Source: Clostridiales bacterium
GTDB lineage: Bacteria; Bacillota; Clostridia; Christensenellales; Borkfalkiaceae
Length of the DNA stretch: 37,418 bases
Assembly: GCA_015055735.1 (NCBI GenBank)
Contig: SVHP01000011.1
Location: 1 to 37,418, forward strand
Direction of reading: 5' to 3'
Shown one piece after another: positions 1-37,418 of this stretch. Within the stretch, counting starts at the first letter, position 1; every line of letters starts with the position of its first letter. Made by a program: the position numbers and the translations under genes. The notes under the pieces are model-generated. The model was given only the letters and a program-made list of their open reading frames with translations, had not been told where the DNA came from and did not search any database.

Positions 1-1483
1 ATTTGATGTTATTATCGCTAACCACCGAACGACCGTAATACTTTTTGTTTAAGTCTAGATATATTTCGCAAAGGTTATCCTTGGTTAACGGTTGACCTTT
101 TTCTACTAAATCGTGGGCGATTTGTTCAAACTCAGCAAATTGCGTTTGCCTGAACAAAGTCGTTCTAATCATTTCGAGCAAATACGAAAGTAGATATTTT
201 TTAAGTTTATTATCCTTTTCGGTATTGAGAAGATATCTAATAAGCAATACTTCGTTAACCGTACTTGCCACTTCAGCCACGAAAATTCTATAATCTGCTT
301 TAGCGTAAGGCTGAGTGCGATTTGAAAAATACGAGTGAATACTATGCCCCATTTCGTGTGCGATAGTAAACACGTCGTGAGTGGTCTTTTGATAGTTCAA
401 AAGCACGTAAGGGTGCGTGTCGTATACGGCAACGCTATACGCACCGCTTCTCTTTCCGTCCCCTTCGTAAACGTCTAGCCACCTATCTTGTTTTGCCTTT
501 CTTAGAAGGTTTTGATACTCTTCACCAAGTGGCGCAAGCCCTTTAACGACTAATTCGTAAGCATCGTCGTACTCTAACTTTAGTTCTGCGCCTTCAACGA
601 CAGGTACGTACACGTCGTACATATACATTTTCTTTAAGCCCAAAAGTTTTTTCTTTTCAGCCATGTATTTATGAAGTTTTGGCAGTGCCTTTTTGGTCGT
701 CTTAATCAAGTTTTCGTAAACTTTTTTACAAACGTCCTCATTCATCAAAGCCATATCGAGCGCCGAATCGTACTTTCTCACCTTTGCATAGAAAACGTCT
801 TTTTTAACGTTTCCATAATAGGTAGATGCAATGGTGTTTATAAGCGAAACGTATGCGTTATAATATTGCTCAAATGCCTTTTTACGAAGTTTTCTGTTCT
901 CCGAATGCATGATAACGCTATAAGTACCGTGACTTAAAGTTATTTTTTCTTTGCCGTCTTTAATTTGACCAAAGTTTATGTCGGCGTTGTCTATTTTAGT
1001 AAAAATATCCCTAAAAGTAGACATAGCGTCCCCACTTTCAGCCAAAATTCTCTCTTCGTTTTCGGATAAAACGTGCGCCTTTTCTTTCAATACGCCTTTT
1101 AGAAAATAATCGTATTCGCTCAAGTCTTTATCTTCAATAAACTTAGTTAAAACTTCTTCCGATAGACTGGTTAATTCTGGCATAATAAACGCAGTAGCCG
1201 TTCCAAACTTTACTCCTAGAGCCGTTATCTTTGAAGATAACGAGTCGTAAAGCGCATCTTTAGTATTTTCATCGTGCTTCATCATTGCGTAAACCGACAA
1301 TTTCTCAAAAATTCTAGATAGTTTTTCTTGTTCTTTCATGCATTGTAAAAAACTAGCCTTATCGCCCAATTTACCACGAAACGCATCGAATGTTATACTT
1401 TTTGACAAATTATCGTAGTCGTTATTCCAATCTTCAACGCTTTGGTATATTTCTTCTACTGCCCATTTATATTTATTATCCAA
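1..1483 (-). CDS. pepF: Oligoendopeptidase F (M3 metallopeptidase), C-terminus outside window
   Basis: Zinc peptidase of family M3 that cleaves short peptides in the cytoplasm. The minus-strand reading frame is open from about 1483 to the window edge, giving about 494 residues of an expected ~600, so the C-terminal part lies beyond base 1. The catalytic HExxH motif is clear as HEMGH at residues 376-380, preceded by TIA and followed by SIHS, as in PepF/PepB enzymes. I chose TTG at 1483 as the start (protein begins LDNKYKWAVEEIY, with Met from TTG) because a G-run (1493-1498) sits nine bases upstream and no ATG fits better. It is the last visible gene of a minus-strand run and starts about 40 bases after the UPF0210 gene. 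Family assignment is firm; the exact start is less so. Confidence 0.93.
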   Translation of the reverse strand, partial: MDNKYKWAVEEIYQSVEDWNNDYDNLSKSITFDAFRGKLGDKASFLQCMKEQEKLSRIFEKLSVYAMMKHDENTKDALYDSLSSKITALGVKFGTATAFIMPELTSLSEEVLTKFIEDKDLSEYDYFLKGVLKEKAHVLSENEERILAESGDAMSTFRDIFTKIDNADINFGQIKDGKEKITLSHGTYSVIMHSENRKLRKKAFEQYYNAYVSLINTIASTYYGNVKKDVFYAKVRKYDSALDMALMNEDVCKKVYENLIKTTKKALPKLHKYMAEKKKLLGLKKMYMYDVYVPVVEGAELKLEYDDAYELVVKGLAPLGEEYQNLLRKAKQDRWLDVYEGDGKRSGAYSVAVYDTHPYVLLNYQKTTHDVFTIAHEMGHSIHSYFSNRTQPYAKADYRIFVAEVASTVNEVLLIRYLLNTEKDNKLKKYLLSYLLEMIRTTLFRQTQFAEFEQIAHDLVEKGQPLTKDNLCEIYLDLNKKYYGRSVVSDNNIK

Positions 1484-1522
1484 AATTTTAGTCCCCCCAA
1501 GAAAGATTTTTTAGCCCTTTTA

Positions 1523-2878
1523 TTAGTTTTTGTTGCTATGTATTGGAGCAGGCATTCTACCACCCCTATTTATAAACGCTTCACAACTATTTTGATTTAC
1601 TGCCATGATAGGTGCTGAACCTAAAAGCCCACCAAATTCCACTTGTTCGCCAACGCCTTTGTTAGGAACGGGAATTACCCTAACTGCAGTAGTCTTATTA
1701 TTTATCATACCTATTGCCGCTTCGTCGGCAATCATACCCGACAAAGTACTTGCAGGTGTGTCGCCAGGAACGGCAACCATATCGATACCAACGCTACAAA
1801 CTGAAGTCATCGCTTCTAATTTACTTAAGGTTATTGCGCCGTTCTTAGCAGCGTTAATCATACCTATATCTTCACTTACAGGAATAAACGCACCCGACAA
1901 ACCACCAACGTTAGAACTTGCCATAACGCCACCCTTCTTAACGGCGTCGTTAAGCATAGCGAGAGTTGCAGTAGTGCCGTGCGCACCAACTTGTCCTAAG
2001 CCTATTTCTTCCAAAATATGAGCAACGCTATCGCCCATAACAGGGGTTGGCGCAAGCGACAAGTCGACGATACCAAATTCAGCGTTTAATCGTTTAGACG
2101 CTTCCTTTGCTATTAGTTGTCCTGCCCTAGTAATCTTAAACGCGGTCTTTTTAATAGTTTCGGCAATCTCGTCAATCGAAGCGCCTTTCATACTCTTTAA
2201 GGCGTTGCAAACAACACCAGGTCCCGAAACGCCGACGTTAATAACAGTTTCGCCTTCGCCTACGCCGTGGAAAGCGCCTGCCATAAACGGATTATCTTCA
2301 ACGGCATTACAGAACACTACTAATTTAGCGCAACCAAAACCATCTCTATCTTTAGTAAGTTCAGCCGTTTGTTTTATGATTTTACCCATTAGCGCAACTG
2401 CGTCCATATTGATACCTGCTTTTGACGAGCCAACGTTAACCGAAGAACACATTCTATCGGTTATCGCAAGCGCTTCTGGAATACTTTCGATAAAAGACTT
2501 TTCAAAGCTAGTCATACCCTTATGAACGAGAGCCGAATATCCACCTAAGAAATCAATACCAACCATTTTTGCAGCGTCGTCTAACGCTTTTGCTAAAACA
2601 ATTTCTTTACCACAAAAAGAAGAGGTCAATAAACTTGCAGGCGTTATTGAAACACGCTTATTTATGATAGGAATACCATACTCCGAACCCAAATCTTCGG
2701 CTACCTTGACTATGTTTTCAGCCTTTTTACAAATTCTATCGTAGCAAAGTTTTGCTGTTAATTTAGCGTCGTCACGAATACATGGTAAAAGGGATATACC
2801 CATAGTGATTGTCCTTACGTCAAAGTGTTCCTTTTCCACCATGTTTATAGTTTCTAAAATTTCCTTTCTGTTAAGCAT
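1523..2878 (-). CDS. UPF0210 (PFL-like, DUF711) family protein
   Basis: A 451-residue protein of the conserved UPF0210/DUF711 family, whose members have a pyruvate-formate-lyase-like barrel fold but no settled biochemical role. Recognisable family stretches are the [11 protein letters not shown] start, the glycine-rich [17 protein letters not shown] segment near residues 208-224, [18 protein letters not shown] near 295-312, and the [10 protein letters not shown] end. Length is normal for the family. It lies 12 bases after the small ACT protein UPF0237. These two are neighbours in many Firmicutes, which suggests that the ACT protein senses a ligand for this partner; that is inference. The start ATG has a GGTGGG-type ribosome site. 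No signal peptide or membrane segment was seen. Confidence 0.93.
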
Positions 2879-2890
2879 ACTTTTCCCACC

Positions 2891-3160
2891 TTAAATTTTA
2901 TGCATTGCATTAAAGATATCTTCGTGTTGAACGTGGATTGAAACGCCGATCTCTTGACCGACCTTAACCATTTCATCTTTTAATTCTTTTAGTGATAAAG
3001 TCGCATTTTCTAGGTCGCAAAGCATAAGCATAGTAAAGTTATCTTGCATTAGCGTTTGGCTAATATCTTCAATATTAACGCAATTTTCTGCTAGCGCCGT
3101 ACTTACCTTTGCAATTATTCCAGGTCTATCTTTTCCTATTACCGTAACTATTGATTTCAT
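2891..3160 (-). CDS. UPF0237 ACT-domain protein
   Basis: An 89-residue protein that is essentially one ACT domain. It opens with MKSIVTVIGKDRPGIIAKVS, the usual ACT beta1-loop-alpha1 pattern with the DRPG turn that binds amino acids in many family members. It matches the small GcvR-like/UPF0237 group. ACT domains generally bind amino acids as dimers; the ligand here cannot be read from the sequence. Its ATG follows AAGGAG at good spacing, and its stop is 12 bases before UPF0210, so the two are almost certainly co-transcribed. It probably acts as a small cytoplasmic sensor or regulator subunit for the UPF0210 partner. That role is inferred from pairing and is not proven. Confidence 0.92.
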   Translation of the reverse strand: MKSIVTVIGKDRPGIIAKVSTALAENCVNIEDISQTLMQDNFTMLMLCDLENATLSLKELKDEMVKVGQEIGVSIHVQHEDIFNAMHKI

Positions 3161-3204
3161 ATTGATTTTCTCCTTAAATAGTTAAAACTTTGTCTAAATT
3201 TAGT

Positions 3205-3720
3205 TTATTCTTGTATCTCATAACTGATAAGAACGTTACCTTGAGTGACGTACTTAACCGTTTGTTTTTCCTTAAATTCTGGGAACGGCTTTTCATGGAA
3301 TACTAAAACCTTTCTTTCGTAAAAGTCTTTTTTATACTTATTCCACTCTATAAACACTAATGCTTTACAATCCACGCCGTCCTTATCTTGAATATGTTCG
3401 TCGTATTCAAAAAAACTGCCAATCGAAGTTTCTCTCAATCCTGTATTTAGATTTAGAGTAAGTTTATAAAAGCGATTAACCCTTCTAAACACAATGCCTA
3501 AATATAAGACCGAAAAAATTACGAAAACGACACTTATTGAATAATGAATAAGTTTTACCGTGCCGATATTTGGCGATTCGTACGGCAAGGTAGTAAAATA
3601 AACTACCATAGCAATACTAAAGATTAAATACAAAGCAGCAATAATCAAGTATGCCGTTAAAGTTCTTTTCCTTTGCGCTTTCGCATCGATATACTCTTGT
3701 TCAACAAAATAATTTGTCAT
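3205..3720 (-). CDS. Unknown protein with two transmembrane helices
   Basis: I do not recognise this 171-residue protein. It has a short, charged N-terminus (about residues 1-22), a hydrophobic helix near 23-42, a second near 59-78, and a C-terminal soluble part of about 90 residues rich in Lys, Glu and aromatics. With the positive-inside rule, the N-terminus and the C-terminal domain (after RRVNR) are predicted to be cytoplasmic, with a short outside loop. No catalytic motif was found. It sits 17 bases downstream of signal peptidase I and 44 bases upstream of the ACT gene on the same strand, so it belongs to the same transcription run. Translation signals are good (GGAGAAAAAT before ATG). 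Function unknown. Confidence 0.75.
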   Translation of the reverse strand: MTNYFVEQEYIDAKAQRKRTLTAYLIIAALYLIFSIAMVVYFTTLPYESPNIGTVKLIHYSISVVFVIFSVLYLGIVFRRVNRFYKLTLNLNTGLRETSIGSFFEYDEHIQDKDGVDCKALVFIEWNKYKKDFYERKVLVFHEKPFPEFKEKQTVKYVTQGNVLISYEIQE

Positions 3721-3737
3721 ATTTTTCTCCGTTTTTC

Positions 3738-4349
3738 TTATTTACTTTTGAATATATTTCTAAAATATTCTCCTAGGTTGTAAAGCCCTTTACTTAACCA
3801 TCTAATATCTAACGCCCAATCGTGCACCACTCCAACGACTTGATCTCTAGTACAAGTATCGTACTCTCTTCTACTATCCGAACTATCGTTCCTATTATCT
3901 CCAAGGTAAAAGATCTCGTTTTCTTTTAACTCCCAATAACTTTTTCCATAATGCTCTGTCCTTAGTCCAGGTTCTAGATAAGGTTCTTCAATTATTTTAC
4001 CGTCCACGTAAACCTTTCCATCTTTTATTTGCACGGTAACCGTCCTATCTTTTTCGCCAACGGCTATTTGCCTTTTAATTATCCAAGCACCGTTCGGTTT
4101 TTCGTCCTTTATTACGATTATATTACCATTTTGAGATTTAGCATTAACGTCCATAAATAACACGTCTTCATTGTGAAGAGTTGACATCATTGAAGGCCCT
4201 GAAACGTAAACGCTTTTTAGGTAATTGTTGTTTATTTCAGTTATTGAAAATAATAGAAAAACAGCCACTAATAAAAAGATTATAAAATTAAAATCGGCTT
4301 TTTGCTGTTTTTGTTGTATTTCAACTAAACTATCGTTAACTTTAATCAT
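3738..4349 (-). CDS. lepB: Signal peptidase I
   Basis: Type I signal peptidase (S26 family), which removes signal peptides from secreted proteins on the outer face of the membrane. The 203-residue protein has one N-terminal membrane anchor (about 21-37). Next comes the catalytic serine box SGPSMMSTL with Ser53, then the general-base lysine in IIKRQIAVGEKDR (Lys92), and the conserved GDNRNDSSDSR box at 151-161. All catalytic signatures are intact. The start ATG is preceded by AAGGAG and overlaps the 3' end of the DUF951 gene by eight bases, which points to translational coupling. The single anchor and length are typical of Gram-positive SipS-like enzymes. Confidence 0.95.
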   Translation of the reverse strand: MIKVNDSLVEIQQKQQKADFNFIIFLLVAVFLLFSITEINNNYLKSVYVSGPSMMSTLHNEDVLFMDVNAKSQNGNIIVIKDEKPNGAWIIKRQIAVGEKDRTVTVQIKDGKVYVDGKIIEEPYLEPGLRTEHYGKSYWELKENEIFYLGDNRNDSSDSRREYDTCTRDQVVGVVHDWALDIRWLSKGLYNLGEYFRNIFKSK

Positions 4350-4536
4350 TTTGCTCCTTGCAAGGCGTGTGAATTTTGGTCATCTTTTTCACTTCGTCAA
4401 CCGACATAAAAATCGCTCTACTACATTTTAGGCATTTTAATTTCACGTCAGCCCCCACTCTCGCCACTTCCCACTCGTTAGAGCCACAAGCGTGAGTTTT
4501 CTTTGAAATTATTTTATCGCCAACCGAATACGTCAT
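4342..4536 (-). CDS. DUF951 family small zinc-ribbon-like protein
   Basis: A 64-residue protein of the DUF951 family, common in Firmicutes and often found near chromosome-maintenance or translation genes. It shows the family hallmark KKxHxCGSNEWEV near residues 12-24 and then a CLKC pair. Cys17, Cys35, Cys38 and Cys59 could form one metal site. It starts with ATG behind AGGAG, 15 bases downstream of the hydrolase-like gene, and its stop lies inside the start region of lepB (eight-base overlap). Function is unknown; a structural zinc and nucleic-acid binding are reasonable guesses from the ribbon-like Cys pattern only. Confidence 0.9.
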   Translation of the reverse strand: MTYSVGDKIISKKTHACGSNEWEVARVGADVKLKCLKCSRAIFMSVDEVKKMTKIHTPCKEQND

Positions 4537-4551
4537 ATTTCTCCTAATCTA

Positions 4552-6228
4552 CTAAATCCATAACGCATTGTTTACTAAGTATTCACTTCCGTTAACGTTA
4601 ATAGACATAGCTTGAATTTTTGAATAATCTTTTAACGGCATACCTTCAGCCGTCTTAAACTTGTTCATCGGCAGTTGTACGTTATGCCAAATATCTTCGC
4701 CTTTAATACTTACCCTTGCAAAATACTCGGTTTTAACGCTTGGATAATCGGCAATTAAGCAAACGACTAACTCCCCGTCCTTTTCCGAATAAACGTCTAG
4801 CATAAAAATAGAATCGCTATTCGGCGCACATTTTTTACCACTAGGCATAAAGGTCAAAACACCACTGTCGCTAGTAATACCTTCAATACCCATAGGTCCT
4901 TTCTTTTTAAGGACAGCATTATTCACGAAAGGGTCGCCGTCTTTTTGCAAGGTATCATTGTTTACGAACAACGTGCTAGCATTATCTATTCTTGAAGAAT
5001 AAACTATGTTGTTTTTATAAGTTTTCGCAATCTCGTCTTGGTTAAACTTCTTTGCTATTATCTTTGAACAAATGGTAAATCCGTTAGCATACTTAAAAAC
5101 GGCGTACATAATAGCGAGTTCAGACTTATTGAAAGGCGTATATTTTGCTACGTAACTCTCTCCCACTTTTTTGGTTTTAATTATTTGCCAAGAACGAACG
5201 GTTGGATCTGCAAGTTCTTCGGCAATGCAAACGTTAACCGACTTTAAGCCCTCCAAACTTCCGTTTGCTTCAATTATAAGCTGACCGTTTTCAATTTCGC
5301 ATTTAAGGTCACAATCACAAGGTAAATTCAATTTGGTATCGTCTTGCAAATATTTGGACAAAAACAAGAGCATATCAAAATATCCGTCTTGGTTTATCTT
5401 GTTAACTTGATTTATCGAATAGTGAATAGCCGAATAGGTTTCCTGTTTAATTTTAGAAAGTGTATCAAAAGCCCTATCGATATCGTATTGAACGTTATTA
5501 GTAGCCGAAAGCATAAGCACGGGGCAATTAACGTGCATTGCGTAAGATTGTGGGTCAATTCCTGCAATAAACTTATACATTTGGTCGTCAAACTGTGGTT
5601 CAACCATTCCACCGAACTTTTGAACGCCACGATAACCCAACCAGCCTGAATTTAAACCAAACACAGCGCAATCAAGATTTTCGTCAGTACCTGCAACTTG
5701 CCATAACACCGTCGCCACGTCGCCAAAAGCAACGCAACCTATTTTTGTTACGTTCGGTAAGTTGTTTAAGTAGCTAACGACGTATCGAATAACGGCACTC
5801 CATTCATACCAACACGTTTTTACAGCGTCAAAAGAAACGGTAAATAAATTGTCTTTTGCTATTTCATAATTAACGTAATCTAAGCTGATAGGATATCTAG
5901 TGTAGTTGGTTTTGTTTTCCATCTTTCCTGCAAGGTCAACCAACATAACGCCGTAGCCTTGTTTTACTAGATTTTTAACGAGCGAAATATTTTCTCCAAT
6001 GGAAAAATCTTGCATTAAGATAATCACAGGGCTTTTTTTAGCTTCTTCTTTTTGGTAAAATTCAGCGTATATATTGACTTTGCCGTCGTTTACTTCACGC
6101 CCTTCAATTTCAAGAGCAAATTTTATAATACTACCAATTTTGTATTTATCCACAATTTTGGTCTTAACTTTTTGTTCAATTATAAAATTCTTCCATATTG
6201 CCGTAGGCGTTAAAATCGTTCCATTCAT
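4552..6228 (-). CDS. Alpha/beta-hydrolase-like protein lacking the nucleophile, with C-terminal beta domain
   Basis: A 558-residue protein whose N-terminal half (about 30-300) has an alpha/beta-hydrolase layout: a strand with VIILMQDFS near 68-76, GYGVMLVDLAG near 91-101, and a helix-strand unit NVTKIGCVAFGDVA at 159-172 where the nucleophile elbow belongs. In place of the usual GxSxGG it reads AFGDVA, so the serine position appears to be Gly169. The enzyme may therefore be inactive or use another chemistry. The C-terminal third (about 430-558) is rich in beta strands and ends with W-N-x-x-L-P-M-N and YSKIQAMSINVNG, resembling a galactose-binding-like/CBM beta sandwich. No signal peptide or membrane helix is present, so it is probably cytoplasmic. 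It is the first gene of the minus-strand run to pepF. Its substrate is unknown. Confidence 0.7.
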   Translation of the reverse strand: MNGTILTPTAIWKNFIIEQKVKTKIVDKYKIGSIIKFALEIEGREVNDGKVNIYAEFYQKEEAKKSPVIILMQDFSIGENISLVKNLVKQGYGVMLVDLAGKMENKTNYTRYPISLDYVNYEIAKDNLFTVSFDAVKTCWYEWSAVIRYVVSYLNNLPNVTKIGCVAFGDVATVLWQVAGTDENLDCAVFGLNSGWLGYRGVQKFGGMVEPQFDDQMYKFIAGIDPQSYAMHVNCPVLMLSATNNVQYDIDRAFDTLSKIKQETYSAIHYSINQVNKINQDGYFDMLLFLSKYLQDDTKLNLPCDCDLKCEIENGQLIIEANGSLEGLKSVNVCIAEELADPTVRSWQIIKTKKVGESYVAKYTPFNKSELAIMYAVFKYANGFTICSKIIAKKFNQDEIAKTYKNNIVYSSRIDNASTLFVNNDTLQKDGDPFVNNAVLKKKGPMGIEGITSDSGVLTFMPSGKKCAPNSDSIFMLDVYSEKDGELVVCLIADYPSVKTEYFARVSIKGEDIWHNVQLPMNKFKTAEGMPLKDYSKIQAMSINVNGSEYLVNNALWI

Positions 6229-6291
6229 ACCTAGTTCCTCTCGACTAAATCACATTAACATACTTTTTGGTAAAATTTATGATTATTTAAG

Positions 6292-6320
6292 TTGATTTTT
6301 GTTTAAGTTTAGTTTATAAT
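6292..6320 (+). promoter_or_regulatory. Promoter of the DnaD-family gene
   Basis: TTGATT (6292-6297), 17-base spacer, TATAAT (6315-6320): a near-consensus sigma-A promoter reading toward the gene at 6449. The transcript would have a leader of about 120 bases. Predicted by pattern only. Confidence 0.6.
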
Positions 6321-6371
6321 ATTTTTTACTTGTTAGCGAGCGTTAGCCCACATACTCATACTAGTAGTTAC

Positions 6372-6420
6372 TATATTATATAATATATTCCAAATCAACG
6401 CAAGCATTTACAAGCATTTT
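6372..6420. repeat. AT-rich 16-bp palindrome and tandem 10-bp repeat in the dnaD leader
   Basis: A perfect 16-base palindrome of A/T (6372-6387) is followed by two head-to-tail copies of CAAGCATTT(A/T) at 6401-6410 and 6411-6420, just before the ribosome site of the DnaD-family gene. No known binding-site consensus matches (it is not a DnaA box). It could be an operator; this is a suggestion from position only. Confidence 0.4.
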
Positions 6421-6448
6421 ATATGGATAATTCTTATAAGGAGAAAAA

Positions 6449-8131
6449 ATGATTTGTTCTTTTTCAAAGGAATTTTCATCTAATTCTTTTACGGGTATTG
6501 AAAATTCTTTTATAACTGAATATATGCCTGTTGCCGATGGCGAAGCCGTAAAGGTTTACCTTTATGGCTTATATTTGTGCCAACACCCTGAAAAAGATCA
6601 ATCTTTAGAAGAATTTGCTAGCACGCTAAAAATGGACGAAGTTACCGTTTGCAAACTGTTCTCGTATTGGGAAGAATTCGGTATACTGTCGGTAATAAGT
6701 AAAGAGCCGTTAAACGTCCAATATCAACCAATACGTGGGGGTATCGGTACAAAACCACGTAAATATAAGGCTGAAAAATACACCGATTTTACTAAGGGAC
6801 TTCAGTCGCTTATTGAAAATAGAATGATATCTACTAACGAATATTCCGAATATTTTTCGGTTATGGAAACCTATTCGATTAAGCCTGAAGCAATGCTAAT
6901 GATTGTTAGATATTGTTTGGACTTAAAGGGAAAAGATATCTCATATAGATACGTTATAAAAGTAGCAAAAGATTTTGGCAATCGTGGACTTTGTTCGGTT
7001 GAAAAAGTGGAAAAAGAACTTTCTTCTTACATTGCTAGAACTGCCGTGTTAGAACAAATCTTTAAGGCATTATCACTTCGTAGAAATATCGATATAGAAG
7101 ACGCCAACCTGCTTACTAAATGGACGCAAGAGTTGTCTTTTGATACTGAAAATATAATTTTTGCAGCATCTAAACTTAAAAAAGGTAATATGGAAAAGTT
7201 AGATCAATTCCTTTTAGAGTTATATGCCTTAAAGAGTTTCTCAAGGGAAGAAATCAATGATTACGTAGACAAAAAGAAAGGTATTTACGAACTTGCAATT
7301 AAAATCAACAAAGCCCTTTCTATTTACGTGGAAGTTATTGATACGGTAGTAAATACTTACACCAAAAAGTGGTTATCGTTCGGCTTTGACGAGCAAACGC
7401 TTTTATTTATAGCCTCCACTTGTTTTAAGTCGGGAAAAAACACCTTACAATATATGGACGAGCTAGTTGAAACTTTGCGCAACCGTGGTTTTATCACCAT
7501 TTCGGGCGTTGGCGATTATTTTGAAAGTTTAAGAATTGTCGATGAGTTTATTTCCAAGATTTTATTGACCGTTGGGCTTAATCGTAAGCCAAACCCTTGG
7601 GATAGAGATAATCTTAACGTTTGGAAAAGTTGGAATTTTTCGGACGAAATGATACTTGAAGCGGCAAAACTTTCAGCTGGTAAATCTTCCCCTATCGCCT
7701 ATATGAACGGTATTTTAAGTAACTGGAAAAACAACTCTGTTTACACTACCGAAAACATTGAAAACAGTTCACAAACCACAAATCAAAACTCACAAGAAAA
7801 TTACAACCGTGAGTATGAAAGAAGAAGAACTCTCGCTCTTTCAAGAGCGCAAAAAAATAATGAAATCGCAATGTCCATCGACGGCTTCTTGGACGTTTAC
7901 GGACGATTAAACTCTATAGAAAAAGACCTTGCATTTGCTGAAATTGCAAACGATAACAGCGCTTTAGAAAAACTAGAACAAGAAAAAATAGAGTTAAACA
8001 AAAAGGCTCAAGCGCTTCTTAAAAAGCAAAATCTTACACTCGAAGATTTGTCGCCTAAGTATCGTTGTGAAAAATGTAAAGACACGGGTTACGTCGGTAC
8101 TCATCGTTGCGACTGTTTTGATAAAAAATAA
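6449..8131 (+). CDS. DnaD-family replication protein with C-terminal DnaI-type zinc finger
   Basis: A 560-residue primosome-type protein. Residues ~20-95 match the DnaD winged-helix N-terminal domain. Then come up to four repeats like the DnaD/DnaB C-terminal (DDBH2) module, at about 110-190, 200-270, 295-365 and 385-440. The last is the most canonical, ending YMNGILSNWK, the YxxxI-xxx-W DNA-binding signature. Residues ~455-560 resemble the N-terminal domain of the helicase loader DnaI/DnaC: a helical part, then C540-x2-C543-KDTGYV and C554-D-C556, a zinc site. The AAA+ ATPase that normally follows is absent; the gene stops and a terminator follows. It probably helps load the replicative helicase at the origin or at restart sites. 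The ATG has AAGGAG at ideal spacing. The single DnaD protein of Bacillus has about 230 residues, so this one is unusually long. Confidence 0.85.
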   Translation: MICSFSKEFSSNSFTGIENSFITEYMPVADGEAVKVYLYGLYLCQHPEKDQSLEEFASTLKMDEVTVCKLFSYWEEFGILSVISKEPLNVQYQPIRGGIGTKPRKYKAEKYTDFTKGLQSLIENRMISTNEYSEYFSVMETYSIKPEAMLMIVRYCLDLKGKDISYRYVIKVAKDFGNRGLCSVEKVEKELSSYIARTAVLEQIFKALSLRRNIDIEDANLLTKWTQELSFDTENIIFAASKLKKGNMEKLDQFLLELYALKSFSREEINDYVDKKKGIYELAIKINKALSIYVEVIDTVVNTYTKKWLSFGFDEQTLLFIASTCFKSGKNTLQYMDELVETLRNRGFITISGVGDYFESLRIVDEFISKILLTVGLNRKPNPWDRDNLNVWKSWNFSDEMILEAAKLSAGKSSPIAYMNGILSNWKNNSVYTTENIENSSQTTNQNSQENYNREYERRRTLALSRAQKNNEIAMSIDGFLDVYGRLNSIEKDLAFAEIANDNSALEKLEQEKIELNKKAQALLKKQNLTLEDLSPKYRCEKCKDTGYVGTHRCDCFDKK

Positions 8132-8185
8132 CATTATATTACTTTTTATTAAAAATAGAAAAACAATTATCAAAATTCCATACAA

Positions 8186-8226
8186 AAAAATTAGCACTCA
8201 AAGAAAATTCTTTGAGTGCTTTTTTA
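8186..8226. terminator. Bidirectional intrinsic terminator between dnaD-like and citrate synthase genes
   Basis: A 13-bp perfect stem (8193-8205 with 8208-8220) and a two-base loop, flanked by an A-run on the left and TTTTTT on the right. It can end both converging transcripts. Confidence 0.88.
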
Positions 8227-8245
8227 TAAACTTTTCTTTAGTATT

Positions 8246-9607
8246 TTACTTTCTATCGTCTAATTTTATATATGGATTTCTACCGTTAGTAGAAACGTAT
8301 GCAGGACGAATAATCTTACCGTTATTATGTAATTCTTCAAGTCTATGCGCCGACCAACCCGACATTCTTGCGATTGCAAACATAGGCGTAAATAATTCCA
8401 CAGGAAGTCCCAACATATTATAAACGAAGCCACTGTAAAAGTCCACGTTTGCCGATACGCCCTTTATAATCTTTCTCTTTTCACAAATGAGTTGTTGTGA
8501 AATTCTTTCAACCTTATCGTAAAGTTGGAATTCTTTATTTCTACCCTTTTCTTGAGCAAGTTCGGCAACAAATCCCTTGAATACTTGCGCTCTAGGGTCA
8601 GAAATTGAGTAAACTGCATGTCCCATACCATAAATCAATCCCGAATTATCGTATGCTTGACCTGCAAGAAGTTTAGCGATATAAGCACGCAATTCGTCTT
8701 CATCGTTCCAGTCGCTAACGTTTTTCTTAATTTCAGCCATCATTTCCATAGCCTTGATGTTTGCGCCACCGTGTTTAGGTCCTTTTAGAGAACATAGCGC
8801 AGCCGTAATGGTCGAATAGGTGTCAGTTCCAGCAGAAGTTACAACGTGAGTTGTGAAGGTAGAGTTGTTACCACCACCGTGTTCAGCGTGAAGAATAAAC
8901 GCTATGTCAAGCACCTTTGCTTCAAGTTCAGTAAATTCACTGTTTGGACGAAGCATATGCAAAACGTTTTCAGCCGTAGAATAATCTGGGCGTGGTCTAT
9001 GAATTATAAGCGATTTATTTTCATTATAGTGCATATGTGCATTATAAGCGTAAACTGCAAGCATTGGAGTTACTGCAATCAACGATAGACATTGCCTTAA
9101 AACGTTTTCAATAGAGTTGTCTAACGCCTTATTGTCATAACTGTATAAGTTTAATACGCACCTTGCTATTGAGTTCATAATATCTTTATTAGGCGCTTTC
9201 ATGATTACGTCACGAACGAAGTTTTTAGGAAGTTTTCTAAATTGAGATAACAATCTATTAAAACCTAAAAGTTCTTCCCTATTAGGCAATTTATTAAAGA
9301 GCAATAGATAGGTTGCTTCTTCAAGCCCTGAACGAAGCTCGTCATCGTAATTTTCAATCATGGTACGAACGTCAATGCCACGATAGTATAATTCACCTGG
9401 AATAGGCGTTAAAACACCGTCGATATTCTTTTTTGCAATAACGTCAGAGATATCTGTTAAACCAGTAACGACACCTGCGCCTTTTTCATCACGAAGCCCT
9501 CTTTTAACCTGATTCACCCTATAAGTTTCTTCGGTAAATTTAGGTGTTTCAGAGTATTTTTTAGCTAGCCTTGATATTTCTTCAGTTTGATAATGGTTAA
9601 GTGCCAT
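8246..9607 (-). CDS. gltA: Citrate synthase (Si-type)
   Basis: Condenses oxaloacetate and acetyl-CoA to citrate. It is a 453-residue protein with the conserved boxes of the family in order: HAEHGGGNNST (240-250), LKGPKHGGAN with His279, GMGHAVYSISDPRA with His330, and NVDFYSGFVY with Asp389. His279, His330 and Asp389 align with the catalytic triad of known citrate synthases, so activity is expected. About 60 N-terminal residues precede the core, as in several Clostridial homologues. In an anaerobe with a partial TCA pathway it most likely makes precursors for glutamate. 2-Methylcitrate synthase activity cannot be excluded from sequence. It has its own promoter, an AAGGAG ribosome site, and a terminator shared with the convergent dnaD-like gene, so it is monocistronic. 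Confidence 0.95.
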   Translation of the reverse strand: MALNHYQTEEISRLAKKYSETPKFTEETYRVNQVKRGLRDEKGAGVVTGLTDISDVIAKKNIDGVLTPIPGELYYRGIDVRTMIENYDDELRSGLEEATYLLLFNKLPNREELLGFNRLLSQFRKLPKNFVRDVIMKAPNKDIMNSIARCVLNLYSYDNKALDNSIENVLRQCLSLIAVTPMLAVYAYNAHMHYNENKSLIIHRPRPDYSTAENVLHMLRPNSEFTELEAKVLDIAFILHAEHGGGNNSTFTTHVVTSAGTDTYSTITAALCSLKGPKHGGANIKAMEMMAEIKKNVSDWNDEDELRAYIAKLLAGQAYDNSGLIYGMGHAVYSISDPRAQVFKGFVAELAQEKGRNKEFQLYDKVERISQQLICEKRKIIKGVSANVDFYSGFVYNMLGLPVELFTPMFAIARMSGWSAHRLEELHNNGKIIRPAYVSTNGRNPYIKLDDRK

Positions 9608-9634
9608 ATTTATAGTTCTCCTTGTATTTGTGAT

Positions 9635-9663
9635 ATTTTAGCATTTATAGATTAAAATGTCAA
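9635..9663 (-). promoter_or_regulatory. Promoter of citrate synthase
   Basis: On the minus strand: TTGACA (9663-9658), 17-base spacer, TAAAAT (9640-9635). It lies 28 bases upstream of the ATG, so the leader is short and contains only the ribosome site. Confidence 0.75.
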
Positions 9664-9702
9664 ATAAAATCGTATTCTAATTGTTTGTTTTTAACACTGA
9701 CA

Positions 9703-9734
9703 CAAAAAAAGGTTGGCAATTTCTTGCCAACCTT
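9703..9734 (-). terminator. Terminator of the ECF-coaX-hom operon
   Basis: An 11-bp perfect stem (9724-9734 with 9709-9719), four-base loop, then seven U residues on the minus-strand transcript, 34 bases after the hom stop codon. Confidence 0.9.
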
Positions 9735-9767
9735 CTTAAATTTGAAATTAGGTTAATAACTAATCGA

Positions 9768-11051
9768 TTAATCTTCAATTCTAATACTTGCATTAACGCC
9801 AACAACTTCTTCAAGATTAGAAATCTTATTTAAAGTCTTATTGATTGCGCTTTCGTTGCAAGCGTGAGTAATGATAACGATTTGAGCGTTTCCTTCACTG
9901 ATAGCAACTTGCTTAACTTCTGCAATACTTAAATTGCTCTTTGCGAATAATCCAGCAATCTTTGAAAGAACACCTGGCATATCCTTAACGGTTAGACGGA
10001 TATAGTATTTAGAAGTGAAATCCGAAACGAATTTAACTTGGTTATTACCCTTTTTGTTGTTTTCAAAACTTGCATAGAAATATTCGTTATGTTTTGCAGC
10101 GAAAATTACGTCTGAAACGATAGCGCTACCCGTTGGAAGTGCGCCAGCGCCACGACCGTAAAGCATAATTTCACCAACGGCGTCACCTACTAAGTGTACT
10201 GCGTTAAACGAATCGTTTACCGATGCTAACGGGTCGCTATTCTTAACGAAAGTAGGGTGAACTCTAACTTCAACACCCTTTTCAGTATCTTTACCGATAC
10301 CTAAAAGTTTTAAGGTGTAGCCCATTTCTTTACCTTGAGCGATATCTTCCTTTGTGATTGCAGTTATACCTTCTCTATAAACGTTTTCAATACAAATCTT
10401 CTTATTAAAAGCAAGGCTTGAAAGGATAGAAAGTTTATAAGTAGCGTCAAACCCTTCAACGTCAGCAGTAGGATTGAATTCAGCGTATCCTAACCTTTGC
10501 GCTTCCTTTAGCGCTTCTTCATACGACCAGCCTTCGTCAGCCATCTTGGTTAGAATATAGTTGGTCGTGCCGTTAATTATACCTTTAATTGATAAAATCT
10601 TGTTTGCTTGCATTCCGTCGATTAAAGTACGAATAATAGGAACACCACCTACGCAACTTGCTTCAAAGAATAAACCTGCGTTCATCTTTTTTGCTTCAAC
10701 TTCTAGTTCAGGCCAATGCTTAGCAAAAAGTTCCTTATTTGAAGTAACAACCGTTTTACCACTCTTTAGAGCGCTTTCAACGAAAAGTTTTGCAACACCC
10801 GTTCCACCGATAACTTCAACGACTATGTCTACGTTCGGATTAGCGCAAACTTCTTCTATACTAGAAGCAATCTTTTCTTCGGCAACACCTAAAGAAATTG
10901 CCCTTTCTTTATTCTTTTCAAGGACACATTCTACGGTTATATCAACGCCTTGTGTCTTCTTGAAATACTCTCTATTTTGTGTTAATATTTGGTAAGTACC
11001 ACCACCTACAACACCAAGTCCTAAAATTGCAACGCCTGCCTTCTTTAACAT
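9768..11051 (-). CDS. hom: Homoserine dehydrogenase with C-terminal ACT domain
   Basis: Reduces aspartate-semialdehyde to homoserine for threonine and methionine synthesis. The 427-residue protein starts with a Rossmann motif GLGVVGGGTY (11-20). It carries the family signature around TSNKELFAKHWPEL (~103-116) and the substrate-site stretch GFDATYKLSILSSLAF (~204-219). It ends with an ACT domain (about 348-427, opening RLTVKDMPGVLSKIAGLFAKS) that in relatives gives feedback control by threonine. Length is normal and no fusion to aspartokinase is seen. AAAGGAG precedes the ATG. It is the third gene of an operon behind coaX (12-base gap) and ends at an intrinsic terminator. Why homoserine synthesis and CoA precursor supply share an operon here is not clear from sequence. 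Confidence 0.96.
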   Translation of the reverse strand: MLKKAGVAILGLGVVGGGTYQILTQNREYFKKTQGVDITVECVLEKNKERAISLGVAEEKIASSIEEVCANPNVDIVVEVIGGTGVAKLFVESALKSGKTVVTSNKELFAKHWPELEVEAKKMNAGLFFEASCVGGVPIIRTLIDGMQANKILSIKGIINGTTNYILTKMADEGWSYEEALKEAQRLGYAEFNPTADVEGFDATYKLSILSSLAFNKKICIENVYREGITAITKEDIAQGKEMGYTLKLLGIGKDTEKGVEVRVHPTFVKNSDPLASVNDSFNAVHLVGDAVGEIMLYGRGAGALPTGSAIVSDVIFAAKHNEYFYASFENNKKGNNQVKFVSDFTSKYYIRLTVKDMPGVLSKIAGLFAKSNLSIAEVKQVAISEGNAQIVIITHACNESAINKTLNKISNLEEVVGVNASIRIED

Positions 11052-11063
11052 AATAATCTCCTT

Positions 11064-11831
11064 TTATTTGTTAAGTTCATATATTGTTTTGAGTCCGTCT
11101 AAAGTCAAGGTTCTATCGACTACGCTTATAGTTTTTACTTCTCTCGCAATAATTTCACCAAGACCACCGGTTGCAACGACTTTTATGTCGTCAACACCCA
11201 GTTCTTTTTTAATTTTTCTTAAAATATTTTCAACCAACCCTGCAAAACCGAAAATAATTCCCGCTTGCATACAGTGTTTGGTATTCTTTCCTATAACAGT
11301 TTTTGGTGCGTCTAACTCAACCATCGGTAATTGCGCAGTCTTGGTCGCAAGCCCTTCTAAAGAAGTCTTTATTCCAGGCGCTATTACAACACCTAAAAGT
11401 TCGCACTTTTCGTTTATAACGTCAAAAGTAGTTGCCGTACCAAAGTCGATAACGACCACAGGTCCACCGTATTTAGTAAACGCCGACACACTGTTTACTA
11501 TGATATCTGCGCCCACTTCTCGTGGATTTTCAGCCTTTATATTTAACCCCGTTTTAATACCAGGTCCTATCATTAAAGGAGTAATTCCGAAAAAGTATTC
11601 GCACATATGACAAATGGTGTAGTTTAACGCAGGAATAACCGACGAAAAAATAATTCCGTCAATATCTCCCTTTTCTATACCCCTGTCGTGAAGCAAACCT
11701 ACTAGCACCGAACCGTATTCGTCAGCCGTCCTAGAAATTCTTGAAGAAACCCTAAACGAAGCGAGTAAGTTATCCCCATTGAACACGCCGTATTTTATAT
11801 TCGTATTACCTAAGTCTATTGCCAAAAGCAT
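11064..11831 (-). CDS. coaX: Type III pantothenate kinase
   Basis: Phosphorylates pantothenate, the first step of coenzyme A synthesis. This is the ASKHA-fold CoaX type, which is not feedback inhibited by CoA in characterised members. The 255-residue protein has DLGNTNIKYG (residues 6-15, P-loop with Asp6), GPGIKTGL (89-96), the EVGADIIVN box with Asp109, and VIDFGTATTFDVI with Asp129. All catalytic acids are present. It is co-directional with the ECF S component just upstream (5-base gap) and hom just downstream, so its own operon probably imports and phosphorylates pantothenate. Confidence 0.96.
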   Translation of the reverse strand: MLLAIDLGNTNIKYGVFNGDNLLASFRVSSRISRTADEYGSVLVGLLHDRGIEKGDIDGIIFSSVIPALNYTICHMCEYFFGITPLMIGPGIKTGLNIKAENPREVGADIIVNSVSAFTKYGGPVVVIDFGTATTFDVINEKCELLGVVIAPGIKTSLEGLATKTAQLPMVELDAPKTVIGKNTKHCMQAGIIFGFAGLVENILRKIKKELGVDDIKVVATGGLGEIIAREVKTISVVDRTLTLDGLKTIYELNK

Positions 11832-11836
11832 AATCC

Positions 11837-12439
11837 TTAGTCCCCTTTCTTAAAAATCTTTACCAACCTATAAAGCATAGGCGTAAATATTGCAGTAATA
11901 ACTATTTCTAAAACGAAATTTAGCCAAATCAAGCCGAACACGACTGCAAAAACTGCGCCTGCAGAAGAAGTTGTTAAAGCCATAAATTCAGCAGCCGATT
12001 CTTTCATCAAGACTATACCGAGCATATATATTCCCGTATTTACGATAGGAATAATTAACGAACCAACTATAACGGCAGTATGAAAATTGATTTTCTTTAA
12101 GACGTTAAACAGCAGTCCCGACGCTACGCCAGCTAAAGTCGTTTTACCTATACACATAATCGTTAGAATTACGGGATTTGTTTGGAACAAATACGCCGTA
12201 GAAGGCTCATGCCCCAAAATAGCCATGGTTATAAACACCACTAGCCCACAAATAAATCCAACGATTGCCCCACCTAAAGGACCAAGCAAAATGGCTGCTA
12301 GAGCGATAGGAATTAGGCTAAAGTTGAGAGTTACCCCAAACATAGGTATTGCGCTTGCAAATAATTGCAAAACTATGACTAGAGCAATTAGTATGCCGAG
12401 TAACGCAACGTTTTTTGCCGAAAAAAACTTACTATTCAT
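11837..12439 (-). CDS. ECF transporter substrate-binding S component, probably pantothenate (PanT-like)
   Basis: A membrane protein of about 200 residues with roughly six hydrophobic helices. It has the ECF S-component layout: a short N-terminus, an AxxxA-type first helix (NVALLGILIALVIVL), the small-residue-rich stretch LLGPLGGAIVGFICGLVV, and a basic C-terminal tail. S components recruit a shared EcfA/EcfA'/EcfT energising module, which is not encoded in this window. Vitamin specificity is not visible in the sequence. Pantothenate is inferred because the next gene is pantothenate kinase coaX. I start it at the ATG at 12439, eight bases after GGAGG. A TTG 12 bases further upstream overlaps that ribosome site and is not a credible start. 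Confidence 0.85.
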   Translation of the reverse strand: MNSKFFSAKNVALLGILIALVIVLQLFASAIPMFGVTLNFSLIPIALAAILLGPLGGAIVGFICGLVVFITMAILGHEPSTAYLFQTNPVILTIMCIGKTTLAGVASGLLFNVLKKINFHTAVIVGSLIIPIVNTGIYMLGIVLMKESAAEFMALTTSSAGAVFAVVFGLIWLNFVLEIVITAIFTPMLYRLVKIFKKGD

Positions 12440-12482
12440 AATAACCTCCAATCAGATTTCTTGTTAGAATATCTGTTGTAAT

Positions 12483-12534
12483 AAAAAAATTTGCGTTTGA
12501 CAAGTCAATTTCTAATAGATAATCGCTTGTCCGC
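12483..12534 (-). promoter_or_regulatory. Terminator-like hairpin in the leader of the ECF-coaX-hom operon
   Basis: On the minus-strand transcript, GACAAG and CTTGTC plus outer GCG/CGC pairs form a hairpin with a ~21-base loop (12534-12493). It is followed at once by AAATTTTTTTAT. Placed between the promoter and the first start codon, it looks like an attenuator or riboswitch expression platform. I could not assign it to a known riboswitch class. Confidence 0.45.
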
Positions 12535-12540
12535 AAAAGT

Positions 12541-12569
12541 ATTTTATCACAATTTTATCTTGATAGCAA
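12541..12569 (-). promoter_or_regulatory. Putative promoter of the ECF-coaX-hom operon
   Basis: On the minus strand: TTGCTA (12569-12564), 17-base spacer, TAAAAT (12546-12541). The -35 box is moderate. A leader of about 95 bases follows. Confidence 0.5.
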
Positions 12570-12629
12570 TTAAAAAACTAGGCATTTGTAACATTTTTAA
12601 ATTTAAAATAGTATATTGATAATAGAAAA

Positions 12630-12663
12630 CTTCGCCAGCACACAAAAAATTACATAGGCGAAG
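12630..12663 (+). other. Hairpin in the 5' leader of the Cys-rich peptide gene
   Basis: CTTCGCC (12630-12636) and GGCGAAG (12657-12663) pair perfectly around a 20-base A-rich loop, ending about ten bases before the GGAGG ribosome site of the small gene. It may stabilise the mRNA or affect translation. The loop shares AGCACACAAA with the terminator at 16801-16846. Confidence 0.5.
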
Positions 12664-12686
12664 CGGTATACTTTGGAGGTACTCTT

Positions 12687-12893
12687 ATGAATAATTTCGA
12701 TTTATTTGGTGGAAACAACTGTTGTCTTTGGATTTTAATAGTTTTACTTATTATTTGTCTATGCAAAAGCGGTTGTTTAAACGGATTTTTTAACAGTTGT
12801 TATTGCTTGCCTGTGGCATTACTACTTATCTGCTTATGCTGTAAAGGTAACGGTGGATTTTTAGGTAATTACGGCGGTTGTGGTTGCAAATAA
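12687..12893 (+). CDS. Small cysteine-rich hydrophobic membrane peptide
   Basis: A 68-residue protein with 12 cysteines (positions 12, 13, 24, 26, 30, 38, 40, 49, 51, 52, 65, 67) and two short hydrophobic segments (about 14-26 and 41-51) containing CLC or CLCC. The tail is Gly-rich (GNGGFLGNYGGCGCK). I do not recognise a named family. It is very probably a real gene: GGAGG sits seven bases before the ATG, a hairpin leader precedes it, and a strong terminator follows right after the stop. The Cys and Gly content suggests a membrane-bound metal, redox or spore-coat-like role, but nothing in the sequence decides between these. It is transcribed alone. Confidence 0.75.
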   Translation: MNNFDLFGGNNCCLWILIVLLIICLCKSGCLNGFFNSCYCLPVALLLICLCCKGNGGFLGNYGGCGCK

Positions 12894-12916
12894 CCATAAC
12901 TAACAAAAAATAAATT

Positions 12917-12946
12917 ATGGGGTGCACAAAGTCACCCCATTTTTTA
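12917..12946 (+). terminator. Terminator of the Cys-rich peptide gene
   Basis: An 8-bp stem ATGGGGTG/CACCCCAT (12917-12924, 12933-12940) with an 8-base loop, followed by TTTTTATT. Confidence 0.9.
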
Positions 12947-13027
12947 TTGTCGCTTTTTATTGTCTTTTATAGTACACTTTTTCCAACCTTGAAAAAAACT
13001 TGAAAAAATTAAAAAATTTCAAAATTA

Positions 13028-13059
13028 TTGTTGATTTTACAACAACGATATGTTATCAT
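13028..13059 (+). promoter_or_regulatory. Promoter with overlapping inverted repeat, purine permease gene
   Basis: TTGATT (13031-13036), 17-base spacer, TATCAT (13054-13059). A perfect inverted repeat TTGTTG-N6-CAACAA (13028-13045) covers the -35 box and could be a repressor site. No purine riboswitch is visible in the 36-base leader. Confidence 0.55.
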
Positions 13060-13095
13060 TTATATATAAAAATTTTACAAAGGAGATTTTTCACT

Positions 13096-14529
13096 ATGGA
13101 AAACAAATCAGCTAATTCCAAGTTTAGAAAAGCGCTTGGAATGAAACCTGATACCAGCGTAAAAACCGAAATTATCGCCGGTATCACAACCTTCTTTGCG
13201 ATGTGTTATATCATTATAACCAATCCAAATCAGATTATTGGTTTCACCTTTACTCACCCAGTTTTGGCCGGTCCTATTTGGAATGCGGTTTATGTCGGAA
13301 CAATAATCGCAGCAGTTATAGGTACGTTACTCTATGCGTTCCTAGCAAAAAAACCTTTTGCTCAAGCATCTGGTATGGGACTTAACTCATTCTTCTTTAC
13401 GTCGTTTATTCTTCCTGCGCTTATTTCGCTAGGCGACGTTACAACCAATTACGGTGCTGGTTTAGTAATCATTTTAATCTCAGGTCTTATTTTCTTATTG
13501 TTGTCAGTTACTGGTTTAAGATCTTATATTGCTAAATCACTTCCTGATTGCTTAAAGAAAGCTATTCCAGCTGGCATAGGTTTGTTTATCGCATTTTTAG
13601 GTCTTAAAGGTTCAGGCATGGTAGTTGCAAACCAATATACCTTCGTTGCTTTTGCCGATTTAACTACCTGGACAAACGTTGCCCCTGTTTTAGCAGCATT
13701 TTTAGGCTTAATTTCTATCGTAATATTCAATAAAGTTGGCTTTGGTTGGATGAAAAAAGCATCTATCGTTTTAGGAATTTTGGTTTCAACCATTTTATAC
13801 TATTTATTCACTTGGACAGCCCCTGAATTTACTTTCTCTGAAATCAGCCAATCTTTTGCTGACTTCGGTGAATACGGTTTTTCTGTATTTAAACCTGAAA
13901 GCTGGACGGCTGCTTTTGACGGTGTAACTATCGGTTCAATTTTCTCAGTCGTTATTTTAATCATCACTTTCTGTCTAGTAGATATGTTCGATACTATCGG
14001 TACACTTTACGGCGCATCTGCTCAAGCTGGTATGCTCGATAAAAACGGTGACCCAGAAGATATTGAAAAATCTATGCTTTGCGACTCCATCGCAACTTGC
14101 ACAGGCGCTATGGTTGGTACTTCTACAGTTACTACTTTCGTTGAATCGGCTTCAGGTGTTGCCGAAGGTGGTAGAACTGGTCTTACCGCTTTAACAACTG
14201 CAGCACTCTTTGCAATCTGTTTGATTTTATCTCCACTTGCTAAAATCATTCCTGGTATCGCAACAGCTCCTGCTCTTATCTACGTAGGTGTTCTAATGCT
14301 TAAAAACTTCAAAGATATCGATATGGAAGACCTTTCAAGCGCAGTACCTGCTTTCTTAACACTTATAATGATGCCTTTAACTTACTCAATTTCAAACGGT
14401 ATTGCTATCGGCGCTATCGCTTACGTACTCATTAGATTATTCACTGGTAAGTACAGCAAAAAAGATATAGTGGTTACAATTATTGCTCTTCTTTTCATCT
14501 TTAGATACGCATTTGTTAATACACTATAA
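13096..14529 (+). CDS. NCS2 family purine permease, AzgA/PbuG type
   Basis: A 477-residue, very hydrophobic proton-coupled nucleobase permease. The AzgA branch (adenine, guanine, hypoxanthine) is suggested by the start TSVKTEIIAGITTFFAMCYI, the QASGMGLNSFF motif, the FSVVILIITFCLVDMFDTIGTL segment and the hallmark ESASGVAEGGRTGLTALTTA in the second inverted repeat. It has about 12-14 membrane segments, as expected. The start is the ATG at 13096 with AAAGGAG nine bases upstream. An upstream in-frame ATG at 13000 would add 32 residues that include the promoter and is rejected. The gene stands alone between a promoter and a bidirectional terminator. The exact purine taken up cannot be told from sequence. 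Confidence 0.93.
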   Translation: MENKSANSKFRKALGMKPDTSVKTEIIAGITTFFAMCYIIITNPNQIIGFTFTHPVLAGPIWNAVYVGTIIAAVIGTLLYAFLAKKPFAQASGMGLNSFFFTSFILPALISLGDVTTNYGAGLVIILISGLIFLLLSVTGLRSYIAKSLPDCLKKAIPAGIGLFIAFLGLKGSGMVVANQYTFVAFADLTTWTNVAPVLAAFLGLISIVIFNKVGFGWMKKASIVLGILVSTILYYLFTWTAPEFTFSEISQSFADFGEYGFSVFKPESWTAAFDGVTIGSIFSVVILIITFCLVDMFDTIGTLYGASAQAGMLDKNGDPEDIEKSMLCDSIATCTGAMVGTSTVTTFVESASGVAEGGRTGLTALTTAALFAICLILSPLAKIIPGIATAPALIYVGVLMLKNFKDIDMEDLSSAVPAFLTLIMMPLTYSISNGIAIGAIAYVLIRLFTGKYSKKDIVVTIIALLFIFRYAFVNTL

Positions 14530-14546
14530 TCTTTAACTAAAACTTT

Positions 14547-14580
14547 AAAGCCTTGCAAATTTCTTGCAAGGCTTTATTTT
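14547..14580. terminator. Bidirectional terminator between purine permease and ferritin-like genes
   Basis: A 12-bp perfect stem (14547-14558 with 14564-14575), five-base loop, then ATTTTTG on the plus strand. The minus-strand side is followed by a weaker U-rich stretch. It separates two converging genes. Confidence 0.85.
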
Positions 14581-14584
14581 TGTC

Positions 14585-15832
14585 CTATTTTCCTTTCTTT
14601 CTTGCCAACTCAACGTTATCAATACTTCTATCTCTAAGTGTTTTTTCCACGCTTGGCTTATCTTCGTAACGATAGTCTTCCCCACTCTTTTTGATATATT
14701 TACTTATAACGTTATGCGACGCTACCTTTTCCACGCTCGAATTAACTTGGCGTTGATATTTGAAAAATTCGTGGTTGTCGGATACGGTATCTAGTGGCAC
14801 GGTATCTTCAAAATTACCCGTCAGCCTTACGTCCTTAATAACGTTTCTAATATATTCTTTATTTTGTTTTAGTTTAACTAACTGTGGAAAATCAGCGCCA
14901 CCGACAAATAATTGTTCCCAATCACGCCCTTCGTATTTTTTAAGCATTTCGGACGCAATTTTTAAGTGCTTTAATTCCTGTTCAAAATGCTCTAACCAAA
15001 TCTTCTTGATTTGTGGATGAGTTTCGTCTTGATAACAAGAATAATACAAATAACACTCGGTATATTCGTGCATTACCCAACCTTCGAACATAGTACAAGA
15101 CGGATCTAATAGCGAGCCATAGCCCGTCACGTGTTGTTCTTCTATCATGGCAATTTCAGCATATAGTTTACGCCCTAAATCACTGTGATAAATATTACCA
15201 ACGTTCATATAATAGTTCATGGTTTGTTGCTCTGCAGCTGTAATAATATTAGTATTAAGCCTTGTAATCAAAGCGTCTTGCCAACAGTTGATATACCTTC
15301 TAACGTCGTCGTTAGGGTGACGATGCTCACTAATAGTAGGTCTTGCAGGCGTAATTTCGGTATATTTACCAACTAGCCTTTCGGCGTGTACCCCTTCTTC
15401 CATATCTAACAAGTTTGCATATCTATAAAGGTGGTCAAAATCTTCTAAAAGTGCAAAATCTAGTTGACTTTTAACAAATGGATTTGGCTCTTTTTGAGCC
15501 ATATCGGCAGTTAAATCAACTGCAAGTTGCTCGTACGCTATGGTCGTTTCTAGCACTGTTTCGTCAATAGGTTTTAGACTACTAATTCGCTTTTGTTGAA
15601 ACTGTTCTTGCCTTCTAACGCCTGCAATAATCCGTCTAACGTCGTTGTTTAGACAGTGCCTATTAAAGTGGTGTAAAAACCAATTTGACTCAAACTCCGT
15701 GCCGTTCATCAAGATAACTCGAGTTTTTGTGTACGGATCGGTAGAATTCTTGTCGTAAGGCTTGACTGCCAGCGAGTTCCAATTTGGATAACTTAATTTT
15801 GTGTCTTTTGGTAATTCCTTAAATGGGTTCAT
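14585..15832 (-). CDS. Ferritin-like diiron-type protein of unknown function
   Basis: A 415-residue soluble protein with a four-helix ferritin/rubrerythrin-like core. It shows several acidic/His helix motifs in order: ETTIAYEQLAVDL, ALLEDFDHLYRYANLL, AEIAMIEEQHVTGYGSL, then HEYTECYLYYSCYQDE and EQELKHLKIASEML. The repeated (E/D)xxH spacing (DFDH, EEQH, ELKH) is the usual dimetal ligand pattern, so iron or manganese binding is likely. The N- and C-terminal extensions (about 110 and 90 residues) are not those of rubrerythrin, and no rubredoxin CxxC domain is present. The start is the ATG at 15832 behind AAGGAG. A Fur-family-like palindrome lies 23 bases upstream. An oxidative-stress or metal role is inferred from fold and operator; no reaction is known. 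Confidence 0.72.
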   Translation of the reverse strand: MNPFKELPKDTKLSYPNWNSLAVKPYDKNSTDPYTKTRVILMNGTEFESNWFLHHFNRHCLNNDVRRIIAGVRRQEQFQQKRISSLKPIDETVLETTIAYEQLAVDLTADMAQKEPNPFVKSQLDFALLEDFDHLYRYANLLDMEEGVHAERLVGKYTEITPARPTISEHRHPNDDVRRYINCWQDALITRLNTNIITAAEQQTMNYYMNVGNIYHSDLGRKLYAEIAMIEEQHVTGYGSLLDPSCTMFEGWVMHEYTECYLYYSCYQDETHPQIKKIWLEHFEQELKHLKIASEMLKKYEGRDWEQLFVGGADFPQLVKLKQNKEYIRNVIKDVRLTGNFEDTVPLDTVSDNHEFFKYQRQVNSSVEKVASHNVISKYIKKSGEDYRYEDKPSVEKTLRDRSIDNVELARKKGK

Positions 15833-15855
15833 ATATTTTCTCCTTATATTTTTAA

Positions 15856-15868
15856 GGTAATTATTACC
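15856..15868. promoter_or_regulatory. Fur-family-like palindrome upstream of the ferritin-like gene
   Basis: Perfect palindrome GGTAATTATTACC. Extended by one base on each side it matches the Fur-family 7-1-7 pattern TGATAATNATTATCA at 12 of 15 positions (minus strand TGGTAATAATTACCT). It could lie in the spacer of a weak promoter (TTGTTT-N17-TAAAAA) of the gene that starts at 15832. Confidence 0.5.
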
Positions 15869-15890
15869 AAAAAACAAATTAACTATACTA

Positions 15891-15924
15891 TAAAAAATAA
15901 ACGTCTCTCTAAAAAGAAAGACGT
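15891..15924 (-). terminator. Terminator of the SDR gene
   Basis: Minus-strand hairpin ACGTCTTTC/GAGAGACGT (15924-15916 with 15909-15901, one G-U pair), followed by TTATTTTTT, right after the SDR stop codon. Confidence 0.8.
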
Positions 15925-15928
15925 TAAA

Positions 15929-16732
15929 TTATTTAGACTGTAAAAGTTTTTTGATTACGAAAAGTTGAAATCGCCTTGGTAAAAAGTTTAGAAGTTTTAA
16001 CAATCGGTTTCTGTTTATACTATACACGTACTTTGGCTTTTTAGCTTTTAATACTTTTTTAACCTTTTTTGCAATCTTTATAGGTGATATATTTTTAGAC
16101 TCTACCGAATTTACTATTTTGCTAAATTTATTAGTATTATCTTTATAAAGTTTTGTTTTTTCGCACAGTTTATCCATGGACGATATCGATTGATTTAATA
16201 GTCCCGTCTTAACAGCGCCAGGTCTTATCACCGAAACGTCTATCCCTAAAAGTTGAAGTTCCATTTTTAAAGAAAATGCGTATTTTTCTATGGTTGACTT
16301 TGTAATTGCGTAAATTCCCGTAAACGGCAACGGGGCTAATGGCGCAAGTTCGCTAGAAGTCATAATTATTCTACTTCCCTTTTTAAGTAGTGGCAAAAAG
16401 GTTTTATTTATTCTATAAATACTAAATACGTTTATATCAAAAATACGCATAAACTCTTGCTCTTCCATTTCCACAAGCGAATCCATTTGGTAAATGCCTG
16501 CAAAATGAACTATCGCATAAATATTATCTATTTTTTTGCTCACCGTTTCATAGACTTTATTAATTTCTTCAGTTTTAGTTAAATCTACTTGATAATAAGT
16601 AATAGGCAAATTTTCAATTTGGCTTTGCTCTTTAGCATCAAGCCCTATTACTTGGTATCCGTTATCTAATAGAAGTTTTGTGGTTGCTTTTCCCATACCG
16701 CCTAAAACCCCAGTTATTAAAACAGTTTTCAT
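15929..16732 (-). CDS. Short-chain dehydrogenase/reductase (classical SDR)
   Basis: NAD(P)-dependent oxidoreductase of 267 residues. It has the cofactor motif TGVLGGMG at 7-14, an Asp after strand 3 (D50), and NVF at 101-103. The catalytic residues are in TSS at 125-127 and YAITK with Tyr141 and Lys145. All four catalytic elements of classical SDRs are present. The C-terminal 60 residues are very basic, with a KKVKKVLKAKKPKYVY stretch, as in the membrane-associated SDRs related to 3-ketoacyl or sphingoid-base reductases. The substrate is unknown. It lies downstream of the MaoC gene on the same strand but a terminator separates them, so co-transcription is uncertain. The ribosome site is AGGTGA before the ATG. 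Confidence 0.9.
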   Translation of the reverse strand: MKTVLITGVLGGMGKATTKLLLDNGYQVIGLDAKEQSQIENLPITYYQVDLTKTEEINKVYETVSKKIDNIYAIVHFAGIYQMDSLVEMEEQEFMRIFDINVFSIYRINKTFLPLLKKGSRIIMTSSELAPLAPLPFTGIYAITKSTIEKYAFSLKMELQLLGIDVSVIRPGAVKTGLLNQSISSMDKLCEKTKLYKDNTNKFSKIVNSVESKNISPIKIAKKVKKVLKAKKPKYVYSINRNRLLKLLNFLPRRFQLFVIKKLLQSK

Positions 16733-16800
16733 TATTCACCTAAAAAAGTTAAACGCTAAATCTATTTTAGCACTTTCCCTTAGTTTTTTCAAGGTATTTA

Positions 16801-16846
16801 CAAAAAAACAACGGCTAGCACACAAATTAGTCGCTAAACCGTCGTT
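16801..16846 (-). terminator. Terminator of the MaoC/ACT-MBL operon
   Basis: Minus-strand hairpin of about 12 bp (16845-16833 with 16819-16808, G-U and one bulge), followed by seven U residues. It lies six bases after the MaoC stop codon. Confidence 0.8.
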
Positions 16847-16851
16847 AATAT

Positions 16852-17286
16852 TTAATCTTTAGTTTTCTTTTTTACAATTGCTTCTGTTATATCGGTTAAA
16901 ACCAACTCGCCGTTTTGATTATAAGCTGAAATACTAAGTTCTACTATGCCGTTTTTTGCATTTCTTTCGGTTAATTTTGTCACTACGGCTTTTGAAGTTA
17001 AAATATCATCAGCAAACACCGGCTTAAACCACTCTATTTTTGTGGATTTTCCTGCAAGAAGTTCTTCGCCAAAGATATCAACCTTTAGATATTCTGCCCA
17101 AACTGCCATAAAGGACATTACACCAGGCGCAATGAGTTTCTTAAACGGCGTTTTACTCGCATACTCTTCGTCGGTATGTAGTGGAATATTGTCGTAAGAA
17201 TAAGCAAAATCCAGCATTTTATCCTTTTCAATTTTTGCAGGGGCAATTTCTATGGTTACCCCAAGTTTTATATCGTCAAAATACAT
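16852..17286 (-). CDS. MaoC-like (R)-specific enoyl-CoA hydratase
   Basis: A single hot-dog-fold hydratase of 144 residues. The MaoC/PhaJ active-site Asp and His are seen as Asp32 and His37 in YSYDNIPLHTDEEYA, followed by the conserved Gly after FKKLIAPG. It hydrates trans-2-enoyl-CoA to (R)-3-hydroxyacyl-CoA, or the ACP equivalent, in the cytoplasm. Length and domain content are normal for the single-domain type. It begins 13 bases after the ACT-MBL gene with AAGGGAA as ribosome site, so the two form one transcription unit. With the acyl-CoA synthetase further upstream it suggests acyl-CoA metabolism. The acyl chain length cannot be inferred. Confidence 0.9.
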   Translation of the reverse strand: MYFDDIKLGVTIEIAPAKIEKDKMLDFAYSYDNIPLHTDEEYASKTPFKKLIAPGVMSFMAVWAEYLKVDIFGEELLAGKSTKIEWFKPVFADDILTSKAVVTKLTERNAKNGIVELSISAYNQNGELVLTDITEAIVKKKTKD

Positions 17287-17299
17287 AAAATTCCCTTCT

Positions 17300-18739
17300 C
17301 TACTTTACTGTTTGTGGACAATATACTTTCTTTTGTCCATGTCCACCGAATATACTCCATTCCCCAACCCCCAATCTTTGCAAAAACGCATAACGCTCTT
17401 TTTGACACAGTTTAGGATCGGTATCGACCGAAGTCATAAGTATTGGCGCATATTGATTGTATTCGGCTTGCTTTTTAGTTAAATCGGTAAGGTTTATAAA
17501 CACGTCGCCCGTAAAAGCAACCTTATGTTCAAAATCTATCAACAGTATTTCGCCCGACAAATGTCCACCTTTACCTTCGTAAACTTCAAAATTTAGTTCA
17601 CCTACACTATAAAAGCCTATTTGTTCTATCGGAGCCGTCAACGTTGATTTATTCCACAACGGACAAAGCCTAGCCTTTTCAACTTTTTCATACTCGGTTA
17701 AAGTTTTACAAATGTTAACGTAAGGCAAGTGCAAATTATTACTTTCTCTAAAACCAAGTTTATTATCCACTTCAGCGCTTAAACATTCGGCACTTCTTTG
17801 ACTTAATATAATCTCGTCAAACTCGTTTACAAGTCCACAATGGTCAACGTCGGCGTGAGTTATAATAAGTCTTTCGGTCTTGCTCTTAAAGTCGGGAATT
17901 AACGAGTTTATTATTTTTAGCATTTGGTCTTTATAGCAAGCGTATCCCGAATCAACGAATATCCTTTGACCGTCGCTTTCAACAATGGCAGTATTGCTAC
18001 CACAATCAGGCTCTATTAGTATAATTCTAGTTTTTTCAGTTATAAAATGCTCGGTTATTCTCGGCTTAAAGTTTTCGCCCTTACACTCTTGTAAAAGTTC
18101 GGCAAACTTGCTTATGCTATCAAAAGTTTTGTATGGCGAAAGTCCTTGTTCGTCAAGCGTTTGCATTGCTAAATTTACGTTAACTAGCAGTTCTTCTTTT
18201 TTCTTTTGGGTTAAGTTCATCATCTTAACCAAACCATCAACGTAGGTATTATAAAAAATACTATTATCGTAAACCTTTTCGGTATCGTTATAATTTATAA
18301 TTTCAACTTGGCAAAGTTTTTCAGCTTGGGTTAAAAATTCGTTTAATCCGTTTAAGTCTTTGACGTTTAATCCCATTTTAAACTGTTGATATCCACTTCC
18401 ATTTTCTTGCGAACTTATGTATGAGATATTAAGGTTAAATTTACTTATTAACTCTAAAACGTTAGTTACACTACCAGGTTTATCTTCCAAACGGAATTGT
18501 ATCAAAATTATTTTACTACTTTCTTCCCCGTTTGAAAGATACCCGATTTCTCGTAGCTTTACGTTAGCCTTTTCTAAATTCTCTTCTTGCCCGTCCACTT
18601 CGATAAACAGCGTATGCGAATCCACTGCCTTGTTATAACTTACCCTAGTAATGTTAATTCCTAGTTCGGAAAAACACTTGCTCGCCTTTAAGAAAGCGCC
18701 TATATGGTTGGGCATTTTAGTCACGTAAGTCTTTTTCAT
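17300..18739 (-). CDS. Tandem ACT domains fused to a metallo-beta-lactamase-fold hydrolase
   Basis: A 479-residue fusion. Residues 1-70 and 77-150 are two ACT domains: the second opens ILIQFRLEDKPGSVTNVLELISK, and the first, YVTKMPNHIGAFLKASKCFSE, is more divergent. A helical linker (150-235) leads to a metallo-beta-lactamase fold with HADVDH at 295-300 (variant of HxHxDH, Asp at the second ligand), the GGHLSGE His near 393 and TGDVF near 412. Hydrolysis of a thioester, phosphoester or similar bond is possible; the substrate is unknown. ACT pairs suggest allosteric control by an amino acid. No Shine-Dalgarno sequence precedes the ATG. A possible promoter ending about 13 bases upstream would make the mRNA almost leaderless. 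It is co-transcribed with maoC. Confidence 0.85.
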   Translation of the reverse strand: MKKTYVTKMPNHIGAFLKASKCFSELGINITRVSYNKAVDSHTLFIEVDGQEENLEKANVKLREIGYLSNGEESSKIILIQFRLEDKPGSVTNVLELISKFNLNISYISSQENGSGYQQFKMGLNVKDLNGLNEFLTQAEKLCQVEIINYNDTEKVYDNSIFYNTYVDGLVKMMNLTQKKKEELLVNVNLAMQTLDEQGLSPYKTFDSISKFAELLQECKGENFKPRITEHFITEKTRIILIEPDCGSNTAIVESDGQRIFVDSGYACYKDQMLKIINSLIPDFKSKTERLIITHADVDHCGLVNEFDEIILSQRSAECLSAEVDNKLGFRESNNLHLPYVNICKTLTEYEKVEKARLCPLWNKSTLTAPIEQIGFYSVGELNFEVYEGKGGHLSGEILLIDFEHKVAFTGDVFINLTDLTKKQAEYNQYAPILMTSVDTDPKLCQKERYAFLQRLGVGEWSIFGGHGQKKVYCPQTVK

Positions 18740-18752
18740 AATAGATTAAAGT

Positions 18753-18781
18753 TTTATATAATTTGTTTTCGTAATAAACAA
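18753..18781 (-). promoter_or_regulatory. Possible promoter of the ACT-MBL gene
   Basis: On the minus strand: TTGTTT (18781-18776), 17-base spacer, TATAAA (18758-18753). The -35 box is weak. The start point would fall about seven bases before the ATG at 18739. Confidence 0.35.
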
Positions 18782-18786
18782 GTTAA

Positions 18787-18886
18787 CAAGGCTCGTGCAA
18801 ACGAGCAAACTTGATAGACCTTTTGGTCATCAAGGTTGCGAGTTTTGCACAGAAACGATGTATAACGAAGATTACAATTTGTTTCT
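18787..18886. repeat. Hairpin repeat, copy A
   Basis: A 100-base unit running from CAAGGCTCG to GTTTCT that is about 96% identical to copy B 128 bases further on (differences only in the GAGC(AA/GG)CTT, ATG(T/C)ATA and ATTA(C/T)AAT spots). The centre is a long imperfect hairpin with GACC-TTTT-GGTC at its tip and GTGCAAA/TTTTGCAC at its base. Confidence 0.85.
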
Positions 18887-18914
18887 GTAAGAAACGAATT
18901 AGAAACGAATTAGG

Positions 18915-19014
18915 CAAGGCTCGTGCAAACGAGCAGGCTTGATAGACCTTTTGGTCATCAAGGTTGCGAGTTTTGCACAGAAACGATGCATAACGAAGAT
19001 TATAATTTGTTTCT
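18915..19014. repeat. Hairpin repeat, copy B (overlaps the end of the acyl-CoA synthetase gene)
   Basis: Second copy of the 100-base unit, same orientation as copy A. Its right end covers the last four codons and the stop codon of the acyl-CoA synthetase, which therefore ends inside the repeat. The related but diverged unit at 21388-21479 lies on the other side of that gene in the same orientation. Confidence 0.85.
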
Positions 19015-21267
19015 TTGGATTTTACCACTTATAGTCTTTGGCAATTCATCACGGAAAACAACCACTCTTGGATATTTGTAAGGAGCAGTATGGTCTTTAA
19101 CGTATTTTTGAATTTCCTTTTTTAATTCTTCGCTAGGTTCAGTACCTTTAGTTAAAACTATACTTGCTTTAACAACTTGACCACGAACTTCGTCAGGAAC
19201 GGCTGAAACACCACATTCTAATACGTAAGGTAATTCCATGATAACCGATTCGATTTCAAAAGGTCCGATTCTATAACCACTAGATTTGATAACGTCGTCC
19301 ACACGTCCAACGTACCAGAAATATCCGTCTTCGTCACGCCAAGCAGTATCGCCTGTGTGATAAAGTCCATCGTGCCAAGCGTCTTGAGTTTTTTCACTGT
19401 CACGATAATATTCTCTAAATAAACCACAAGGAACTTCTTTGTCCGTATGAATTACGATTTCGCCAACTTCACCTGCTGGAACGCTATTACCGTCGCTATC
19501 AACAACGTCAACGTCGTATTGTGGATTTGCTTTACCCATAGCGCCGATCTTTGGCGTAGTTCCGTAAAGGTTTGCTATCGCAAGCGTAGTTTCGGTTTGA
19601 CCAAAGCCTTCCATGATTTCTAAGCCTGTAGCTTCCTTAAACTTGTTGAAAACTTCAGGATTTAATGCTTCGCCTGCCGTAGTCATGTGGTGGATAGACG
19701 AAAGGTCAAATTTAGAAAGGTCTCCACGAATTAACATACGAAGCATAGTTGGTGGAGCGCAGAAAGTAGTTATGTTATATTCAGCAAACATAGGCAATAT
19801 ATCGTTTTCGTCAAATCTATCGAAATCGTAAACGAAAACTGCGCCTTCGCAAAGCCATTGTCCGTATAATTTACCCCAAAGCGATTTACCCCAACCTGTG
19901 TCTGAAATAGTTAAGTGAAGTCCGTCACGTTCGCAACAATGCCAATATTTTGCAGTCACGAAATGTCCTAAAGCGTAAGTGTGCTTATGCGCTGCCATTT
20001 TTGGATTGCCGGTAGTTCCCGAAGTAAAGAACATAAGAGCTGCTTCATCGCCTTGCGAACAATCTTTTGGACGGTCAAATTTACCTGAGAATAAAGCGTA
20101 TTCTTTATCGAAATCACGCCAGCCTTCTTTGTTACCCCCAACCATTAAGAGTCTTTCTACTTGTGGGCATTTTTCAGCAGCACTTTGAGCGTACTCATAA
20201 GTATCGCCGTCAGCAGTACAAACGATTGCCTTTACCCCTGCCGAATTATATCTATATTCAAAATCGTGTTCTTTAAGTTGGTTGGTTGCTGGAATTGCGA
20301 TTGCGCCTAGTTTATGAAGGGCAACCATACAGAACCAGAATTGATAATGACGTTTAAGAACGAGCATTACCTTATCCCCACGCTTAATTCCTAAAGAAGT
20401 GAAGTAGTTTGCCACTTGGTTAGATGCACGCTTAATATCTTTAAATGTAAAACGGCGTTCAAACTTGTTTTTGTCAAGGTGAAGCATTGCAAGTTTTTCA
20501 GGATATTTATCGGCAATTTTATCAACGATATCAAAGCCGAAATTGAAAGTGTCAGTGTTTTTGAATTTTATCGATTGCAATCTTCCGTCAGCGTCCTCTT
20601 TTGTTTCAACGAACTTCTCGCAAACGAGTTTTTCGCTCGTTTTAGCGTTCATAACGCTCTTTCTAACTACAGTTTCGGTTGAATTATCGCCCGACATTAC
20701 TACTGCAACGAAAGTACAGTCTTTGCCGTCAACGGCAATCATACCGTGTGGCATAGAAGAATTATAGTAAATGCTGTCCCCTTCGCCTAAAACTTCAACG
20801 TGATCGCCTACTTGAACTTTTAGTTTACCACTTAGCACTAGGTCAAATTCTTGACCACTGTGCGTAGTTAGATGAATAGGTTTATTTTGTTGTGATGCAG
20901 AATATTCGTAAGTTACGTAATAAGGTTCTGCAAGCTTATCTTTAAATTTAGGCGCAAGGTTTGCTATATCAATGCCGTCTTCTTTAGCCGTTTCTTGACC
21001 TTGACCCTTTCTGGTAATGGTATAGGTAGAAAGTTTTGCCGAACTACCTTCAAGTAGATCTATCATTTCAACTCCAAACGCTAAAGCGCATTTATGAATA
21101 AAAGAAAAAGGAATGTCTTCTTTTCCGCTTTCATACGATATATATTGTTTTTCTGTTACGTTTGTTTTTTCAGTCATTTCATTAACGGAAAAGCCCATAA
21201 TTTCGCGCAACTCCTTAATTCTTGTTGCGACGTCCGATAACTGATTTAAAGTGTTGTTTGTGTTCAT
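19000..21267 (-). CDS. XRE-HTH/cupin-fused acyl-CoA synthetase (AMP-binding)
   Basis: A 755-residue, three-part fusion. Residues ~16-73 are an XRE-type helix-turn-helix (IKELREIMGFSVNEMTEKTN...YISYESGKE). Residues ~110-190 are a cupin (HLTTHSGQEFDLVLSGKLKVQVGD..., with PHG later). From ~240 onward there is a full ANL-family adenylating enzyme. Its P-loop reads MFFTSGTTGNPKMAAH, the A5 box GFGQTET, the A7 box YHTGDTAW, and the A10 lysine lies in PKTISGKIQR. It should activate a carboxylic acid through an acyl-AMP to acyl-CoA; the acid is unknown. The protein ends two residues after GKIQRN because the stop lies inside a repeat, about 5-15 residues earlier than usual. The ribosome site AAGGAGG is ideal. 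DNA binding would have to come from a fused enzyme, which is odd; the same arrangement occurs in other Clostridia. Confidence 0.9.
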   Translation of the reverse strand: MNTNNTLNQLSDVATRIKELREIMGFSVNEMTEKTNVTEKQYISYESGKEDIPFSFIHKCALAFGVEMIDLLEGSSAKLSTYTITRKGQGQETAKEDGIDIANLAPKFKDKLAEPYYVTYEYSASQQNKPIHLTTHSGQEFDLVLSGKLKVQVGDHVEVLGEGDSIYYNSSMPHGMIAVDGKDCTFVAVVMSGDNSTETVVRKSVMNAKTSEKLVCEKFVETKEDADGRLQSIKFKNTDTFNFGFDIVDKIADKYPEKLAMLHLDKNKFERRFTFKDIKRASNQVANYFTSLGIKRGDKVMLVLKRHYQFWFCMVALHKLGAIAIPATNQLKEHDFEYRYNSAGVKAIVCTADGDTYEYAQSAAEKCPQVERLLMVGGNKEGWRDFDKEYALFSGKFDRPKDCSQGDEAALMFFTSGTTGNPKMAAHKHTYALGHFVTAKYWHCCERDGLHLTISDTGWGKSLWGKLYGQWLCEGAVFVYDFDRFDENDILPMFAEYNITTFCAPPTMLRMLIRGDLSKFDLSSIHHMTTAGEALNPEVFNKFKEATGLEIMEGFGQTETTLAIANLYGTTPKIGAMGKANPQYDVDVVDSDGNSVPAGEVGEIVIHTDKEVPCGLFREYYRDSEKTQDAWHDGLYHTGDTAWRDEDGYFWYVGRVDDVIKSSGYRIGPFEIESVIMELPYVLECGVSAVPDEVRGQVVKASIVLTKGTEPSEELKKEIQKYVKDHTAPYKYPRVVVFRDELPKTISGKIQRNKL

Positions 21268-21328
21268 GGTGTTAAACCTCCTTAAAAATTTTTATATAAT
21301 ATTATTTTTTATTTAAATTAGTGGTATT

Positions 21329-21479
21329 TTAACGCAGTATTGCGAAGTTTATAATGCCAAATTTTTGTTTGTTAGAAACAAGCAAGACAAGGCTCGCGAC
21401 GCATTTTGGATGAAATAAACCTTGTTGGTTATTGAAGTCAAAATGCAAAGCAGTTAACGCAGTATTGCGAAGTTTATAA
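21329..21479. repeat. Hairpin repeat, copy C with a duplicated 26-base end
   Basis: An identical 26-base segment (TTAACGCAGTATTGCGAAGT plus TTATAA) occurs at 21329-21354 and 21454-21479, 125 bases apart. The second copy ends a unit (21388-21479) that begins CAAGGCTCG like copies A and B and has the same plan: a central hairpin with ACC-TTGTT-GGT at its tip and GCATTTTG/CAAAATGC at its base. Identity to A/B is roughly 60% by eye. It abuts the T-box terminator tail. Confidence 0.75.
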
Positions 21480-21480
21480 C

Positions 21481-21521
21481 AAACAAAAACCCGTCTCAAA
21501 GTTTTTTTACTTTGAGACGGG
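21481..21521 (-). terminator. T-box leader terminator
   Basis: A 13-bp perfect stem (21521-21509 with 21502-21490), six-base loop, then UUUUUGUUU on the minus strand. It is the expression platform of the T-box and can also serve as a plain terminator. Confidence 0.9.
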
Positions 21522-21768
21522 TATAATTTCTATACTCGCGGTACCACTCAAATTACGGATAATATCCGTCACTTACCGAGCTCTAACAAGCCCTTTGCCT
21601 TTACGCAGCAATACGGAAGGAATCTACTAAACAAATGTTTTTCGGTCCTTCGACTCAGGGGTGATAGGTCATTGGAAAGATCCACCGTTGCCTTGCACCA
21701 TACGGCAACTCTCTGAAGGTTTTTTCAATCCGACCGTCCTCTTCATAGTCGTTCGTGATATTAAATTT
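21522..21768 (-). promoter_or_regulatory. T-box riboswitch leader
   Basis: The minus-strand RNA has all the main T-box elements in order. These are a kink-turn pair GGA/ATGA at the base of stem I, the AGAG distal bulge, a GGTGCAAGG terminal loop, the antiterminator core GAGTGGTACCGCG (12 of 14 with the AGGGTGGNACCGCG consensus) and the terminator. The bulge reads TGGT, so it would pair with a tRNA ending ACCA (discriminator A). The most consistent specifier triplet is ATC (21681-21679), meaning isoleucine; TTC (phenylalanine) three bases downstream is an alternative. The next gene on this strand is the acyl-CoA synthetase, 220 bases beyond the terminator. Confidence 0.9.
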
Positions 21769-21774
21769 AGATTT

Positions 21775-21803
21775 ATTTTACTCTTTGAAAATTGTTTTGT
21801 CAA
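21775..21803 (-). promoter_or_regulatory. Promoter of the T-box leader
   Basis: On the minus strand: TTGACA (21803-21798), 17-base spacer, TAAAAT (21780-21775). An inverted repeat (AAATTGT/ACAATTT) overlaps the -35 box. It starts transcription at about 21768, just after the Dabb gene ends. Confidence 0.8.
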
Positions 21804-21869
21804 CAATTTTTACAAACTTTTTTAAAAAATTTAATTTTTTTATTTTAAGCCAACAACCAATTTATTATT

Positions 21870-22154
21870 TTAGATTTCAAAATCAACGGCAACGCTTGCA
21901 GTTCTCACTTTGTGCATATGAGTTTTAACAACGTCTACGTGGTAAGGGTGATTTTGATATTCTTCTAACGCTTTCATATCGTCAACAACTACCGACAAAT
22001 ACAAATCGTAAGATCTTTCAGAATGTAAAATATCCACGCCTACTTGTATATCCTTTAACATAGGCACGTTATCTTTCATTGAAAGTAAAATTTCTTTGGC
22101 TTTATTTACATCTTCTCCGTCTTTTAATTTAAAGCAAACTATATGTTTAATCAT
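21870..22154 (-). CDS. Dabb (stress-responsive alpha/beta-barrel) family protein
   Basis: A 94-residue single-domain protein of the Dabb superfamily (dimeric alpha-beta barrel, ferredoxin-like). It opens with MIKHIVCFKLKDG and has YDLYLSVVVDDMKALEEYQNHPYHVDVV near 49-76, the usual strand plus HP-x-H pattern of this family. Such proteins are small dimers; some are stress proteins and some are cyclases or oxygenases, so no activity can be given. It lies 17 bases after the tsaD end on the same strand, with AGGAG as ribosome site, and is the last gene of the metK-secA-prfB run. Confidence 0.88.
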   Translation of the reverse strand: MIKHIVCFKLKDGEDVNKAKEILLSMKDNVPMLKDIQVGVDILHSERSYDLYLSVVVDDMKALEEYQNHPYHVDVVKTHMHKVRTASVAVDFEI

Positions 22155-22171
22155 AATTAACTCCTATAAAA

Positions 22172-23223
22172 TTATTCAAGTGGCACTACTGCAAAAGCGT
22201 TTAGAGTTAGGTCGGCAAAGTTTTTCTTTTTATATTGCAAATATCCTTCTGCACCTATCATTGCGCCGTTATCAGTGCAATAACGCTTTTCTGGTAAAAC
22301 TAGTTTTATTCCATTTTCTTTAGTAGCATCGATAAGGGCTTGTCTTAAATAACCGTAGCACCAACTCCACCCGAAACGCAAATAATATGGTAACCGAAGT
22401 TTTTAGTGGCTTTTATTGCCTTTTCCACCAAAACGTCTATTGCCGAGTGTTGAAAACTGTTTGCAACGTCAGCCTTATTGATTTCAATACCTCTTTCCTT
22501 TTGGTTATGAACGTAATTTATAACGGCCGTTTTTAATCCACTGTAAGAAAAATCAAACTCGCCACCATCGTAATTTTTTAGCATTTTTGGAAGAGCGATA
22601 ATGTTTTGACCTTCTTTTGCTAATCTTTCAACGTTTGGTCCCCCTGGATAACTTAAGCCTAGAACTCTAGCGACCTTATCAAAGGCTTCGCCTACCGCAT
22701 CGTCTAAAGTCGAACCTAAAACTTCTATATTATAATAGTCTTTAACTGCAATTATTGCCGTATGCCCACCACTTGCGAGTATGGTTATAAACGGTGGTTG
22801 CAAGCTTTTGTCGGCTAGATAAGAGGCTGCGATATGCCCCCTAATATGACTTACGGGAACTAATGGTTTTTGGCAAGCGAAAGCAAGTGATTTAGCAAAC
22901 GACACACCGACTAATAACGCCCCTAACAAACCAGCGCCCTTAGTTACTGCAAACGCATCGATATCGTCAAGGGTTAAATTTGCTTTTTCTAACGCCCTTT
23001 CAGTTGCCGTTAAAATTGCAGTGGTGTGCGTTCTAGACGCTATCTCTGGAACCACCCCACCAAACTTTGCATGTTCGGTTGCCGAACTGATAATTTCGTC
23101 GGCTAGAATTTCCCTACCGTTTTTTATTATAGCAACTGCCGTTTCATCGCAAGAAGTTTCTATACCCATTATTATTGGGTTTTCTTTTATTGGTAATTTA
23201 GATATTTTTTCAAAGTACGTCAT
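22172..23223 (-). pseudogene. tsaD: tRNA N6-threonylcarbamoyladenosine transferase TsaD, interrupted by a one-base frameshift
   Basis: TsaD transfers threonylcarbamoyl to A37 of ANN-decoding tRNAs and is essential in most bacteria. The first part (23223 to about 22357) carries IASRTH, the metal-binding HIRGH (His126, His130) and ASGGHT, and runs to VSGGVGA. There the frame breaks: in the original frame it ends ATVI-stop, while the frame one base over continues without gap as GYLRQALIDATKENGIKLVLP...AVVPLE to 22172. Adding one A near 22356 (GCT-AC to GCT-AAC) restores ANGYLRQ and a normal 350-residue protein. Everything else is intact, so a sequencing or assembly error is as likely as real loss. 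The start overlaps the prfB stop (ATGA). Confidence 0.88.
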
Positions 23224-24321
23224 TGTGATTTTTTCAAATAGTCGTTAATAAAGCCTTGAATATTTCCGTTCATTACTGAATCGATATCCCCCGTTTCAAA
23301 ACCCGTTCTATGGTCTTTTACAAGGGTATAAGGACAAAATACGTAACTTCTTATTTGACTACCCCACTCTATTTTTTTGATTTCACCCTTAATATCTTGG
23401 TCACGTTCTAATCTTTCGGCTTCACGCTTTTCTATAAGTTTACTAACGAGCATGCGCATAGCCATTTCTTTGTTTTGCGTTTGGCTTCTTTCGTTTTGGC
23501 AAGCAACCACTATACCTGTCGGTAAGTGGGTAATTCTTATTGCCGAATCGGTTTTATTTATGTGCTGTCCACCAGCACCTGAAGCACGGAAAGTATCTAT
23601 TCTGATTTCATCAGGGTTAACTTTAATCTCCCCTTCGTCTTGTATTTCAGGCATAACTTCAAGAGACGCAAAAGAGGTGTGACGGCGTTTATTAGCGTCA
23701 AACGGCGATATTCTAACTAGCCTATGAACGCCTTTTTCGGCTTTAAGATAGCCGTACGCACAGTCACCTTCAATCTTAAAGGAAACCGATTTAATACCTG
23801 CTTCATCGCCTTCTAGCCTATCGAGTTCGGTAAGAGTATAGCCGTTCTTTTCGGCGTAATACATATACATTCTATAAAGCATTTCCGTCCAGTCACAAGC
23901 TTCAGTTCCACCTGCGCCAGAGTGCAAGGTTAATAATGCGTTAAGTTTATCGTATTTACCTTTTAAGAGCGCTGAAAGACGCATTTCTTCAATAGTTTTC
24001 TCTACTTCTAAAAGTTCCTTTTCAACTTCTTCTAAAATGCTTTCGTCGTTTTCTTCTTGGGCTAGTTCTATAATCTCAGACGTGTCGAGTATTACCTTTT
24101 CAGCCTTATCAAAAGCCCCGACTTTATTAGTTAAACTTGCTATTTCCTTTGAAATTTGTTGTGACTTTGCAAGGTCAGTATACACTTCAGGAAGTTCGGA
24201 TTGTTTTACCTTTTCAGCAAGTTCTTTCCTTAACGAATCAATGTCAAAGAGAGTATCCCGTCTCCGCAAGGATACCTTTTAATTCTTTGATTTTTAACGC
24301 AAATTCTTCAGTTTTTATCAT
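23220..24321 (-). CDS. prfB: Peptide chain release factor 2 (programmed +1 frameshift)
   Basis: RF2 releases peptides at UAA and UGA. The gene starts at the ATG at 24321 (AAGGAG upstream) and reads 25 codons to an in-frame UGA at 24246-24244 in the context CTT-TGA-C. A +1 shift at CTT continues as LDIDSLRKEL to 23220, giving a 366-residue protein. This is the classical autoregulatory frameshift: low RF2 slows termination at UGA and allows shifting. After correction the SPF anticodon-like motif is at 205-207 and the GGQ catalytic loop (GAGGQHINKTDSAIR) at 250-252, the same positions as in E. coli RF2. A reading from a TTG at 24269 in the shifted frame would miss the real N-terminus. Confidence 0.96.
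24243..24249 (-). promoter_or_regulatory. RF2 programmed frameshift site
   Basis: The slippery sequence CTTTGAC (minus strand): CTT in the P site, TGA in the A site. A G-rich stretch (GGAG, then CGGG) lies 7-15 bases upstream of CTT, somewhat further than the three-base spacing known from E. coli. Frame continues after the shift with GAC. Confidence 0.92.
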
Positions 24322-24424
24322 AAAAACTCCTTAAAATTATATGATAAGGGGCGTCCTATCGGTCGCCCACTTTATCGCTATATTTAGTCTAATTTTGACT
24401 AGCCAAACCAAATTAATATATCAA

Positions 24425-27109
24425 TTATTTTCCCTGTCCACAACAGTTTTTATACTTTTTGCCACTTCCACAAGGACATGGGTCGTTTCTGCCTATTTCT
24501 TGCTTTGCGCTCTTCTTTGGCATCATCGGTCCGGTTTGATTTGTTTGCAAATCTTTTCTTTCTTCTTGCTTTTGTGGAACTTTTTGTAGTTCTGCCTTTA
24601 ATAATAAGGTAATCGTATCGTCTTGAATTGCTGCAGTTAAATCTTCAAACATTTCAAAACCTTCTTTCTTATACTCAACGACAGGGTCTATTTGACCGTA
24701 ACTTCTTAAACTTATACCCTTACGAAGCTGATCCATCGAGTCGATATGATCAATCCACTTAGTATCGATATTACGGAGAAGTACCATTCTTTCAATTTCG
24801 GTGAAGTCTATGCCGTTTTCTTTATACCTATCTATTTTTGCTTGGTATACGTTAATGGTTTCTTCAGTTAATTTTTTGAGTAGATATTCGTAATCCCAAT
24901 CGTTAGTTCTTTCTTTTGTAACGAAATTAGTGCCTTTTGGCAACAATTTCATTTCAATAGCAGAATTTAATACTTCTAAATCCCAAGTATCAGGTTTATT
25001 TTCATTATTGATAACCGAACTTACAACGTAACGAACGAAATCAGGAATTAGTTTTAAGATGTCAGCGTGAACGTTTTCATCTTTAATAACCTTCATTCTT
25101 TCAGCGTACATTACTTCACGTTGTTTATTCATAACGTCGTCATATTCAAGAACGTGTTTTCTGATACCGAAGTTCTTGCCTTCGATTGTACGTTGAGCGT
25201 TTTCTACGCTACTAGAAAGCATTTTTGATTGAATAGGTTGATCTTCGTCAACCTTAAACATTTCGTAAACTCTTTGCATCTTATCGCCACCAAAACGTTT
25301 AGCCAAATCGTCTTCTAGCGAAATAAAGAATACTGACGAACCTGCGTCGCCTTGACGACCGCTTCGTCCACGTAATTGGTTATCTATACGGCGTGATTCG
25401 TGTCTTTCAGTACCTAAAATATGAAGACCACCCGCTTCAACAACCTTAATTTTTTCAGCATCGGTTTGTTCTTTAAGTTTATTGTAAATTTCTCTATAAT
25501 GTTCTCTAACAACCTTTGCATCTTCAGGAATATCGGCAATGAAAGAAGTTGCTAATTCTATTATCTCATCGCTAACCCCTTCTTCACGAAGTTTTCTCTT
25601 TGCTAAGAACTCAGGGTTACCACCTAGCAAAATATCCGTTCCACGACCAGCCATGTTGGTTGCGATAGTAACTGCGCCAAGTCTACCTGCTTGAGCGACA
25701 ATATCTGCTTCTCTAGCGTGGTTTTTAGCGTTTAACACGTTGTGTTTTACGCCGTGTTTGATTAAAAGTTTAGAAATTTCTTCAGACTTTTCAACGGTGA
25801 CTGTACCAACAAGTATAGGTTGTCCGTTTTTATGACGTTCTACGATTTCTTCTACTATTGCCTTGTTCTTCCCGTTTACAGTCTTATAAATTACGTCAGG
25901 CATATCCTTTCTTGCAACAGGTTTGTTGGTAGGGATTTCCAAAACGTCAAGACCGTAAATAGATCTAAACTCTTCTTCTTCGCTCTTAGCAGTACCCGTC
26001 ATACCCGACAATTTCTTATATAGACGGAAATAGTTTTGGAAGGTAATGGTAGCGTAAGTTTTGTTTTCGTTTCTAATTCTAACGCTTTCTTTTGCTTCGA
26101 TTGCTTGGTGTAAGCCGTCAGAATATCTTCTGCCTATCATCAAACGGCCAGTAAATTCGTCTACGATTATAACTTCGCCGTTAGATACTACGTAATCGTT
26201 ATCTCTCTTAAAGATAAAATTTGCTTTCAACGCTTGTTGAATATGGTGTGAAAGCGAAGCGTTTTCAATATCCGAAAAGTTATTTAAGCCAAAGAAACTT
26301 TCGGCTTTAGTAGCACCCGATTCGGTAATTTGAACGGTTTTTTCCTTAATATCGATAGTAAAGTCTTTATCTAGCACTAAAGTTTTAACGAACTTATTAG
26401 CAGTCACGTATTTTTCACTAGATTCGCCACCTTTACCAGAAATAATAAGTGGTGTTCTTGCTTCGTCTATTAAAATTGAGTCAACTTCGTCCACGATAGC
26501 AAAGTTTAGTGGGCGTTGAACCATGTGTTCAAGACTTGTTTTAAGGTTATCTCTTAAGTAATCGAAGCCCATTTCGTTGTTAGTACCGTAGGTGATGTCG
26601 CAAGCGTAAGCTTTTTTCTTATCTTCATCTTCCATACCGGTAACTGCAACGCCAACGGTCAAGCCTAAAAATTTATAAACTTTACCCATCCACTCAGCGT
26701 CACGAGAAGCAAGGTAATCGTTGACTGTAACTATATGAACGCCGTTTCCACTTAAAGCGTTTAAGTATGCAGGAAGGGTTGCAACTAAAGTTTTACCTTC
26801 ACCAGTTTTCATTTCGGCAACTCTACCTTGGTGCAAACATATACCACCGATAATTTGAACTTTATAGTGTTTCATTTTCAAAACACGATAAGCAGCTTCT
26901 CTAACTACTGCGAACGCATCGCACAAAATATCGTCTAAAGTTTCGCCTGCGTTTAATCTATTACGCAAAAAACTCGTTTGTTCTTTTAGCTCTTCGTCAG
27001 TAAACTTAGAATACTTTTCGTCCAATGACAAAACTCTATCTGCAAGTCTATCGAGTCTTTTTAAGTTTCGGCGTCCTTCGCCTCCGAGAATATATCTAAA
27101 TAATCCCAT
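24425..27109 (-). CDS. secA: Preprotein translocase ATPase SecA
   Basis: The motor of the Sec system, which pushes unfolded preproteins through SecYEG at the membrane. The 894-residue protein has the DEAD-type motor in order: AEMKTGEGKT Walker A (~98-107), the DEVDSILIDEARTPLI Walker B box, SGMTGTAKSEEEEF, TNMAGRGTDI and GRSGRQGDAGSS. It ends with the zinc-binding SEC-C motif CPCGSGKKYKNCCG. All motor motifs are intact and length is normal. I start it at the ATG at 27109, directly behind AAGGAGAAATT. An upstream in-frame start at 27157 would add 16 residues with no ribosome site. It sits 22 bases after the comF stop and 103 bases before prfB, so it is in the same run. Confidence 0.98.
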   Translation of the reverse strand: MGLFRYILGGEGRRNLKRLDRLADRVLSLDEKYSKFTDEELKEQTSFLRNRLNAGETLDDILCDAFAVVREAAYRVLKMKHYKVQIIGGICLHQGRVAEMKTGEGKTLVATLPAYLNALSGNGVHIVTVNDYLASRDAEWMGKVYKFLGLTVGVAVTGMEDEDKKKAYACDITYGTNNEMGFDYLRDNLKTSLEHMVQRPLNFAIVDEVDSILIDEARTPLIISGKGGESSEKYVTANKFVKTLVLDKDFTIDIKEKTVQITESGATKAESFFGLNNFSDIENASLSHHIQQALKANFIFKRDNDYVVSNGEVIIVDEFTGRLMIGRRYSDGLHQAIEAKESVRIRNENKTYATITFQNYFRLYKKLSGMTGTAKSEEEEFRSIYGLDVLEIPTNKPVARKDMPDVIYKTVNGKNKAIVEEIVERHKNGQPILVGTVTVEKSEEISKLLIKHGVKHNVLNAKNHAREADIVAQAGRLGAVTIATNMAGRGTDILLGGNPEFLAKRKLREEGVSDEIIELATSFIADIPEDAKVVREHYREIYNKLKEQTDAEKIKVVEAGGLHILGTERHESRRIDNQLRGRSGRQGDAGSSVFFISLEDDLAKRFGGDKMQRVYEMFKVDEDQPIQSKMLSSSVENAQRTIEGKNFGIRKHVLEYDDVMNKQREVMYAERMKVIKDENVHADILKLIPDFVRYVVSSVINNENKPDTWDLEVLNSAIEMKLLPKGTNFVTKERTNDWDYEYLLKKLTEETINVYQAKIDRYKENGIDFTEIERMVLLRNIDTKWIDHIDSMDQLRKGISLRSYGQIDPVVEYKKEGFEMFEDLTAAIQDDTITLLLKAELQKVPQKQEERKDLQTNQTGPMMPKKSAKQEIGRNDPCPCGSGKKYKNCCGQGK

Positions 27110-27131
27110 AATTTCTCCTTCAAAAATTGAA

Positions 27132-27869
27132 TTAATATTTATCAAAAGGTGGAACACTTGCCACCGTTATTAAATACACGTTTGTTGCCCCTACACCTTT
27201 AAGTTTTTGGGCTAAAATTTGAGCAGTAGCACCAGTCGTCGTCACGTCGTCTACTATCAAAACGCTCTTTCCCTTTATCGATTTTTTGTCTACCACCTTA
27301 AAAGCGTCGGTTAAATTTTTTCTTCTTTCGTTAGCAGTTAAAGTGGCTTGCCTTTTGGTTTCCTTAGTCTTAACCAAACAATCTAGCACTTGAACGTTTA
27401 TTCTCTCACAAAGTTTTTCGGCTAGTAATTTAGATTGATTATAGCCACGCCTTTTTTCAGCCTTTTTGGTCATAGGCACGAAAGTTAAATAGTCGGCGTT
27501 AAAATAACTTTGAAAATAAAGGTTGGATAACTGCTTTGCAAAGTAGTCTAAAAGGTACTTTGCGTTATCGTATTTTGCGTGTTTAATTAGTTTATTTATA
27601 GGTGGAGCGTAATTAAAAACGCTTCTGCACTTATCTAAATCGACGAGTTTACCTTTACAAGTAGAGCAATAATTTGAGAATACGACAAGTTTTCTACCAC
27701 AATGGTCGCATATAGCACCGTCGTTATAAGGTAAAGTTTTTAAGCACTCTTCACAAAACTCTTGCCCCTCAAACACTTCCCTACCACAGTTTAGACAACG
27801 CCAATTTGGATTAAAAAAATAATCGGTAAATTTTTTTGATATTTTCTTAAAAAATTCCTTAAACTTCAT
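27132..27869 (-). CDS. comF: ComF-family phosphoribosyltransferase-like protein with zinc finger
   Basis: A protein of about 245 residues with an N-terminal double CxxC zinc finger (CLNCGREVFEGQEFCEECL, then CDHCGRKL and CSTCKGK) and a C-terminal type I phosphoribosyltransferase fold. The fold carries the PRPP loop VLIVDDVTTTGATAQ near residues 206-220. In Bacillus ComFC takes part in DNA uptake with ComFA; no comFA is present here, so a competence role is not proven and the reaction is unknown. The start is taken at the ATG at 27869. No clear ribosome site is seen before it, so translation may be coupled to metK, whose stop is 21 bases upstream; a TTG at 27881 is the alternative. Confidence 0.88.
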   Translation of the reverse strand: MKFKEFFKKISKKFTDYFFNPNWRCLNCGREVFEGQEFCEECLKTLPYNDGAICDHCGRKLVVFSNYCSTCKGKLVDLDKCRSVFNYAPPINKLIKHAKYDNAKYLLDYFAKQLSNLYFQSYFNADYLTFVPMTKKAEKRRGYNQSKLLAEKLCERINVQVLDCLVKTKETKRQATLTANERRKNLTDAFKVVDKKSIKGKSVLIVDDVTTTGATAQILAQKLKGVGATNVYLITVASVPPFDKY

Positions 27870-27890
27870 AAGTAAAAACAACTAAAAGTA

Positions 27891-29057
27891 TTAAAGATAT
27901 TTTTTAAGGTCGTCTACCTTATCGGTCTTTTCCCAAGAAAATTCTTCTCTTCCAAAGTGTCCGTAACTTGCCGTTTTTGAATAAATCGGATTTCTTAACT
28001 GTAATTTCTCAATGATAGCAGATGGTCTTAAATCAAATTCCTTAACCACTATATCAGCGAGTTTATCGTCGCTAATTACCCCCGTTCCAAAAGTATTTAT
28101 CAATACTGAAACAGGCTTTGCAACGCCTATTGCATACGCCAACTGAATTTGACACTCACTAGCCAGCCCAGCCTTAACCAAGTTCTTACAAATATATCTT
28201 GCCATATAGGTTGCAGAACGGTCGACTTTAGTTGGGTCTTTACCACTAAACGCACCACCACCATGTGGACATTTTCCACCGTAAGTATCAACAATAATCT
28301 TTCTTCCCGTAAGCCCAGAGTCACCCGTTGGACCACCCACTTCAAATCTACCGGTAGGGTTAATGAAGTATTTTGTGTTTTCGTCCAAATATTCTTTAGG
28401 TAAAACTTGATCGATAACGTATTCTTTTAAGTCCTTTCTCAACTGTTCGGTACTAACGTTTTGATTATGTTGAGAAGATAAAACAACCGTATCGATTCTC
28501 TTTGGCTTACCGTTTAGGTATTCAACGGTCACTTGCCCCTTGCCGTCAGGTCTTAAGTAATCTAAAATTCCATCACGCCTAACTTGTTCAAGTTTTGCGC
28601 ACATTTTGTGAGATAGGCTTATAGGTAACGGCATAAGTTCTTCGGTCTCGGTACAAGCGTAACCAAACATAATTCCTTGATCGCCTGCGCCAAGTTTATC
28701 AAACTCGTCCCCACCGTCCTTTGCTTCTTGAGAATTATCAACGCCCAAAGCGATATCTGGACTTTGCTTATTTAACTTAACTAGAATTTTTACGTTTTCA
28801 GCAGAAAAGCCGACTTGCTCGTCAGTATAACCAATTCGTGCAATAACGTCACGAGCAACCTTTTCCACGTCAACTGTAGCGTTAGAAGTAATTTCGCCCA
28901 TTATAAGCAAGAACTCGGTAGTGCACGAACATTCGCACGCAACACGAGAATTTTTATCGCCTTGTAGATAAGCGTCTAAAATCGCATCTGAAATATTATC
29001 ACAAACTTTATCAGGGTGTCCTGAAGTCACACTTTCACTTGTAAAAAAATTTTTCAT
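27891..29057 (-). CDS. metK: S-adenosylmethionine synthetase
   Basis: Makes S-adenosylmethionine from methionine and ATP, releasing phosphate and diphosphate. The 388-residue protein contains [22 protein letters not shown] at the N-terminus (substrate and metal site) and [12 protein letters not shown] (~122-133). The C-terminal half contains [23 protein letters not shown], as in all MetK. No residue of these boxes is altered. A consensus promoter lies about 40 bases upstream, and the leader is too short for a SAM riboswitch, so SAM feedback through such an element is unlikely here. It heads the run comF-secA-prfB-tsaD-Dabb. Confidence 0.98.
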
Positions 29058-29097
29058 AGTTATATTTTTCCGTCAGTATTATTTTTGCTATTTGATT

Positions 29098-29126
29098 ATT
29101 ATACACTAAATATTGATTTGTGTCAA
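29098..29126 (-). promoter_or_regulatory. Promoter of metK
   Basis: On the minus strand: perfect TTGACA (29126-29121), 17-base spacer, perfect TATAAT (29103-29098). Transcription would start near 29091, leaving a leader of about 33 bases. Confidence 0.88.
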
Positions 29127-29215
29127 CTTTCTTTATAGATAAAAATGGCATATTTTGTTTGTTTTAAGTCTAATTTCACCTACTTTTTTAACGAGATTTT
29201 TAATGCGAGATTTTT

Positions 29216-29233
29216 ATTGACTTTTGTGTCAAT
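29216..29233. promoter_or_regulatory. Inverted repeat operator 1, TetR/ABC operon
   Basis: ATTGAC-N6-GTCAAT, perfect 6-bp arms. An identical arrangement occurs 82 bases downstream, between promoter and gene. It lies 27 bases upstream of the -35 box. Probable binding site of the TetR-type regulator encoded at 29354. Confidence 0.65.
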
Positions 29234-29259
29234 TCTTGTATAAAAATACTCAAAAATAG

Positions 29260-29288
29260 TTGACAAGGTAAATCGGTTAAACTATAAT
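29260..29288 (+). promoter_or_regulatory. Promoter of the TetR-ABC exporter-radical SAM operon
   Basis: Perfect TTGACA (29260-29265), 17-base spacer, perfect TATAAT (29283-29288). A consensus promoter suggests strong expression when unrepressed. Confidence 0.9.
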
Positions 29289-29297
29289 GTATGAGAT

Positions 29298-29315
29298 ATT
29301 GACTTCTCGGTCAAT
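29298..29315. promoter_or_regulatory. Inverted repeat operator 2, TetR/ABC operon
   Basis: Second copy of ATTGAC-N6-GTCAAT. It begins nine bases after the -10 box, so it covers the transcription start, a standard position for repression. Confidence 0.72.
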
Positions 29316-29353
29316 TTTTATTGTTTTATATCAATTTTATAAAGGGAAAAAGC

Positions 29354-29977
29354 ATGAATATAGAAAGAGAAAAAACGCTGACGGTAGGAGATGCGAGAAA
29401 GAATCAGTTAATGATAAGCGCGCTGAAGATTTTTTGCGAAAAAGGTTACCAATCGGCAACTATAAACGACATAGTTAAAAAGGCGAAGTGCAGTCACGGA
29501 TTATTCTACCATTATTTTAAGAATAAAAAAGAATTATTCGACGCAGTATGCGAGTGGCGTGGGTTAAATATGATGGATTACTTAGACGACCTCTTAAAAA
29601 GTCCGTCAAACTATATTGATAAGTTATATAAACTAACCGAATACACCTTTAACAACATGAAAAGGGACGAAATATTCGCATATAGATATTATTTTTTCGT
29701 GTCGACCATATTTGAAAAAGCCGAAAAAAATATGCTCCCACCAAAAAGTAAGTGTCCACCACACGTTAGAATGTTTGAATTTTTTGAACAAGGCATAAAA
29801 AGTGGTGACTTTTCGGATAAATATTCAGCCAAAGAATGTACTAGACTTTACAACTGTATAATTCAAGGCGCAACTCTAAATTTTATATTGTATCCAAAGG
29901 AATTTAAGAAAGATTTTAACTTTCCGTCAATACAATTTATAATAGACGTATTTAAAAAGGAGAAAAACAATGCGTAA
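29354..29977 (+). CDS. TetR-family transcriptional regulator
   Basis: A one-component regulator of 207 residues. The N-terminal HTH (about 18-65) is typical of TetR: ALKIFCEKGYQSATINDIVKKAKCSHGLFYHYFKNKKELFDAV. The C-terminal part (70-207) is a helical ligand-binding domain with no recognisable ligand signature. Start is the ATG at 29354 with GGGAAAA upstream; an in-frame ATG at 29321 lacks a ribosome site. The stop overlaps the start of the following ABC exporter gene (eight bases), so regulator and transporter form one operon. Two identical inverted repeats bracket the promoter and are its likely sites. It probably represses the operon until a transported compound binds; this is inference from the usual TetR-efflux pairing. 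Confidence 0.92.
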   Translation: MNIEREKTLTVGDARKNQLMISALKIFCEKGYQSATINDIVKKAKCSHGLFYHYFKNKKELFDAVCEWRGLNMMDYLDDLLKSPSNYIDKLYKLTEYTFNNMKRDEIFAYRYYFFVSTIFEKAEKNMLPPKSKCPPHVRMFEFFEQGIKSGDFSDKYSAKECTRLYNCIIQGATLNFILYPKEFKKDFNFPSIQFIIDVFKKEKNNA

Positions 29978-31859
29978 GCAAAAAGAAAAATCGGGACTTG
30001 GTTTTATCGCTTCTTCAAAAACTCTTTTTCGCTCTGTTAGAGAATATAAAAAAGCATCTATCCTTTCCCCACTCTTCGTGGCAATGGAAGTTGTTTTAGA
30101 ATGTTTAATACCATGGATTATGAGTTTACTTCTCGAAGCCTTAAATTATTTATCCGGTCAATTAGAACAAGAAAAATTATCGGTAATAGTACAAAAAATA
30201 TTATACTTACTAGACGCTAACGGTCAACCTGCTCTCATCAATACCATTTTGGCGTTTGGATTGATACTTATTGTCTGTGCATCTTTATCGCTACTTTGTG
30301 GCTTTTTATCGGGTAAATATTGCGCAATCGCATCGAGTGGATTTGCTAAAAACTTGAGAAAAGATATGTATTATAAAATACAAGATTTCTCGTTTTCTAA
30401 TATCGATAAGTTTTCATCGTCAAGTTTAGTGACCAGAATGACTACCGACGTTACCAACGTAGAAATGAGTTATATGATGATCATAAGAACTGCCGTTCGT
30501 TCACCGTTTATGCTCATTTTTTCACTCGTCATGTCTTTTTTAATAAATTCACAAATGGCGCTTATTTTCCTATGCACTACCCCTATTTTAGCAATAGGCT
30601 TAATTTTAATTATGAAAAAGGCAATTCCTTTCTTTAATAGGATTTTCAAAAAGTACGACAAACTCAACGAATCTGTCGAAGAAAACATTAAGGGTATGCG
30701 AGTTGTAAAATCTTACGTTAGAGAAGATTACGAAAAGGAAAAGTTCGCAAAAGCATCGTCTAACGTTAAAGACGATTTTACAAAAGCCGAAAAAATCGTT
30801 GCTTTAAACACCCCACTCATGAACTTTTGCGCTTACGGTGGACTAATCGCAATTTATATATTCGGTTCGCTTTTAATTATAAAATCTCAACAAACTCTAC
30901 TAAAATGGACGGAATTACAAAGTTTTATGTCTTATTCTTTCCAAATGCTCATGAGTTTAATGATGCTCTCAATGATTTTAGTTACCATCTTAATCTCGAC
31001 GGCAAGTATCAAGCGTATTGCCGAAGTACTTAACGAAAAGAGCGCTCTCACTTCGCCTGAAAACGCCGTTACTGAAATTAAAGACGGTAGCGTTGAGTTT
31101 AAGGACGTTTGCTTTAAGTATTCTGAAAATGCTGAGTTTTACGCTCTAAAGGACGTAAACGTAAAGATAGAAAGTGGTCAAACCATCGGTATTATAGGCT
31201 CTACGGGAAGTAGTAAAACTTCGCTAGTAAACCTTATCCCCCGTTTATACGACGCATCTAAAGGTCAAGTATTAGTCGGTGGCTTAGACGTTAAGGATTA
31301 CGATTTAACAGCACTTCGTAATTCGGTTGCCGTAGTTTTACAAAAGAACGTACTTTTCTCGGGAACTATTCGTGAAAACATGAAATGGGGCGACAAAAAC
31401 GCCACTGACGAAGAGATTATGCACGCTTTAAGCCTTGCTCAAATAGATAATTTTAGTTTAGATAAACATATAGAACAAGGTGGCGCAAACGTTTCGGGTG
31501 GTCAAAAACAAAGGCTTTGTATCGCAAGAGCATTGCTTAAAAAACCAAAGATTTTAATATTAGACGACTCTACTAGCGCAGTCGATACTAAGACCGACGC
31601 TTTAATTAGAAAATCGTTTAGAGAATATATTCCTGAAACGACTAAGATTATAATTGCGCAAAGAATCGCATCAGTTCAAGATGCCGACAATATTCTCATT
31701 ATGGACAACGGAAAGATTATTGCTTCGGGTACACACGAACAACTACTTAGCAGTAATGAGATTTATCAAGAATTATATTACTCTCAAAATAGTTCTCAAG
31801 CAAATTATAAACAACTAACGAACAACGCTAAACACAAGGAAGGTGCGCAAAATGGCTAG
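29970..31859 (+). CDS. ABC exporter half-transporter with degenerate ATP site (heterodimer partner 1)
   Basis: A 629-residue exporter subunit with a six-helix membrane domain (about 30-330) and a nucleotide-binding domain (about 355-610). Walker A is GSTGSSKT (410-417) and the signature is VSGGQ. Walker B is ILILDDSTSAVD with Asp533 where the catalytic Glu belongs, and the switch His is Gln564 (AQRIAS). This pattern, Asp for Glu and Gln for His, marks the non-catalytic half of heterodimeric exporters such as TM287 or BmrC. The second gene supplies the active site. Start ATG has AAAGGAG upstream and overlaps the TetR stop. The exported substrate (drug, lipid or peptide) is unknown. It lies in the cytoplasmic membrane. 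Confidence 0.93.
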   Translation: MRKQKEKSGLGFIASSKTLFRSVREYKKASILSPLFVAMEVVLECLIPWIMSLLLEALNYLSGQLEQEKLSVIVQKILYLLDANGQPALINTILAFGLILIVCASLSLLCGFLSGKYCAIASSGFAKNLRKDMYYKIQDFSFSNIDKFSSSSLVTRMTTDVTNVEMSYMMIIRTAVRSPFMLIFSLVMSFLINSQMALIFLCTTPILAIGLILIMKKAIPFFNRIFKKYDKLNESVEENIKGMRVVKSYVREDYEKEKFAKASSNVKDDFTKAEKIVALNTPLMNFCAYGGLIAIYIFGSLLIIKSQQTLLKWTELQSFMSYSFQMLMSLMMLSMILVTILISTASIKRIAEVLNEKSALTSPENAVTEIKDGSVEFKDVCFKYSENAEFYALKDVNVKIESGQTIGIIGSTGSSKTSLVNLIPRLYDASKGQVLVGGLDVKDYDLTALRNSVAVVLQKNVLFSGTIRENMKWGDKNATDEEIMHALSLAQIDNFSLDKHIEQGGANVSGGQKQRLCIARALLKKPKILILDDSTSAVDTKTDALIRKSFREYIPETTKIIIAQRIASVQDADNILIMDNGKIIASGTHEQLLSSNEIYQELYYSQNSSQANYKQLTNNAKHKEGAQNG

Positions 31860-33807
31860 AGGTATGAGTATGCCACGAGGTGGCAAGCACGGAATGAAAG
31901 GTGGACCAAGACAAAAAGCCAAAAAAGGCACTTTGCCAAGGTTATTAAAAATGTTGTTTTCCTTAAATAAAGGATACCTAATAGCAACCGGTATTTGCTT
32001 GTTGATAGCATCTATAACGGGCGTTGCTAACTCTATATTTTTACAACATATTTTAACCCTTATTAACCAAGGCGTTCAAAACGGATTAGATGCCGTCTGG
32101 GCAAATTTGGTCACACTATTTATCATAATGGGTGTAGTTTATGCAACCTGTCTTATCTGTAATTTTTTACAAACTAGACTTATGGCTGTAATTACCCAAA
32201 AGTTTTTACACCAAGTTAGAACTAGCGTATTCGACAAGATGCAATCGCTCCCTATAAAATACTTCGATACTCACTTAACGGGCGATATTATGAGTTCTTA
32301 CACTAACGATACCGACGCTTTAAGACAACTCGTTTCGCAAAGTATTCCAAGTCTATTTTCATCTCTAATAAGCATTATTACACTTTTAATAATAATGTTT
32401 AGCAAAAGTTTATGGCTATCGCTCGTAATATTCTTAGGCGTTGCGTTTATGACGCTCGTTACCAAAGTTATAGGTGGAAACAGCGCTAAATATTTCATTA
32501 AACAACAAATTTCTCTCGGCGAAGAAGAAGGCTTTATCCAAGAAATGATTCAAGGACAAAAGGTAATTAAAGTTTTCTGCCACGAAGAACAAGCAAAACT
32601 AGATTTCGATAAGAAAAACGATAAGTTGTGCAAAGATGCAACGAGCGCTCATAAATTTGCAAACGTGTTAATGCCTATCATGGGTAATATCGGAAATATA
32701 CTATACGTACTACTCGCCTTTGTCGGAGCGTTACTTATCGCTCTTAACGTTCCTAATGTTTCTTTTTCGGGGCTTGAATACGACCCTACTGCCTTTTTGA
32801 TTATCACCATTTCTTTCTTGCCTATAAGCAAACAGTTTACAGGCAACGTAAGTCAATCGTCACAACAAATTAACGCTATCGTTATGGGGCTTGCAGGCGC
32901 TTCTAGGCTGTTTGACATTATGGACGAACAAACTGAACAAGACGATGGATACGTAACCTTAGTACGCTGTAATATCGACCAAGACGGCACTATTACCGAA
33001 ACCGAAGAGCGTACAGGACACTGGGCGTGGAAACACCCACACAAGGCTGACGGTACTATTACCTATACAGAACTTAAAGGCGATATACAAATGTTTGACG
33101 TAGACTTTGGGTACGTTCCTGAAAAAATCGTTCTTAAAAACGTTACCCTATACGCTAACCCTGGTCAAAAAATCGCTTTCGTAGGTGCAACGGGTGCAGG
33201 CAAAACCACGATTACTAACCTAATCAATCGTTTCTACGATATTGCTGACGGAAAAATCCGTTATGACGGTATAAATATAAACAAGATCAAAAAAGCCGAT
33301 TTAAGACGTTCTTTAGGTATCGTTTTACAAGATACTAACCTATTTACCGGTACGGTTATGGATAATATTAGATATGGAAGATTATCGGCAACCGATGAAG
33401 AATGTATAGAAGCCGCAAAACTCGCTTATGCGCACGACTTTATCATGAGATTACCTGACGGCTATAACACTATGCTTACGGCTGACGGCGCAAACCTTTC
33501 TCAAGGTCAAAGACAACTTTTATCTATCGCTAGAGCAGCTGTTAAAGACGCACCCGTTATGATTTTGGACGAAGCAACTTCTTCAATCGACACGAGAACT
33601 GAAGCGTTAGTTCAAAAAGGTACGGATAGACTTATGCAAGGAAGAACTGTTTTCGTTATTGCGCATAGACTTTCTACCGTACAAAATTCTGACGTTATTA
33701 TGGTTTTAGAACAAGGTAATATAATCGAACGTGGTACGCACGACGAACTAATAGAAAAGAAAGGAAAATACTATCAACTTTATACGGGAGCGTTTGAACT
33801 TGAATAA
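31852..33807 (+). CDS. ABC exporter half-transporter with canonical ATP site (heterodimer partner 2)
   Basis: A 651-residue exporter subunit. After a basic, Gly/Met-rich N-terminus (MARGMSMPRGGKHGMKGG) come six helices (about 40-330). The nucleotide-binding domain has Walker A GATGAGKT (445-452), signature LSQGQRQ, Walker B MILDEATSSID with Glu574, and switch His605 (AHRLST). All catalytic residues are present, so it is the working partner of the degenerate subunit before it. Between membrane and ATP domain sits an insert of about 50 residues (EQDDGYVTLVRCNIDQDG...HKADGTITYTEL) seen in related Clostridial exporters. Start is taken at the ATG at 31852, eight bases after AAGGAAGG; the GTG at 31843 overlaps that site. 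It overlaps the previous gene by eight bases. Confidence 0.93.
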   Translation: MARGMSMPRGGKHGMKGGPRQKAKKGTLPRLLKMLFSLNKGYLIATGICLLIASITGVANSIFLQHILTLINQGVQNGLDAVWANLVTLFIIMGVVYATCLICNFLQTRLMAVITQKFLHQVRTSVFDKMQSLPIKYFDTHLTGDIMSSYTNDTDALRQLVSQSIPSLFSSLISIITLLIIMFSKSLWLSLVIFLGVAFMTLVTKVIGGNSAKYFIKQQISLGEEEGFIQEMIQGQKVIKVFCHEEQAKLDFDKKNDKLCKDATSAHKFANVLMPIMGNIGNILYVLLAFVGALLIALNVPNVSFSGLEYDPTAFLIITISFLPISKQFTGNVSQSSQQINAIVMGLAGASRLFDIMDEQTEQDDGYVTLVRCNIDQDGTITETEERTGHWAWKHPHKADGTITYTELKGDIQMFDVDFGYVPEKIVLKNVTLYANPGQKIAFVGATGAGKTTITNLINRFYDIADGKIRYDGININKIKKADLRRSLGIVLQDTNLFTGTVMDNIRYGRLSATDEECIEAAKLAYAHDFIMRLPDGYNTMLTADGANLSQGQRQLLSIARAAVKDAPVMILDEATSSIDTRTEALVQKGTDRLMQGRTVFVIAHRLSTVQNSDVIMVLEQGNIIERGTHDELIEKKGKYYQLYTGAFELE

Positions 33808-34663
33808 AGAGTGCCTATTGTGTCCAAATAAGTGCAAAATAGATAAAAACGCTAGTATTGGCGCTTGTGGAACGGACAACGATATTAAGATTGCAAAATA
33901 TTATCTTCATAAATTTGAAGAGCCGATGATAAGTGGAAAAAACGGTTCGGGAACAGTATTTTTTTGTGGCTGTTCGCTTAAATGCGTTTTTTGTCAAAAC
34001 TACGAACTTTCTAGGTCTTTAAGGGGCAAAAGCATAACCGTAAAAGAACTTGCTGATATATTTATGCACCTTGAACATCAGGGCGCACACAATATCAATT
34101 TAGTCAATCCTACCCACTACTCTGACCAAATCTTAAAGGCGCTTGAAATTTACAAACCGAATATTCCTATCGTCTACAATACTCACGGCTACGAAAATAT
34201 TGAAATACTTGAAAAGATGAACGATTTTATCGATATTTATCTTCCCGATATGAAATTCTTTTCCCCTGCCCTTGCAAAGCGTTATACTGGCAAGGAAAAC
34301 TATTTTAGCGTGGCAAGTCGTGCCATTGAATTTATGGCTAACTCAAAGCCTTTTATCTTGGGCGATGACGGAATGTTAAAAAGCGGGGTTATCGTTAGGC
34401 ACTTGGTTTTACCACAAGGCGTTTCGGATAGTAAGAATATTTTAGACTGGTTTAATACCATTAAAGATAAGGCTTACATCAACGTTATGAGCCAGTACAC
34501 CCCTTTCGGCAATATAGATTCTTTCCCCGAACTACAAAGAAAACTGACCGTAAGAGAATACGAAAAGGTATTAGATTATGCGATGAGCCTTGATATATCA
34601 AATATGTTCTATCAAGACCCAAAAAGCGCAAGTAAAGAATATATTCCAACTTGGGATTATTGA
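33800..34663 (+). CDS. Radical SAM protein, PflX/PflA-like (COG1313 type)
   Basis: A 287-residue iron-sulfur protein. Counted from the TTG at 33800, an N-terminal Cys pair (LLCPNKC, Cys8 and Cys12) and Cys23 precede the radical SAM cluster motif CSLKCVFC (Cys58, Cys62, Cys65), the CxxxCxxC spacing of this superfamily. Later boxes GAHNINLVNPTHY, IDIYLPDMKFFSP, VIVRHLVLPQGVSDS and YINVMSQYTPFG follow the PflX/COG1313 pattern. It should cleave SAM to a 5'-deoxyadenosyl radical; the target is unknown for this family (the glycyl-radical-activation idea is only homology). The start is a TTG, either 33794 or 33800; I prefer 33800 because GGGAG lies nine bases upstream. It overlaps the exporter stop, so it is in that operon. 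Confidence 0.88.
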   Translation: MNKECLLCPNKCKIDKNASIGACGTDNDIKIAKYYLHKFEEPMISGKNGSGTVFFCGCSLKCVFCQNYELSRSLRGKSITVKELADIFMHLEHQGAHNINLVNPTHYSDQILKALEIYKPNIPIVYNTHGYENIEILEKMNDFIDIYLPDMKFFSPALAKRYTGKENYFSVASRAIEFMANSKPFILGDDGMLKSGVIVRHLVLPQGVSDSKNILDWFNTIKDKAYINVMSQYTPFGNIDSFPELQRKLTVREYEKVLDYAMSLDISNMFYQDPKSASKEYIPTWDY

Positions 34664-34673
34664 TTGTTAAAAA

Positions 34674-34708
34674 AAGCAACCAACGAAATTTTCGTTGATT
34701 GCTTTTTT
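34674..34708. terminator. Bidirectional terminator between the ABC operon and potD
   Basis: A stem of about 14 bp (AAGCAACCAACGAAA with TTTCGTTGATTGCTT, one C-A mismatch), flanked by A-run and TTTTTT, between the converging radical SAM and potD genes. Confidence 0.88.
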
Positions 34709-34720
34709 ATTTTATTGATT

Positions 34721-36250
34721 TTAATATTTTTTATATTCTCTAGATATGAGTTTTAAGCCTTTTCGTTGTGCATAAGTGCTTTTTCTTTCAGGGAGTTTTA
34801 ACCAAGAAAGTTTTTCCTTATTTCGATACAATATCATCAATACTGCAAGTAAAACTACTATTACGATAGTCATAATGATAATCTCGGTCGGTAAAGTTTC
34901 GCCCTTAACGTGTTCCCACATTTCGTTTATAGCCATAAGTTCTTCGCCACTGAAATAACTCATAACTGCGCACCTTGACACTTCCTCTTCGGTAGGATAT
35001 TGGGCGATAAGTCTTCCGTATCCTTCTTCAGATACTACAACCGAATGTTCTTCTGGAGTGCCACCGAAAAAGTAAGATAAATCGACTGTTATTCCTTCGC
35101 CTTCTTCTAAATCTTCGCTTTCGTCAAACCAGCCTAAAACCACTTCATCAAAAAGGTTAGTGGTGTATAGATTGCCGTCTTCATCTTCTACTTCAAAATC
35201 GTCACCTTTAGCAATCATACTGGTATATCCCGTATAGTTCATGTTTGCATAAACGCTAGAAGATCTAGAAATGAACTCTAAAAACTTATAAACCACGTCG
35301 TAATTTTTACTACCCGATGGCATAACGAATCCGTCAAACCAAATATTACTACCTTCGTCAGGAATATAATAACTTAAAGGTACTTCTTCCTCTAATTCGC
35401 CAACTTCTTCGTCTTCGTAAAGTCCTGCAGCGACGTCTATTGCATAAGCAGCGTCCCCACTCCAAGCAACGTAAGCGTCAATTCTTCCTAAAACTATATC
35501 GTTTTTACCACTATCTACTTCAAAGCCGTAAAGTTTATCCTTTAACGCCGTCAAAGTATCGCCAACTAATTCAATAGACTGCTCATCTGTCCTATTTAAG
35601 ATTTCAGAAATGGCAATGCTGTCGTTATTCTTATTTGCTTCAATTAGTTGGTCTTTATAAGCCATAGCAAGCCCAACGATGTAAGAATCTCTAACTGCGT
35701 CTTTAATTGTTATTTTTTTGTTTAAGGCTTGGTTCTTAAACGGTGCATCCCACGACCTAACGTCGTCAACGGTCACGTTTTTGGTGTTGTAAACCCAGCC
35801 CATAGTTCCCCACATATACCCTACCATATAGTCGTATATGCTCTCTTCAGTTTGACTTATTTGTATGCCCTTTAACCTTTCTTCAATAAAAGGCGACAAA
35901 TTGTTTTGATAATCTTGTAAATACGGATTATTAAAGTCTAGTTTATTTAATCTTCCTTCTACTGCAAGTTTTTCTATCATGTATTCGCTAGGTACTACTA
36001 AATCATAACTGTTAGGGTTAATAACTAATTCGTTATATAAGTTTTCGTTAGTGCCGTAAGTTGAATAAATAACTTCTATTCCCGTTTGTTTTGTAAACTC
36101 TTCAAGCAAACTTTCGTCTATATAGTCTTCACAGTTACACACCCTTATTACGTTGGTTGCTTGTTGGTCTTGAGCCTTAGCGCAAGCGATTAAATTAAAG
36201 GTTGGCAACAACAAAAACAGCGCTAAAACAAGCGATAAAATTTTCTTCAT
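34721..36250 (-). CDS. potD: Spermidine/putrescine-binding protein with N-terminal lipobox and C-terminal membrane anchor
   Basis: The substrate-binding part of a polyamine ABC importer, outside the cell. The signal peptide ends at a lipobox LIAC (Cys23), so the N-terminus is lipid-anchored. The mature part follows the PotD fold, with CNCEDYIDESLLEEFTKQTGI, YDLVVPSEYMIEKLA, MWGTMGWVYNT and WFDGFVMPSGSKN. At 509 residues it is about 150 longer than usual. The extra length includes acidic stretches (GELEEEVPLSYY, SEDLEEGEG) and, at 457-475, a hydrophobic helix IIIMTIVIVVLLAVLMILY followed by a 34-residue basic tail that would face the cytoplasm. It starts directly after the potC stop, with AGGAGG inside the potC end. 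Polyamine specificity is inferred from homology. Confidence 0.92.
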   Translation of the reverse strand: MKKILSLVLALFLLLPTFNLIACAKAQDQQATNVIRVCNCEDYIDESLLEEFTKQTGIEVIYSTYGTNENLYNELVINPNSYDLVVPSEYMIEKLAVEGRLNKLDFNNPYLQDYQNNLSPFIEERLKGIQISQTEESIYDYMVGYMWGTMGWVYNTKNVTVDDVRSWDAPFKNQALNKKITIKDAVRDSYIVGLAMAYKDQLIEANKNNDSIAISEILNRTDEQSIELVGDTLTALKDKLYGFEVDSGKNDIVLGRIDAYVAWSGDAAYAIDVAAGLYEDEEVGELEEEVPLSYYIPDEGSNIWFDGFVMPSGSKNYDVVYKFLEFISRSSSVYANMNYTGYTSMIAKGDDFEVEDEDGNLYTTNLFDEVVLGWFDESEDLEEGEGITVDLSYFFGGTPEEHSVVVSEEGYGRLIAQYPTEEEVSRCAVMSYFSGEELMAINEMWEHVKGETLPTEIIIMTIVIVVLLAVLMILYRNKEKLSWLKLPERKSTYAQRKGLKLISREYKKY

Positions 36251-37051
36251 CTATTTAGCCTCCTGTTTTCTAGTGCTTATATTTTTTGCAACTACGACCA
36301 AAATAATAACCACGAAAATGATAGCCGATAGCGCCCTTAATGCAGGTAACGAAGAGTTAGCGTTAGATTTTGCCATAGCGCCGTATACGTAAGTTGAAAT
36401 GGTATCAAAGCCGGCAGGTTTTGTGTAAGCGCTTATGATGTAATCGTCTAACGATAAAGTTATTGACATCATGAAGCCACTTAAAATACCCGATAATATT
36501 TCAGGTAAAACTACACTTACTAACGCCTTAAATGGCGATGCGCCTAAATCTAGCGCCGCTTCGTATAAGTTGGCGTCCATTTGTTTTAGTTTTGGCATTA
36601 CTGACAACACAACGAACGGAGTGGTGATAACCAAATGTCCTATAACCATAGCAAAGTACGAACGGCTTTCAGAGAATACGAAAGCAAACAACAATACTAA
36701 TGCCACCGCCGTCACGATTTCGGCGTTTATAACTGGAATTCTACTAGCAGCCGAAACTGCCTTACCTAATTTACCCTTGCTATAAAAAATACCGATAGCG
36801 CCAAGCGTTCCTAAAATGGTTGCAAGTATTGCTACGATTAGCGCCAAAAATAAGGTATCCCATACGATTTTCATAAGGGCTTGGTCGTTAAATAATTGCA
36901 CGTATAAATTTGTTGAAAACCCCGTTTCTAAAGCGGCTGAGATGCTTACGACAGGTATATCCACGAACGAATACAACACGAGTGTCAAGATAGGTGCGTA
37001 AATAAATATTAAGACTAATGCGATATAAAATACTTGAATAAACTTTTTCAT
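36251..37051 (-). CDS. potC: Polyamine ABC transporter permease PotC
   Basis: Inner-membrane permease of 266 residues with about six helices. The coupling loop EAALDLGASPFKALVSVVLPEILSG (~164-188) is the EAA motif that docks on the ATPase. The fold is the usual type I importer (MetI-like). It pairs with PotB, whose gene ends with a TAATG junction sharing one base with the potC start, so translation is coupled. The GDD-free N-terminus is normal. The ATPase gene potA is expected further upstream on the minus strand, outside the window. The substrate is inferred as spermidine/putrescine from the potB-potC-potD order. Confidence 0.95.
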   Translation of the reverse strand: MKKFIQVFYIALVLIFIYAPILTLVLYSFVDIPVVSISAALETGFSTNLYVQLFNDQALMKIVWDTLFLALIVAILATILGTLGAIGIFYSKGKLGKAVSAASRIPVINAEIVTAVALVLLFAFVFSESRSYFAMVIGHLVITTPFVVLSVMPKLKQMDANLYEAALDLGASPFKALVSVVLPEILSGILSGFMMSITLSLDDYIISAYTKPAGFDTISTYVYGAMAKSNANSSLPALRALSAIIFVVIILVVVAKNISTRKQEAK

Positions 37052-37418
37052 TATAGATTAGTCCCCCTAGTGTCTTCGCTCTTAAACGAACCCGTTAACC
37101 ACATTGACACTAGCATAATGATAAGAAGCACCATAGCCATTGCCGAGCCAAAGTTCCAGTTTTGGAAGGTTGTAAACTGTTCGTCTATAAGTTTACCAAT
37201 TATAGTAATTAAGCCGTTACCGAAAGTATCAGAAATAACGTAGCAAGTCATAGTTGGCATAAACACCATGGTCACGCCACTAGCAACCCCACTCATAGAT
37301 AATGGAAGGGTAACCTTAGTAAAGGTACGAAGTGGACTTGCACCCAAGTCTTTACTTGCTTCGATTAAACTCTTATCCATTTTGCTTAAAACGGTATAAA
37401 TAGGTAGCACCATAACGT
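37051..37418 (-). CDS. potB: Polyamine ABC transporter permease PotB, N-terminus outside window
   Basis: The C-terminal ~122 residues of a permease; the frame is open to the window end, so the start and the first helices lie beyond base 37418. The visible part contains the EAA coupling loop EASKDLGASPLRTFTKVTLPLSMSG and two to three membrane helices (GVASGVTMVFMPTMTCYVI, MAMVLLIIMLVSMWLTGSF). The stop TAA shares its last A with the potC ATG. Order and sequence fit potABCD-type operons. Confidence 0.92.
   Translation of the reverse strand, partial: VMVLPIYTVLSKMDKSLIEASKDLGASPLRTFTKVTLPLSMSGVASGVTMVFMPTMTCYVISDTFGNGLITIIGKLIDEQFTTFQNWNFGSAMAMVLLIIMLVSMWLTGSFKSEDTRGTNL

Follow-up and report, generated by a model that had tools for sequence, protein, structure and literature searches.

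T-box leader and acyl-CoA synthetase gene

The window, a 37,418-nucleotide stretch of DNA from a member of the Borkfalkiaceae, carries on its minus strand a T-box leader followed by a gene for a synthetase with XRE-type helix-turn-helix (HTH), cupin, and AMP-binding domains (Table 1). The Rfam covariance model of the T-box (RF00230) matches the leader over its full length (model positions 1 to 219 of 219, 21755-21510) with 87.5 bits and an E-value of 1.2e-19. Since this lies under the Rfam gathering score of 93, a default Rfam scan of the window is silent. The Rfam alignment shows a stem I with the specifier loop, AG-bulge, and distal-loop (GGUG) motifs, and the T-box bulge has the UGGN form. 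The antiterminator and the terminator share one strand and are therefore mutually exclusive. Folding of the whole leader is mildly better than that of shuffled sequences (z of -2.12, equalled by 7 of 200 shuffles). Three terminator-like sites occur in the region versus 0.5 in shuffles; the terminator hairpin, read on both strands, accounts for two of them. Promoter-like sites number three versus a shuffle mean of 2.1, a count that gives no support for a promoter, so it is the quality and place of this particular site alone that favor one. These observations confirm a real and complete T-box of the isoleucine class.

An earlier note, made from the letters alone, had described this element as a complete T-box with promoter, stem I, antiterminator core, and terminator, and the RF00230 search that it proposed bears this out, as do the promoter-like site and the terminator. 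Its preferred specifier, ATC for isoleucine, is also the one given by the Rfam register and by most leaders of relatives, both of which speak against its alternative, TTC for phenylalanine. The UGGU bulge agrees with the note's assignment of a tRNA with discriminator A, and the next minus-strand gene is the XRE-cupin-acyl-CoA synthetase that it had named.

Table 1 Features of the leader, the synthetase gene, and neighboring genes in the window
Feature	Position	Strand	Basis
Promoter-like site, TTGACA-17-TAAAAT	21775..21803	-	Match to consensus alone, at 11 of 12 positions
T-box leader (RF00230), from stem I through antiterminator	21510..21755	-	Covariance model, full length
Specifier triplet AUC (isoleucine)	21663..21665	-	Rfam alignment; relatives share register
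T-box bulge UGGU, pairing with discriminator A	21543..21546	-	Sequence and Rfam alignment
Antiterminator hairpin UUUGAG ... CUCAAA	21511..21552	-	-8.9 kcal/mol; 3' strand within terminator 5' arm
Intrinsic terminator, 14 pairs, then T run	21489..21522	-	-23.1 kcal/mol
First copy of 26-nt repeat, lying between terminator and gene	21454..21479	-	Repeat search
Second copy of 26-nt repeat	21329..21354	-	Repeat search
XRE (HTH)-cupin-acyl-CoA synthetase, clade A, 755 aa; proposed as 2-methylbutyrate--CoA ligase	19000..21267	-	Domains, solved relatives, tree; substrate predicted
Codon for Gly460 of GWGKS, the residue in agreement with the specifier	19888..19890	-	Alignment
ACT + metallo-beta-lactamase-fold protein; adjoins clade A gene in several relatives	17300..18739	-	Domain search
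MaoC-like protein; after clade A units in some relatives, after clade C copy in G081	16852..17286	-	Domain search

The synthetase has AMP-binding matches over the cut-offs of both PF00501 (218.1 bits) and PF13193 (78.5 bits). Its top NCBIfam model is the 2-methylbutyrate-activating enzyme MbcS (NF047394), and because the score (446.5 bits) is below the equivalog cut-off of 850, the protein was not filed as MbcS. The best solved relative is 3etc (638.7 bits; runner-up, 341.9), a match that starts at residue 230 and leaves the HTH and cupin parts without counterpart in 3etc; this XRE-cupin part (230 aa) has no match among solved structures at an E-value of 0.01.

Several features surround the synthetase gene. 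The ACT domain of the metallo-beta-lactamase-fold protein that follows it suggests amino-acid sensing, and matches to this protein lie beside clade A synthetase genes in relatives (66% to 96% identical, some partial). The interval directly after the synthetase gene (18730-18999) was seen by eye to hold two near-copies of one stretch; a dispersed repeat was considered for these 270 nt and rejected, as they match only themselves in the assembly. The 17-nt core of the 26-nt repeat occurs exactly only at its two sites in the own assembly, with two further sites at two mismatches. Farther upstream, TsaD is split across two overlapping minus-strand frames (22172-23223), of which 22345-23223 covers model positions 1-229 of 264 and 22172-22381 positions 232-263; from the sequence this reads as a frameshift, real or assembly-derived.

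In the own assembly (76% complete, 1.52 Mb in 67 contigs), the T-box described here ranks third among six strong ones. The strongest (124.3 bits, G000:C17:916-1145; L001, L095) faces a contig end, its target gene being absent from the assembly, and another precedes a threonyl-tRNA-synthetase-like gene. No tRNA-Ile(GAU) was found among the 30 of 31 tRNA matches scanned in this 76%-complete assembly.

Conservation of the leader and its probable exchange

For 80 relatives of the window synthetase (64% to 94% identical), the DNA ahead of the gene was examined. An exact T-box core lies at most 1.2 kb upstream in 74 of them; one core with a single changed base (L011) and one inside a joined match (L046) bring the total to 76 of 80. 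The four without a core are a locus with only 273 nt of upstream DNA (L062), one with a degenerate remnant (L031), and two with another gene directly upstream (L054 and L080). The remnant of L031, before a clade A gene (upstream of 6001), is T-box-like, with promoter and hairpin and without stem I. Distances from core to gene range from 67 to 408 nt, and in a class-wide sample most full-length relatives are likewise preceded by T-boxes. Deletion or gene loss at the 26-nt repeats was considered as the cause of the arrangement in the window and rejected, the order of T-box and then synthetase being conserved. In one clade B leader (L067, upstream of 8595), the T-box core apparently reads CGGGACC and not UGGNACC.

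The window leader itself is most similar (86.4% identity; next best in the set, 70.4%) to the leader of a third synthetase copy (L162) in the congener G081; the protein of that copy is 61% identical to the window synthetase. Compared with the leaders of 12 distinct orthologues whose proteins are more than 90% identical, it shows 60.5% to 66.5% identity (mean, 63.7%), whereas those leaders share a mean of 73.0% among themselves (range, 61.9% to 86.9%). The first tree had put L162 close to the root, on a long branch and with a warning of long-branch attraction; this placement was superseded by that from the class sample, which puts L162 in clade C (30 rows, support of 100), where all 29 readable genes have an isoleucine specifier and Gly at residue 460. 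Identity to the window leader averages 77.0% for 21 clade C rows selected by motif and 65.6% for 57 others; the latter go up to 78.0%, as the motif is missing from some rows of clade C. In G081 the MaoC gene follows the clade C copy, just as in the window it follows the clade A unit after the ACT-metallo-beta-lactamase gene. Since the leader is closer to a clade C leader than to those of its own orthologues, it was probably exchanged between two isoleucine-type synthetase units, one of clade A and one of clade C.

Agreement between specifier codon and residue 460

Specifiers were read by parser and by eye for 155 distinct genes (168 less 13 duplicates). Complete clade A leaders carry AUC in 85 cases and GUC in two (L071 and L076); clade B leaders are valine-specific in 58 cases (52 GUA, five GUC, and one GUG), and the third copy L162 has AUC. 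In a tree built by a quick method, both clades have an SH-aLRT support of 99 (clade B, 58 Val and two unread; clade A, 85 Ile, two Val, and five unread). Positions were counted as discriminating when more than 85% conserved within clade A (90 rows) and within clade B (60 rows) and differing between them. Of the 16 such positions, 15 fall within the HTH-cupin part and linker, none of them beyond residue 214. The lone discriminator in the catalytic domain is residue 460, which is Gly in clade A (99%) and Ala in clade B (100%). It follows the Trp of the GW-G-K-S motif; 3etc shares the GWGK motif and has Gly there. In Salmonella acetyl-CoA synthetase the corresponding residue is Val310, which forms a wall of the acyl pocket.

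Residue and specifier also agree in three genes outside this A/B pattern. Both clade A genes with a valine specifier (L071 and L076) have Ala460, and the third copy L162 with its isoleucine specifier has Gly; in the former two, leader and pocket appear from the sequences to have switched together. Directly behind L071 and L076 (6001) are P-loop and VOR genes, with no clade B gene in between. In the class-wide sample, in which 192 of 391 genomes have a synthetase match at an E-value of 1e-150, the analysis covered 80 chosen regions plus 28 additional loci, and 15 of these 108 were set aside as standalone synthetases (L268-L282). The new full-length genes with a readable specifier comprise 56 Ile/Gly and 22 Val/Ala combinations and no discordant one; 14 other full-length genes lack a readable T-box, some of them at contig ends. 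Overall, specifier and residue agree in 223 of 224 genes, the sole exception being an isoleucine specifier with Ala in L124 (genome G034), and the 21 genes of the 245-row set without a readable complete T-box were left uncounted.

The Fisher values for this association take no account of relatedness. The tree shows only two changes of the specifier and three of the residue, giving two independent joint switches, and an independent-pairs test yields two of two, a number at which significance is unreachable. As automated parsers misread some leaders, eye reading was used instead; 11 leaders were read by eye before residue 460 was known (L032, L035, L036, L055, L072, L063, L077, L079, L146, L147, and L162) and five after the residue had been listed (L208, L210, L237, L242, and L251). 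L083 was reassigned to clade A on the tree, and rows were dropped for 45% relatives (L164 and L165), a row identical to L137 (L191), and a duplicate (L185). The two distant XRE-cupin-synthetases L164 and L165 (genomes G014 and G031) have Leu460, no T-box core upstream, and VorB within a few kb, and perhaps act on another acid.

Gene clusters and co-occurrence with branched-chain pathways

The own genome has a second XRE-cupin-synthetase about 33 nt behind a T-box with the valine specifier GUA. A third system lies on contig C56, where two tandem T-boxes (L093:7404-7923), the first with the leucine specifier CUC and the second largely lacking stem I in its Rfam alignment, are followed by genes for a LeuA-like protein, a fusion of acyl-CoA synthetase and TIM-barrel domain, IlvE, a P-loop protein, and VorB-A-C. 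IlvE (464 bits; cut-off, 307) and VorB (NF005507, 544 bits; cut-off, 399) exceed their model cut-offs, while the LeuA-like gene, VorA, and VorC fall under theirs. Both tRNA-Val(UAC) and tRNA-Leu(GAG) of this genome have discriminator A, fitting the valine and leucine T-boxes. The window synthetase and VOR are on separate contigs here. Within about 6 kb, 50 of the 80 loci of relatives include a VOR subunit; many of the contigs end early. A frequent order, incomplete at some loci, is LeuA-like, fused synthetase, isoleucine T-box with clade A gene, valine T-box with clade B gene, IlvE, P-loop gene, and VorB-A-C.

Contig C11 (L094:6234-13617) holds two synthetases flanking IorA and IorB, plus an aminotransferase. 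These synthetases have AMP-binding domains and are called PaaK-like by our own reading, and the cluster suggests the same logic for aromatic amino acids made from aryl acetates. The T-box scan of the own assembly gave no RF00230 match on C11.

To relate the synthetase to pathway content, we searched a sample of 101 genomes of the family, in which 25 genomes, spread over only six genera, were scored as carriers by a full-length XRE-cupin-synthetase of more than 1000 bits (our own threshold). IlvC was counted with PF01450 because PF07991 gives only weak matches in the own genome (best, 24 bits over positions 2-88 of 165). IlvC is found in none of the 25 carriers versus 40 of 76 non-carriers (Fisher 5e-7), IlvD in none versus 41 (2e-7), and VorB in 24 versus 12 (3e-13), all three values ignoring relatedness. 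The sole carrier without VorB (G015) is 57% complete. Of the 24 family genomes that have VorB as well as a full-length synthetase, 12 have the two within about 2.1 kb of each other. Within genus g18, G034 (79% complete) has the synthetase and VorB without IlvC and IlvD, and G018 shows the reverse. Two results are contrary to this pattern. For the 80 loci of relatives, 48 genomes were obtained, and 9 of these 48 carriers have IlvC, so that the proposed route would there be at most an addition. Further, all nine sampled g10 genomes and G032 (g16) combine a standalone synthetase with IlvC, VorB, and an IlvD match.

Proposed route to isoleucine and alternatives

We consider it likely that the isoleucine T-box controls a short branched-chain acyl-CoA synthetase that converts 2-methylbutyrate toward isoleucine via VOR and IlvE, with parallel arms for valine and leucine. 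When isoleucine is short, uncharged tRNA-Ile would pair with the AUC specifier and the UGGU bulge, the tRNA-bound leader would form the antiterminator, and the synthetase would be made. The enzyme would then activate external 2-methylbutyrate to its CoA ester, which a VOR-type 2-oxoacid:ferredoxin oxidoreductase would carboxylate to 3-methyl-2-oxopentanoate for transamination to isoleucine by IlvE. The paralogue behind the valine T-box would lead from isobutyrate to valine in the same way, and the leucine T-box would govern the cluster of LeuA-like, acyl-CoA synthetase, IlvE, and VOR genes. The earlier note had stated that no amino-acid gene stands behind the leader. The linkage of the synthetase to VOR, BCAT, and a valine-T-box paralogue, and the family carriers without IlvC and IlvD, argue otherwise, and the gene is best read as a putative isoleucine-biosynthesis gene of an alternative pathway. 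Of the two explanations offered in that note, the first, control of acyl-CoA activation by uncharged tRNA, thus appears favored.

The second explanation, that the leader lost its amino-acid gene and stands before the synthetase by chance, has some points in its favor, as the 26-nt repeats separate the terminator from the gene and the leader is unlike those of the closest orthologues. It nevertheless seems hardly credible given that the core occurs at the same gene in nearly all of the 80 relatives and before most full-length relatives class-wide, and that the leaders nearest in kin precede clade C XRE-cupin-synthetases with the same isoleucine specifier. In the main, the sequence comparisons refute it; what stands of the note's suspicion is that the leader is foreign to its own orthologues, a result probably of exchange. 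A degradative role, in which VOR oxidizes 2-oxoacids derived from amino acids and the synthetase runs in reverse or scavenges, is very improbable. VOR is reversible, and the g10 genomes combine VorB with IlvC, but a T-box switches on at amino-acid starvation, the wrong sign for a degradative gene, and IlvC and IlvD are missing in every family carrier.

An unlikely but less remote alternative is that 2-methylbutyryl-CoA from the synthetase primes the formation of anteiso branched-chain fatty acids, with the T-box sensing the loss of isoleucine as the usual primer source, so that the goal would be the membrane. MbcS of Staphylococcus aureus serves branched-chain fatty acid synthesis according to the available part of PMC10026030, and the same enzyme would be needed for either use, so that the two may occur side by side. 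Against this, the linkage is to VOR and IlvE, and the family carriers lack IlvC and IlvD. The isoleucine route is accordingly preferred on linkage and gene content.

The agreement of codon and residue extends this reading. A pocket that gains one methyl as its substrate loses one methylene would fit Gly and Ala at residue 460 with C5 and C4 acids, respectively. With some reserve, we favor the broader view that specifier and acyl-pocket residue change together (isoleucine, Gly460, and the C5 acid 2-methylbutyrate; valine, Ala460, and the C4 acid isobutyrate, with a pocket one methyl smaller). The isoleucine, valine, and leucine T-boxes would then label an entire alternative pathway by which gut Clostridia make branched-chain amino acids from volatile fatty acids. 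They would show its direction and what each ligase acts on, and leaders would be swapped between paralogues as modules with the amino acid kept.

Relation to known systems and significance

The formation of isoleucine from 2-methylbutyrate by reductive carboxylation is classic in rumen bacteria, where branched volatile fatty acids from neighbors are a long-known feeding link. The same reductive carboxylation is described as the probable isoleucine route of Methanobrevibacter ruminantium in the accessible text of PMC2812497; what differs here is that the proposed pathway genes bear isoleucine, valine, and leucine T-boxes. Isoleucine T-boxes before ileS are the most widespread kind, as given in a portion of PMC2494555, and with the RF00230 isoleucine class the window shares the full-length model, AUC, UGGU, and the antiterminator/terminator pair and differs in its target, an acyl-CoA synthetase. 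A leucine T-box before leuA, and not before a synthetase, appears in the part of PMC2700814 consulted.

Among enzymes, the closest counterpart is Macs of Methanosarcina acetivorans (3etc), which prefers 2-methylbutyrate according to an excerpt of PMC10455477. The likeness spans the whole catalytic part, including the GWGK motif; the window protein adds the HTH and cupin parts, and its substrate is a prediction. MbcS, the top NCBIfam model, activates 2-methylbutyrate and isobutyrate, isovalerate being a poor substrate (available part of PMC10026030). In S. aureus it feeds fatty acids, and one enzyme handles two acids, as opposed to the two T-box-marked paralogues here.

Each of the three elements, T-box, pathway, and enzyme family, is known; we found neither their combination nor the link between codon and residue in print. 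By title, the literature searched, with TBDB, supplements, and subscription papers lying outside the search, includes no case of a T-box with an acyl-CoA synthetase, ferredoxin oxidoreductase, isobutyrate, or reductive carboxylation, and no codon-residue link. Both "acyl-CoA" and "ferredoxin" are absent from the main texts, as far as these were available, of PMC2494555, PMC7583486, PMC3766115, and PMC7778990.

If the proposal is true, T-box specifiers would give substrate and direction for genes annotated as "acyl-CoA synthetase" or "2-oxoacid oxidoreductase". Gut Clostridia without IlvC and IlvD would pass as branched-chain amino-acid auxotrophs. On the present reading, carriers would instead use the branched volatile fatty acids of their neighbors, and the genes, the regulators, and a one-residue test of this idea are offered here.
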